Source: a virus
Virus record (IMG/VR): IMGVR_UViG_3300009001_002140
Location: 1 to 49,719 of that record
DNA: 49,719 bases
Strand: one strand, 5' to 3'
Below are positions 1 to 49,719 of the stretch, piece by piece (position 1 is the stretch's first letter; every line of letters begins with the position of its first letter). The notes under the pieces are model-generated. The model ran no database searches and was not told the DNA's origin. It was given only the letters and a program-made list of their open reading frames with translations. Both the position numbers and the translations under genes were made by a program.

Positions 1-1
1 A

Positions 2-589
2 CTTTTAAGCACACTTTTAAAAGTAGGCAGAAACCTAGCCAAAGAAGATTGGCCGGAAGTTGTTCAAGATATTAAGAAAAATACAGGCATTGATTTAGAA
101 GCACATATTAGTGAAAACTTTGCTGAAGGAAATTTACTTGCTAATCCACAGAATAGTGTGTTAGTAAAAAAAGAATATCCTTACGATTGGTATAAAATTG
201 GCACACAGATTGCTAATCTTGACAATGTATCTCAACATATAAAGGATAGAAATAGACAAGATATCTATATTCAATTCTTTGGTGGAGAAAAAGAAAAAGA
301 ATTTATGATGAAAAAGTTAGGTGCTATTGGTTACGATGTTCAAGACGCTGACGGTTATCGTGATATGCACTTTGATGAGAATACTGAAGGTAGTTACATC
401 CTTAGAATTAGAGAAAACTTTGCTGATGGTAAAACAGATAGTAAAAGCAGACCAGGGCGTGTAAAGCGTTCAGGTGCTAGTTGTAATGGCAGTGTAACAG
501 CATTACGCAAACGTGCTAAGAATGCAAGTGGTGAGAAGGCTAAGATGTACCACTGGTGTGCTAATATGAAAAGCGGAAGGAAAAAGTAA
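2..589 (+). CDS. Conserved phage protein, 5' end outside window
   Basis: The frame is open from base 2, so the gene begins before the window; a GTG at 158 is internal and has no convincing ribosome binding site. About 195 residues are visible. The C-terminal 50 residues are basic and Cys/Trp-containing, with key stretches SRPGRVKRSGASCNGS and KMYHWCANMK. I recognise this tail as one common in marine T4-like phage proteins of unknown function. The phrase ENFA(E/D)G occurs twice, about 85 residues apart, which suggests a small internal repeat. A virion or late role is inferred from the neighbours. The stop overlaps the next ATG (TAATG). Confidence 0.75.
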   Translation, partial: LLSTLLKVGRNLAKEDWPEVVQDIKKNTGIDLEAHISENFAEGNLLANPQNSVLVKKEYPYDWYKIGTQIANLDNVSQHIKDRNRQDIYIQFFGGEKEKEFMMKKLGAIGYDVQDADGYRDMHFDENTEGSYILRIRENFADGKTDSKSRPGRVKRSGASCNGSVTALRKRAKNASGEKAKMYHWCANMKSGRKK

Positions 590-696
590 TGGATTGCAAA
601 TGCGAAAATTGCGGGTGTGAACATCACTGCGGAACAGAATGCAAAGATTGTAAAAACGATGTTTGCCAAAACTGCAAGTGTGAACACTGTAAATGA
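589..696 (+). CDS. Cysteine-rich metallothionein-like small protein
   Basis: A 35-residue protein with 11 cysteines, arranged as CxC, CxxC and CxxxC groups along its whole length (for example CKCENCGC and CQNCKCEHC), plus a His pair. It has no aromatic residues and no hydrophobic core. Cysteines at this density are typical of metallothioneins that bind Zn, Cu or Cd as clusters; a very small zinc-ribbon protein is the alternative. The ATG overlaps the upstream stop (TAATG) and the TGA overlaps the next ATG (ATGA), so it is probably translated by coupling. No homology search was possible. Confidence 0.7.
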   Translation: MDCKCENCGCEHHCGTECKDCKNDVCQNCKCEHCK

Positions 697-800
697 TAGA
701 TATAGAATATTACGTTAAAAAATTAAAAGATCACGAAACACAACGGCTAAGTACTAACGAACGTAATAATTTTTGGAGACAATATAATGAAAATAAATGA
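693..800 (+). CDS. Small hypothetical protein
   Basis: A 35-residue charged, Asn/Lys-rich frame that starts within the stop of the cysteine-rich gene (ATGA overlap) and ends 14 bases inside the following gene. The start coupling is its main support; there is no recognised motif. It may be a chance frame, because the next gene has its own GGAG ribosome binding site inside it. Confidence 0.45.
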   Translation: MIDIEYYVKKLKDHETQRLSTNERNNFWRQYNENK

Positions 801-993
801 ATTTGCAACAGCAGGCGCTACTAGTGCAGGTAATGTTGCATCAGTTGCTAGTGTTCCAGGTGCTAAACGTAAAGTAAAAAAAGATAAAAATGGAATACCT
901 AAAGCACCACAAGCTCTAAATCCGGACGGAACTGCTAAAAACGCACAAGACATAGACAAAAATTTAATGGGCGGCAAAACTATTAAAAGGTGA
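787..993 (+). CDS. Small conserved phage protein (68 aa)
   Basis: A small Ala/Gly-rich then Lys-rich protein that starts with MKINEF and ends in a basic tail. A TTGGAG ribosome binding site lies about 9 bases before the ATG. Similar low-complexity 60-80 residue proteins occur among late genes of marine T4-like phages; I know no function for them. The composition suggests a disordered protein, possibly virion-associated (inference). Confidence 0.65.
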   Translation: MKINEFATAGATSAGNVASVASVPGAKRKVKKDKNGIPKAPQALNPDGTAKNAQDIDKNLMGGKTIKR

Positions 994-996
994 TTA

Positions 997-1890
997 GTGA
1001 CAAATTTATTAATAACCTTTGGTTGCAGTTGGACATGGGGTGTTGGAATTTTTTATGAAGATGGTATGTCTTCAAAAGAGTATTTTGACCATCCTGTTGT
1101 TTATAAGCCTGAAGGAACTTTCAGACAAATACTATCAGAAAAATGGAAATGTAAAAATTTAAACTTTTCTACCGGTGCTAGTAGTAATCAAAAACAATTT
1201 AGATATGCCAAACATTTTTTTGCAAGCGATGAATTTCTTAAATTAAAAAAAGAATATAAAAACATCACAGTTTTATGGGGCATTACATCTACTGCTAGAA
1301 ATGAAATATGGGATTTTAAAAATAAAGATTTACAAAATTTAATCTTTACTAATCCAGGTAATAATCAATATACTTTTACTGTAAAAGAATGGACTAGATA
1401 TTTCTATAATCACGAAAACGAAGTTTTTACACTTGCAAAAGATATGAATTTTTTTAACAGTTATTTTGAATCATTAGGTATAAAAAATTATTGGTTTGAT
1501 ACTTTTAATCATCACGATTATAGTAAAGAACATCCCGCTTTAAAATTTCAAGCAACAAATGAAAAACATCAAAATGAAGATAATTGGCACAAGCTAGAAA
1601 ATGATGTTATTTTAAACGAAATAAAATTAAAAAGTTTAAAATCATCGAATAACATAAAAAATATGTTATTTGATAATCAACAACCTAGAGATTTGTGCAG
1701 TTTATTGTGTAAAGAATATAATATAGATTATATAGATAATAATTATCATACTAGTTCATTTTCGGAAGATAGTAATAGAATAAAGTTTTTAGTCAATAAT
1801 AATATACTTAATCCACACAGCTATCATCCTACAAAATTAGGTCATCAAACTATTGCTAATTTAATACATAAAGAAATAAATACATTATAA
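997..1890 (+). CDS. SGNH/GDSL-like hydrolase family protein
   Basis: A 297-residue protein starting at GTG. The N-terminus has a beta strand followed by FGCSWTWGVG, matching block I of SGNH hydrolases with Ser11 as candidate nucleophile. A Gly-Ala-Ser-Ser-Asn segment follows near residue 60 (block II/III region), and the C-terminus has HPTKLGH, where His277 or His283 would be the catalytic base. SGNH enzymes cleave esters on lipids or glycans; in phages such domains often act on acyl or acetyl groups of surface glycans. Substrate is unknown. It lies between small late-type genes and two probable virion proteins. Confidence 0.7.
   Translation: MTNLLITFGCSWTWGVGIFYEDGMSSKEYFDHPVVYKPEGTFRQILSEKWKCKNLNFSTGASSNQKQFRYAKHFFASDEFLKLKKEYKNITVLWGITSTARNEIWDFKNKDLQNLIFTNPGNNQYTFTVKEWTRYFYNHENEVFTLAKDMNFFNSYFESLGIKNYWFDTFNHHDYSKEHPALKFQATNEKHQNEDNWHKLENDVILNEIKLKSLKSSNNIKNMLFDNQQPRDLCSLLCKEYNIDYIDNNYHTSSFSEDSNRIKFLVNNNILNPHSYHPTKLGHQTIANLIHKEINTL
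1875..1882 (+). promoter_or_regulatory. Candidate T4-type late promoter (AATAAATA)
   Basis: AATAAATA lies 20 bases before the ATG of the next gene, at the end of the SGNH-like gene. It matches the T4/cyanophage late consensus (TATAAATA, NATAAATA). AT-rich coding sequence could produce it by chance. Confidence 0.35.
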
Positions 1891-1902
1891 CAGGAGTTTA
1901 AT

Positions 1903-2733
1903 ATGTCTTTGCAATTCAAACATGGTTCTTATACCACTAAAAACTTTGACATGTGTGCAGATGCTGTAAAAGAATTTAACAAGGCTGCAAAAGATGAAAA
2001 AGTTGATAAACAAAAAATGCTTAAGGCTGCTAGAGCAGTTGACAAATACTTAGGTATGGAAAAGAAAGCAAAAGAAAAGGGTAGTGCAACAAATGCCCAA
2101 TTAGATTCATTTATGAATGCTGTAGAAGATGCAAAGACAGCAATCTCAGATGCAGGATTAAAGGGGCACACTTATCACAAGTGGCATGTAGCAGATATGA
2201 AAAAATACGCAAAAGAAGAAGTTAAAGAAGGTTTAGGCGACATGGCGCACATGGCTGAAAAAGACCATGAGGTGCAAATGGCTCGTGCAGACCTGTACAA
2301 AATAGCAAAATATTCAATTAAATTACACGAAATGTTAAAAGGTGTTTCAGAAGCCGAAGGCTTAGAAGGTTGGGTACAATCAAAAATTACCAAAGCAGCA
2401 GACTATTTAGGTTCAGTATATCATCATTTAGATTATGAACAAGCAACTGGTGAGCTAGGTGAAGGCAAGTCGCCTCACAAGAAAGGTACTAAAGCATACA
2501 AGAAACATATGGCTGCAATGCATGCTGAAAGTGCAAACGATCCATATAAGGCACAACTACGTGCTAAGTTAGCTGAAAAAACTAACGAAAGAAGCCTAAC
2601 CAAAGGTGAAGAAGGCAAGCGTGAAAAGTATGTCAAGGGCATGAAAAAAGCCAAAGGCGACTTTAAAAAACGCTACGGTAAAGACGCAGAAGCAGTAATG
2701 TACGCAACAGCAACTAAGATGGCCAAGAAATAA
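1903..2733 (+). CDS. Probable virion-associated protein
   Basis: A 276-residue, highly charged, mostly helical protein with a strong CAGGAG ribosome binding site. It has a Lys/Ala-rich N-terminal half, a central conserved block around residues 125-185 (key phrases KDHEVQMARADLYKIAKY and LGSVYHHLDYE), and a Lys-rich C-terminus. The central block resembles proteins I know from T4-like cyanophages that are annotated as structural or hypothetical. A capsid-associated role is inferred from that and from the late-type context. Its stop overlaps the next start (TAATG). Confidence 0.6.
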   Translation: MSLQFKHGSYTTKNFDMCADAVKEFNKAAKDEKVDKQKMLKAARAVDKYLGMEKKAKEKGSATNAQLDSFMNAVEDAKTAISDAGLKGHTYHKWHVADMKKYAKEEVKEGLGDMAHMAEKDHEVQMARADLYKIAKYSIKLHEMLKGVSEAEGLEGWVQSKITKAADYLGSVYHHLDYEQATGELGEGKSPHKKGTKAYKKHMAAMHAESANDPYKAQLRAKLAEKTNERSLTKGEEGKREKYVKGMKKAKGDFKKRYGKDAEAVMYATATKMAKK

Positions 2734-3395
2734 TGGATTACCATAAACTACAACAACAACTATTTGAAATGGATCCTAGTGATCCTAGAGAAGATTTAGC
2801 AAAATTGCAACAGGCTGCACAAGGCGGCGGAATTGATAATGTTGCTCCTATTAAAAATTATCTAGAAGAAAGTGTTGTAGTCGAAGAAGGATCAATACCA
2901 TTAGGCATAGACAGTATTGCAGATTTTGCTGCATTAGCAGGTGTTAAACTAGAAGAAGGCGAACGCTGGGATAGATTTAAAGCAGCAGCAAAACATGGTG
3001 TAGATAATTATAACACTGTCAAAGCATTACGACCAAATCTAGATAAAAATAAAATTAAAAAACCAGGCGAAGAACCAGCAGATAGTACTGATAAAAAGAA
3101 GTTTTCTACTAAAAAACCAAATATAAATCAAGATAAAGTAGAAGCACTTGAGGCTAGAGTTGCATACTTAGAAAGTGTTATAGAAACTTTAATAGAAGCA
3201 GACGATCGTAAAATTAAACCACGTGATCCTAACGCACAAACACTAAACGATTTACGTAAGAGTGGTGCAATGGGCGCACATAAAGATAAAAAGAAACTAG
3301 CAAAACAAGGCTACTCAAAACACAAAGGCAAATCACAATATGAATCTATCAAAGACGAGCTATGGGCACGTTTAAATGAATTTAATAAATCTTAG
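2733..3395 (+). CDS. Probable virion-associated protein
   Basis: A 220-residue protein that starts inside the preceding stop codon (TAATG). The N-terminus (MDYHKLQQQLFEMDPSDP) is a short helical segment of a type common to a family of marine phage proteins. A DFAALAGV segment lies near residue 65, a coiled-coil stretch near 135-160 (EALEARVAYLESVIETLIEA), and the C-terminus is basic. The coiled coil and charged linkers fit an oligomeric scaffold or structural protein. No catalytic motif is visible. Confidence 0.6.
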   Translation: MDYHKLQQQLFEMDPSDPREDLAKLQQAAQGGGIDNVAPIKNYLEESVVVEEGSIPLGIDSIADFAALAGVKLEEGERWDRFKAAAKHGVDNYNTVKALRPNLDKNKIKKPGEEPADSTDKKKFSTKKPNINQDKVEALEARVAYLESVIETLIEADDRKIKPRDPNAQTLNDLRKSGAMGAHKDKKKLAKQGYSKHKGKSQYESIKDELWARLNEFNKS

Positions 3396-4008
3396 ACCAA
3401 AATTTACTGACTCACCTTATCTAACAAACCCAATCCAGCAACTAGACGCAGAAACATTACCCTTACGTGACTTTGATAAAGACGGTTACGAAGTTCCTGC
3501 ACCTTTAGAACTAGCATATTATCACACAAACAATGTAATTATGAATACTGAAATACAGTATCATATTGCGCCTGTACAAGAATGGTTCACAGATACTGAA
3601 AACAGTGAACTCGGCTTAGTATTAGATCACTGCATGATACTAACACGCTATGCCCTTGCAGGTGAAGCAAGAGAACAATTAGAAAAAGTAGCAAAGAATC
3701 GTCCTATTGTAAACAAACTATTAAGTATTAAACCTAAATACGGTATAGATTTTTCACTTGACTATGTAACACATGATGTTATAATGGAAGTAATACATAT
3801 AGAGCAGGACTTTACTACTCTAGAAGAAGCAAACGCTGCAAAAGAACGACTAGAACACATAATTGATACTACAGATTGGTATCAAGGTGTTATAGATCTA
3901 CAAAGCAGAAAACACGAATGGGAAAATTTGTCAAGCGATGATCACTCAGACTACAAAGCACAATTTTTCGGTTGGCACAGAGCGTTTGACAACAAAAAAG
4001 TATTTTAA
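3376..4008 (+). CDS. Conserved hypothetical protein
   Basis: A 210-residue acidic protein overlapping the end of the previous gene by 20 bases. It has no signal peptide or membrane segment. Predicted alpha/beta content is mixed, with several Trp and Tyr residues in the C-terminal third (WYQGVI, FGWHRAF). I do not recognise the family. The overlap suggests co-translation with the upstream virion-type genes. Confidence 0.6.
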   Translation: MNLINLRPKFTDSPYLTNPIQQLDAETLPLRDFDKDGYEVPAPLELAYYHTNNVIMNTEIQYHIAPVQEWFTDTENSELGLVLDHCMILTRYALAGEAREQLEKVAKNRPIVNKLLSIKPKYGIDFSLDYVTHDVIMEVIHIEQDFTTLEEANAAKERLEHIIDTTDWYQGVIDLQSRKHEWENLSSDDHSDYKAQFFGWHRAFDNKKVF

Positions 4009-4023
4009 TTTTTGGAACCTAAT

Positions 4024-4992
4024 TTGAGCGTACCTGATCTAGAAAGAGCAGTCGTTGAAGTGTTTGGTGGCTGTAATTATAAGTGTCAAATGTGTCCACA
4101 GACTACCGGAAGAGGTAAAGAGTGGACACGGAAGATGCCAATAGATATGTTTATTAATATATTAGACCAACTTCCTGGTAAACCTGTTATTAACTTAGAA
4201 GGGTCAGGTGAGCCTACTATGGCAAAAGACTTGCCTAATTATATTGAAGAATGTACTAAGCGAGGATTTCCTAGCTTTATGTACAGCAACGGTAGTTTTT
4301 TTAGTGGTCATTTTATGCAAGAGTGTATTGATGCAGGCTTAAGATTTGCTAGATTTAGTTGTATAGGTTATAACAAAGACAAGTATAAACAATGGATGGC
4401 CGTAGATAACTTTGAGTTGTTAAAAACAAACATAATAAAAGCCAAAGAATACATCAAGGAAACTAATAGTAAATGTGTAGTTAGTAGTTATCATCTAATA
4501 TTAGATAATAATCAAGTTGACTATGAAATCGATCAATATAGAAATAATTTTATTGGCCCTACAGGTACAATAGGTTATATATGGAAAATGCACAACTGGA
4601 GCGGAAACTATCAACCTTTATATCTACGTGATCCTAGTAAGCGTAGAACTTGTGGCCGGCCATTTGCTCCTGAAATTACAATACGTAGTGGAGGTAACGG
4701 AGGATTAAAAGGTGCAGTTACGCCTTGCTGTCAAACAATGGGTCCTCCAAATGAAACTTTAAGTGTACTAGGTCATGTACAAAATCAAACCATAGAAGAA
4801 ATATGGTATGGCGACGAATACAATAAACTTCGCAAAGCACATGAAATGAAAGATTTTGATAGTATTGATTATTGTAAAAATTGTGACTTTTTATACGATG
4901 ATCCAGAAGTACTTGTTTGGTCAAATGATAAACAAGCAAGCACAGATTACATGCTTGGAACAAAATTTAGTCTAAAAGAGTACATGAATTAA
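4024..4992 (+). CDS. Radical SAM protein with SPASM-like C-terminus
   Basis: The N-terminus carries the 4Fe-4S/S-adenosylmethionine motif CNYKCQMC (CxxxCxxC). A Gly/Glu segment follows (NLEGSGEPTM), matching the GGE motif that contacts the SAM amino group. The C-terminal third has TCGRPF, TPCCQ and YCKNC, typical of SPASM domains that bind auxiliary iron-sulfur clusters. SPASM radical SAM enzymes modify peptides, proteins or sugars; the substrate here is unknown. The start is probably TTG at 4024 behind a weak GGA site, although an in-frame TTG at 4012 is possible. It is the only SPASM-type enzyme on the plus strand. Confidence 0.8.
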   Translation: MSVPDLERAVVEVFGGCNYKCQMCPQTTGRGKEWTRKMPIDMFINILDQLPGKPVINLEGSGEPTMAKDLPNYIEECTKRGFPSFMYSNGSFFSGHFMQECIDAGLRFARFSCIGYNKDKYKQWMAVDNFELLKTNIIKAKEYIKETNSKCVVSSYHLILDNNQVDYEIDQYRNNFIGPTGTIGYIWKMHNWSGNYQPLYLRDPSKRRTCGRPFAPEITIRSGGNGGLKGAVTPCCQTMGPPNETLSVLGHVQNQTIEEIWYGDEYNKLRKAHEMKDFDSIDYCKNCDFLYDDPEVLVWSNDKQASTDYMLGTKFSLKEYMN

Positions 4993-4993
4993 C

Positions 4994-5611
4994 ATGAGAA
5001 CTCTTGAATTTTTTGAAACAGATATAGATACTATAAACAAACATTTCTATTCTCGCAGCCCTTCTAATATTTTAGAACACTGTGTAAATAAAGTATTTGC
5101 TAATGGTAAAATAGTAGATACTAAGACTCGTAAATATAGAGAAATTAATCATATAAATGCTTTTTATGAATTGCAAAAAGAATTATCTTCTGGTAAAAAA
5201 CTAGAAGATCCTCTTTGTTTAAGTTATTGGAGTACTAATGTACATCAACTTACTGTCGGAAAAGCAAGAATGGCACTAACTGAAGTATATAAACTTCCTG
5301 TTGTGCTAATTGTAGACAATTTTTCCGGCAAGAAATTTGCAAAAAAATTTAATTTAAAAAGAATAGAATACGACACAACTAATTTTATAAGATGGGAAGC
5401 AAGTATTCAACATTTTAAAAATAAACCTTGGTTTAGAAATTTAGAAAAGCAATACAGAGATATAAATCTAATACAGTTTTTAGCTGATAGAGATAATTAT
5501 CAAAGACCTACAAGCACTATATTTCATTTAGATAATGATAAAGTGTATTGTGAAAATGAAAAATTTTTAGAAAAGAAAAATAACAAATGGTTTTTTTCAA
5601 ATTTAACTTGA
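4994..5611 (+). CDS. Hypothetical protein, possible ParB-like fold
   Basis: A 205-residue basic protein just after the radical SAM gene. The middle (about residues 70-100) reads PLCLSYWSTN-HQLTVGKARM followed by LPVVLIV. This resembles the N-terminal ParB/sulfiredoxin-type fold, in which a parameter-like phrase is followed by a G-R-A helix and a V-P-V-V strand. The resemblance is weak and the key Arg/Glu nuclease signature is not clear, so the function is open. Confidence 0.5.
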   Translation: MRTLEFFETDIDTINKHFYSRSPSNILEHCVNKVFANGKIVDTKTRKYREINHINAFYELQKELSSGKKLEDPLCLSYWSTNVHQLTVGKARMALTEVYKLPVVLIVDNFSGKKFAKKFNLKRIEYDTTNFIRWEASIQHFKNKPWFRNLEKQYRDINLIQFLADRDNYQRPTSTIFHLDNDKVYCENEKFLEKKNNKWFFSNLT

Positions 5612-5636
5612 CAAAAAGAAAAACACATTGTATACT
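5608..5636 (+). promoter_or_regulatory. Consensus sigma70-type promoter
   Basis: TTGACA (5608-5613), a 17-base spacer, then TATACT (5631-5636), followed by an AAGGAG ribosome binding site and the ATG at 5668. This is a near-perfect host-type early promoter. It overlaps the end of the upstream gene. Confidence 0.85.
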
Positions 5637-5667
5637 AATATAAAATATATACCATAAGGAGATAAAA

Positions 5668-5928
5668 ATGGGATCTCGTACCTACGGCGCTGAAGAAAAA
5701 GCAAAACTAGAACGACTAGTAAAAGAAGGTGTAACTGTATTACAAGAAGTAGAAGATTTAAACACAGGCTTAAAAGAAACTGTAAAGGCTGTTGCAGAAG
5801 AACTTGATATTAAACCTAGTCTTATTAACAAGGCAATTAAAATTGCACAGAAACGTGACTGGGATTCACACGCAGATGCGTATGACGATCTCGAAACTCT
5901 TATCACTACGTTAGGGTATGATAAATGA
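5668..5928 (+). CDS. dsbA: DsbA-like double-stranded DNA-binding protein
   Basis: An 86-residue protein with a strong AAGGAG site and its own promoter. A charged helix is followed by LKETVKAVAEELDIKPSL and a helix ending in AQKRDW. This pattern matches T4 DsbA, a small dsDNA-binding protein of about 89 residues reported to act at late promoters (family knowledge), and its cyanophage homologues. It probably coats or bends DNA to influence transcription. The next gene starts within its stop (ATGA). Confidence 0.7.
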   Translation: MGSRTYGAEEKAKLERLVKEGVTVLQEVEDLNTGLKETVKAVAEELDIKPSLINKAIKIAQKRDWDSHADAYDDLETLITTLGYDK

Positions 5929-6527
5929 TAGAATCTGATGTTGAAAAGTTTGAAGATTTTATTGAGGTATACCACAACGTAGTATCTCCAGAATTTTGTA
6001 ACGATACTATTGCACATTATAATGCATTAGAACGAACAAGACGTGCATATTCTAGACAAGAATCTGAAGGTGCTGCTTATACTGATAAAACAGGCGGAGT
6101 AGCATTTCTAACTGATGATCCAAATTTACAAAATTTTGATGTAACAGGCGAGATTTTATATCAATTTCACAATGCTAGTGCAGAATGTTTTAAACATTAT
6201 GCAGAAAAGTTTGGTATTCTTTCACGACATCAACTTACTATGAATCATAATGTACAATTACAAAAAACGCCTAGAACAGGCGGCTATCATATTTGGCATT
6301 TTGAAAACAGCGGCGGCGGGAGTCATAAAAGAGCATTGTTTGTACAACTTTATCTTAACACGATTGACGAAGGTGGCGAAACGGAATTCTTATACCAAAG
6401 TAAACGTATTCCGGCTGTCCAAGGAAGTATGTTGATATGTCCTGCTGGTTTTACACATACACACAGAGGAAATCCTCCTCTAAAAGGAAACAAGTTTACA
6501 ATTAATTCATGGGTAGAATTTACTTAA
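5925..6527 (+). CDS. 2OG-Fe(II) oxygenase, prolyl-hydroxylase-like
   Basis: A 200-residue double-stranded beta-helix protein. Candidate iron ligands are in GGYHIWHFENS (H-x-E) with the distal His in GFTHTHRG, followed by a basic residue in KGNKFTINSW for 2OG binding. GGETEFLY and the G-S-M-L-I-C-P strand are typical of prolyl 4-hydroxylase-like enzymes. Glu in place of the more usual Asp in the HxD pair is allowed in the superfamily. The substrate is unknown. It overlaps both neighbours. Confidence 0.75.
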   Translation: MIESDVEKFEDFIEVYHNVVSPEFCNDTIAHYNALERTRRAYSRQESEGAAYTDKTGGVAFLTDDPNLQNFDVTGEILYQFHNASAECFKHYAEKFGILSRHQLTMNHNVQLQKTPRTGGYHIWHFENSGGGSHKRALFVQLYLNTIDEGGETEFLYQSKRIPAVQGSMLICPAGFTHTHRGNPPLKGNKFTINSWVEFT

Positions 6528-6742
6528 TGCAAAAGCCTTATCAATGGTTAGCTTGGTTTAGTACAACAGCATTGTTATCAGCAGCTCTGTTAGCCGCTTT
6601 CAATGTCTACCCTTTGTATATATACGCATTTATTGTTAGTAATAGTCTATGGACACTAATAGGTATTTTGTGGAAAGAAAAAAGTTTAGTCGTAATGAAT
6701 ACAGGACTAACTATAATATATGTAGCAGGATTAGTGCTATAA
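6527..6742 (+). CDS. Small membrane protein
   Basis: A 71-residue hydrophobic protein with about three predicted membrane segments (residues 8-28, 29-48 and 55-71) separated by a short WKEKS loop. The start is placed at the ATG in the TAATG overlap with the oxygenase stop; an upstream in-frame ATG at 6509 is less likely. No family is recognised. Confidence 0.6.
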   Translation: MQKPYQWLAWFSTTALLSAALLAAFNVYPLYIYAFIVSNSLWTLIGILWKEKSLVVMNTGLTIIYVAGLVL

Positions 6743-6800
6743 TCGCCCAAGAGGCAAGTAGATGGTTAAGTTGGCCATAAGCAACGAAGGAGAAAAATGA

Positions 6801-9473
6801 ATGCCATACGTTGATGCGATGTTCGATCGTGATCAAGATATTATACGTGTCGTAGAACGCCGTGACGGCAAAAGACACTATACAGAATATCCTGCAAAAT
6901 ATACATTTTACTATGAGGATCCAAGAGGCAAGTACAAAAGTGTGTACGGCGATCCTCTTACACGCATTGTCTGTAAGAACACAAAAGACTTTCGCAAAGA
7001 AGTTGCTATAAACAAAAGCAAGAAATTGTTCGAAAGCGACATCAATCCAATCTTTCAATGTTTAAGTGAACACTATCTCAATCAAGATGCTCCTAAACTA
7101 AACATTGCGTTCTTTGATATCGAGACGGACTTTGATCCAGAGCGTGGGTTTGCTGATCCAGCAGACCCATTTATGCCCATTACATCTATAAGTGTATACT
7201 TACAGTGGATGGAAACAATGGTATGTCTTGCTGTTCCACCCAAAACACTCACAATGGAGCAGGCAAAAGTAGAACTTGAAGGCATTGAAAATGTAATGCT
7301 GTTTGAGAAAGAAGGTGACATGATTGACACGTTCTTAACACTGATTGAGGATGCTGATATTTTATCAGGTTGGAACAGTGAAGGTTATGATATCCCATAT
7401 ACTGTAAACAGAACAAGCCGTGTGTTATCTAAAGATGACACAAGACGTTTTTGTTTGTGGGGACAGTTGCCTAAGAAGCGTGAATATGAAAAATACGGAA
7501 AGCAAGCAGTTACATTTGATCTAGTAGGTCGTGTACACTTAGACTCATTAGAACTATATCGCAAGTACACATATGAAGAACGTCACTCATATCGCTTGGA
7601 TGCAATTGGTGAAATTGAAGTAGGCGAAAACAAAGTGCCATATGAAGGCACACTGGATCAGTTGTACAACAATGACTTCCGCAAGTTTATTGAATATAAC
7701 ATTCAGGATACTGCACTGCTAGACAAACTGGACAAGAAGCTACGCTTTATTGATCTAAGCAATAGCATTGCACACGAGAACACTGTGTTACTACAGACTA
7801 CAATGGGTGCTGTTGCTGTTACAGAGCAAGGTATTATCAACGAAGCACACAACAGAGATTTGCGAGTACCTAACCGTCCAAAGCGTGATGACACAGAAAG
7901 CACACAAGCAGCAGGTGCGTATGTTGCGTTTCCTAAAAAAGGTTTGCACAAGTATATTGGTTCAATGGATTTGAATTCACTGTATCCATCAGTAATTCGT
8001 GCATTGAATATGGCTCCGGAAACTATTATAGGACAGATACGTCCTGAAATTACAGATGCTCGTGTACATGAAGATATGACACTAAAGAAAAAGTCATTTG
8101 CAGGTAGTTGGGAAGGACGCTTTAATGTTGAAGAATACGACATAGTTATGGAGAAGCGCAAAGATGTTGCACTTACTGTTGATTGGGAAGATGGACGTTC
8201 AGACGTACTAAGTGGTGCAGAAATTTATCAACTTATTTTTGACAGTCAAATGCCATGGATGTTGAGTGCAAATGGCACAATCTTTACAACAGAGTTTGAA
8301 GGTGTTATTCCAGGTATTCTAAAGCGTTGGTATGCAGAACGTAAAGAACTACAAAAGAAACTTAAAAAAGCCAAAGACGCAGGTCTTGATGCGGAAATTG
8401 AGTATTGGGACAAACGACAATTGGTTAAGAAAATTAATCTTAACAGTCTATATGGTGCTATTCTCAATCCTGGTTGTCGTTTCTTTGATAAACGCATTGG
8501 CCAGTCTACTACACTAACAGGTAGACAAATTGTTAAGCATATGAGTGCAGAAGTTAACAAAGTTATTACAGGCGAATATGATCATGTAGGCAAAAGTGTT
8601 ATCTATGGCGATACTGATTCTGTGTATTTTAGTGCATGGCCTGCTCTCAAAGATGATGTAGAATCAGGCAAACTTGACTTTAATATTGACAAGTGTATTG
8701 CACTATATGACCAAGTGTGTGAACAAGCAAACACAACATTTCCAGACTTTATGGTGCGAGCATTTCACTGTCCAAAAACAAGAAGTGATGTTATTGCCGC
8801 AGGTAGAGAAATTGTTGCACAAAGTGGACTGTATATTACTAAGAAGCGTTATGCGGCATTGGTAATTGATAATGAAGGATTCCGCACAGACGGTGACGGC
8901 AAGCCAGGCAAAGTAAAAGCAATGGGCTTGGATCTGCGTAGATCAGATACTCCTGTGTTTATGCAGAAGTTCCTGAGTGAATTGCTGCTAATGGTGCTTA
9001 CTGATGTCCCACAAGAAGATGTGCTACAGCGTATCACAGAATTCCGCAAAGAGTTTGAACAGCGTCCGGGATTTGAAAAGGGTTCGCCAAAACGTGCTAA
9101 TAAAATTGGACACTATCAACGTCTTGAAGAAAAGCAAGGCAAAGCAAACATGCCTGGACACGTAAGAGCAAGCATTAACTGGAACACACTCAAGCGTATG
9201 AACGGTGACAAGTATTCGCAAGAGATTGTAGATGGTATGAAAGTTATCGTTTGTAAACTCAAACCAAATCCACTAGGTTATACTAGTGTAGCATATCCAA
9301 CAGATGAACTACGTTTGCCAGAGTGGTTCAAAGAACTTCCGTTTGATGATGCAGCAATGGCAGAAACAATTATTGATAACAAACTAGACAACTTGATCGG
9401 TGTGCTAAATTATCCTCTAGAAGATACAAAGCAACACAACACCTTCTCAAGTTTATTTGATTTTGGAGACTAG
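6801..9473 (+). CDS. 43: Family B DNA polymerase (T4 gp43-like)
   Basis: The replicative polymerase, 890 residues, close to T4 gp43 (898). Proofreading motifs: Exo I DIETD (106-110), Exo II WNSEGYD (191-197), Exo III Y-N-I-Q-D (299-303). Polymerase motifs: A DLNSLYPS (390-397), B NSLYG (548-552), C YGDTDS (602-607), which holds the catalytic aspartates. All catalytic residues are intact. The AAGGAG site at 6787-6792 serves the ATG at 6801; an out-of-frame ATG at 6797 (ATGAATG) could open only a 5-codon leader. It would act with the clamp gene at 13414. Confidence 0.98.
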   Translation: MPYVDAMFDRDQDIIRVVERRDGKRHYTEYPAKYTFYYEDPRGKYKSVYGDPLTRIVCKNTKDFRKEVAINKSKKLFESDINPIFQCLSEHYLNQDAPKLNIAFFDIETDFDPERGFADPADPFMPITSISVYLQWMETMVCLAVPPKTLTMEQAKVELEGIENVMLFEKEGDMIDTFLTLIEDADILSGWNSEGYDIPYTVNRTSRVLSKDDTRRFCLWGQLPKKREYEKYGKQAVTFDLVGRVHLDSLELYRKYTYEERHSYRLDAIGEIEVGENKVPYEGTLDQLYNNDFRKFIEYNIQDTALLDKLDKKLRFIDLSNSIAHENTVLLQTTMGAVAVTEQGIINEAHNRDLRVPNRPKRDDTESTQAAGAYVAFPKKGLHKYIGSMDLNSLYPSVIRALNMAPETIIGQIRPEITDARVHEDMTLKKKSFAGSWEGRFNVEEYDIVMEKRKDVALTVDWEDGRSDVLSGAEIYQLIFDSQMPWMLSANGTIFTTEFEGVIPGILKRWYAERKELQKKLKKAKDAGLDAEIEYWDKRQLVKKINLNSLYGAILNPGCRFFDKRIGQSTTLTGRQIVKHMSAEVNKVITGEYDHVGKSVIYGDTDSVYFSAWPALKDDVESGKLDFNIDKCIALYDQVCEQANTTFPDFMVRAFHCPKTRSDVIAAGREIVAQSGLYITKKRYAALVIDNEGFRTDGDGKPGKVKAMGLDLRRSDTPVFMQKFLSELLLMVLTDVPQEDVLQRITEFRKEFEQRPGFEKGSPKRANKIGHYQRLEEKQGKANMPGHVRASINWNTLKRMNGDKYSQEIVDGMKVIVCKLKPNPLGYTSVAYPTDELRLPEWFKELPFDDAAMAETIIDNKLDNLIGVLNYPLEDTKQHNTFSSLFDFGD

Positions 9474-9474
9474 T

Positions 9475-10053
9475 GTGACTAAAAGAATATATTCACATGA
9501 AATTGGTAAATGTACAAAAGTTTATAATAACGCTCTAGTATATATTCCAAAAAATGCATCTACTCTTTTACGAAATTGGTGTCAAAAGCAGACAGATACT
9601 AATATAAGCGATTCTAATTATTTAGATTTTGAAGTTGACAAATATTATGTACTTATACGAGATCCTTTTGATAGATGGGTAAGCGGAGTAACAGAGTATT
9701 ATTATAGAAATAAATTTCAAGTAGAACATATATTAGATCGTATAGAAATGATAGAATTTGACGAGCATACTACTCCACAAAATCAATTTTTAAATTTTGA
9801 TTATACTAAAAATACTGTTTTTGTACCTATGGATAGAAAGGGAATAGGTTATTTAAATAATAAATTTTTAAAATATCCTCATCATCCTATAAACAAATAT
9901 AATTCTAAAAGTAGCATAAGAAAAATAAAATTTAAAAATTTATTGTTAAAAAAAATACAAGAACAGCCTAGTTTAAAAGATAAAGTAATAGAATTTTATA
10001 AACAAGACTATGAAATTATAGAAAATTACTTTGATAGGATTTCTATCTTATGA
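9475..10053 (+). CDS. Sulfotransferase-like protein
   Basis: A 192-residue protein starting at a GTG two bases after the polymerase stop, with a TTGGAG site inside the polymerase gene. YIPKNAST (residues 23-30) matches the 5'-phosphosulfate loop of PAPS-dependent sulfotransferases, and LIRDPFDRWVSG near residue 60 matches the 3'-phosphate-binding motif. The family transfers sulfate from PAPS to carbohydrates or proteins. It is shorter than most members. The codon use is AT-rich and unlike that of the polymerase, which suggests later acquisition. Confidence 0.7.
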   Translation: MTKRIYSHEIGKCTKVYNNALVYIPKNASTLLRNWCQKQTDTNISDSNYLDFEVDKYYVLIRDPFDRWVSGVTEYYYRNKFQVEHILDRIEMIEFDEHTTPQNQFLNFDYTKNTVFVPMDRKGIGYLNNKFLKYPHHPINKYNSKSSIRKIKFKNLLLKKIQEQPSLKDKVIEFYKQDYEIIENYFDRISIL

Positions 10054-10439
10054 CAGAACACGAACAAATGATAAAAGACGAGTACAAAGAGACATCTAGA
10101 GAAAATCGTGCGTCTCAGCTTGCGGCAGAATTGTCAAAAGAACGTAAACGTCTTAAACAAGAGCTTGCAGAACTACAACACGAAGTTGAAGATCTAACAC
10201 CTACAACACCTACTGGTACAGTAGACTGGTATGTAAAATGGGTAAGTATGGTACTTGCTGTAATAGGTGTATTTTCAATTAGTGCAGGATTTACTATGTA
10301 TGGACAAATAGCATATATTCTTAGTTCAATAGGCTGGGTATTTGTAGGTATGCAATGGAGTGATAGAGCAATTATGATAGGATCTAGTATTAGCGGCACA
10401 GCAGTTGCTATGAATCTAGTCCAAGGACTAACACAATGA
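10050..10439 (+). CDS. Coiled-coil membrane protein
   Basis: A 129-residue protein. Residues 1-50 are charged and coiled-coil-like (KERKRLKQELAELQHEVEDL). After a Thr/Pro linker come two or three membrane segments at about 63-83, 85-105 and 107-126. It probably sits in the host inner membrane with its N-terminus in the cytoplasm (inference). No known family is recognised. It overlaps both neighbours by ATGA-type junctions. Confidence 0.6.
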   Translation: MTEHEQMIKDEYKETSRENRASQLAAELSKERKRLKQELAELQHEVEDLTPTTPTGTVDWYVKWVSMVLAVIGVFSISAGFTMYGQIAYILSSIGWVFVGMQWSDRAIMIGSSISGTAVAMNLVQGLTQ

Positions 10440-10543
10440 AAATAAAAGTAGAAGTAGAATTTGATACAGAAAAAACACAAGACGAAGAACTAATGCAAAA
10501 GCTATTAGAACTTCTTGAAGAATTAAGGGAGCAGTTAGAATGA
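10436..10543 (+). CDS. Small coiled-coil protein (35 aa)
   Basis: A 35-residue acidic/lysine helix (KLLELLEELREQLE near the end). Both ends are coupled by ATGA overlaps, to the membrane protein before and the nucleotidyltransferase after. That arrangement, and an internal AAGGGAG that serves the next gene, support real translation. Function is unknown; it may pair with the coiled coil of the upstream protein. Confidence 0.55.
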   Translation: MKIKVEVEFDTEKTQDEELMQKLLELLEELREQLE

Positions 10544-10986
10544 AAGTAGGATTTACTTGTTCAACTTTTGATTTGCTACACGCAGGTCATGTACAAATGT
10601 TACGAGAAGCAAAAGATCAGTGTGATTATTTAATATGCGGATTACAAGTAGATCCAAACTTAGATAGATCTGAGAAGAACTCTCCTATACAAACTATTGT
10701 TGAACGTTACACACAACTCAAAGCAGTTGGTTACGTAGATGAAATTATTCCGTATGGTACTGAAAGAGACCTAGAAGATATCTTGACAATGTATCATATT
10801 GATGTTAGAATATTAGGAGAAGAGTATAGAGACAAAACGTTTACCGGTAGAGCTATATGTGCTAAACGTGGAATTGAACTATATTTTAATAAACGTGATC
10901 ATAGATTTTCATCTAGCGATCTAAGAGCAAGAGTTGCAGAAAGACATACACATGGGAATGAATTCAGTCGGCAGAAAACTAAGTGA
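10540..10986 (+). CDS. Cytidylyltransferase, TagD-like
   Basis: A 148-residue nucleotidyltransferase. STFDLLHAGH contains the HxGH motif (His14, His17), and DHRFSSSDLR near residue 125 matches the C-terminal R-x-x-x-(I/F)-S-(T/S)-(T/S) motif. Size and motifs match glycerol-3-phosphate cytidylyltransferase (TagD) and related enzymes that make CDP- or ADP-activated polyols and sugars. The nearby phosphomannomutase and epimerase suggest activated-sugar synthesis. An AAGGGAG site precedes it. Confidence 0.85.
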   Translation: MKVGFTCSTFDLLHAGHVQMLREAKDQCDYLICGLQVDPNLDRSEKNSPIQTIVERYTQLKAVGYVDEIIPYGTERDLEDILTMYHIDVRILGEEYRDKTFTGRAICAKRGIELYFNKRDHRFSSSDLRARVAERHTHGNEFSRQKTK

Positions 10987-11125
10987 CGAAGATCAAAAAT
11001 TAGTTGATGAGTATTTAAAAAAAGGTGGGACTATTAAAAAAGGTGTAAGTGGTCAACGAACCGAAGATATTGAATTTAAAAACGGATTTTACGGTAAACG
11101 TAAAAAACAAAGTAAGGCAGAGTAA
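10952..11125 (+). CDS. Small conserved protein (57 aa)
   Basis: A basic 57-residue protein (GRKLSDEDQKLVDEYLKKGG then a Lys-rich tail) that overlaps the end of the cytidylyltransferase. The ATG at 10952 or 10958 is likely; an ATG at 10934 is also in frame. Similar short basic proteins with an EDQ-helix-KKGG pattern occur in T4-like phages. Function is unknown. Confidence 0.6.
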   Translation: MGMNSVGRKLSDEDQKLVDEYLKKGGTIKKGVSGQRTEDIEFKNGFYGKRKKQSKAE

Positions 11126-11127
11126 CA

Positions 11128-11268
11128 ATGAAGTATTTTTTTATATTATTAGCATTTATCTTAGGATGGATTGCAGGAACATATACACATCCTTATGAAC
11201 AATGCAAACGTGTGTATGTTATAGCCGAAGATATTGGCGAATGCGTTTGGCTTAAGGAAGATCTTTGA
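11128..11268 (+). CDS. Small secreted or membrane-anchored protein (46 aa)
   Basis: Residues 2-18 form one hydrophobic segment (KYFFILLAFILGWIAG), followed by a soluble tail with two cysteines. It could be a single-pass anchor or an uncleaved signal sequence. It starts just after the previous stop and its TGA overlaps the next ATG. Confidence 0.5.
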   Translation: MKYFFILLAFILGWIAGTYTHPYEQCKRVYVIAEDIGECVWLKEDL

Positions 11269-11432
11269 TGTGGACACTTTGGATTGTTAGCACTATTATC
11301 GGAAGTGCAGAACCTAAATACACTCGCTATGATACATATGAAACTAAAATGGCTTGCCAAATAGAGTGGCATCTTGTTACTATGGATTTTACTGAAGACG
11401 AAGTAGCGTATTGTGAAGGACCAGATGAATAA
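11268..11432 (+). CDS. Small hypothetical protein with N-terminal hydrophobic segment (54 aa)
   Basis: Starts within the previous stop and overlaps the next start. Residues 1-13 are hydrophobic (WTLWIVSTIIGSA, perhaps a short signal sequence), then a soluble part with two cysteines. Like its neighbour it looks like a small periplasm-facing protein. No family is recognised. Confidence 0.5.
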   Translation: MWTLWIVSTIIGSAEPKYTRYDTYETKMACQIEWHLVTMDFTEDEVAYCEGPDE

Positions 11433-12132
11433 ATTTATTTTTGATGTAGACGGAACACTAACTCCTAGTAGAGGAAAGATAGATAAAGAATTTGCAGCAT
11501 GGTTTGAGCATTTTGCAACACATAATGCTTGCTATTTTGTAACCGGATCTGATAAGATAAAAACAGTTGAGCAAATAGGTTTACCGATTTATAATCTCGC
11601 TATTAGAGTTTATAATTGCAACGGTAATGATGTTTGGGAACAGAACGTAAATGTTCGTACAAATGAATGGATACTACCTGAAGATGCACATGCATATTTG
11701 AGTGACGAACTTTGTGCAAGTGCATTTCCTTTGCGTACAGGATTACACTTTGAACATCGGCCAGGTATGTGTAATTTTAGTGTTGTAGGACGCAATGCTA
11801 CACAAGAACAACGTGCAGAGTATGTAACCTGGGATAAAGATTTTGACGAACGTGTTTATATTGCTCATAACTTTAATCAACTGTTTCCAGAGCTTGAAGC
11901 AAAAGTAGGTGGCGAAACAGGAATTGATATTGCACCAAAAGGAGCAGACAAAAGTCAAATTTTAAATGACTTTGATAAAGATGATGTTATTGTGTTCTTT
12001 GGCGATGCAATGCACCAAAACGGTAACGATTATCCATTAGCACAGGCTAATATAAAAGGAGAAAATTATCATGTGCAAGATTGGAAAGACACATGGAGGA
12101 AATTAAATGAAAATTTTAATAACAGGTCATAA
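11425..12132 (+). CDS. Phosphomannomutase, eukaryotic-type HAD family
   Basis: A 235-residue protein. FIFDVDGTLTPSRGKID at the N-terminus has the HAD nucleophile pair Asp7/Asp9 and the T-P-x-R-x-K-I signature of eukaryotic phosphomannomutases (PMM1/PMM2 have DVDGTLTAPRQKI). The C-terminal GADKS and FFGDAMHQNGNDY match HAD motifs III and IV of that family. It would interconvert mannose-6-P and mannose-1-P (or the glucose equivalents). The ATG at 11425, with AAGGA before it, is preferred to GTG at 11413. Bacteria usually use an unrelated mutase, so this is a notable gene. Confidence 0.85.
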   Translation: MNKFIFDVDGTLTPSRGKIDKEFAAWFEHFATHNACYFVTGSDKIKTVEQIGLPIYNLAIRVYNCNGNDVWEQNVNVRTNEWILPEDAHAYLSDELCASAFPLRTGLHFEHRPGMCNFSVVGRNATQEQRAEYVTWDKDFDERVYIAHNFNQLFPELEAKVGGETGIDIAPKGADKSQILNDFDKDDVIVFFGDAMHQNGNDYPLAQANIKGENYHVQDWKDTWRKLNENFNNRS

Positions 12133-12832
12133 AGGATTTATAGGCACACAGCTTTGTAAGTTCTTAAAAGACTACGATATTATAGGTCTTGATGTAAAAG
12201 AACATGAAGATCAAGATATACTAACTTGCGAATTACCTGATGTAGATATGGTTATACACCTTGCTGGTATAGGCGGTGTTAGAGAAAGCATGGACAATCC
12301 AAAACGCTATTGGTATAATAATGTAGAAGGCACAAAACGTATACTAGAAAGATATAAAAATATTCGTGTATTAGTTGCTGGATCCAGTTCGCAATACGAA
12401 CCACATCTTAATCCTTATGCTGCAAGCAAAAATATAATAGAATACATTCCTCACTCTAATGTTTGTTTTATGCGATTTCATACTGTTTACGGTGATATTC
12501 CTAGAGCAAATATGTTTTTTGACAAACTGTTAAACAATAAGCTTGAATATGTTACTAATCATGAAAGAGATTTTATACACATAGAAGATTTGTGCAATGC
12601 TATTGGAATGATTATGAACGACAATAGAATACAAGGTCCTATTGATATTGGCACCGGAACTTGTGTAAAAATTTCAAATATAAGACCAGATTTGCCTATT
12701 CGCCTAAATACACCGGGGGAAAGACAAAGGACACAAGCTAATATTATGAAATTGTCAAGTTTAGGTTGGAAACCAAAACACACTGTAAAAGAATTTTTAA
12801 AAAATAAAGGTTTCTTGTATGAAGAAATTTGA
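12107..12832 (+). CDS. NAD-dependent epimerase/dehydratase (SDR)
   Basis: A 241-residue extended SDR. ITGHKGFIG (residues 5-13) is the GxxGxxG NAD-binding loop; VIHLAGIGG matches the conserved strand near the cofactor; SSSQYEP and YAASK give the catalytic Ser and the YxxxK pair. Nucleotide-sugar epimerases and dehydratases are usually about 310-340 residues, so this is a compact version. It has a GGAGG site inside the phosphomannomutase gene, with which it overlaps by 26 bases. Likely role: synthesis of a nucleotide sugar. Confidence 0.85.
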   Translation: MKILITGHKGFIGTQLCKFLKDYDIIGLDVKEHEDQDILTCELPDVDMVIHLAGIGGVRESMDNPKRYWYNNVEGTKRILERYKNIRVLVAGSSSQYEPHLNPYAASKNIIEYIPHSNVCFMRFHTVYGDIPRANMFFDKLLNNKLEYVTNHERDFIHIEDLCNAIGMIMNDNRIQGPIDIGTGTCVKISNIRPDLPIRLNTPGERQRTQANIMKLSSLGWKPKHTVKEFLKNKGFLYEEI

Positions 12833-13373
12833 TGCAGTTTTGTTAGTTGATTGTTGGACTCCGAATTTTTGGAAAGACGATGAAAGAGCAAAAAAACAAA
12901 AAAAGTTTCACAATAGTCTTTTATCATTTTTAAGAACACAAGAATTTGATCAAGTGTTATTTGCAACAAAAGGCTTACCTGAAACCCAAACTGATCCTCG
13001 TTTAAAATATAAATTACATAGCAAAACAAAATCTAATAGCGAATTACATATTGAAGATATTGTTTCGTATTACGATTTGTACAAAAATTTGCAAGATAAA
13101 AGTAATATACTTTTAGGTGGCGCAGCATGGCAAATGTGTGTTCACGGAAATCATATAGGATTGTATGAATTAATGGATGAAAAAAATCTTACAATTCTTT
13201 CACATCCTTCTATGGTAGATAGTTTTATTGACGACGAAGAGCCTGTTACTAAACAAGACTTTGAAAATGATTGGATGATTACATGGTTCGAACGTGGCGA
13301 TGGTTTTTATCATGCCAGTCATAGAAAGCATATAACAAAGTCTTTTAGAAAAATTGATGTTGACAAAACATAA
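12819..13373 (+). CDS. Hypothetical protein, possible cysteine hydrolase
   Basis: A 184-residue protein. A first strand ending in VDCW is followed by a charged helix, then ATKG, then ILLGGAAWQMCVHGNHIGLYEL. An Asp, a Lys and a Cys in that order, with the Cys at a strand-helix turn, recall isochorismatase-family hydrolases. The match is partial and the cis-peptide motif is unclear, so this is a low-confidence idea. It overlaps the epimerase gene, which suggests a linked role. Confidence 0.5.
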   Translation: MKKFDAVLLVDCWTPNFWKDDERAKKQKKFHNSLLSFLRTQEFDQVLFATKGLPETQTDPRLKYKLHSKTKSNSELHIEDIVSYYDLYKNLQDKSNILLGGAAWQMCVHGNHIGLYELMDEKNLTILSHPSMVDSFIDDEEPVTKQDFENDWMITWFERGDGFYHASHRKHITKSFRKIDVDKT

Positions 13374-13388
13374 AAAATGTAATATAAT
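13360..13388 (+). promoter_or_regulatory. Consensus sigma70-type promoter for the clamp gene
   Basis: TTGACA (13360-13365), 17 bases, TATAAT (13383-13388): an exact consensus. A GGAG site (13402-13405) and the clamp ATG (13414) follow. Confidence 0.9.
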
Positions 13389-13413
13389 AAATTAAATCAA
13401 TGGAGAAATACAA

Positions 13414-14142
13414 ATGAAAGATATTTTACAAGACGTAGTAGCACATACTCATGCACTAGGATTTCTTAGTCTAGTTAAAGTTAGCAACGACGAAGGCACA
13501 GCAATTGATTCAATGGCAGAAGACCGTAGTGTTATTTTGTCAGCAGAAACACATTCACCCGTAGCAGAGTTTGTAGGCACATTTGGTATGCCTAACTTAG
13601 ATAAACTTGCATTGCATTTAAAAAATCCAGAGTACAAAGACAATGCAAAAATTGATGTAGTACAAGCAGAACGCAACGGCGAAACTATTCCAACACACAT
13701 TCACTTTGAAAATGCAGCAGGCGATTTTGAAAATGATTACCGCTTTATGAATAAAGCAATCATTGAAGAAAAACTAAAAACTGTTAAGTTCAAAGGCGCA
13801 AGTTGGAATGTAACACTACAACCTAGTGTAGCAAGCATTGCACGTATGAAGCTCATGAGTGCAGCACATAGTGAAGAGCCTACATTCAATGTTAAAACTG
13901 TAGACGGTAACTTAGTATTTTCGTTTGGTGATGCTAGTACACACGCAGGTGAGTTTGTATTCCAACACGGTGTAGAAGGTGCGCTACAACACATCTGGAG
14001 TTGGCCAGTAGCGCAGGTACAAAGTATTTTGAGCTTAGACGGCGATTTGACCATGAGCATTTCAGATCAAGGTGCTATGAAGATTAGCGTAAACTCAGGT
14101 ATGGCAACATACGATTACATCCTACCAGCACAGAGTAAGTAA
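13414..14142 (+). CDS. 45: Sliding clamp (T4 gp45-like)
   Basis: A 242-residue DNA polymerase processivity factor; T4 gp45 has 228. The N-terminal half has ILSAETHSPVAEF and the C-terminal half the conserved gp45-type block HIWSWPVAQVQSILSL, ending in YDYILPA. It would form a trimeric ring that tethers gp43 and, in T4-like phages, also activates late transcription. It has its own exact-consensus promoter and starts the operon that leads into dpdA. Confidence 0.93.
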   Translation: MKDILQDVVAHTHALGFLSLVKVSNDEGTAIDSMAEDRSVILSAETHSPVAEFVGTFGMPNLDKLALHLKNPEYKDNAKIDVVQAERNGETIPTHIHFENAAGDFENDYRFMNKAIIEEKLKTVKFKGASWNVTLQPSVASIARMKLMSAAHSEEPTFNVKTVDGNLVFSFGDASTHAGEFVFQHGVEGALQHIWSWPVAQVQSILSLDGDLTMSISDQGAMKISVNSGMATYDYILPAQSK

Positions 14143-14145
14143 AAT

Positions 14146-15693
14146 ATGCGCAAAGACTTAACTGCATCACAAAATGACTACGCTAGATTTCTCCCAGCAC
14201 TAAGTGGCTTCTATGCCACTTACGTGGGCAAACAGCGTTATAACGAATATGTAGATAAGTCACGTATCCCTTCAAACTTTACACACGGTGTAGAGAGTTT
14301 AAACTATCTTAACAAGCAAGAAGGTCAATTCCAGTACCAGTGGACACTTTACTCTGCAGGACACGCTGAACTAGACATTAACAAACATGCACCTAAAGAA
14401 GATATGGTGCGTAATAGAGATAGACAAAACTCTTGGATACTAGGCGACTCAGGTGGTTTCCAGATTGGTAAAGGCGTGTGGGAAGGTGACTGGAAGAATC
14501 CTAATTGTCCTAAAGCACAAAAGAAAAGAGAACAAGTTCTCCGTTGGATGGATGCTTATATGGACTATGGTATGATCCTTGATATTCCTGCCTGGGTATG
14601 TCGCTCGCCTGCGGGTAGAGAAGCAACTGGTATTACTAGTTATATGGAAGCTGTTGAAGGCACATACATTAACAATGACTACTGGATTGCTAATCGTACA
14701 GGTGCTTGTAAGTTCTTAAATGTTCTACAGGGTGAGAATCACGCTGAAGCAGATGACTGGTATGATCGTATGAAAAAGTACTGTGATCCTAAGCAGTATC
14801 CAGACAATCACTTTAATGGTTGGGCAATGGGTGGACAGAATATGTGTGATGTACATCTAGTGCTTAAACGTATTGTAACTATGCATTTTGACGGTTTGCT
14901 AGAAAAAGGCATTCACGATGTAATGCACTTCTTAGGAACATCAAAGCTAGAGTGGGCTTGTTTGCTTACTGACATTCAACGTGCTGTACGGAAAAACTAT
15001 AATGAAAACTTTACTATTACCTTTGACTGTGCTAGTCCTTTCCTCGCAACCGCGAACGGACAGATCTACATTCAAAACGAAACTGAAGACAGAAGCAAAT
15101 GGACGTATCGTATGGTGCCGTCAGTTGACGATAAGAAATATGCTACAGACAACCGTATCTTTAGAGACGCTGTTATATCAGATGGGATATTTAAAAACTT
15201 TGAAGACTCACCGCTTACCGCTGAACTCAAAGTATCAGACGTTTGCACTTATGCTCCAGGAGACTTAAATAAAATAGGTAAAGAAGGAAAGACATCGTGG
15301 GATAGTTTTAGTTACGCTATCCAAATGGGACATAATGTGTGGAGCCACATAAATGCAGTGCAAGAAGCTAACAGACAATACGACAATGGATGCATTCCGA
15401 GAATGCTTGTCCAAGAACGTTTTGATAGAATCTTGTTCAAAGATGTTGTGAACGAAATTTTTGCAAAAGACAATAAAGACGCTGCTCTTGCACTAATTGA
15501 AGAATATTCTAAGTTTTGGATGGCTATTCCAGGTACACGAGGTGCAGTAGGTAAGAAAACTGTAAACGCTAGTACACACTTTAATGCGCTTTTTGACGTA
15601 GAAGAACCAGAGACAGAAAATGATCACGAAGATGGTTTATTCACAGAAGCAGAGGAACATAAATTGGAGGAAATGGAGAATGAGCAACTATGA
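14146..15693 (+). CDS. dpdA: DpdA-like 7-deazaguanine transglycosylase (TGT superfamily)
   Basis: A 515-residue protein. GDSGGFQ (residues 100-106) is the signature of tRNA-guanine transglycosylases, with Asp101 as the general acid/base. GWAMGGQ (225-231) matches the base-binding Gly-Gly loop, and FDCASPFLATANGQIYI (293-309) aligns with the TGT segment FDCVMPTRNARNGH, giving Asp294 as nucleophile. The C-terminal CxCxxC zinc site of tRNA enzymes is absent, as in phage DpdA proteins that exchange guanine for a 7-deazaguanine in DNA. FolE and QueE genes 7-8 kb downstream support DNA modification against restriction. The start is 4 bases after the clamp stop. Confidence 0.85.
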   Translation: MRKDLTASQNDYARFLPALSGFYATYVGKQRYNEYVDKSRIPSNFTHGVESLNYLNKQEGQFQYQWTLYSAGHAELDINKHAPKEDMVRNRDRQNSWILGDSGGFQIGKGVWEGDWKNPNCPKAQKKREQVLRWMDAYMDYGMILDIPAWVCRSPAGREATGITSYMEAVEGTYINNDYWIANRTGACKFLNVLQGENHAEADDWYDRMKKYCDPKQYPDNHFNGWAMGGQNMCDVHLVLKRIVTMHFDGLLEKGIHDVMHFLGTSKLEWACLLTDIQRAVRKNYNENFTITFDCASPFLATANGQIYIQNETEDRSKWTYRMVPSVDDKKYATDNRIFRDAVISDGIFKNFEDSPLTAELKVSDVCTYAPGDLNKIGKEGKTSWDSFSYAIQMGHNVWSHINAVQEANRQYDNGCIPRMLVQERFDRILFKDVVNEIFAKDNKDAALALIEEYSKFWMAIPGTRGAVGKKTVNASTHFNALFDVEEPETENDHEDGLFTEAEEHKLEEMENEQL

Positions 15694-15889
15694 AACAGAA
15701 GAAGATAAACTTCGAGCTCATTACGAGGAATTAGAGAGAAAACATAGAGAACTTGACAACGAGCTAATCGAACGTTATAATAATCAAACAGTAACAGACG
15801 AAGTTCGTAGAATGAAAACTATGAAACTCTATTTAAAAGACGAAATGCATCGTATTAACGCTTACTTGATACAAAAAGGCTTAGAATGA
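15680..15889 (+). CDS. YdcH/DUF465-like coiled-coil protein
   Basis: A 69-residue helical protein. HRELDNELIERYNN and then MKTMKLYLKDEMHRI match the two-helix pattern of YdcH-family proteins (heptads, then L-K-x-x-K-L-x-L-K-D-E). Function of the family is not known. The start is at the ATG behind TGGAG inside the end of the dpdA-like gene. Confidence 0.65.
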   Translation: MSNYETEEDKLRAHYEELERKHRELDNELIERYNNQTVTDEVRRMKTMKLYLKDEMHRINAYLIQKGLE

Positions 15890-16416
15890 AAAGAGATTAC
15901 GAAAACGGTGAACACGACGATGTTGTGTTCTTTACAGGCATTGAAGTAGAACGTACACCTGCTTACGGCAAGAAAACACTATTTGTAACTGGCGTTCAAG
16001 ATATTGAAACAGTGTTTGAACATTTTGCAACACAAGAATGTGAGCATATTTTCTTTGGTGCTAATCATAGTTTTAATCCTGGCGTTAATTTTCCAAAAGA
16101 TGCAGATGCATGGGAAGAATGGGAAAACATGATTGAATACTTTTTAGAAAAGGGTGTACCTTGTACACTAGATGTTCCGTTCAGTCACGCAGAAGCATTA
16201 CTAGAAACTACAATGATTGAAACAGATTTGTTTATTCCACAAATCCGCATTCCACTTCCTTACATCAAGCAATATAATTATAACACTATGATTAAAATCG
16301 ATGACAGAGATTTTAAAGCAACTAATCCAGGTGTTTGGTGTCATAGACTACACAATCTAATGGACGATAAAAAATTCACTGATTGGAGTGAATACGAACT
16401 TGACAAACCTCTATAA
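15886..16416 (+). CDS. Conserved phage protein of unknown function
   Basis: A 176-residue alpha/beta protein that starts in the stop of the upstream gene (ATGA). It shows alternating strands and helices (VVFFTGIEV, TLFVTGV, HIFFGAN, CTLDVPF, IPQIRIPLP), which suggests a Rossmann-like or TIM-like fold. No catalytic signature is recognised. Its position between the DpdA-like and QueD-like genes makes a role in deazaguanine modification possible (inference only). Confidence 0.6.
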   Translation: MKRDYENGEHDDVVFFTGIEVERTPAYGKKTLFVTGVQDIETVFEHFATQECEHIFFGANHSFNPGVNFPKDADAWEEWENMIEYFLEKGVPCTLDVPFSHAEALLETTMIETDLFIPQIRIPLPYIKQYNYNTMIKIDDRDFKATNPGVWCHRLHNLMDDKKFTDWSEYELDKPL

Positions 16417-16434
16417 AGAAAGTATAGTAATAAT

Positions 16435-16896
16435 ATGCAAGAACGATATTATGAATATATGAAACGTAGAATGAAAGAAGAAGATAAAAAAATGTCAATG
16501 CAAAATGCAGAACGTAGTATTTGGGTAACCTTTTCAAAAGAAGGGGTACATATGTACCCAGGTGCTGACACAGATCCTAAACTAGCAACTGGCGATTGGG
16601 ATGATGTATCATTCCTTGGTATTCCACATCGTCATATTTTCCACTTTCGTGTTCGTATTGAAGTATTTCATAACGATCGCGACATTGAATTCATTCAGTT
16701 TAAACGCTGGATGGAACGGTTGTATGCAGAAGTAGATAGTTCTACAGCAGTACTACAACTTAACCACAAGTCATGTGAGATGATTGCAGATGACTTGTAT
16801 CAAGAAATTTCTAACAAATATCCAGGCCGGTTTGTAGAAATTAGTGTTGCTGAAGACAACGAAAACGGCTGTTCAATTTTTTACCCAAGGTCATAA
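16435..16896 (+). CDS. queD: QueD-like protein (6-pyruvoyl/6-carboxy-tetrahydropterin synthase family)
   Basis: A 153-residue T-fold candidate. PHRHIFHFRVRIEV (residues 64-77) matches the HGH zinc-binding strand of PTPS/QueD, LNHKSCEMIADDL (109-121) the (D)H-x-x-L-N / S-x-E-N helix, and VAEDNENGC (138-146) the late Glu (Glu140) before the last strand. The usual catalytic Cys four residues before HxH is replaced, so the active site is not standard. QueD converts the FolE product to 6-carboxy-tetrahydropterin, the substrate of QueE. The N-terminal 25 residues are extra and the start is uncertain. Confidence 0.6.
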   Translation: MQERYYEYMKRRMKEEDKKMSMQNAERSIWVTFSKEGVHMYPGADTDPKLATGDWDDVSFLGIPHRHIFHFRVRIEVFHNDRDIEFIQFKRWMERLYAEVDSSTAVLQLNHKSCEMIADDLYQEISNKYPGRFVEISVAEDNENGCSIFYPRS

Positions 16897-16918
16897 CCAT
16901 CATAAGAGGATTATTAAA

Positions 16919-17125
16919 ATGGCTAATAACTTTCCACCGGTACAAAAGATTTTTGACGACTTGGACAAGTTTCGCGACTATTGTCGCTTTGAAGGCAAGC
17001 CCTTCAATGAAGCAGATTTATACAACGATAAATCATGGGTTTGGGGTGCATACAAAAAGCACCAAGGTTGGTTGAGAGCTAAAGCTCGAAATAATAATAG
17101 GAATCAAGTACAAAGGAGAAGCTAA
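16919..17125 (+). CDS. Small conserved protein (68 aa)
   Basis: A basic protein with a helical centre (FDDLDKFRDYCRFEGKPF) and a Trp-rich segment (KSWVWGAYKKHQGW), ending in an Arg/Asn-rich tail. The AAGAGGA site at 16904-16910 fixes the ATG. Similar short proteins occur in T4-like marine phages. Nucleic-acid binding is possible from its charge. Confidence 0.65.
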   Translation: MANNFPPVQKIFDDLDKFRDYCRFEGKPFNEADLYNDKSWVWGAYKKHQGWLRAKARNNNRNQVQRRS

Positions 17126-18210
17126 TGACAATTTATATCGTAGACATTGAAGCAGTAGACACACGTTACACAAAGCAGTGGAAGGACTTTCTTCCTACGC
17201 AACTGCAACATGCTACGAATAATGAAGTTGTTGTAATTAGTGGAGGGGAAACGCCTCAGGCAACTACGCCTGGGGCTTTTCTTAACTTTGGTGGAACCAA
17301 TGTGTACAAGAGCAAACAGCTCGAACAAATTGGTGAAATGTTTTGCAAAGGAGAAATTAAAGATGGAGATTATTTCCTATATACGGATGCGTGGAACCCA
17401 ACTGTTATCCAGTTGCGCTACATGGCTGAACTCCTTGGGGTCGACATTAGAATTGGTGGTCTTTGGCATGCTGGTTCTTATGATCCACATGATTTCCTAG
17501 GTAGGCTCATAGGCGATAAGCCTTGGGTCAGACATGCTGAAAAAAGCATGTACTACACATACGATAACAACTTCTTTGCAACAGATTTTCATATCGATAT
17601 GTTTGTTGATACTATTTTAGATAAAAATAATAATGATCACTGGACAACTGAAGAAGTAATAGATTTTTACGAAACAACTCAACGTGTAGGTTGGCCTATG
17701 GAGTATCTAAAAGAAAGCCTTGTTACTTACAGCGGTATGGACAAACGCAATCTTATACTCTTTCCGCATCGCATTGCTCCAGAAAAACAAGTTGATATCT
17801 TCCGTGATCTATCAGAGCAACTTCCTGAATATGAATTTGTAGTGTGCCAAGAACGTGAACTTACTAAGAACGAATATCACAACTTGCTAGGCGAAGCTAA
17901 AATGGTGTTCTCAGCTAACTTGCAGGAAACACTTGGTATTAGTTGGTATGAAGGCGCACTTGTAAATGCTATTCCAATGGTTCCTGATAGACTGAGTTAT
18001 ACAGAAATGGCACTGCCTGAGTTTAAGTATCCTAGTGTGTGGACTGAAGACTTTGCTAGTTATCGCAAACATAGAGGAGAAGTTGTTGCTAAGATTCGTG
18101 ACTATATGGAAAACTATGACGATTACCTTGTAAGTTTAGACAAGCAACGAACTAAACTAAACAAAGATTTCTTTAGCGGAGCAGCATTGTATGACGCAAT
18201 CAAAGGATGA
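17125..18210 (+). CDS. GT-B glycosyltransferase
   Basis: A 361-residue protein. The C-terminal half has the GT4-like layout: LILFPHRIAPEKQVDIF, then EFVVCQ, then ANLQETLGISWYEGALVNAIPMV with the E-x(7)-E type donor-binding motif, and DRLSYTEM. It would transfer a sugar from a nucleotide donor to DNA, a protein or a glycan. Near the DpdA and sugar-nucleotide genes it may glycosylate modified DNA, but capsid or LPS glycosylation is equally possible. Good ribosome site AAAGGAG. Confidence 0.75.
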   Translation: MTIYIVDIEAVDTRYTKQWKDFLPTQLQHATNNEVVVISGGETPQATTPGAFLNFGGTNVYKSKQLEQIGEMFCKGEIKDGDYFLYTDAWNPTVIQLRYMAELLGVDIRIGGLWHAGSYDPHDFLGRLIGDKPWVRHAEKSMYYTYDNNFFATDFHIDMFVDTILDKNNNDHWTTEEVIDFYETTQRVGWPMEYLKESLVTYSGMDKRNLILFPHRIAPEKQVDIFRDLSEQLPEYEFVVCQERELTKNEYHNLLGEAKMVFSANLQETLGISWYEGALVNAIPMVPDRLSYTEMALPEFKYPSVWTEDFASYRKHRGEVVAKIRDYMENYDDYLVSLDKQRTKLNKDFFSGAALYDAIKG

Positions 18211-18604
18211 TACATTTACTATAGATATTAGTGATTTAAAGTTAGATGATATCTTAGATACTTCTGATAATATTACACTCGATCTAGGTGATATTAACAT
18301 GGGTACTACTACAACGTATTGGGCAGGCGATAGTGTAACTGATATAACTATGTCTACTGGCGATGGTACATTTACACTAACAAGCAATGATACCATTACA
18401 ATAGACGGGCATAATACTGAGTTTAACACAGATTGGATTTATAATTATAACCAAATTGACCCAGATAAAGTTGAACGTATGTGTAAACAGTATCCAGCAC
18501 TAGAAAAAGTTTGGCGCAACTTTAAAAGCGTATACGATATGGTTAAACAAGATTACGAAGGTAAGAAAAAAGCAGGAGAAATAGACGATGACCTTCCGTT
18601 CTAA
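18191..18604 (+). CDS. Conserved phage protein, beta-rich N-terminus
   Basis: A 137-residue protein. Residues 1-75 are Thr/Asp/Ile-rich, with many short strands (TFTLTSNDTITIDGHN). Residues 80-137 are helical with a charged end (LEKVWRNFKSVYDMVKQDYE ... DDDLPF). The C-terminal half resembles a short protein shared by many T4-like marine phages. It might be a virion component; no function is known. Confidence 0.6.
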   Translation: MTQSKDDTFTIDISDLKLDDILDTSDNITLDLGDINMGTTTTYWAGDSVTDITMSTGDGTFTLTSNDTITIDGHNTEFNTDWIYNYNQIDPDKVERMCKQYPALEKVWRNFKSVYDMVKQDYEGKKKAGEIDDDLPF

Positions 18605-19025
18605 ATTTTTAAACTGGCTAGAGAAATTAGGTCGTAAAAGAGTTATAATGGATAGACACAATAACGAGCCATACCTAACTAGGTATTACTTGTTTTTAAA
18701 AGAAAGGAAATGGTTTCCTTTTAACATTTTTTTACACAATTTCCACAAAGGAGACTTAGATGATTTACATGATCACCCTTGGCCTTTTATCACTTTTATC
18801 ATTAAAGGTGGTTATTGGGAACATACACCAAATGGCCGTTTTTGGCGCGGCGCAGGCACGTTACGGATTGCCAGCTGTCATAGCCTTCACCGTGTTGAGC
18901 TTGAACCTGGCGTTGATGTATGGACTTTATTCATCCCAGGTCCTAAGCTAAGAGATTGGGGATTCTTACGTAAAGGCGAATGGATTCAACACGAGCAATA
19001 TATGAGAGAAAAATATGAACGTTAA
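18588..19025 (+). CDS. Cupin-domain protein
   Basis: A 145-residue cupin. LHDHPWPFITFIIKGGYWEH (about 60-79) matches cupin motif 1 with its His pair and Glu, and LHRVELEPGVDVWTLFIPGP matches motif 2 with its distal His. A metal-dependent isomerase, dioxygenase or sugar-epimerase role is possible; the substrate is unknown. It overlaps both neighbours, next to a phosphoribosyltransferase. Confidence 0.7.
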   Translation: MTFRSKFLNWLEKLGRKRVIMDRHNNEPYLTRYYLFLKERKWFPFNIFLHNFHKGDLDDLHDHPWPFITFIIKGGYWEHTPNGRFWRGAGTLRIASCHSLHRVELEPGVDVWTLFIPGPKLRDWGFLRKGEWIQHEQYMREKYER

Positions 19026-19581
19026 AAAGCACTATTATTCGTGGCAGGATGTAGAACGTGCTTGCCTAAACATTGCATTACAAATGTATAACGACAACTG
19101 GAAGCCTGACTATATTGTAGGTATTACTCGAGGCGGCAACGTACCTGCTACTATTTTATCTAATATGTTAGGTGTACGTTGCGAAGCACTAAAGGTTAGT
19201 TTGCGTGATAACTACGACGGTGAAAGCAGTGAATCTAACTGCTGGATGGCAGAAGATGCGTTTGGCTATATTCCTATAGAAGAACAAGAAACTTGTCGCT
19301 GGGATAATAAACTACGCAAGAACATTCTTATTGTAGACGATATCAACGATACTGGTGCTACATTCAACTGGATTAAACAGGACTGGATGAGCGGATGTTT
19401 GCCCAATGAAGAAGATGCGTGGAACAGTGTTTGGGGTGGACAAAATCCTAATGTTCGATTTGCTGTTATTACAGAAAATCTTTCTAGCAACTTTGATGGT
19501 GTACGTTATTACGTACACGAAGTTAATAAAGCAGAAGAAGATGTTTGGCTTGTATATCCTTGGGAGAATGTAGGGAAATGA
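19015..19581 (+). CDS. Phosphoribosyltransferase
   Basis: A 188-residue type I PRTase. NILIVDDINDTGATF is the PRPP-binding motif, and IVGITRGGNVPA matches the loop after the first strand (the RGG of xanthine-guanine PRTases). Members move a phosphoribose between PRPP and a purine or pyrimidine base. Close to FolE, QueD and QueE genes, it might handle a purine or deazapurine base; simple purine salvage is the default reading. Confidence 0.8.
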   Translation: MNVKKHYYSWQDVERACLNIALQMYNDNWKPDYIVGITRGGNVPATILSNMLGVRCEALKVSLRDNYDGESSESNCWMAEDAFGYIPIEEQETCRWDNKLRKNILIVDDINDTGATFNWIKQDWMSGCLPNEEDAWNSVWGGQNPNVRFAVITENLSSNFDGVRYYVHEVNKAEEDVWLVYPWENVGK

Positions 19582-19781
19582 ACGAAAAAGAACGACAAGA
19601 TAAATTAAATTATCTCAAAGGTTTAGAGAGTAGTATACAAGCAAGACTTGAAGAGCTAAAAGAAGCACAAGAAAACAATGCAAAAGGTAATCATATAAAC
19701 AGTATTCAATCTGGAATTTTTGCAAGACGTAGACAGATTGCGAAACTAAAAAGAGAATTAGGCATTGAAAGAAAGAACTAA
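19578..19781 (+). CDS. Small coiled-coil protein (67 aa)
   Basis: A helical, charged protein with heptads (LEELKEAQE and ARRRQIAKLKREL) separated by a Gly/Asn turn, so probably a helical hairpin. It starts in the stop of the PRTase (ATGA). Function is unknown. Confidence 0.6.
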   Translation: MNEKERQDKLNYLKGLESSIQARLEELKEAQENNAKGNHINSIQSGIFARRRQIAKLKRELGIERKN

Positions 19782-19792
19782 GGAGTCGTAAA

Positions 19793-20518
19793 ATGGCAAC
19801 AACAGAAGAAAAGGTAGAACTAGTAGAAACAATCAAAGGTCCACGATACTACCGCATTCACATTTCAGGATACGGTGGCGAAGCGGCTTATATGAGCATT
19901 ACAAAAGAAGCACACGACTTTTGGCAACCTATTTGCGAAGAACACGGTGACAGTGACTTTGTTAACTATCTTGTATCAGACGAGGATGAAGAAGAATACG
20001 AAAACATCGATAGTGTCCCGCCTGAAGCAGACTTTCTAACTAGTTATGGCGCCGACGATTACAAGTCATCTTGGTACGAAGCACCATCTGAATATGAGCA
20101 TCAATGGGGTGTTGAAATTGGTAGTGCATATATGGACATTGACGAAGTAGACAGCGATGACTATAGTGCAAACGTTGTTCGTGAAGTAATGAATCGTGAA
20201 GGTGTACAAGACTTGTGTGAACGAATTGGTGAAGAAACAGATTGGAATGTAGAAATGTGGGATTCACAAGAGTGTTATGCTGGTGAAGATGTAGAGTATA
20301 TTGCACAGATGTATTCAAGTGAAAAAGGGTCGTTCTTTGATGGCGTAATTGAAACCGTAGGAGAGTTTGATCCTAAGAAACTTGAGTTTCATTGTAGCGA
20401 ATATGACAACGGCGAAGAATGTATTACATCAATTGTATATGACGGTGTTGAAATTGATAATAATGGTGGCGATACTAACGGAAAAGGCTACTACGCAAGT
20501 GTATGGAAAAATAATTAA
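19793..20518 (+). CDS. Acidic conserved phage protein
   Basis: A 241-residue, strongly acidic protein with an AAGGAG site. It begins with a Y-Y-R-I-H-I strand and has long Asp/Glu-rich stretches (DEDEEEYENIDS). The C-terminal part repeats a strand-rich pattern. The acidity could mimic DNA (for example an anti-restriction or polymerase-binding protein), but nothing specific is visible. Its stop overlaps the next ATG (TAATG). Confidence 0.55.
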   Translation: MATTEEKVELVETIKGPRYYRIHISGYGGEAAYMSITKEAHDFWQPICEEHGDSDFVNYLVSDEDEEEYENIDSVPPEADFLTSYGADDYKSSWYEAPSEYEHQWGVEIGSAYMDIDEVDSDDYSANVVREVMNREGVQDLCERIGEETDWNVEMWDSQECYAGEDVEYIAQMYSSEKGSFFDGVIETVGEFDPKKLEFHCSEYDNGEECITSIVYDGVEIDNNGGDTNGKGYYASVWKNN

Positions 20519-20943
20519 TGATTGATACTTTAGAAAAAGCTCAACAAGAAGGTCGTGCACCTTGGACTGATGTAGAATATAACACAAAGGATTTTGTTGT
20601 ATACAAAGACAAGTTTCCAGTTACAGAAGGTCATACATTAGTTGTTCCAAAACAAAACACTGTAGATGACATCATGCGTTGTTTTAAATTTGCTGTAGAA
20701 ATGGGCAATCAAAATGTTCAAAGTTTAGCAAATAATATTACAGGTTATAATGTAGGAATTAATGCAGGAGAAAGTGCGGGACAAACTTGCATGTATCCCC
20801 ATGTACATTTAATATTCCGTAGACACGGAGATTGCGAAAATCCAAAAGGAGGTATACGTCATTGTGTTCCCGGTAAAGGAGATTATACTAGACTTTCTTC
20901 TGGATTTACAGAATATGATATAAGCACTCTTGAAAGGACGTAA
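20518..20943 (+). CDS. HIT-family nucleotide-binding protein
   Basis: A 141-residue HIT protein. FPVTEGHTLVVPK is the central HIT strand and YPHVHLIFRR holds the H-x-H-x motif with the nucleophilic His. GINAGESAGQT precedes it as in Hint proteins. The extra C-terminal part (NPKGGIRHCVPGKGDY) is seen in phage and bacterial Hint-like members. It probably hydrolyses nucleoside phosphoramidates or dinucleotides. Confidence 0.85.
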   Translation: MIDTLEKAQQEGRAPWTDVEYNTKDFVVYKDKFPVTEGHTLVVPKQNTVDDIMRCFKFAVEMGNQNVQSLANNITGYNVGINAGESAGQTCMYPHVHLIFRRHGDCENPKGGIRHCVPGKGDYTRLSSGFTEYDISTLERT

Positions 20944-21627
20944 ATGAATACTGTACCAATTCCAGATAAAGTTATAGAATTTAATCCTTTAAAAATGGAT
21001 AACGAAGTTCTAGTAGATGATTATCTATGGCTATTTAAATTTGACGATATTGATAATAACAAATTGTTACAGACCTGTTTTGATGTAGGAAATTATATAG
21101 ATGATAATTTTCCTCCTGTTCCTGATACAGGAGTTTATGGATGTCCAACATCCTATTACCACGGACATTATAATCTTTTTAGTTTTCCCAGTACTGAATT
21201 ATATAAGCTATACAATAATATGGCTAAAAAATTATATTCAGTGATGAGAGAAGATGATTATTACATACGGTGTTGGGTTAATTTATTTGAACCTGGTCAA
21301 AATATAGATTGGCACAAACATTGGGGTAAAGATAGTAGAGCTTATCACGGATTTTATTGTGTTAATGTAGAAGGCGAAAATCATTCTTATACAGACTATC
21401 TTATAAAAGGGTACTGGGATAATCGATTTAGAGTATTAAGTAAGAATGGATATTGTGTATTTGGAAAATCTGAAGATGATTTGCATAGAGCTTCGCCCTG
21501 GGAAAATGATGGTTATAGAGTTACTATAGCATTTGACGTAGGGCCAATATCAGTTTTACAAACGCAAAATGGGTATATGACTGACAAGCCTCATGATTTA
21601 ATACCTTTAATTAAAAAAAATGTTTGA
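20944..21627 (+). CDS. 2OG-Fe(II) oxygenase-like protein
   Basis: A 227-residue protein. IDWHKHWGKDSRAYHGFYCV gives candidate iron ligands, GYCVFGKSEDDLHRASPW the distal His, and GYRVTIAFD the Arg for 2OG. The order fits a double-stranded beta-helix oxygenase; the exact ligand pair is uncertain. It starts one base after the HIT gene stop. Confidence 0.6.
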   Translation: MNTVPIPDKVIEFNPLKMDNEVLVDDYLWLFKFDDIDNNKLLQTCFDVGNYIDDNFPPVPDTGVYGCPTSYYHGHYNLFSFPSTELYKLYNNMAKKLYSVMREDDYYIRCWVNLFEPGQNIDWHKHWGKDSRAYHGFYCVNVEGENHSYTDYLIKGYWDNRFRVLSKNGYCVFGKSEDDLHRASPWENDGYRVTIAFDVGPISVLQTQNGYMTDKPHDLIPLIKKNV

Positions 21628-21652
21628 CAAAAACCTAAATAAAGTATATAAT
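21624..21652 (+). promoter_or_regulatory. Consensus sigma70-type promoter for folE
   Basis: TTGACA (21624-21629), 17 bases, TATAAT (21647-21652): an exact consensus. It overlaps the end of the oxygenase gene and drives folE, 44 bases on. Confidence 0.9.
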
Positions 21653-21695
21653 ATAAACAATAAGACATCCTCGTCTTTAACTCGGAGAATATAAA

Positions 21696-22379
21696 TTGAG
21701 CAAAGCAGAACAAATTAAAGCAAAACTAGAAGATGCTGGTATCCGTTACTGGGCAGGCGATAATATTTCAGAAGTCCTACAAAACGGTGACAAAGAAGCA
21801 CTTATTGATGATGCTACACTAGCATTTGAAGGTGTACTTGATGCACTACTAATTGATCGTCATAACGATCCTAACTCTAAAGGCACAGCAAAACGTCTTG
21901 CTAAAATGTACTTTAATGAGATTATGGCAGGACGTTACGATCCTGCACCAGATGCAACAGCATTTCCAAACGACTCAGATGAACGTTACGAAGGTATGCT
22001 TGTAGTGCGTTCTGAACTTAAAAGTATGTGTTCACATCATCACCAGCCAGTAGCAGGTGTTGCATATATTGGTATTATTGCCGCAGACAAATTAATTGGC
22101 TTATCTAAATACACACGTATTGCACAGTGGTGTGCTAGACGTGGTACACTGCAAGAAGAACTTGCAAACGACATCGCACGTGAAATCCAAAAAGCAACTG
22201 GTGCAGAACACTTAGGTGTTTACATTCAAGCAACACACGGTTGCTGTGAGAATCGCGGTATTATGGCACATAGTTCATTGACACAAACAACTGTACTTAA
22301 AGGTGCGTTTAAAGATGATCCCGGTACAAAGAAAGAGTTCTTTGACAACATTAAACTACAACAGGAGTTCAGCTGCTAA
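21696..22379 (+). CDS. folE: GTP cyclohydrolase I
   Basis: A 227-residue enzyme that converts GTP to 7,8-dihydroneopterin triphosphate, the first step of folate and 7-deazaguanine synthesis. MCSHHHQPVAG holds zinc-ligand Cys and His residues, IGLSKYTRI the conserved GLSK segment, and THGCCENRG the third zinc Cys. The start is TTG behind CGGAG. It has its own exact promoter and leads into queE, so its product most likely feeds 7-deazaguanine synthesis. Confidence 0.93.
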   Translation: MSKAEQIKAKLEDAGIRYWAGDNISEVLQNGDKEALIDDATLAFEGVLDALLIDRHNDPNSKGTAKRLAKMYFNEIMAGRYDPAPDATAFPNDSDERYEGMLVVRSELKSMCSHHHQPVAGVAYIGIIAADKLIGLSKYTRIAQWCARRGTLQEELANDIAREIQKATGAEHLGVYIQATHGCCENRGIMAHSSLTQTTVLKGAFKDDPGTKKEFFDNIKLQQEFSC

Positions 22380-22489
22380 TGGGTGATTATATTGCAGTGC
22401 GCATAGCACAAGTGTTTATTATAGCAGTGTTTGTAATGGGTATGATAGGTTTAGGAATTGAATTGTACACAGGAAGGTTGCCACTATGA
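22379..22489 (+). CDS. Small membrane protein (36 aa)
   Basis: One hydrophobic segment (about residues 5-29) and a short polar tail. It is coupled at both ends: TAATG with folE and ATGA with queE, and AGGAAGG inside it serves queE. It may act mainly as a translational bridge, or be a real single-pass protein. Confidence 0.5.
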   Translation: MGDYIAVRIAQVFIIAVFVMGMIGLGIELYTGRLPL

Positions 22490-23379
22490 AGCTACGTTAT
22501 TCAGAAGCATTTTACAGTGTACAGGGCGAAGGCAAGTTTGTTGGAGTCCCTAGTGTGTTCTTAAGAACTTTTGGTTGTAACTTTCGTTGTATGAACTTTG
22601 GCACAGGTGAAACAAAAGATCGTTGGACACTACACAAAGAAGGTAAAAAATACAACGATGAAGTTGCAGAACTAATTGCAAAAGATGTTCACAAGACTAC
22701 AAAAGAGTTTAACGACTTGCCTATCATCCACACAGGCTGTGACACATATGCAAGTATCTATCCAGAGTTTAAACACTTTAATAAACTTGCAGAAGTAGAC
22801 GAAGTGGTTGAACATCTTCTTTCACTTACTCCAGAAGGTAAGTGGACAATGGATAATGGTCAAGACATCCATTTGATATTAACAGGTGGAGAACCTTTGT
22901 TAGCGTGGCAAAAGCTCTACATAGATTTATTTGAGCATCCAAAGATGCAGGACTTAAAAAATGTTACATTTGAAACAAACACTACACAACGTCTACATGA
23001 CGATTTCTACAACTATCTCAACAATCAAACAAGATTTACAGTTACGTGGTCTTGTTCCCCAAAACTTAGTGTTTCAGGAGAACCTTGGGATACTGCTATA
23101 CTGCCTGCTGTCGCTAGTCAGTATAGCCATATTAACGGCAGTGACATTTATCTTAAGTTTGTTGTCGCTACTCAAGATGATTTTGACGAAGTTAGCAGGG
23201 CTGTGGACGCTTACAAAAGTGCCGGGCTACAATGTCCAGTATATCTTATGCCGTTGGGTGGACGCAGTGAAGAATATTCCCTCAACGTTAAAGACGTGGC
23301 AGAAGCCTGTATGGCGAGAGGATGGCGATTCACTCCAAGACTCCACATATCGCTATTCGGGAATGCCTGGGGGACTTAG
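22486..23379 (+). CDS. queE: QueE-like 7-carboxy-7-deazaguanine synthase (radical SAM)
   Basis: A 297-residue enzyme. YSVQGEGKFVGVPSVFLRTFGC is shared with QueE (key YSVQGEG at 10-16). The cluster loop is unusual: Cys31 and Cys35 are followed by Phe38 where the third Cys is expected, but GCDT at 84-87 supplies Cys85 in the C-D-T context normal for QueE, after an insert of about 47 residues. ILTGGEP is the SAM-binding GGE motif. It would turn 6-carboxy-tetrahydropterin into 7-carboxy-7-deazaguanine for the DpdA pathway. It follows folE closely. Confidence 0.85.
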   Translation: MKLRYSEAFYSVQGEGKFVGVPSVFLRTFGCNFRCMNFGTGETKDRWTLHKEGKKYNDEVAELIAKDVHKTTKEFNDLPIIHTGCDTYASIYPEFKHFNKLAEVDEVVEHLLSLTPEGKWTMDNGQDIHLILTGGEPLLAWQKLYIDLFEHPKMQDLKNVTFETNTTQRLHDDFYNYLNNQTRFTVTWSCSPKLSVSGEPWDTAILPAVASQYSHINGSDIYLKFVVATQDDFDEVSRAVDAYKSAGLQCPVYLMPLGGRSEEYSLNVKDVAEACMARGWRFTPRLHISLFGNAWGT

Positions 23380-23455
23380 TGAAGAAGATCTTGAAATCCT
23401 ACGTGGTAAAAAGATCACAGAAGAACAATATGAAAAAGTAAGGAGGCAGTTATGA
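23363..23455 (+). CDS. Small hypothetical protein (30 aa)
   Basis: A 30-residue charged helix (SEEDLEILRGKKITEEQYEK) overlapping the queE end and coupled to the next gene by ATGA. An upstream extension of the frame lies inside queE and is not believed. AAGGAGG within it serves the next gene. Moderate support only. Confidence 0.4.
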   Translation: MPGGLSEEDLEILRGKKITEEQYEKVRRQL

Positions 23456-23835
23456 AAAAATTTTTAAAAGACATAACAGGCATCACAAAAAAAGAAAAAG
23501 AACTAGAAGAGCAGGAAATGGCTCTTCTTAAAAAGAAAGATCCTAAAGAATATGCCACTAGGCGTAAAGAACCTTGGGTCAGTGTATTAGATGTTAAAGT
23601 AAATGAAGATAACGTTCGCAACGGTTTCTTTGAACTTGACTGGAACAAATACTTTATTGCACAACTAATTGAAAATGGTTACGGTGTAGACAATGATCCA
23701 GAAGAAGAAATTGTAGATCGTTGGTTCCGTGATATCGTTTACAATATGCTAGAAGCCGAAGGGCAAAGTACTGATAGAGGTGCTGGTTATATTAATGTTG
23801 TTCCTATATCAAAAGGCAAAAGCGAAGTATCATGA
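23452..23835 (+). CDS. Conserved phage protein (127 aa)
   Basis: A charged N-terminal helix (KKEKELEEQEMALL), then a conserved block around EPWVSVLDVKVNED and GFFELDWNKYFI, then an acidic helix with WFRDIV. I recognise the block as one found in many T4-like marine phages, without known function. Strong AAGGAGG site. Confidence 0.65.
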   Translation: MKKFLKDITGITKKEKELEEQEMALLKKKDPKEYATRRKEPWVSVLDVKVNEDNVRNGFFELDWNKYFIAQLIENGYGVDNDPEEEIVDRWFRDIVYNMLEAEGQSTDRGAGYINVVPISKGKSEVS

Positions 23836-23930
23836 TTTTTAAAAAGCTCTTTGGATATATTCCTGTTTTTAAACTTGACAAAAGTAAACATAGACAATAT
23901 AATAGTTTATATGAAGACTTATGTATGTGA
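23832..23930 (+). CDS. Possible small protein (32 aa)
   Basis: A basic 32-residue frame coupled by ATGA to the previous gene. The promoter at 23875-23903 lies inside it, so it may be only spacer. Confidence 0.3.
   Translation: MIFKKLFGYIPVFKLDKSKHRQYNSLYEDLCM
23875..23903 (+). promoter_or_regulatory. Consensus sigma70-type promoter for RNase H gene
   Basis: TTGACA (23875-23880), 17 bases, TATAAT (23898-23903): an exact consensus, 34 bases before the ATG at 23937. Confidence 0.88.
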
Positions 23931-23936
23931 GGACAA

Positions 23937-24920
23937 ATGAGCACTTATATTTTAGTAGATACAGCAAACACTTTCTTTAGAGCTCGTCATGTAGTGCGTG
24001 GCGATTTGGATACTAAAGTAGGTATGGCTCTACACATTACACTTAACAGTGTAAAGAAAGCATGGCAAGACTTTAATGCAGATCATGTTGTATTCTGTTT
24101 AGAAGGACGCAGTTGGCGTAAGGACTATTATGAGCCTTACAAGCGTAACAGACAAGAAACTCGTGATGCAATGACTCCTGCACAGCAAGAAGAAGATACT
24201 GTGTTTTGGGAAATCTTTGATGAATTCAAAGACTTTATTGGCACAAAAACTAACTGTACTATGATGCGTCATCCGCAATTAGAAGCAGATGATTTGATTG
24301 CTGGTTGGGTACAATCACATCCTAATGACAATCATGTTATTATTAGCACAGACGGTGACTTTGCACAATTGATTGCTCCTAACGTAAAACAGTACAACGG
24401 TGTTAGCAATACAACTATTACACACGAAGGCTACTTTGACGACAAAGGTAAACCTGTTGTAGATAAGAAAACTAAAGAGCCTAAAGGTGCTCCTGATCCG
24501 CAATGGCTACTATTTGAAAAATGTATGCGAGGTGATACAAGTGACAATGTTTTCTCTGCTTATCCAGGTGTTAGAAAAAAAGGTACAAAGAACAAAGTTG
24601 GTCTTATAGAAGCGTTTGAAGATAAAAGTACAAAAGGCTTCAACTGGAATAATATGATGCTACAGCGTTGGGTTGATCATAATGGTGATGAGCACCGTGT
24701 ACTAGACGATTACAATCGCAACGTTACATTGTGTGATTTGTCTGCACAACCTACAGAGATTAGAGAGATAATTAATAACACTATTGCAGAAGTAGAACCT
24801 AAGAACATATCACAGGTTGGTATGCGCCTTATGAAGTTTTGTGCCAAGTGGGATATGCAACGAATTGCAGACCAAGCAGCATCTTTTGCAGAACCTTTAC
24901 AAGCGAGATACCCTAAATGA
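23937..24920 (+). CDS. rnh: T4 RNase H-like 5'-3' exonuclease (FEN family)
   Basis: A 327-residue nuclease, near the 305 of T4 RNase H. ILVDTANTFFRA gives the first metal Asp; EGRSWRKDYYEPYKRNR the basic helical arch; LEADDLIAG and STDGDFAQL further acidic ligands; RGDTSDNVFSAYPGV the late Asp pair and the helix-hairpin-helix entry. It would remove RNA primers and flaps during lagging-strand synthesis. It has its own exact promoter. Confidence 0.93.
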   Translation: MSTYILVDTANTFFRARHVVRGDLDTKVGMALHITLNSVKKAWQDFNADHVVFCLEGRSWRKDYYEPYKRNRQETRDAMTPAQQEEDTVFWEIFDEFKDFIGTKTNCTMMRHPQLEADDLIAGWVQSHPNDNHVIISTDGDFAQLIAPNVKQYNGVSNTTITHEGYFDDKGKPVVDKKTKEPKGAPDPQWLLFEKCMRGDTSDNVFSAYPGVRKKGTKNKVGLIEAFEDKSTKGFNWNNMMLQRWVDHNGDEHRVLDDYNRNVTLCDLSAQPTEIREIINNTIAEVEPKNISQVGMRLMKFCAKWDMQRIADQAASFAEPLQARYPK

Positions 24921-25390
24921 CATTAAAAGCAAAATCAGTATTAAAAGATAAATTTTGGATTGTTGAAGAAGACGATCAAAGAGTTGGAACACTTTCCTGG
25001 AATGACGATCGTTATATGTTTTCAAGTACAGCAGAGACTTGTTTCTTTGATAACACTCGCCAAATGAAAAAAAAGTTTGGCACAGAAATGATTTTTGTTA
25101 CTAATGACACAAATATAACAACTGTAGACAAAGATAAAATAGTACACGGTTATCCAACAAGTGTAACACCTTTTAATTCTATGTATGATGTAAAAAGAAA
25201 ACTACCGTTGTTTACAAAAAGTGACAACTCTAAAAGTATGTATTGTGCGGGATACTATGTAATCTGTTTTGACAAAGGATGGGTTAAATCGTTTTGTCCT
25301 AAACTAATTACTGTAGAACGTTATAATTTTAAAGGTCCTTTTAAAACAGAATTAGAAATGCGTCAGGAGTTAAGTCGTGTCAACAAATAG
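24917..25390 (+). CDS. Conserved phage protein (157 aa)
   Basis: A basic protein coupled to the RNase H gene by ATGA. Key segments are KFWIVEEDDQRVGTL near the start and AGYYVICFDKGWV near residue 112, which I recognise as a family in T4-like marine phages. Function is unknown; the pairing with RNase H suggests replication or repair (inference). Confidence 0.65.
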   Translation: MTLKAKSVLKDKFWIVEEDDQRVGTLSWNDDRYMFSSTAETCFFDNTRQMKKKFGTEMIFVTNDTNITTVDKDKIVHGYPTSVTPFNSMYDVKRKLPLFTKSDNSKSMYCAGYYVICFDKGWVKSFCPKLITVERYNFKGPFKTELEMRQELSRVNK

Positions 25391-25619
25391 TCCTTTAAAC
25401 ACTATACCTATACAACAGTTTATTCAACAGGTAAAGAGTGCTGAAAACAGCAGAGCAAAAGAAGTTAAGATAGATATTCAGCAGGCAAAAAATCTTGCAT
25501 TTACTTTAGGTATTGTTATGAGTAGGTTAACTTCTGATCTTGAAGAACTTATTAATAAATCTAATAATACCGAAGAAGTTATTAATATTACAATGGACGG
25601 CGGCAATAGTTTTGAATAA
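25377..25619 (+). CDS. Small conserved protein (80 aa)
   Basis: GTG start with a CAGGAG site inside the preceding gene. It is a helical protein (KEVKIDIQQAKNLAFTLGIV then LEELINK) of a type common next to the previous gene in marine phages. Function is unknown. Confidence 0.6.
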   Translation: MSTNSPLNTIPIQQFIQQVKSAENSRAKEVKIDIQQAKNLAFTLGIVMSRLTSDLEELINKSNNTEEVINITMDGGNSFE

Positions 25620-25642
25620 ACTACTCATATAACTTATAAAGA

Positions 25643-25650
25643 GATAAATA
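25643..25650 (+). promoter_or_regulatory. T4-type late promoter (GATAAATA)
   Basis: GATAAATA 30 bases before the next ATG. A transcript would start about 6 bases after it, within the left arm of the inverted repeat at 25650-25681. Confidence 0.6.
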
Positions 25651-25681
25651 TATGCGTATATTATACAAAGGATACGCATAT
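25650..25681 (+). promoter_or_regulatory. Hairpin masking ribosome binding site
   Basis: Perfect 10-bp inverted repeat: 25650-25659 (core TATGCGTAT) pairs with 25672-25681 (core ATACGCATA). The 12-base loop ends in AAAGG, the ribosome binding site, and the right arm includes the first two bases of the ATG at 25680. Full-length RNA would hide the start; RNA from the late promoter would lack most of the left arm. Confidence 0.65.
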
Positions 25682-25967
25682 GAGTAGGCCAAAGCCAAAT
25701 ATATTATTAGAAAAAGTAAACAACAAAACATATAGAAGCGAACAAGTCCTAGAAGCTGAAGCTATTTGGGCTGTATTCTATATGAATAAAGCTTTTAATC
25801 TTAAAAGTTCAAATGCCCTCACAAATTATCCTGGTCCTAAGTATAAAAAAACTGCTTTTTCTAATCCAGGTCATGCACATAATCTAGCCAAAAAATTAAA
25901 CGATATGTTTAATTGTGATGATTTTACTGTTGTAAAACTCACAGATGGCGAAAAAGTTGACGAATGA
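25680..25967 (+). CDS. Conserved phage protein (95 aa)
   Basis: A basic protein with YRSEQVLEAEAIWAVFY and YPGPKYKKTAFSNPGHA as key segments. I recognise it as a frequent small gene of T4-like marine phages. Function is unknown. Its start lies in the hairpin described at 25650-25681, so late expression is likely. Confidence 0.7.
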   Translation: MSRPKPNILLEKVNNKTYRSEQVLEAEAIWAVFYMNKAFNLKSSNALTNYPGPKYKKTAFSNPGHAHNLAKKLNDMFNCDDFTVVKLTDGEKVDE

Positions 25968-26350
25968 ATAAGGAAGCATATACTAAGATTTTTCTAAAAG
26001 AAAAAGGATTAGCTATTAGTGATGCTAATCTAAAACAATACATGCCTATATGGTGGCAAAATACTAGAAATAAATCACAAGGCGGCTTACGTTTAACAGA
26101 AGAAGGATATAATACTTTACAAGAAATTGGCATAGAAGTTTATGATATACCATATCCTAAAGATATGCCACTTACTACACAAGTTATTATATTTTTAGAT
26201 CAATTTATTGATTGTCCATATTTTCTTACAAATAGAAGTATAACTGTAACTAATGAAAAGAAAGCTGTCGAGCTAACTCTCTTTAGTGGAGATTTACGTA
26301 AATACGGCATTATAAAAGCAATGAAAAGGCAAGGCAAAGATGTGGAATAG
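25964..26350 (+). CDS. Conserved phage protein (128 aa)
   Basis: Coupled to the previous gene by ATGA. It is basic, with NLKQYMPIWWQNTRNKSQGG and a FLDQFIDCPYF segment near residue 85. No catalytic motif is seen. Similar pairs of genes occur in marine T4-like phages. Confidence 0.6.
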   Translation: MNKEAYTKIFLKEKGLAISDANLKQYMPIWWQNTRNKSQGGLRLTEEGYNTLQEIGIEVYDIPYPKDMPLTTQVIIFLDQFIDCPYFLTNRSITVTNEKKAVELTLFSGDLRKYGIIKAMKRQGKDVE

Positions 26351-26834
26351 AGGACACATAACTCCAAAATGGAAAGAAGAATACAAAAGATTTAATTATA
26401 CACATAAAGAAGCACATCCTGCAGATGTAGAATATTGGCGAAGACAAGGTTACACTTACAATACTTTTACAGGAGACATGTTTGCTAAACAAGATCAAAT
26501 GCCCGATTGGGTTAATGATATGCAAAATGAAATAGGGTTATTTGATTGTGGATTTACATTCTACAAAATGAAGTCTGGTATTGTTATGCCTAAACATGTA
26601 GATCACTTTGAAACATATTGTAGAATATTTAATTGCAAAAAGAATCAAGTTTGGAGAGCAATTGTTGCTTTAGAAGACTGGCAAAGTGGCCATTATTTTG
26701 AGATTGATAACACTCCTATAATTGATTATAAAGCGGGCGATTATGTCATTTGGAGTCATGAAATGGAACATATGGCTGCAAATTTAGGACAAAATACTAG
26801 ATATACTTTACAGATTACTGGAAAAAAATTGTAA
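26340..26834 (+). CDS. Asp/Asn hydroxylase-like 2OG oxygenase
   Basis: A 164-residue protein. MPKHVDHFETY gives the HxD iron pair, SGHYFEID the middle strand, YVIWSHEMEHMAANLG the distal His, and NTRYTLQITG the Arg that would bind 2OG. Size and pattern match the small aspartyl/asparaginyl beta-hydroxylase fold. Substrate is unknown. Confidence 0.75.
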   Translation: MWNRGHITPKWKEEYKRFNYTHKEAHPADVEYWRRQGYTYNTFTGDMFAKQDQMPDWVNDMQNEIGLFDCGFTFYKMKSGIVMPKHVDHFETYCRIFNCKKNQVWRAIVALEDWQSGHYFEIDNTPIIDYKAGDYVIWSHEMEHMAANLGQNTRYTLQITGKKL

Positions 26835-26872
26835 GCTATTGATTATTAAGCTAATCTTTTTTATGAAAAAGG

Positions 26873-26900
26873 TTGACTTTTGCTGTAGTGATGCTATTAT
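26873..26900 (+). promoter_or_regulatory. Sigma70-type promoter with extended -10
   Basis: TTGACT (26873-26878), 16 bases, TATTAT (26895-26900) with TG one base before it (TGCTATTAT). It drives the MoxR-like gene. A TTATAT reading with an 18-base spacer is also possible. Confidence 0.65.
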
Positions 26901-26936
26901 ATATACATACTTAGCAAATACAGAAGGGCTTAAATT

Positions 26937-28025
26937 ATGGAAACCGTAGCAACTCGTACAGTTACACCAAAAACTGCTAAATCATCAGTTAAGCATGCAC
27001 TAACAAAACAACGTCCTATCTTCCTTTGGGGACCTCCAGGTATTGGTAAGTCTGATATTGTTGCGCAAATTACAAACAGTTTGCCTAACTCACATTTGAT
27101 CGATGTTCGTTTGTCACTATGGGATCCTACTGACATTAAAGGTATTCCGTACTTTGATTCTAATACTAGCACAATGCAATGGGCACCGCCTGCAGAACTT
27201 CCTTCAGAAGAGTTTGCGGCACAATACGACAATATTGTATTGTTCCTAGACGAAATGAACTCTGCGGCTCCTGCTGTACAGGCAGCGGCTTATCAACTTA
27301 TTCTTAACCGCAAGGTTGGTACTTATAAATTGCCAGACAATGTTATGATTGTTGCGGCAGGTAACCGTGAAGCAGACAAAGGTGTTACTTACCGTATGCC
27401 TGCTCCGCTTGCTAATCGCTTTATCCACTTGGAAATGACTGTATCATTTGATGACTGGTTTGAGTGGGCTGTTGATAATAACATTCATTCAGATGTTGTA
27501 GGTTATTTGCAATTTAGTAAACAGGATCTATATGATTTTGATCCGAAATCATCTAGTCGTTCTTTTGCAACGCCTCGTTCGTGGTCATTTGTATCAGAAT
27601 TACTTGAAGATAAAATTGACGAAAACACCACTACAGATCTAGTTTCGGGTGCAGTAGGTGAAGGACTAGCTGTTAAGTTTATGGCACATCGCAAAATTGC
27701 TTCGGATATGCCTAATCCAACAGATATCTTAGCAGGTAAAGTCAAAGACTTGCATAACAAAGAAATTAGTGCAATGTATTCACTTACAGTATCTCTTTGC
27801 TATGAGTTAAAAGAGGCGTCAGACAAGAACGATAAAAAGTTTGACAACAAAGTTAACAACTTTCTGCGTTTTGCAATGGATAACTTTGATACAGAACTAG
27901 TTGTAATGGGAATTAAACTTGCACTAACACAGTATTCACTACCCATTGATCCAGATGAAGTTGAATGTTTTGATGAATTTCACGATCGTTATGGCAAATA
28001 TATTAAGGCAGCACAGACTGCTTAA
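26937..28025 (+). CDS. MoxR-like AAA+ ATPase
   Basis: A 362-residue AAA+ protein. GPPGIGKSD (about 32-40) is Walker A and IVLFLDEMNSA (about 100) Walker B. VAAGNRE is sensor 1, and PAPLANRF supplies the Arg of the MoxR/AAA_5 group. MoxR ATPases work with VWA-domain proteins to remodel or mature protein complexes and to insert metals. The next gene is a VWA protein, so the two probably form such a pair. It has its own promoter and is followed by a terminator. Confidence 0.9.
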   Translation: METVATRTVTPKTAKSSVKHALTKQRPIFLWGPPGIGKSDIVAQITNSLPNSHLIDVRLSLWDPTDIKGIPYFDSNTSTMQWAPPAELPSEEFAAQYDNIVLFLDEMNSAAPAVQAAAYQLILNRKVGTYKLPDNVMIVAAGNREADKGVTYRMPAPLANRFIHLEMTVSFDDWFEWAVDNNIHSDVVGYLQFSKQDLYDFDPKSSSRSFATPRSWSFVSELLEDKIDENTTTDLVSGAVGEGLAVKFMAHRKIASDMPNPTDILAGKVKDLHNKEISAMYSLTVSLCYELKEASDKNDKKFDNKVNNFLRFAMDNFDTELVVMGIKLALTQYSLPIDPDEVECFDEFHDRYGKYIKAAQTA

Positions 28026-28029
28026 GATA

Positions 28030-28073
28030 CAAAACGAACGGTCTCTTTTGAGGCCGTTTGGCTTTGTTTTTTT
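28030..28073 (+). terminator. Rho-independent terminator
   Basis: AACGGTCTC (28037-28045) and GAGGCCGTT (28050-28058) form a 9-bp stem with one G-T pair and a TTTT loop. A further CAAA/TTTG pairing is possible, followed by seven T residues (28067-28073). It ends the MoxR transcript. Confidence 0.85.
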
Positions 28074-28075
28074 GG

Positions 28076-28104
28076 TTGACAAATTCATTAAATACTGTTA
28101 TACT
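28076..28104 (+). promoter_or_regulatory. Consensus sigma70-type promoter for the VWA gene
   Basis: TTGACA (28076-28081), 17 bases, TATACT (28099-28104), directly after the terminator. The expected transcript start (about 28111) rules out translation from the ATG at 28118 with a normal leader. Confidence 0.88.
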
Positions 28105-28141
28105 ATATGTATAGAAAATGGTAAACAGAAGGGCAAATGAA

Positions 28142-29470
28142 ATGGCTGTTTTAGTAAGCGAAAAAAATACTGCTAGTAAACTAAAAAACTGGCAACCTGA
28201 TCCAAATATTACTCCTGAACAACTAGAAGAAATGCGTGTTGAAGTATACGACCGCATTATTGTTGCACGAGTAGGTTTGTTATTACGTCACCCATTTTTT
28301 GGCAATATGGCAACTAGATTAAAAATACTCGCTGCCGATGATTGGTGTCCTACTGCTGCCGTTGATGGCAAAAATCTTTACTACAACACTCAATTCTTTA
28401 ATGCTATGAACAATAAAGAAATTGAGTTTGTTATTGCACACGAAATTTTGCACTGTGTATTTGATCACCTAGAACGTCGAAATTGGCAGGATCGTAACTT
28501 AGATCCTATGATTAGTAACATTGCACAAGACTATATTGTAAACAATGTTTTGGTAAGAGACAAAATTGGTGAAAAACCTAGTATTGTTGATTGCTTTCAA
28601 GATTTTAAATACGATAATTGGACTTCCGAAGAAGTATACGAAGATATCTTTAACAAGTATGACGAAGAACAGTTACGTCAATTAGGAGAATTGTTAGACG
28701 AACACCTTGATCCAGAAGAAGGCGATGGTGCAGCCGACGGCGATGCTGGCGAAGAAAAAGATGTAAATGGCAACGGTGTAAGCAAGAAAAAACCAAAGTA
28801 TTCTAAAGAAGACTTACGTAAAATACGTGACGAAATTAAAGAAAATATGATTTCGGCAGCGCAAAGTGCTGGTGCAGGTAACGTTCCTGCAGGTGTTCAG
28901 CGTATGATCAAAGAGCTTACTGAGCCTAAGATGAACTGGCGTCAACTGCTTCGTCAGCAAATCCAAAGTATTATTAAGCATGACTTTACTTTTTCTCGTC
29001 CTTCACGTAAAGGTTGGCACGTAGGTGCTGTACTTCCAGGTCAAAACTTTGACGAAACAATTGACATTTGTTTGGCTCTTGATATGAGTGGTTCAATTGG
29101 CAATTCGCAAGCATCTGATTTCTTAGGCGAAGTAAAAGGCATCATGGAAGAATTTAAAGATTATAATATTAAAATCTGGTGCTTTGACACTGCTGTATAC
29201 AATGAACAAAGTTACAGTGCAGACGGTGGTGAAGACTTAATGGATTACGAAATTAAAGGCGGAGGCGGCACTGATTTTATGTGTAATTGGGAATATATGA
29301 AAGAAAACGACATTGTTCCTAAAAAGTTCATTATGTTCACAGACGGATATGCTTGGGATAGTTGGGGTGATCCTGACTATTGCGAATCAATCTTTTTAAT
29401 TCACTCTAACCACGATCAAAATTTACAGGCACCGTTTGGTACTACCGTGCATTACGATAAGGCAGCATGA
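28142..29470 (+). CDS. Metallopeptidase-like protein with VWA domain
   Basis: A 442-residue protein. The N-terminal domain has VIAHEILHCVFDHLERR, the zinc HExxH motif. After an acidic linker (Asp/Glu/Gly-rich, about 200-225) comes a VWA-like domain with ALDMSGSIG (MIDAS DxSxS), GGGGTDF and FTDGY. This two-domain layout matches the DUF2201 family usually paired with MoxR ATPases. The ATG at 28142, with AAGGG before it, fits the promoter better than the ATG at 28118. It may process or remodel a phage or host protein complex. Confidence 0.85.
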   Translation: MAVLVSEKNTASKLKNWQPDPNITPEQLEEMRVEVYDRIIVARVGLLLRHPFFGNMATRLKILAADDWCPTAAVDGKNLYYNTQFFNAMNNKEIEFVIAHEILHCVFDHLERRNWQDRNLDPMISNIAQDYIVNNVLVRDKIGEKPSIVDCFQDFKYDNWTSEEVYEDIFNKYDEEQLRQLGELLDEHLDPEEGDGAADGDAGEEKDVNGNGVSKKKPKYSKEDLRKIRDEIKENMISAAQSAGAGNVPAGVQRMIKELTEPKMNWRQLLRQQIQSIIKHDFTFSRPSRKGWHVGAVLPGQNFDETIDICLALDMSGSIGNSQASDFLGEVKGIMEEFKDYNIKIWCFDTAVYNEQSYSADGGEDLMDYEIKGGGGTDFMCNWEYMKENDIVPKKFIMFTDGYAWDSWGDPDYCESIFLIHSNHDQNLQAPFGTTVHYDKAA

Positions 29471-29745
29471 TTAAAGAAAAAACATTAAAACCATTAGAAA
29501 TACTCGAGGCGAGACAGCTTCGATTTTCGCCGCCGCATTTCGAATGTGTGGACATTACACTAAGATATAACTTAGAAGATTCTTTAATCAAATGGATTAA
29601 AAAAAATCTTAAAAAACGTTTTTATGTCGGAAAAAATATTAAAGTATCAAACAACAGTAAAAAAATATTATTAACTGTTTCTTTTGAAGATTCAAAAGAA
29701 CTTAGTTATTTCATGTTAGCTTGTCCACATTTAAAGTATAACTAA
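29467..29745 (+). CDS. Conserved phage protein (92 aa)
   Basis: Coupled by ATGA to the VWA gene. It is basic, with an N-terminal helix (KPLEILEARQLRFSPPHF) and alternating strands. It belongs to a small family seen in marine T4-like phages. Function is unknown. Confidence 0.6.
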   Translation: MIKEKTLKPLEILEARQLRFSPPHFECVDITLRYNLEDSLIKWIKKNLKKRFYVGKNIKVSNNSKKILLTVSFEDSKELSYFMLACPHLKYN

Positions 29746-29748
29746 ATA
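29742..29748 (+). promoter_or_regulatory. Late promoter (CTAAATA)
   Basis: CTAAATA 36 bases before the next ATG, the form reported for T4-like cyanophage late promoters. It overlaps the upstream stop codon. Confidence 0.55.
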
Positions 29749-29783
29749 AACTGCGCATATATAATTGTATAGGAGAATAAAAT

Positions 29784-30017
29784 ATGAGCGATGAAACTAA
29801 AGTAGAAGAAACTGCAACTCAAGAAGCACCGGCAACTGAAAGTAATGCACCTGATTTGACAGTAAACGATCTACAAGCTTTGAAAAGTATTATTGACGTA
29901 GCTAGCCAACGTGGAGCATTTAAACCAAACGAAATGGTTACAGTTGGTCAAACTTATAATAAATTAGAACAATTTTTAGGAGCAGTTGCCGTAACGCAAC
30001 AAACTCAAACATCCTAA
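29784..30017 (+). CDS. Small conserved phage protein (77 aa)
   Basis: An acidic, disordered N-terminus (Glu/Thr/Ala-rich, 1-25), then a helical part (LQALKSIIDVASQRGAFKP and a YNKLEQFL helix). This pattern is common among late proteins of T4-like cyanophages. Good AGGAG site. Structural or accessory role is inferred from the late promoter. Confidence 0.65.
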   Translation: MSDETKVEETATQEAPATESNAPDLTVNDLQALKSIIDVASQRGAFKPNEMVTVGQTYNKLEQFLGAVAVTQQTQTS

Positions 30018-30028
30018 GGGAGGAAATT

Positions 30029-30619
30029 ATGTTAAAACACGTTGGCCGCATGGCTAAGAATAAAAGAAAAATAGTAGTAGCTTATAGAGTAGTACCCGAT
30101 GAACCGGATAATTGTATTGTTGTTACTACAGAAAACCTAATGGCCGAAGAACACGATGCACTAATGAAACTAGTTGAATCTGATGCAGGCCAATCAGAAG
30201 AGCATCTTGCAAATGCTATGGCACGTTCTAGAATGCCAGATGGTAAAATTATGTTAGCTGCATTGCATACTACTGGCAAAATGGTTAAGGTTGCAACTGC
30301 TGATGTCGAAATGACTCCTAACTCTAACACAGTAATTAAATTATCAGAACTAAACGAAGTTATTGCTGGACAAAAAGGAGTTACTGTTGCAGATTTGGCT
30401 GTACAAGACAACTCTCCAGCAGCTAGACAGCAACAACGCACAACTAGCGCAGAAGCAACTAGTACAGACGGTGTGTTATCAGATGAAGATTTAGCAGCTC
30501 AATATAGATCACAAGCAGATGCTATGTTTAAAGAAGCAAAAAGACTTCGCGAGCAGGCCGAAGAGCTAGTGCCTACAAAAAAGAAAGCCAAAACAAAGGC
30601 CGAAGAAGGTGTCGGATAA
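30029..30619 (+). CDS. Conserved late phage protein (196 aa)
   Basis: It has a very strong GGGAGG site. Residues 1-110 are a beta-rich domain starting MLKHVGRM, with KIVVAYRVVPDEPDN and a later strand MLAALHTTGKMVKV. Residues 120-196 are disordered, then coiled coil and Lys-rich. I recognise the N-terminal domain from many T4-like cyanophages (annotated hypothetical or structural). A virion role is likely but unproven. Confidence 0.65.
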   Translation: MLKHVGRMAKNKRKIVVAYRVVPDEPDNCIVVTTENLMAEEHDALMKLVESDAGQSEEHLANAMARSRMPDGKIMLAALHTTGKMVKVATADVEMTPNSNTVIKLSELNEVIAGQKGVTVADLAVQDNSPAARQQQRTTSAEATSTDGVLSDEDLAAQYRSQADAMFKEAKRLREQAEELVPTKKKAKTKAEEGVG

Positions 30620-30917
30620 ACTTCCTGAACATATTGTAGATCAATGGCCAGAAATTTTAAAAGACATCGAGATAAAAGCTGTTCCAATAGAGTATCTTAG
30701 ATTTGTTAGTGTTTACTTTCACGACGGCGAAATATGGGAAATAGATGTTAGGCAGGAACTTCTAGAAGATTCTGAAACATCTTTAGAAGAAATACTAGAA
30801 GAATTTTTTGATCAAAACAACGAAGAAATTAAAAAAATTGATTTCCAAATTGACGCTCCTTCTATGATATCTGATATTAAAAGTAAAACTAAAACTTTTA
30901 TGAAGAAAAGAAAGTAA
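30609..30917 (+). CDS. Small acidic conserved phage protein (102 aa)
   Basis: GTG start within the end of the previous gene. Key segments are RFVSVYFHDGEIWEIDV and an acidic helix (LEEILEEFFDQNNEE), with a Lys-rich tail. It is common beside the previous gene in T4-like marine phages. Function is unknown. Confidence 0.6.
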   Translation: MSDKLPEHIVDQWPEILKDIEIKAVPIEYLRFVSVYFHDGEIWEIDVRQELLEDSETSLEEILEEFFDQNNEEIKKIDFQIDAPSMISDIKSKTKTFMKKRK

Positions 30918-30936
30918 AGGTAATATCTACTTATTA

Positions 30937-30944
30937 GATAAATA
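30937..30944 (+). promoter_or_regulatory. T4-type late promoter (GATAAATA)
   Basis: GATAAATA 29 bases before the fibre-like gene, which has a CAGGAG site. It is flanked by the inverted repeat TTATTA (30931-30936) and TAATAA (30949-30954). Confidence 0.6.
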
Positions 30945-30973
30945 TATATAATAAACGGATCAGGAGTAAAATA

Positions 30974-32533
30974 ATGGCATTACGTCTAAGAAGAGGAACA
31001 GACGCAGAACGTCAGTTAATAACCCCTTTAGAAGGTGAGTTAGTTTATGTTACGGATACAAAGTCCTTATATGTAGGCGATGGAAACACACAAGGCGGGG
31101 TTCTTATTGCTACTTCTGGGGAAGTTTCCAATACATTAGCAGGATTATTAGATACAGACTTTGTTGCATTACAAGATGGTGATGTAATACGATATGACCA
31201 AACAACAGGAGAATGGATTAATTCTCAATCTGCATTAGAACTTGATGATATATTAGATGTATTATTAACAGGATCTGTATACGGAGATGTACTTTTTTAT
31301 GACGGTAACAACTGGAAAAATTTAGCATCTACGGATCTTGTAGATGATGCAATTAGTGCAATTACGCTAAACGAAATTAACGGTGTTATATATACTAGAA
31401 CTCCTAAATACGGAGACGTTTTAACACACGACGGTAACACATGGAAAAATTTAGATATTAAAGATTATGCTGATTATATTCTAAGCAAATCTCAATCTCA
31501 TAGGCTTACTTTAGTAGGCAACGATAGTACAATTCTAGTTGATCCAGTAACAAATACACTAAGAGGTACACTAGAAGGTGATGTTTACGGTACATTATAC
31601 GACGGTCTAGGTAATTTAATCATCGACGAATTTAGTAAAGCTGCTCTTGTAGATGTTAGAGATCCTACTAATACACATACAGTTTTAGATAACTTTACAG
31701 GTGAATTAAAAAGAGGCGAAAACGGACAAACAATTATTCAAGGTGGGGCTTCGCCAGTATTCATTGGTAGCGTAGATGGGCCTGTAAGAGGTACTGTTGT
31801 AGGTCCAGATTTAAACATCATTCTTAACCATGATACAGCAACACTAACAGGCCAATTAATTGGTAGTGTATTTACAGATGACAGTTTAACAGTAGTTGAT
31901 GGCCTAACAGGTAATGTTAATACACCGTTACTAACAGCTGATGACATTAATGCTTCTATAATTACAGCTAGTTTAACTGATCCATTTTCGGGTGATGTAA
32001 AAGACGTTGAATTTGTTTCTTCAGAAACCGAAGACGTAGGTATAAGAATATTTAGACAAGCACAGGTTGCAGATGCATTACAAACAGATATTGGTACAAT
32101 ATATTTTGATTCTGTAGACAAAAACGCAGGCGACTTTCAAAGTACTGGATCTTACATTACGTCAACAGCACAGCAAAACGGTACAGATCCATATCTAAAA
32201 ACAAAAATTAGCATGGGTACTATTGACGGTGCTGGTAATCCTACTTCAGACAACAACTTTACTATTACTTGGGAAGGTAATTTTGGTGTAGGTAAAGATG
32301 ATCCTAGTACTAAACTCGATGTTAATGGAGATATTAAAGCTTCGAATTCAATAGCACCTGGTTCTTTTGCAGATGCAACAGCACGAGATGCTACAATAAC
32401 ATCACCAGCAGCAGGTATGATTGTTTTTTTACAAGATAATCAAGGCTTCTTTGCATATGTTGACGACACAGGACTAGCGGGCGGTGGACCATCAAATGCT
32501 ACACCTGGTTGGTTACAACTAAGTTACATTTAA
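30974..32533 (+). CDS. Tail-fibre-like structural protein
   Basis: A 519-residue protein. The N-terminus LRRGTDAERQLITPLEGEL and YVTDTKSLYVGDG matches the short Mtd-N-like or tail-fibre attachment module found on phage fibres and baseplate proteins. The middle is built of beta-strand repeats with recurring D-G-N-(N/T)-W-K-N-L phrases (about 115 and 155) and G-S-V/G-P-V-R-G-T turns, as in beta-helical fibres. The C-terminus has a short globular end (PAAGMIVFLQDNQGFFAYVD). It may recognise the host surface. Late promoter and strong ribosome site. Confidence 0.8.
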   Translation: MALRLRRGTDAERQLITPLEGELVYVTDTKSLYVGDGNTQGGVLIATSGEVSNTLAGLLDTDFVALQDGDVIRYDQTTGEWINSQSALELDDILDVLLTGSVYGDVLFYDGNNWKNLASTDLVDDAISAITLNEINGVIYTRTPKYGDVLTHDGNTWKNLDIKDYADYILSKSQSHRLTLVGNDSTILVDPVTNTLRGTLEGDVYGTLYDGLGNLIIDEFSKAALVDVRDPTNTHTVLDNFTGELKRGENGQTIIQGGASPVFIGSVDGPVRGTVVGPDLNIILNHDTATLTGQLIGSVFTDDSLTVVDGLTGNVNTPLLTADDINASIITASLTDPFSGDVKDVEFVSSETEDVGIRIFRQAQVADALQTDIGTIYFDSVDKNAGDFQSTGSYITSTAQQNGTDPYLKTKISMGTIDGAGNPTSDNNFTITWEGNFGVGKDDPSTKLDVNGDIKASNSIAPGSFADATARDATITSPAAGMIVFLQDNQGFFAYVDDTGLAGGGPSNATPGWLQLSYI

Positions 32534-32552
32534 ACCATAATAATTAATAATA

Positions 32553-32587
32553 CTCCTTTGTGTTAATAAATAATATACACATCGGAG
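32553..32587 (+). promoter_or_regulatory. Hairpin masking ribosome binding site, late promoter in loop
   Basis: CTCC (32553-32556) can pair with the ribosome site GGAG (32584-32587), and TGTGT (32559-32563) with ACACA (32577-32581), separated by a 2x2 internal loop. The 13-base loop holds the late promoter AATAAATA. Late transcripts would start after the promoter and lose the left arm. Confidence 0.55.
32565..32572 (+). promoter_or_regulatory. T4-type late promoter (AATAAATA)
   Basis: AATAAATA 28 bases before the desaturase ATG, in the loop of the hairpin at 32553-32587. Confidence 0.55.
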
Positions 32588-32592
32588 CATTT

Positions 32593-33339
32593 ATGAATCA
32601 TAATACTGTTGTAAGATCTCTTCAAATTTTAACTCACTTACTTGCACTATACGGTGTGTATTATAGTGTAGTAAATTCAGCATGGGCATTTTTAGGAACG
32701 AGTGTATTAGTATACTGGTTTATAGGAGTCTTTGGAATTAATATAGGATATCATAGACTGATATCACATAGAAGTTTTGAAACATACAAACCTATTGAAT
32801 ATTTACTTGCACTAATAGGTTGCATAACTTCAATTGGTAGTCCATTAGCATGGAGTGTTTTACATAGGCATCATCACGGTCATGCTGAAAAAGATACAGA
32901 TGTTCATAGTCCTTATCATTTAGGATGGTTTAGAGCCTGGTTTGGATTGTGGAGTGTTCCGCATATTAGTCCTAAGCTGTCAAGAGATCTAAGAAAAATA
33001 AAGTTTTATAGATTTACACACAAATATTATTTACATATAATTGCTTTATATATTCTAATACTTGCACTAATTGACCCGTTATTTATTGTTTATGTGTATG
33101 CAATACCTGCTGTATTAGTGCTACATAGCACTAGCGCAATAATAGTAATAGCTCATATGCACGGATACAAAACACATAACACAGATGATGAAAGTCGTAA
33201 CAGTTGGATTGCAAGTTTAATTACACTAGGTGAAGGTTGGCACAACAATCATCATAACAATAGTAAAGCATGGAACAACCAAGAGCGTTGGTGGGAACTT
33301 GATCCGCCTGCTTGGATAATTAGAGCTATAAAAAAATGA
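32593..33339 (+). CDS. Fatty-acid desaturase (acyl-CoA delta-9 type)
   Basis: A 248-residue membrane diiron enzyme. The three histidine boxes are complete: HRLISH (54-59), HRHHH (91-95) and HNNHH near residue 220. Four membrane segments surround them. It would insert a double bond into acyl chains, probably altering host membrane fluidity during infection. The ATG follows CGGAG; an upstream TTG at 32560 lies in the regulatory hairpin and is rejected. Overlaps a second desaturase. Confidence 0.93.
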   Translation: MNHNTVVRSLQILTHLLALYGVYYSVVNSAWAFLGTSVLVYWFIGVFGINIGYHRLISHRSFETYKPIEYLLALIGCITSIGSPLAWSVLHRHHHGHAEKDTDVHSPYHLGWFRAWFGLWSVPHISPKLSRDLRKIKFYRFTHKYYLHIIALYILILALIDPLFIVYVYAIPAVLVLHSTSAIIVIAHMHGYKTHNTDDESRNSWIASLITLGEGWHNNHHNNSKAWNNQERWWELDPPAWIIRAIKK

Positions 33340-34082
33340 ATTACGGAACAAAAGTACAATTATTAACATTGTTAAATCATATAGTTTTAGCTATTGGCAT
33401 TTACTATACTAATAACTGGTCACTATTATGGTTAGGATTATTAATGTATTTGTTTGTAGGACTTTTTGCAGCAAATATATCTATGCATAGATATTTGTCT
33501 CACAGAAGTTTTGAAACTGGACCATTGCGTGAAAAGTTTTTAAAATATGTAAGTGTACTTGCATGTTTTGGAAGTCCTTTAAGTTGGGCTGCGCTACATA
33601 GACATCATCACAAAACAAGCGACACAGAATTAGACATACAAAATCCAAAAACTATAGGAGCTCTCAGAAGCTGGAGTAGCTTATATCCCGAAACAAATAT
33701 AAGTCCAAGACTTGTAGGCGATATGTTACGAGACAAAGATATAAAATTTATTCATAATAATTATTTTACAATTATAACAGTAATTTATATTATATTATTT
33801 TTAATTGATCCTATGTTACTAGTTTGGGGATTTGTTTTTCCAGCAGTATTAAGTTTTCACGGAGCGGCAGCAATAGGTGTTATTCCACATTACCAATGGG
33901 CTGGTTATAAAGTAGTAGAATCTAATGATGACAGTGTTAACAGTCCACTTGCATGTCTTTTAAGTTTAGGTGAAGGATGGCACAACTATCATCACTATAA
34001 ATCTGCAGATTATAGACACGGACACAAATGGTGGGAATTAGACCCTAGTGCTTGGATAATTGAAAGGATATTTTTAAAATGA
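33336..34082 (+). CDS. Second fatty-acid desaturase
   Basis: A 248-residue paralogue of the preceding gene, joined by ATGA. Histidine boxes HRYLSHR, HRHHH and HNYHH are intact, with the same membrane-segment layout and the same ending pattern (KWWELDPSAWII). The two genes differ enough to have different positional or chain-length preference, or to work as a heterodimer (inference). Confidence 0.92.
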   Translation: MNYGTKVQLLTLLNHIVLAIGIYYTNNWSLLWLGLLMYLFVGLFAANISMHRYLSHRSFETGPLREKFLKYVSVLACFGSPLSWAALHRHHHKTSDTELDIQNPKTIGALRSWSSLYPETNISPRLVGDMLRDKDIKFIHNNYFTIITVIYIILFLIDPMLLVWGFVFPAVLSFHGAAAIGVIPHYQWAGYKVVESNDDSVNSPLACLLSLGEGWHNYHHYKSADYRHGHKWWELDPSAWIIERIFLK

Positions 34083-34636
34083 CACCAGATGATTACTATA
34101 TGAACTTTGCCTACGTTAGTGAAAAATGGCTGTTTGAATATATGACAGAACATTATGCTAACTCAGATAACACTGAATGGTTAGAACAAATAGAAGACGA
34201 ACTTAAACATACTAAAATGTGTCAAGGTGCTTTACGTAAACAAGGTGTTGACTATTACGACGATACAAAGTATAGTATAGAAGCAGCAATATATGGAGAT
34301 TTAGGAAATTTTTATCCTACTAATGATGAAGAGTTTAGTGCGCTAAGTTGGATTGTAGAAAAACGTGCATTATTCTTGTATCGTTATTATATGCGTAACG
34401 GCAATAATGATTTGTATAGAAAAATTACACAAGGTATTATTGACGATGAAATGAAACATGTCGGCTTTCATAACGAAGAAATAACACCTTCACACAAACG
34501 TATAAGAGAAATTGATAAAGCAATATTTACAGCATTTAACGAAACTTATGGACGCAAAGGAATGTTTGGTCAACAATTTTGGGAAGATTTGTTTACTGGA
34601 AAAATTAAGGACAAAGTAGATGTCAAACTACCTTGA
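34079..34636 (+). CDS. Ferritin-like diiron protein
   Basis: A 185-residue four-helix protein. Two ExxH motifs are present, EDELKHTKM (about 38-46) and DDEMKHVGF (about 122-130). Each is preceded by an isolated helix Glu (SEKWLFEYM near 14, VEKRALF near 98). This is the ligand set of ferritin-like diiron oxidases (desaturases, hydroxylases, oxygenases). Next to two desaturases it may act on lipids or an acyl carrier; the substrate is unknown. Confidence 0.75.
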   Translation: MTPDDYYMNFAYVSEKWLFEYMTEHYANSDNTEWLEQIEDELKHTKMCQGALRKQGVDYYDDTKYSIEAAIYGDLGNFYPTNDEEFSALSWIVEKRALFLYRYYMRNGNNDLYRKITQGIIDDEMKHVGFHNEEITPSHKRIREIDKAIFTAFNETYGRKGMFGQQFWEDLFTGKIKDKVDVKLP

Positions 34637-35384
34637 TTACGTTTCAAATACTAGTTGGGTAGATATTACTCCAATGTTTTCAGTTTGTCCTGTAGATAAA
34701 ATTATGCAGGAAATACATTCCGTTGAAAATATGTTTTTAGAAGAACGTGATCCAGAACAGTATAAAACTATGCAAGAAAAAGGTGCTACAGGCATCGGTG
34801 AACATTTTGATAATCAAAAGAATTGGGAAGCTGTAACATTGTTTAGTAGTACAGGTGACTACAAAGATATTTTAACACAGGGAATTTTACCTAATCAAGA
34901 CCTTAAAACATATATGGAAAGTTTTAGAAACTTACGTAATCATAAATGGACACAACTAGCAAAATTAATGCCAAATACTGTAAAATGGATTAAAGATGAA
35001 ATTGGTCAGTATATGCAATTTAGTTATATTAAAATTGCTAAACTAGGACCTGGTGGAGATGTGCCTGTGCATACAGATGTTCCGCACGAAGATTTTGATT
35101 TTTTAAATACACAGAATACATATAATATGCTTAATAGTTTTTTAGTAGAACTAAACTTTCCTAAAGGCGTTACAGCATGGCACGACGGTGTTGAATTGCC
35201 ATATCAACAAGGAAGTATTATATTTTGTAACCAAAGTAAATCACATGGCACAATAAATCGTAGTAATGAAACACGATATAATTTAAGAATACAAGGTTTG
35301 CATAATAAAAAATTTAGAAACGACTTAATGCAATTGGCTAAAAATTACAATATGTACCCTTCTACAAGCACTCAATACCTGTAA
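34620..35384 (+). CDS. Asp/Asn beta-hydroxylase-like 2OG oxygenase
   Basis: A 254-residue protein. GGDVPVHTDVPHEDFD supplies the HxD iron pair, NSFLVELNFPKGVTAW the middle strand, and SKSHGTINRSNETRYNLRIQG the distal His and the 2OG Arg. It fits the aspartyl/asparaginyl hydroxylase-like fold. It overlaps the diiron gene by 17 bases, so the two are probably expressed together. Confidence 0.75.
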   Translation: MSNYLDYVSNTSWVDITPMFSVCPVDKIMQEIHSVENMFLEERDPEQYKTMQEKGATGIGEHFDNQKNWEAVTLFSSTGDYKDILTQGILPNQDLKTYMESFRNLRNHKWTQLAKLMPNTVKWIKDEIGQYMQFSYIKIAKLGPGGDVPVHTDVPHEDFDFLNTQNTYNMLNSFLVELNFPKGVTAWHDGVELPYQQGSIIFCNQSKSHGTINRSNETRYNLRIQGLHNKKFRNDLMQLAKNYNMYPSTSTQYL

Positions 35385-35944
35385 TGTACACATACAAAAA
35401 TTATCCAATAAACGAATATTACAAAATAAAACCAGATGTAGAATACATACTGGAAAGAATGTACAAAGATAAATTAAATTCAAATTATACTAAAGAAAAT
35501 TTTTATAAAGACGATCATTTATTTGTAAGTATAATTTATAAGTATAATCAACCTTTCGAAGCTAGTACTGTTATTACACGTAATATGTTTAATAATGGTT
35601 GTAGAGTTTTAAATAGATTAATGGTTACTCCAACATGGCGAGAAAAAGGAACAGCAGTTGGTATACCAGAAACAACTCTTACTATGCTAAAAAGTCAAAT
35701 AGAATTTGCTAGAGATAAATTTGATTTTGCATTTATAAGCAGAGAATTTAATACTTATAGATTTTGTAAAAGATTTGCAAAGGATGCAACTAATTTTTTG
35801 GACGAACCTTGGCATTACGAAACTGATAGATTTTTAGTTTGTAATGATACAAGTAAAAATAGTCCGTGTTGGCAAAACATAGCATGGACTAAATTTACAA
35901 ATCTTGATATTTTTCCTTTACAACCTCAGTCATCTTACCACTAA
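35384..35944 (+). CDS. GNAT-like acyltransferase candidate
   Basis: A 186-residue protein joined to the oxygenase by TAATG. RVLNRLMVTPTWREKGTA resembles the V-x-P-x-x-R-x-x-G-x-(G/A) acyl-CoA loop of GNAT proteins, and FAFISREFNTYRFCKRFA the later strand and helix. Its last 50 bases overlap the convergent aminotransferase gene on the other strand. With the desaturases it may transfer acyl groups (inference). Confidence 0.55.
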   Translation: MYTYKNYPINEYYKIKPDVEYILERMYKDKLNSNYTKENFYKDDHLFVSIIYKYNQPFEASTVITRNMFNNGCRVLNRLMVTPTWREKGTAVGIPETTLTMLKSQIEFARDKFDFAFISREFNTYRFCKRFAKDATNFLDEPWHYETDRFLVCNDTSKNSPCWQNIAWTKFTNLDIFPLQPQSSYH

Positions 35945-36734
35945 GACACTCTCCATTTGCACTCATAAAAATTAAATCTGTAGGATTATCTGTACATTGT
36001 AATTGTACATCTCTATAATTATTCCACAAATAATCGTTAGGATACTTTTTCATAAGCATTGCTGCTAATGCCATGTTTCCAACAGGCAAATATGCAACAT
36101 CATTTAAAAGTCCTTTGTCAATAATATAATCTTTGGCATACCATAAACCTAGACGATTAAGAGCTAATCCAAAGTTTTTAGAAAAACTAAAAAATATATT
36201 AGTCGCGCTTTTAGGTATTTTAAATTCAACAGGCTTACTAGCACCATAGTATGCACAATCTAGCCAGCATTCAATTTCTTCTTGATGACACTTTTCTAAT
36301 AATTGATGTTGTAATTCGTGTATTTTGCCATCTCTACAAAAAGGCAAACTAGTTACAAATACGCAATCGTCAGTTAAATCATTAATATCTTTAACCCATA
36401 CAATGTCAATACCATGCTTGCTTGCAATAAAAGGATACCAACGATATTCGTTTTCAACCATTGCAAGTTTCTTATTTGTATGCGATAAAGCTATTAAACA
36501 CTGCGTTATAGCTTCTGTACTACCGTTTACAGCGTACTTTCCAAAGTTTGGTAGTTTGATGCCAACCCAGGATTCAAACGTGTTGTAGAAGTCATCTATA
36601 GCTTCAAAACGTTTACTTACGTCCCAATCTTGATCAAAATAAAAATACTTTTGCATAGGAAAATTCATAATATCATTATGAATTTCAGGCGGTCTAAACG
36701 GTACTATTACATCTGTGATCGATTTGATTCTCAT
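35895..36734 (-). CDS. PLP-dependent aminotransferase, fold type I
   Basis: A 279-residue enzyme. NGSTEAITQCL (about 70-80) is the phosphate-binding turn, LDCAYYGAS holds the Asp that pairs with the PLP nitrogen, and FSFSKNFGL the Schiff-base Lys. It is shorter than most class I/II aminotransferases (about 350-400) and lacks most of the usual small C-terminal domain, yet the catalytic residues are present. It is the last gene of the minus-strand biosynthetic run and overlaps the convergent plus-strand gene. Confidence 0.8.
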   Translation of the reverse strand: MRIKSITDVIVPFRPPEIHNDIMNFPMQKYFYFDQDWDVSKRFEAIDDFYNTFESWVGIKLPNFGKYAVNGSTEAITQCLIALSHTNKKLAMVENEYRWYPFIASKHGIDIVWVKDINDLTDDCVFVTSLPFCRDGKIHELQHQLLEKCHQEEIECWLDCAYYGASKPVEFKIPKSATNIFFSFSKNFGLALNRLGLWYAKDYIIDKGLLNDVAYLPVGNMALAAMLMKKYPNDYLWNNYRDVQLQCTDNPTDLIFMSANGECLSGKMTEVVKEKYQDL

Positions 36735-37294
36735 TATAAATCCTTCCTTAATAAATTATCACATAGATATTCAAAGCTATAACTTTCATCCCAATGAAAG
36801 CTCATTACAATCCTAGACCCAGGATTTTCATTTATAACTTGATGCCACGCTGTTGCCCTAAAAAGGCCGCCGCAAGTTGTACTAGGATACCAACGTTCGC
36901 ACACTTCATAATTGCCTTCTTCGCTATCCCAAAATTTAACATAACTCTTTTCCCATTCTCCATAAACAGGAAAATTGAGTGCTCCTACACGTTCAGCAAT
37001 ATCAACATGTATTGGTCCTATACCTGCATCGCTTTTTATAAAAGCAGCATATTTAGGTTCTATTGCTAGTTTATCTGTAATAGGTTTAAAATATTCCCAT
37101 CTTGAATCATCTTTATCGCAATAATGCATCTGTATACCATAAGGGCCAATATTAAACCAACCTTTGTTAGCAGCAAGTATATTATCAACTTGTGGTTCAT
37201 TTGAATGAAAGGGGTCAGGCAGATTATCTAACAAATATTTTTGTCCAAATTCTAAAGTACATTGTAATTCAGGAAATTCTTTAAAATAGATCAT
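36734..37294 (-). CDS. 2OG-Fe(II) oxygenase, Asp-hydroxylase-like
   Basis: A 186-residue protein. GPIHVDIAERVGALNFPV gives the HxD pair, TAWHQVINENPGSRIVMSFHW the distal His and 2OG Arg. The ATG at 37294, behind TGGAGAG, is preferred over GTG at 37312. Overlaps both neighbours in the minus-strand run. Substrate may be an intermediate of that pathway. Confidence 0.75.
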   Translation of the reverse strand: MIYFKEFPELQCTLEFGQKYLLDNLPDPFHSNEPQVDNILAANKGWFNIGPYGIQMHYCDKDDSRWEYFKPITDKLAIEPKYAAFIKSDAGIGPIHVDIAERVGALNFPVYGEWEKSYVKFWDSEEGNYEVCERWYPSTTCGGLFRATAWHQVINENPGSRIVMSFHWDESYSFEYLCDNLLRKDL

Positions 37295-38000
37295 TTGTTT
37301 CTCTCCAATCACTCTCCATTATCATTCCTGTAAGAGTAACACGAATATTTTCGCCTGCATCTTTATCTACTGCTGTAATACCGTGTACAACTTTTTTATT
37401 GATTAAAATTAATCTATTAGGTTTAGGAGAAACAAATGTACCTAGACCGTAATCAATTATAGGCTGATATTTTTTTCCTTGTTGAAACATTTCCATAGGA
37501 CTATTGGTATCTGTATAACAATCATGATGAACAGTACCATCTTCTAAAGGTAAAACTTGTTGATAATTTATACTACCTAATGGCAATATTAAAAGTGTGC
37601 TATCCCAATTTATTTGCCAATGCCTATGCAAATAATATGTATAGGTAGTAAATCCTAAATCATTATGCCATGGATTTTTACTACCTACAGGATATGCATG
37701 ACACCGCATTGCAATTTCTATATAATCTTTAGCGAAAGGTTGTGCTTCAGGACATGTATCAAGAAATTTTGTAAAGTGTTTAAACCATAAATCACTGTTA
37801 TCATTAAAAGGACCTTTGGTTAACCAACGTTTATTGTTCTTGTAATTTGCGCCATCAGTATAGTGCCAAAATTTATCATCAGCACCTGTTTGACTCCACT
37901 TGTCTACTTGTACTTGATTCCAAATTTTATCCCAAATATCTTGTGGCAAAAAATCATCTATTACAAGTGCTTCAGGTGTATTCATTACAATGTTATACAT
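37281..38000 (-). CDS. 2OG-Fe(II) oxygenase
   Basis: A 239-residue protein. GSKNPWHNDLGFTTY gives the HxD pair, and KKVVHGITAVDKDAGENIRVTLTG the distal His and the Arg that binds 2OG. PNRLILINKK is the strand before the distal His. An internal ATG five codons downstream is an alternative start. It overlaps the amidinotransferase stop by 8 bases. Confidence 0.78.
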   Translation of the reverse strand: MYNIVMNTPEALVIDDFLPQDIWDKIWNQVQVDKWSQTGADDKFWHYTDGANYKNNKRWLTKGPFNDNSDLWFKHFTKFLDTCPEAQPFAKDYIEIAMRCHAYPVGSKNPWHNDLGFTTYTYYLHRHWQINWDSTLLILPLGSINYQQVLPLEDGTVHHDCYTDTNSPMEMFQQGKKYQPIIDYGLGTFVSPKPNRLILINKKVVHGITAVDKDAGENIRVTLTGMIMESDWRETNDLF

Positions 38001-39015
38001 AGGACTCTCTATCGCCTTCTCTAGTAAGGTCTAGTGTTACACAATGTAAACCGCTATCCCAAAAGTACTTATGTCTAAAATCAAAAGGAATCATATCAAC
38101 ACCGTGTTTTTTGAGCTTGTGCTCTACATCAGGATCGTAGCCGTTAGTTATTACAGTATTAGCATCTATACTTACTACATTAATATCAAATACAGTTTCA
38201 TCTACATAGCCTATCCAATGATCTAACCAACTTGTAACTTTGTCTTTGTAAAAGTGTTGAATTTTAATATCATTAAAATAATCAGGTAAAGGCTTACGTT
38301 CTAGTTTAATATAGTCCCAACTTTTTAATTCTTCTGGTATTGCGCCCGGATCCCAACAAAATAATAGTCCAGGCTTAATAAGTGCAATTTTTCCGTCTGC
38401 ATGTCCTGTTCTTGGTATTTCTGTCCACTTAACATTGTAACCAATATTGCGTTTAATCCAGTCTAATCCTGCTTGTGTTCCCCTGCCATGTTGCCCTGGA
38501 GCATATGGTTGTGTATGTAACAGTGTATCTCCGCATTTAATAATATTTGCAGCATGCCAGAGTATTTGTCCTTCTAGTTGTTCATACTCTTTGTAGTCGC
38601 TTGTTAGTAATGGCTTAGGCATACTAATATAGTTACGACCTTGTTTAAACTTTTCTAACATAATATCTAGAAAGTAATCACTTTCAGTATACCTATTACA
38701 ATCTCCGCCAATAGTTCCAAGAATAGTATTTCCGTATACTACATGAAAATCTCTAGGACATATAGCAGGATAAGGAAACTTAGAATTCCATGTTCTTGTA
38801 TTTTCTTTTAGTAAAGGAAGTTTCCTAGGCCTATGTACTTGTACACCGTGTTGTTCAAATATTCCTGCAAGTTTAGAAAAGTCTTGTTCAGTCTCTTCTA
38901 ATATTTTGCCCATGCCATCTACAAATTCGTTATCGTTAAATTGATTTAACGAATCTAGATCGTATGTAGATCCTACTATAACTTCTTTTAATTTATCCCA
39001 TTCTGTCCAAATCAT
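37993..39015 (-). CDS. Amidinotransferase (glycine/inosamine amidinotransferase family)
   Basis: A 340-residue enzyme starting at the ATG in an ATGA overlap; GTG at 39027 is an alternative. WTEWDKLKEVIVG is the typical family start, ICPRDF (85-90) has the conserved Arg-Asp pair, GHADGK (204-209) the catalytic His-x-Asp, and SGLHCVTLD (321-329) the nucleophile Cys325. These enzymes move an amidino group from arginine to an amine, as in creatine and streptomycin precursor synthesis. With the aminotransferase it suggests the pathway makes a guanidino compound. Confidence 0.88.
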   Translation of the reverse strand: MIWTEWDKLKEVIVGSTYDLDSLNQFNDNEFVDGMGKILEETEQDFSKLAGIFEQHGVQVHRPRKLPLLKENTRTWNSKFPYPAICPRDFHVVYGNTILGTIGGDCNRYTESDYFLDIMLEKFKQGRNYISMPKPLLTSDYKEYEQLEGQILWHAANIIKCGDTLLHTQPYAPGQHGRGTQAGLDWIKRNIGYNVKWTEIPRTGHADGKIALIKPGLLFCWDPGAIPEELKSWDYIKLERKPLPDYFNDIKIQHFYKDKVTSWLDHWIGYVDETVFDINVVSIDANTVITNGYDPDVEHKLKKHGVDMIPFDFRHKYFWDSGLHCVTLDLTREGDRESYV

Positions 39016-39641
39016 ACCTGGTTCCACTGCGATGCAACATATTCTCCGCGAGAGGCTACATTCATTCCTATGCTTATTCTAATATCGTCTGATACATTAC
39101 GCTCTGTTTTGTGTCGTATATAGCCAGGAAACATTATCAAGTCTCCTTGCTGTATTTTCATTCTTTGTTCAAATTCATCAAAAGGAAAATTAATAGGTTG
39201 TGAACCTAATAATGCTTCTAAAGGATGCTGTATAATTAAGTCTCCCGAACCTTCTGTTTTATCAAGATAGTATACTGCTGTAATAGGTGTAGGGCCATGA
39301 AAATGACTAGGAACATAACCATCTTTTCTACTAATAGTAGCCCACATTTCTTGTATATAAGGTTTAATGTTAGGATGATAATTTAGATCTTTCCAATACT
39401 CTGCAATACAAGGACTAATAGCGTTAACTAGCTGATCAGTTTCTTTCCAATTTTGCATGTGGCGTTCTATACCATATGTGTTTATAGTACTAGCATCGTT
39501 CATACCTACAACACTTATATGATCGCCGTAACTATCAATATTTAATAGTTCAAGTACCCGTGATCTAAAACTTGACACATCTATACCTTGTAAATTCTTT
39601 TTATAAACAGGTATACTAAAAAGTTGCTGTACATTACTCAT
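39012..39641 (-). CDS. 2OG-Fe(II) oxygenase (TIGR02466-like)
   Basis: A 209-residue protein. GYVPSHFHGPTPITAVYYLD contains the HxH-type iron pair and the strand typical of the putative oxygenases grouped as TIGR02466; LIMFPGYIRHKTERN the distal His, and DIRISIGMNV the Arg. The N-terminus (LFSIPVYKKNL) also fits that family. It overlaps both neighbours. Confidence 0.8.
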   Translation of the reverse strand: MSNVQQLFSIPVYKKNLQGIDVSSFRSRVLELLNIDSYGDHISVVGMNDASTINTYGIERHMQNWKETDQLVNAISPCIAEYWKDLNYHPNIKPYIQEMWATISRKDGYVPSHFHGPTPITAVYYLDKTEGSGDLIIQHPLEALLGSQPINFPFDEFEQRMKIQQGDLIMFPGYIRHKTERNVSDDIRISIGMNVASRGEYVASQWNQV

Positions 39642-40074
39642 TGTTCATAATCTCTTTATAATAATCTTCAGGCCAATCATCATAATACGTTGTATCTAAA
39701 AGTACTTGTCTTTTTATTTCGATATCGTCTTTTTTTTGTATTAGAACACAGTTTGTAAAATTTTTAACAAAATGACCACTTTGTGGTGTACTTAAAAAGT
39801 ATAGTAAGTGTGGATTTAATTTTCTTAAATCCGCTAATTCATCTTCTATTCCAGAAGTAAACTCTCCTAACCATGCAATACCTATATCATAGTTTTCTTC
39901 ATCAAATTCTAAAAACTCTCCGTATATACCTCTAGGAGCATTTATAAACTGTATACGGTCTTGCAATCGTGCTTTACGTGCAAATGGACATATAGGATAT
40001 CCATTTCCTCTAGTGGGTTCTATTTTGTCTTGTACCCATTCTAGAAATTGGGTTTTAAAGGTCTCAAAAGTCAT
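39634..40074 (-). CDS. Hypothetical protein with conserved CPFA motif
   Basis: A 146-residue protein. Near residue 28 it has GYPICPFARKA, a phrase that looks like a conserved Cys site, then short strands (DIGIAWLGEF, HLLYFLS). I have seen such CPFA proteins near oxygenase genes but know no function. A late-promoter motif lies just upstream. Confidence 0.55.
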   Translation of the reverse strand: MTFETFKTQFLEWVQDKIEPTRGNGYPICPFARKARLQDRIQFINAPRGIYGEFLEFDEENYDIGIAWLGEFTSGIEDELADLRKLNPHLLYFLSTPQSGHFVKNFTNCVLIQKKDDIEIKRQVLLDTTYYDDWPEDYYKEIMNNE

Positions 40075-40085
40075 AATTATAGAAA

Positions 40086-40093
40086 TATTTATA
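40086..40093 (-). promoter_or_regulatory. T4-type late promoter (TATAAATA, minus strand)
   Basis: TATAAATA read on the minus strand, an exact T4 late consensus in the only real gap (32 bases) of the minus-strand run. It ends 11 bases before the ATG at 40074, so its transcript would have a leader of only about 5 bases and no ribosome site. Confidence 0.5.
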
Positions 40094-40106
40094 GATAAGG
40101 TATTTT

Positions 40107-40676
40107 TTAATCGAGCAATGTGGCTACAAGGTGTACACGATCTTCTAAACTTGCGTTTAGTGCTGTGTGCTTTACTAATGTATTAGTTAACCACCAAGTG
40201 TGCTGAGGCAAATGTTTTACTTCGTCTTCTATTAACATAAAACAGCCTTCTTGTGTAACTATGGGATAGTGTATGCGTTTAGTGTCATCTACGTGCCAAC
40301 TTAAACATGTTTTAGGAGGGCTTTTCATTAGCCGTACTCTGCCTACATTATAATTTTCTTTTAATACATTGTAAAGATCTTCAAACACAGTATTTTTAAA
40401 CACAGTACACAAAACTGTAAAATCTGCTTCTTTTAACGGTGTTTCTCTTTCTGCTGGTATATGGCGCATATGACCTTTTTCGTCGTATACTTCTTTTCCA
40501 TTTTTCCAATCATAAAATAAACTTCCTGCACCATACAAAAAATTATCTTCTTCTCCTACTACAGTATTAATACAAATCTGATTTAAATCTGTCCATTGAA
40601 CAATTTTACGTGTCAACATATTGTTTAAAACACTTTTTACATCGTAATAAGGAAGGTCCAATTGTACAAAATTCAT
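40107..40676 (-). CDS. Asp/Asn hydroxylase-like 2OG oxygenase
   Basis: A 189-residue protein. TCLSWHVDDTKRIHYPI gives the HxD pair and the following basic segment; NTLVKHTALNASLEDRVHLVA the distal His and 2OG Arg. Pattern and length match aspartyl/asparaginyl beta-hydroxylase-like proteins. Overlaps the QueC-like gene by ATGA. Confidence 0.78.
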   Translation of the reverse strand: MNFVQLDLPYYDVKSVLNNMLTRKIVQWTDLNQICINTVVGEEDNFLYGAGSLFYDWKNGKEVYDEKGHMRHIPAERETPLKEADFTVLCTVFKNTVFEDLYNVLKENYNVGRVRLMKSPPKTCLSWHVDDTKRIHYPIVTQEGCFMLIEDEVKHLPQHTWWLTNTLVKHTALNASLEDRVHLVATLLD

Positions 40677-41410
40677 TTTAATTTTCCAAATGCATATATA
40701 CGTTCAGCACAAAAAAAACAATACCCACAATGTTCCCATGCATGTTCAGACAAAGTTTTAGTTTTATGTTCTTGCCATCTAGTTTCGCAACTGTACGATA
40801 GCGGGTATAGGTCGTCTAATCTGTTATAATATTTATATGCATCATATATAAGTTTTTTATCACCATGCACAAAAGGCCTTATATTAATAAAATGTTTTGC
40901 GTCTATTACGTTTTGTCCATACTTGTTTTTTCCTATATCTCTATCAAAATCTCTTTTTACAATGTGACTTTTTGCAATTTCATATGTTTCTGCATTATCT
41001 GCATAATATTCTTTAACAGCATTTAGTATATTTCCTTCAGGAGGATTGCTAGTTAACCCGTTATATATTGCATCAAAATTATAAATCTTTTGACTTTCTC
41101 TTATTAATTCACGCTGCTCTGTAATATAATATTCAACTGTTTGTCTATTTCGATGTTTCGTTGAATATTTTACTATATGCTTTGCTGGTTCTTTACCTGT
41201 TAGCTCTGTTACTTTTTTTATGATACGTTTGGCGCCTTTGCTATACCAAGGTTTAAATTTTGTATCTAGAGTCATTGGATATATTTCTACATCATCTCTA
41301 TCTTTATAGTAATTACATATTGCATAATACATTATTGTACTATCTGCGCCGCCAGATAATTTTACACCTATCCGCTTCCAGTTGTCGTTAAAATAAAATA
41401 ACTCATTCAT
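40673..41410 (-). CDS. QueC-like PP-loop ATPase (copy 2)
   Basis: A 245-residue N-type ATP pyrophosphatase. VKLSGGADS (16-24) is the PP-loop. The C-terminus has SYSCE and then HCGYCFFCAERIYAFGKL, matching the four-Cys zinc site of 7-cyano-7-deazaguanine synthase QueC (which ends C...CGHCAACNLRANGL). QueC turns a carboxylate into an amide and then a nitrile. This copy could make preQ0 for DpdA or activate another acid. It pairs with the paralogous unknown gene directly before it. Confidence 0.78.
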   Translation of the reverse strand: MNELFYFNDNWKRIGVKLSGGADSTIMYYAICNYYKDRDDVEIYPMTLDTKFKPWYSKGAKRIIKKVTELTGKEPAKHIVKYSTKHRNRQTVEYYITEQRELIRESQKIYNFDAIYNGLTSNPPEGNILNAVKEYYADNAETYEIAKSHIVKRDFDRDIGKNKYGQNVIDAKHFINIRPFVHGDKKLIYDAYKYYNRLDDLYPLSYSCETRWQEHKTKTLSEHAWEHCGYCFFCAERIYAFGKLK

Positions 41411-42300
41411 ATTAGTTCTACCCTATCTATTGTATTATATTCGCATAATTTTATTACTATTTCTTCTGATGTTTTGTTTGTTTCCATCATTGCTACAGGT
41501 ATATTTCCTATTGCATTTTTAGGATCTCCTTTTGTAAAACCTAGTGCAGTTAAATAATTATTGTTTCGATCCCACCATTCATCCATACCTTGTAAAAACT
41601 TTTCTACACTCTTAACAGGTCTATTGTGAAAATAAGCTGTAAAGTCTGGACTGTACCATTTTAACGGACGTATATTATCTTCTCCTACAATATCATCTTC
41701 GTCTTTGTACACATCGTATAACGGTTTTCCTACTTCACAATAATTAATATAAACTTCTCCAAATTTACGATGCAACGTAAAATGTTTAAAATCATCGTCA
41801 TCTAAAAGTTTCTTTTTTCGTTTATTAAATGTTACAACTATTCTAGGAAAATATCCTGTAGATATTCTATGTCCGCCGTAAAAGTTCTCTGCTCTATGTA
41901 TAATAACATTATACCGCTCTAGTGCTAATTTCTGTTTATCGTTAGCATTTACATAGTACTCTGCAGGGTTACCAGATTCTCCTCTAAGTTTTTCAAAATA
42001 ATGATGTAAATGATTTAGCTGTTCTTGAGGCATACCTACAAATGCATCATGTTTAATAACTGTTTTTTCTGTATTAATAATGTCAATACACTTGTTTAAT
42101 TCACTTACTATTTTTTCTTCGTTCCATATATCATTTGGAAAATTATAAAGTCTATCAGATTCTTTAGCTGTTTTATCTTTTTCTAATACTTGTTCGCATA
42201 GTGCATTATACCATTTAACCGCAATGGGTGTATCATATACTTTATAATTTAATGCATACTCATCTAGATCACTATTTAAAAATACTATTTGAAATCTCAT
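41407..42300 (-). CDS. Unknown protein paired with QueC-like ATPase (copy 2)
   Basis: A 297-residue protein that I do not recognise. It is paralogous to the gene at 44041: both share an HLHHYFEKL / DLHYIYEQL helix, an IIHRAE / CIHHAEE helix, a VYINYCEVGKPL / IVYLNYNALGED strand, an RPV turn, and a final DPxNxxGxIP segment. Both directly precede a QueC-like gene, which suggests an obligatory partner or substrate carrier. It overlaps its neighbours by ATGA. Confidence 0.65.
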   Translation of the reverse strand: MRFQIVFLNSDLDEYALNYKVYDTPIAVKWYNALCEQVLEKDKTAKESDRLYNFPNDIWNEEKIVSELNKCIDIINTEKTVIKHDAFVGMPQEQLNHLHHYFEKLRGESGNPAEYYVNANDKQKLALERYNVIIHRAENFYGGHRISTGYFPRIVVTFNKRKKKLLDDDDFKHFTLHRKFGEVYINYCEVGKPLYDVYKDEDDIVGEDNIRPLKWYSPDFTAYFHNRPVKSVEKFLQGMDEWWDRNNNYLTALGFTKGDPKNAIGNIPVAMMETNKTSEEIVIKLCEYNTIDRVELI

Positions 42301-43397
42301 CGTGTATAGTCTTCTCTAAGTTCTTTACTTGCGCAAGTACGTTTGCATATGTCAATACATTTAGACGACCAGGAGTTTTCTATAGTAGTCAAAAGTCCTG
42401 CATTAACTACATCTGTTGCAGTGTGTTTAGATAGCAAATTAAAATCTTTTTCTTTATTAAGTGTCTTAAAAAATAAATCTACAAAAGAAGAATAATTATT
42501 ATTTAAAGTCTTTTCATTGTAATCAATTTCCATCCAGCAGCACGGCCATAATCTACTATCGCCACTTATATAAATGCTTTCTAATCCTTGTGTAACTTTG
42601 CAATCTACAATTTCAGGACCATTAATATAAGATTTTGATCTATCATCTTGTAAAACATCAAATTCTTGATTTACAAATTTATATATTTTTTCATACCACT
42701 GCTTAGATCTATCTTCTTTATCTAAATTTTTATTATTTTTTACAAATTCTGTAGGATATAGTATAGCAACTTCGTCAAAGTTTTTATCAACTAGTGCATC
42801 ATATTCTTTGTAAAACCTAACACTGTCGTTTGAATAAAATTCTGCAAAGCCTAAGTCTTTACTCATTTGTTTACAAGCATCTACCTGATGTTCGTTATTA
42901 CCAAACACATTCATTATCCAACGTGCATAGCCGCCTGCTTTTATGTACGCTTTTGCATTTTTTATTACAATGTCAAAGCGTGTGTTTCTTCTGTACAAAT
43001 GATGAGTATCTTCTAGTCCATCTAGTGCAAACTCTACGATAACATTTGGTTGTTTGCCTAACCAACTCCAAAAACCAGTTGGCAAGGCGCCGCCATTTGT
43101 ATTAATTTGTATATGCAAATGTTTGTCTAAAAAAGTTTGTATAAATTCTTTAGGAGATCTATGCATTACAATATCTCCATAATTACCATTTATTAAAACT
43201 TTTTTTATATTATTAAAAAAATCGTCAGACAACATTTTTTTAAGATTGTCGGGTGTAATCTCTGTTTCTGGTATGTTAGGATAAGTTTGTAAAGATGCTC
43301 CTATAGTACGAGGGCATTGCGGGCATGCTGCATTACAGCGTTTAGTAGGCTCAATATGTAAATATTCAGGTAAATCTTTGTATATTCCAATTATCAT
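42297..43397 (-). CDS. Radical SAM protein with SPASM-like C-terminus
   Basis: A 366-residue enzyme. HIEPTKRCNAACPQCPR gives Cys21, Cys25 and Cys28 (CxxxCxxC). ALDGLEDTHHLYRRN and INTNGG are typical of SPASM-subgroup enzymes. Cys residues in IVDCKV, LWPCCW, CIDICKRTC fit auxiliary-cluster sites. The start at the ATGA overlap (43397) is preferred over an upstream ATG. It lies between the two unknown/QueC-like gene pairs. Confidence 0.85.
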   Translation of the reverse strand: MIIGIYKDLPEYLHIEPTKRCNAACPQCPRTIGASLQTYPNIPETEITPDNLKKMLSDDFFNNIKKVLINGNYGDIVMHRSPKEFIQTFLDKHLHIQINTNGGALPTGFWSWLGKQPNVIVEFALDGLEDTHHLYRRNTRFDIVIKNAKAYIKAGGYARWIMNVFGNNEHQVDACKQMSKDLGFAEFYSNDSVRFYKEYDALVDKNFDEVAILYPTEFVKNNKNLDKEDRSKQWYEKIYKFVNQEFDVLQDDRSKSYINGPEIVDCKVTQGLESIYISGDSRLWPCCWMEIDYNEKTLNNNYSSFVDLFFKTLNKEKDFNLLSKHTATDVVNAGLLTTIENSWSSKCIDICKRTCASKELREDYTR

Positions 43398-44041
43398 AAT
43401 CTTCCAAAAGCCCATTTTCTTTCGTGACACCACCAACAGTTTCCGCAGTGTTCCATTCCAGGATCTTCGCCTACTACATGTTCATTCCATTCACAGCTTC
43501 GTGTAACTGGAAATAGTGTTTCCAACAAATCATATTCTTTATATATTTCTGCTATTTTCTTTTTATCATAGTTTGTCCACGGAATATAGCTAAATCCATA
43601 TCTAAATACTTCCTTTTCGATATCTGGATTTCTAGTATCTTCATAAAAGTCACCATAAAAAGTTTTACGTTCTTCTATTGGAGGGACATTTGTAATACCA
43701 GCATACAACACATTAAACTCTTTTTTATCTAGATATTCAAACGGCAAACGTTCAACATATGTATCTATATAATCAGGAGAATAGTCTATATGATGTTCAA
43801 AATTATAATTACCTGTTAATTGCGCACATCTATAAACTACATTTACTGCTGCTTTTGCGCCTGTGATTTGTTTTGTACCGTCTGCAAGTGTGAAAATGTG
43901 TACACGGTCTTTTGAGTGCTTTAGTAAGAAGTATAATAGTATGGCACTATCGGCGCCGCCACTAACACTAATAGCATTAGGTCCTTTGTATATGTTAAAT
44001 TCTACACCACATAAATTATGTGTTTCAACTATGTTTGCCAT
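43394..44041 (-). CDS. QueC-like PP-loop ATPase (copy 1)
   Basis: A 215-residue paralogue of the gene at 40673. ISVSGGADS (24-32) is the PP-loop, and the end has TRSCEWNEH and HCGNCWWCHERKWAFGRL with Cys199, Cys202 and Cys205 in the QueC-type zinc site. Both copies end in the same A-F-G-(K/R)-L. A second QueC-like enzyme in one phage is unusual and argues that at least one acts on something other than deazaguanine. Confidence 0.78.
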   Translation of the reverse strand: MANIVETHNLCGVEFNIYKGPNAISVSGGADSAILLYFLLKHSKDRVHIFTLADGTKQITGAKAAVNVVYRCAQLTGNYNFEHHIDYSPDYIDTYVERLPFEYLDKKEFNVLYAGITNVPPIEERKTFYGDFYEDTRNPDIEKEVFRYGFSYIPWTNYDKKKIAEIYKEYDLLETLFPVTRSCEWNEHVVGEDPGMEHCGNCWWCHERKWAFGRL

Positions 44042-44865
44042 TATAATTCCTCTATTTCAACTTTAGTTAATTCTCGTTGTAGAATTACTTTTAGAAAATC
44101 CTCTGGGTAAACTTTGTGTAATCGACCTAATGGAATATGTCCTAGTGAATTTACAGGATCTGTAACGTCTATATTGCTGTTTTGCATCCATTGTATACAA
44201 TTAGTTATTTCTCTATGTTGTTTTTCAACATAATCTGACTGTAGCACAAAAAAGAAACTTGGACTATATTCAGATAGAGGTACTGCTGTACTAACAGGCC
44301 TTCCACTTTTAAATGTTTTTAGAAAATCTTCGCCGAGTGCATTATAATTTAAGTAAACTATATAAGGTTCAATATACGGATCATACAGTTTGTAATCTTC
44401 TTTTTTAAACGGAACTTTTGGAAAATTAGGAACTCTAGTTTTTGAATCTACGACTCTAAAACGCACTCGTGGTGCTGCTGTTTGATTTTTAATTGCTGCT
44501 TCTTCTGCATGATGTATACAGTCATTAAACTTGTCTAATAGTCCTATTATAGATTTATACAGAGGATTTACAGCCAGTTGTTCGTAAATGTAATGCAAGT
44601 CACTTAATTCTTGTATTGTAAACTCAAACTTTTCTGTATACAAATAAGGAATAGATAGAGGAAATGCTTTGTTAATTTCTTGTATTATGAGTCTTAGTTG
44701 TTTAAAACTATCTTTGCCTACAAATCCGTTTAGTGTAATTTGGTAACTATAATTTTTATTATCTATATATTGTTGAAGGTCAGTTAACCAACGATTAATA
44801 AAATCGTTGTCATTTAGTCTTATACTAATAGTATGTCTTTCAAATGTTAATTTTAAAAGTTTCAT
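44041..44865 (-). CDS. Unknown protein paired with QueC-like ATPase (copy 1)
   Basis: A 274-residue protein, paralogue of the gene at 41407 (shared helices, NY strand and DPVNSLGHIP end). It overlaps the QueC-like gene by one base (TAATG). It has no signal peptide or membrane segment and no known fold is evident. Repeated pairing with QueC-like ATPases is the only functional clue. Confidence 0.65.
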   Translation of the reverse strand: MKLLKLTFERHTISIRLNDNDFINRWLTDLQQYIDNKNYSYQITLNGFVGKDSFKQLRLIIQEINKAFPLSIPYLYTEKFEFTIQELSDLHYIYEQLAVNPLYKSIIGLLDKFNDCIHHAEEAAIKNQTAAPRVRFRVVDSKTRVPNFPKVPFKKEDYKLYDPYIEPYIVYLNYNALGEDFLKTFKSGRPVSTAVPLSEYSPSFFFVLQSDYVEKQHREITNCIQWMQNSNIDVTDPVNSLGHIPLGRLHKVYPEDFLKVILQRELTKVEIEEL

Positions 44866-45149
44866 TTCTTTTTTCGTGTACTTTTTAAATCAGCTACGCA
44901 AGTACATTTAGATACTGTACAAGTAATAAACTCTTTTGGCAAGTTCCATACTTCGTCATCAACGTGTCCGATTGGACCTCCAACTTTGCAAGTACCTCTA
45001 TACAATGTTCCGTCTGCTGTAATTTCTAAACTTTCTAGTCCTATGCCGCAATCCCAACCTTCAAAATTAACAGCATCTGCTTTAACTAAGTCATTAGCCC
45101 ATACCTCTGCACTTTCTGTTTGTGTATAAACTTTTAAATCAGGCCTCAT
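44862..45149 (-). CDS. Stand-alone five-cysteine domain (SPASM-like partner)
   Basis: A 95-residue protein. The pattern is Cys34-x19-Cys54-x22-Cys77-x4-Cys82-x-Cys84 around F-E-G-W-D-C. The same pattern forms the N-terminal domain of the radical SAM proteins at 45810 and 47896. Such a domain could bind an auxiliary iron-sulfur cluster or a zinc. It follows the radical SAM gene at 45139, which lacks the domain, so the two probably assemble. Confidence 0.7.
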   Translation of the reverse strand: MRPDLKVYTQTESAEVWANDLVKADAVNFEGWDCGIGLESLEITADGTLYRGTCKVGGPIGHVDDEVWNLPKEFITCTVSKCTCVADLKSTRKKK

Positions 45150-45816
45150 CTACATTCTCCAATTGTGCGTACCTAAATGTACTATCGTTTAAAAAACGTA
45201 ACTGTTCTTCTGTATATACAGGATCGTATCTTTCACCGTCCCATTTTTTACGTATACGTTTCATATAGTATATAATACCATGCTCTTCACAAAATTTTAC
45301 TAGTTTAACTGCGGTGTCCCAAAATTCTGGTTCCATCATAAGATTTAAACTTACATGCTTGTACGGAAACTTATTTGCTTCTTTATGCGTTTCTACTAAC
45401 TTGTGAGTAAATTCATCAAACTTTAAGTATTCAAAATGGCTGCTAAATTGAATAATGTCTATTTGATTTATAAGTTCTTTAAAGTAATCAGCAGTTCTGC
45501 TACCGTTAGTATTAAGTCCCACGAACCATCCATTTTTAGTTTTAAGATGTTTACACAAATCCATAAAGGCAGGATTAACTGTGGGCTCTCCTCCTGTGAA
45601 CCAAATGCGCACACGTTCTCTAGGACTATTAAGTTCTATTTTGTCAGCAATAGACTTTAAACTGTCTAAATCTCTGTGAGGACTAGTAAGGTCGTGAAGT
45701 TTGTCAGGACAATAAATGCAATCATAATTGCAACGTTTTCCAATATTCCAATGTACATAATAGTAGTCTTTATCTCTTGTAGACTCCATTGCAATTATAT
45801 CTTTGTAATCTACCAT
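45139..45816 (-). CDS. Radical SAM protein, minimal domain
   Basis: A 225-residue enzyme. WNIGKRCNYDCIYC gives Cys29, Cys33 and Cys36; WFTGGEPTVNPAF is the GGE motif; LNTNGSR follows. Up to residue 40 it matches the protein at 45810 (HWNIGKRCNYDC / NWNIGKRCNYDC), so it is a paralogue without the five-Cys domain. That domain is supplied by the next gene. It overlaps both neighbours. Confidence 0.85.
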   Translation of the reverse strand: MVDYKDIIAMESTRDKDYYYVHWNIGKRCNYDCIYCPDKLHDLTSPHRDLDSLKSIADKIELNSPRERVRIWFTGGEPTVNPAFMDLCKHLKTKNGWFVGLNTNGSRTADYFKELINQIDIIQFSSHFEYLKFDEFTHKLVETHKEANKFPYKHVSLNLMMEPEFWDTAVKLVKFCEEHGIIYYMKRIRKKWDGERYDPVYTEEQLRFLNDSTFRYAQLENVDEA

Positions 45817-46754
45817 TCTAATGTCCTAATATACTTTAATTGTTTATCTGTATACGGATAAATTTTATTGCTGTTTGACTTGTCTACTAAAGGTTCTACG
45901 TTAACAAATACACAGTCTTTATCAAGTTTTTTACAGTTGTTTACAAAATTTATATATGTTTCATCAAAGTCTAATGGCAGCATTACCTTTACTACTAAGT
46001 GTGCAGTGTCTATCTTATTACTTGCAACATATTCTATTTTTGCGTATAACTTATCTAATTGTGTATATTCAGAGTGTATGCTTAAATATATTCCGCCAGC
46101 ATTAGTATAATCTAATAATTGCTTCTTATTTGCTGTTCCGTTAGTATTTGTAAATACACTAACATTATTATAAGATAAACAATAATCGACTATGTTTTTA
46201 TAAGCAGGATTAATTGTAGGTTCGCCGCCTGTAAATGTTATTTTTATACTGTCTAGATTTACTTGTTTATAAATGCTATCAAACGCATTTTTAAAATCAG
46301 TAAACTGCATGTGTGGACTATTGTTATCATGTACACTACTAGGGCAATAACTACAATCATAATTACAACGTTTTCCAATATTCCAATTTATTGAAAAATA
46401 TCGTTCGTTTGAACCTATAGCAATTATATCTGCATTATCGTATAACGGTGCATTGTTTATTACTTTAAAATCTACTAAAGTATTTTTTGCTTTAGATATG
46501 TTAATATCACTTGCACAATAACACTTCTCTGCAGGACATAGCATAGGTTCTGTTGGCAAAACTATATCAGTAAACACATTTCCGTATTTTCCGCTATGAC
46601 GGCAAACATTACCGTATACATCGCCTGCACTGTTTATCCATAGAAAATCAAATCCTGCAGAACATTTCCAACCTTTAAAACTATTAAAAGTTGTTTTAGC
46701 ATCTGCTAATGTAGTCGATTGTATATCGTCGTTAATTGTTTTTACTAATAACAT
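45810..46754 (-). CDS. Radical SAM protein with N-terminal five-cysteine domain
   Basis: A 314-residue enzyme. Residues 26-82 hold the five-Cys domain (Cys31, 51, 73, 78, 80). The radical SAM core starts with NIGKRCNYDCSYC (Cys130, 134, 137), then TFTGGEPTINP and TNTNGT. Family and paralogue knowledge suggest a peptide-, protein- or nucleotide-modifying enzyme. Its placing of the extra Cys domain at the N-terminus differs from usual C-terminal SPASM domains. Confidence 0.85.
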   Translation of the reverse strand: MLLVKTINDDIQSTTLADAKTTFNSFKGWKCSAGFDFLWINSAGDVYGNVCRHSGKYGNVFTDIVLPTEPMLCPAEKCYCASDINISKAKNTLVDFKVINNAPLYDNADIIAIGSNERYFSINWNIGKRCNYDCSYCPSSVHDNNSPHMQFTDFKNAFDSIYKQVNLDSIKITFTGGEPTINPAYKNIVDYCLSYNNVSVFTNTNGTANKKQLLDYTNAGGIYLSIHSEYTQLDKLYAKIEYVASNKIDTAHLVVKVMLPLDFDETYINFVNNCKKLDKDCVFVNVEPLVDKSNSNKIYPYTDKQLKYIRTLEW

Positions 46755-47899
46755 TATAATCCAAAGTGTTGCCTAGTTAGTGGACCAATTACATCTTCAG
46801 CTTTCATATTACGCTGTGCTAGTAATACAGTAAATTCTTTCTTTAATTGTTCGGTTGTATAATTATTGTTTCCAGGTACTAGTGTTTTCTTTAGTCCTGA
46901 CGATTTAATTCGAGAACGCACATCTTCTATTATATGCTTTGGTAAGTTTTGATAATTCATTAAATGTGTACTAGGTTTGATTTCGCAACTATAACCTACT
47001 ACATCTTTTACTTCCCAAAAGTATTCTTCAATTTCTGGTAAAAACTCAAAATTAAATATGTTAACTAAGTTCGATACGCTGATATGAATATTGTCAAATT
47101 TATTATTTCGCAAGTATTCTAAATTTTTGTGCATCTTACTCCATTTGTGTGGCCAGCGTATAAACTCATAGTTAGAATCGATACTGTCTACACTGATGCG
47201 TAAATGTGCGCTTTTAGTTTTACTTAGACGAGAAAATATTTCTTCATTAAGAATAGTTCCGTTTGTAGTAACTTCTAAGTGTAAATCTCTACAATAATCT
47301 TTATCGATAACATCTGCAATCTTATCCCAATTTTCTTTTAAAAACGGTTCTCCGCCAATTAGTTTAAGAGTATGAACTTTGTAATGTTGTAGTATTTCAG
47401 CAATAACATCTGCTGTTCTAGTTGAACCTGCACTAAAAGAATTAGTTAAAGGTATCCAAGACTTAGGCCTATTGTCGTCATCTAATTTATTAGAAAGTTT
47501 ATCAATTAAACTACTTGCATAACTAGTACAAAACGGACATGCAAGATTACAACTGTTACCTAACACTACATCTAATTTATTAATATCGTACTCTGAATAG
47601 TTGATACTATTGATCTTATCTCTAGGACTTTTAATACCTTTTGTTTCATAGTTTTTACAACCTATACACGCAGGATGTAAGTCATCATTATTAGCAAAGT
47701 AATCTCTATAATATTGTAACGGTGCTAGATTCATAATGTCGTTAATAGATTCTACTTTTACAGGTTTGCTAAACTCAGAAGGTTCAAGTTCGTGTGTAAT
47801 ATGACAGCAAGGTTTTATATATGCATAAGTTTCGTTGTTTATATCATATATTTTTATTCTTGCGCCTTTTTCTACATATCCACAATGATTTTGTTTCAT
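46754..47899 (-). CDS. Radical SAM protein with N-terminal twitch domain
   Basis: A 381-residue enzyme. The core motif is NSCNLACPFC (Cys117, 121, 124), with LIGGEPFLKENW and TTNGT after it. The first 110 residues have YIKPCCHI and PACIGCKN (four Cys), typical of N-twitch radical SAM proteins that bind an auxiliary cluster. The overall layout is different from its three neighbours. Substrate unknown; it is joined to both neighbours by overlap. Confidence 0.85.
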   Translation of the reverse strand: MKQNHCGYVEKGARIKIYDINNETYAYIKPCCHITHELEPSEFSKPVKVESINDIMNLAPLQYYRDYFANNDDLHPACIGCKNYETKGIKSPRDKINSINYSEYDINKLDVVLGNSCNLACPFCTSYASSLIDKLSNKLDDDNRPKSWIPLTNSFSAGSTRTADVIAEILQHYKVHTLKLIGGEPFLKENWDKIADVIDKDYCRDLHLEVTTNGTILNEEIFSRLSKTKSAHLRISVDSIDSNYEFIRWPHKWSKMHKNLEYLRNNKFDNIHISVSNLVNIFNFEFLPEIEEYFWEVKDVVGYSCEIKPSTHLMNYQNLPKHIIEDVRSRIKSSGLKKTLVPGNNNYTTEQLKKEFTVLLAQRNMKAEDVIGPLTRQHFGL

Positions 47900-48882
47900 A
47901 ATTGTCTAGCCTTGAGTAGTTTGATTTTTTCTATTGAGTTTACAATGCGTTTATTGTAATAAATATGTTGTTTTTTAATCGAATCAAAATCTAATCCAAA
48001 AACACTTTTTACTAAATTCCAAAAAATTCTATTATTTTTGTCATCTCCTAACATATCTACTTGTACCTTAGAGTAGTTCTCTTTATAAATTTTGTAAACT
48101 TTTTCAATAAGTTTTTTGTTTGCAAATTCTTCATGTAATGTTATAATAAAAAATACGTTTTTTTCTAATAATTTTTCATATAGTGCAGACGGAGCAGTTC
48201 CGTTACTATTGATAGTAATATGACTAAACCCATATTCATAACATAAATCAACTAATTTTATCAATTCTTTACTAAGTGTAGGTTCGCCACCAGTTATTAT
48301 TAGATTAAGTTTGTAATTTGACATAGATTTAAATTCCAAACACTCAAATAATTTTTTTATTTTTTCTAAACTTAAAAAGTTACCATAATTATTATGAACA
48401 AACGGACTACAGTATATACAATCATAGTTACATCTTTTTGTATAGTCTAATGTCAAAGTAAAATCTAAATTTTTGTTGGCTCCTCCTAGTGCAATTACTT
48501 CATCTTTTTTTGTTAAACTAGATAAAGTAGTATAATCTTGAACGCTATTAGCTTTCTCGACAAATAAATCATATGTTTCTTGATCAATGGATTTATATGC
48601 TAACAAATCGCTTCCGCAAGAACAAATCGAAATCCTACAATTATTACTTGCATTATGTAATAAATTTTTTATTTCATCAAATTTTGTCCACCAAGGAGAT
48701 GTGTCTGTAGATATCCTTAAATTACCACAGACACCCGACATAGCATTTCCATCTACACTGAATGACACAGCATTTTTTGCAATTGGACAAAACCAATTTT
48801 TAAACTTTATATTTCTTTTTTTTATATCACGCAAGTTAGTTTTTTTTAACACACGTTTATTTGTTAAAACTAACACTGTCAT
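47896..48882 (-). CDS. Radical SAM protein with N-terminal five-cysteine domain
   Basis: A 328-residue enzyme, paralogue of the one at 45810. The five-Cys domain has Cys32, 52, 82, 87 and 89. The core has YTKRCNYDCIYC (Cys151, 155, 158), IITGGEPTLS and INSNGT. The spacing between the second and third Cys of the domain is longer than in its relatives. Joined by ATGA to the N-twitch gene. Confidence 0.85.
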   Translation of the reverse strand: MTVLVLTNKRVLKKTNLRDIKKRNIKFKNWFCPIAKNAVSFSVDGNAMSGVCGNLRISTDTSPWWTKFDEIKNLLHNASNNCRISICSCGSDLLAYKSIDQETYDLFVEKANSVQDYTTLSSLTKKDEVIALGGANKNLDFTLTLDYTKRCNYDCIYCSPFVHNNYGNFLSLEKIKKLFECLEFKSMSNYKLNLIITGGEPTLSKELIKLVDLCYEYGFSHITINSNGTAPSALYEKLLEKNVFFIITLHEEFANKKLIEKVYKIYKENYSKVQVDMLGDDKNNRIFWNLVKSVFGLDFDSIKKQHIYYNKRIVNSIEKIKLLKARQL

Positions 48883-49568
48883 TTTATACCTATCCTCATA
48901 AATCTTTTATATTTAGATAAGCTAAGTTCTCCTTGATAGAACACGTTTTCCATTGGTGTTATTTGTGCAAAATCATCTAAATTATCTACACAATTTACAT
49001 GTTCAAGCAAATCAAAATAATTATTGTTTTGTAATATTACAAGTGTTCCTATCGGAATATTATTATACCATTCTTTAAATTTATCTGTAAAAATGTGTTC
49101 ACAACTAGTGTTGATAATAGTATTAGGCATATCTATTAAATTTTGCGAACTACCGTCAGATCTATAAGTTGTATATTCAGTAGGGTACTCCATTTCTAAA
49201 ATATCAAGTGTACTTGCTTTGAATTGCCAGTTGTCCATAACCCACGGTTTATTAATAGTGTCAGCAATTGGCGCACAAGTTTTATCTATATCAAAACTAC
49301 GAATTTTATCAAACTTATCTCTAGCACGTTCGAACATCATACTAGCTAATGTGCCGTACCAACCTGCGCATATAAAAACTGTTCCTAAATTATCTGGAAG
49401 ATTTTCTACTAGCCACTCTTTACTTTTTAATTGCCCTAAACTATAAGCATCAACTAACGCAACTTCGCACTCAGGAAACTTATTTAATGTTCTTTTCATC
49501 TGACCAATAGTATTATTGCCAGGATAAAGGTGTTCTAAACCATTTAAAAGATTAGCTGTATTGCTCAT
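48879..49568 (-). CDS. Class I SAM-dependent methyltransferase-like protein
   Basis: A 229-residue protein. GTVFICAGWYGTLASMMFE is the first strand and Gly loop, and IRSFDIDKTCAPIA the acidic end of strand 2 that would bind the SAM ribose. NTSCEHI is a phrase I know from methyltransferase-like proteins of marine phages. Target unknown. It is the first complete gene of the minus-strand run seen here. Confidence 0.7.
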   Translation of the reverse strand: MSNTANLLNGLEHLYPGNNTIGQMKRTLNKFPECEVALVDAYSLGQLKSKEWLVENLPDNLGTVFICAGWYGTLASMMFERARDKFDKIRSFDIDKTCAPIADTINKPWVMDNWQFKASTLDILEMEYPTEYTTYRSDGSSQNLIDMPNTIINTSCEHIFTDKFKEWYNNIPIGTLVILQNNNYFDLLEHVNCVDNLDDFAQITPMENVFYQGELSLSKYKRFMRIGIK

Positions 49569-49719
49569 TAAACTGCTCCTTTAGCCAATCAAAATTATTT
49601 ATTAACTTAAGATCATCGCGATTAGAAAGGCCAAACTCACGGCCAGCCCTAGCACCGGCAAGAGCATAGGAACCATAAGGTCTGTCTTCTCCGACTGTAC
49701 ACCACGTTTCAAGTCTTTG
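49552..49719 (-). CDS. Unknown protein, C-terminal part only
   Basis: Open from the window edge to a TAA at 49552-49554; 55 residues are visible (RPYGSYALAGARAGREFGL, then a charged helix). Its stop overlaps the methyltransferase start by 17 bases, so it belongs to the same run. The family is not recognised. Confidence 0.6.
   Translation of the reverse strand, partial: QRLETWCTVGEDRPYGSYALAGARAGREFGLSNRDDLKLINNFDWLKEQFNEQYS

Follow-up and report, generated by a model that had tools for sequence, protein, structure and literature searches.

An arrangement in which a late promoter is combined with an RNA hairpin over the translation start has been described in bacteriophage T4 for genes e, soc, 49, I-TevI and segB, and in phage Aeh1 for mobE (PMC3014915, PMC2988022). 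Gene e, which encodes lysozyme, has a hairpin in its early RNA and internal late promoters (PMC3014915). In soc and gene 49 the translation start is sequestered on RNA begun upstream (PMC3014915), while I-TevI, I-TevII, I-TevIII, segB and Aeh1 mobE each have a late promoter and a hairpin sequestering the ribosome-binding site within an early or middle unit (PMC2988022). A literature search with partial coverage returned no report of e-type control in jumbo phages. Here we describe a locus in a marine virus of bacteria where, judging from sequence comparison, a gene for a 95-aa protein is very probably under T4 gene e-type control. The mechanism is a known one, not a new one; what is new is a very well conserved case of it at another gene.

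The window, that is, the whole stretch of DNA analysed, is a 49,719-base virus record. The controlled gene is an ORF on the + strand (25680..25967) with its ATG at 25680-25682. Upstream of it lies the T4-type late promoter box GATAAATA (25643..25650, + strand), recognized from its sequence and from the conservation of NMTAAATA in relatives. The last A of GATAAATA (25650) doubles as the first base of the hairpin left arm, ATATGCGTAT (25650..25659, + strand), which is the perfect complement of the right arm, ATACGCATAT (25672..25681, + strand); both arms are also supported by covariation, and the right arm extends over the first two bases of the ATG, A and T. The 12-nt loop between them, ATTATACAAAGG (25660..25671, + strand), ends in the Shine-Dalgarno (SD) sequence AAAGG (25667-25671). 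This agrees with the first-pass annotation of the locus, which had reported a perfect 10-bp inverted repeat around AAAGG reaching into the ATG, and a late promoter ending where the left arm begins. Its further claim that the ribosome site is masked fits the start region, which the stem would close, but not AAAGG itself, which is unpaired in the loop. The stem takes in the spacer and, from the start codon, the A and U, and we infer that the block would work by closing the SD-to-AUG region and not via SD pairing. With an SD left in the loop, translation may be blocked less tightly here than at T4 gene e. In T4, about one helical turn separates the late box from the transcription start downstream of it (PMC2988020), which places the predicted late start here near 25656 (25655..25658, + strand), inside the left arm.

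Perfect repeats with arms of 10 bp or more and a loop of 3-20 nt occur at three sites in the window, against a mean of 1.4 in shuffled sequence. Such a repeat alone is not rare in an AT-rich window, and the case therefore rests on position and conservation. The same frequency is what favours reading the repeat as a functionless chance palindrome in AT-rich DNA beside a promoter. Against this stand the presence of the stem in 103 of 123 distinct upstream regions selected by protein similarity alone, its absence at other late-promoter genes, and covariation between the arms in independent lineages; the covariation already refutes a chance palindrome, and we give this reading next to no credence.

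The late promoter is itself strongly conserved. NMTAAATA is found within 80 nt of the ATG in 189 of 190 distinct upstream regions of the 95-aa gene, compared with 59 of 442 for other ORFs at the same loci, which bears out the promoter identity originally proposed. Within the window, the ATAAATA core is depleted three- to four-fold (9 copies versus 33 expected), and most of those left are found a short way 5' of an ORF, one of them before an Mtd_N tail-protein gene. The family of the T4 late sigma factor gp55 (phrog_234) is represented in nine of 11 large related contigs and in all four of the jumbo isolates; none was found in the window itself, a 49.7-kb fragment. Many relatives (L022, L028, L015 and others) also carry a TRCGTAGATAACT-like element approximately 16 nt upstream of the late box; it resembles the left arm, and several lineages with the hairpin lack it.

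The late promoter sits inside a predicted early unit, the setting where e-type control makes sense. The putative early promoter, TTGACA-17-TATAAT (23875..23903, + strand), is a 12/12 match to the sigma-70 consensus. It lies about 1.8 kb upstream of the 95-aa gene and ahead of an exonuclease gene (23937-24920), which is followed by a 157-aa ORF (24917-25390) and an 80-aa ORF (25377-25619), all on the + strand. The first strong intrinsic terminator on that strand after the promoter, at 28035..28066, probably ends the unit; the sole other + strand candidate in between (25481-25498) is weak, with a 5-bp stem, and the number of terminator candidates is at chance level. This order of predicted promoter and terminator is in line with the early read-through that the first-pass annotation had assumed. 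Among the relatives, 44 of 54 have a sigma-70-type promoter (at least 11/12) within 2.6 kb upstream. The + strand of the window has ten sigma-70 promoters between 3758 and 28104 that match the consensus at 11/12 positions or better; the spacer is 17 nt in most of them, and they are probable early promoters.

The association of the hairpin with this one gene is close. A promoter-anchored stem of at least 7 bp is present in 131 of 156 sequences of the 95-aa gene, a set that includes loci fetched by the motif itself, versus 0 of about 98 other late-promoter genes; the lone stem match listed among the latter proved to be the same 95-aa gene. A DNA-pattern scan of viral contigs for GATAAATATATRCGTA-N5..25-TACGYATATG returned at least 120 stretches, and among the matches listed each of the 116 newly fetched stretches has the motif right at the start of the 95-aa gene. 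In nearly all relatives the left arm starts on the final base of the promoter. Among those bearing the stem, loop length ranges from 6 to 17 nt, and the position of the right arm shifts with respect to the ATG.

Covariation was assessed in two ways. With the register chosen while leaving out pairs 5 and 8, pair 5 is G-C in 108 sequences, A-U in 49, G-U in eight and A-C in one (Fisher p 2e-32). On a tree made with nucleotide sequences of the gene and the region downstream of it, with the hairpin excluded, approximately 13.5 of 16 supported independent contrasts are concordant and none is opposite (p ~1e-4). This tree was used because that of the 95-aa protein alone yields five supported contrasts, too few, all of them concordant or neutral. 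Conservation of the repeat and covariation of its arms, two of the properties by which the first-pass annotation proposed to judge its reading, are thus both found in the relatives.

These data also bear on whether the repeat acts as DNA. It could be an operator at which a dimeric protein represses the overlapping late promoter, as I-TevI does in T4: promoter and repeat overlap, the repeat is symmetric and AT-rich in its outer parts, and a repressor site over a T4 late promoter provides a precedent (PMC2988022). However, the arm spacing of 6-17 nt is without helical period, unrelated structures replace the arms in other lineages, and no copy of the motif precedes any other gene among the matches listed. 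Furthermore, over nine pairs G-U is tolerated far more often than A-C (26 versus 4), an excess that points to + strand RNA, not a DNA site. We therefore consider an operator very improbable, and take the repeat to form an RNA hairpin.

The effect of truncating the RNA was estimated as the predicted cost of opening the start region from -14 to +4. In the window the cost falls from 10.6 kcal/mol on read-through RNA to 2.7 kcal/mol on late RNA, and the medians for the 95-aa gene across relatives fall from 10.3 to 3.7, compared with 5.1 to 3.5 for other late genes (p 3e-22). T4 gene e, used as a positive control, goes from 15.4-15.6 to 2.0-4.7 kcal/mol. The loss of the left arm from late RNA, as claimed by the first-pass annotation, is what a start near 25656, placed there by promoter geometry, would give. 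The predicted fall is sharp between 5' ends at 25654 and 25655: RNA starting at 25655 or later would lose masking, while late RNA starting at 25652-25654 would still require 7-8.5 kcal/mol, and the model therefore needs a late start no further upstream than 25655. The outer stem pairs have a probability of only 0.5-0.8 in a 500-nt context. We also compared the duplex energy of everything upstream of the start site with that of mononucleotide shuffles; this gave no information, because the left arm is cut in half and AT-rich shuffles pair well.

Among the 23 sequences without the canonical stem, 17 are predicted to form another masking structure, better than shuffled upstream sequence at ≤5% in a coarse test of 60 shuffles per sequence, and these 17 are not all independent. 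The replacements include CTCCGTAT/ATACGGAG in L317, GCTCAT...ATGAGC with an inner stem in L103, L119, L137 and L019, and other predicted structures in L339, L348, L357, L361, PA5oct and Atu_ph07; L356 has a shifted canonical stem. L127, L146/L154, L094 and Phosso gave no significant masking in the shuffle test. In the replacement structures the left arm again lies at or upstream of the late start. The masking device has likely been rebuilt repeatedly, as far as such comparisons can tell.

A hairpin in RNA need not act by releasing the start region in late transcripts. It could affect read-through RNA otherwise, as an RNase site or a thermometer-like modulator, with the late promoter separate from it; covariation shows RNA structure, not its effect, and the outer end of the stem is AT-rich. 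Yet nearly all relatives begin the left arm on the final base of the promoter, and replacement left arms too lie at or upstream of the late start. The promoter and the hairpin thus behave as one device, and we regard a separate role of the hairpin as very improbable. The e-type reading, in which truncation at the promoter frees the start region, is strongly supported by comparison, taking together the promoter, hairpin, covariation, truncation, early promoter and gp55 results; the actual start site and the block to translation are inferred.

Under e-type control, the early RNA from the sigma-70 promoter at 23875 would pass through the exonuclease operon into the 95-aa gene. Pairing of AUAUGCGUAU with AUACGCAUAU in this RNA would close the stretch from SD to AUG and make loading of 30S subunits inefficient. 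The late RNA would be begun by host RNA polymerase with a gp55-type sigma at about 25656, inside the left arm; retaining only some four left-arm bases, it would form no stem and be translated. The 95-aa gene would thus be transcribed through much of infection, and the protein made mainly late.

What the locus shares with T4 gene e is a TATAAATA-type late box positioned at, or inside, the left arm, predicted masking of the start region on early read-through RNA, a predicted late RNA without the left arm, and the same behaviour in the same energy calculation. There are also differences: T4 gene e carries two late boxes against one here, its early RNA is predicted to cost more to open, and in the present locus the SD lies in the loop with the spacer and the AU of the AUG paired. 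I-TevI, I-TevII, I-TevIII, segB and mobE resemble the arrangement predicted here, with a late promoter and sequestering hairpin in an early or middle unit, but encode homing endonucleases, and soc and gene 49, with a start likewise sequestered on RNA begun upstream, are different genes with unrelated sequences.

Unlike gene e, the controlled gene is not a lysozyme gene. Its product is a short conserved protein; viral contigs contain at least 600 relatives, and homologues occur in four kinds of jumbo phage. The protein has no PHROG or Pfam match and no endonuclease match. Its AlphaFold model is confident (mean pLDDT 86.8); the fold has no match in the PDB at E≤0.001, and in a viral library it matches two unnamed viral proteins only. 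A DNA search found no close phage record, and an Rfam search gave no match at E≤1. A leader peptide was considered (ATG at 25652, 11 codons, overlapping the true start) and rejected: in relatives the ATG is missing (ATATACGTA) or a stop follows at once.

Further candidates for this type of control were seen at other genes. In the window, a second e-type candidate at 32552-32587 (CTCC..TGTGT / ACACA..GGAG) surrounds the late box AATAAATA (32565-32572) and precedes a fatty-acid desaturase ORF with its ATG at 32593. L374 keeps this stem with a compensatory TATAT/ATATA change, and more distant desaturase relatives are without the late box. The Mtd_N tail-protein gene of the window has a late promoter without a masking hairpin (30937-30974), and its counterparts in L200, L229, L246, L023 and L071 have very strong SD-masking stems around the late promoter, for example CTCCTAGGTGATA/TATCACCTAGGAG in L200. 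At an unclassified ORF (L074:1964), a 13-bp stem, GTTCCCCATTTAT/ATAAATGGGGAAC, surrounds GATAAATA directly 5' of the ATG. A broader proposal is that jumbo T4-related phages are under strong selection for late-only translation of this uncharacterised core gene, with masking rebuilt several times from unrelated sequence around a fixed late promoter and the device recurring at desaturase and Mtd_N genes as a general timing tool; to us the chances that this proposal is right or wrong appear evenly balanced.

So far, descriptions of the mechanism have concerned a few genes of T4 and of phages closely related to it. The present case would extend it to one gene across a large, mostly uncultured phage group and, with modifications, to jumbo phages infecting Pseudomonas and Agrobacterium. 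The small conserved protein apparently must not be made early, which offers a handle on its function, and the combination of promoter and hairpin provides a sequence signature with which phage metagenomes can be searched for further late-only genes.
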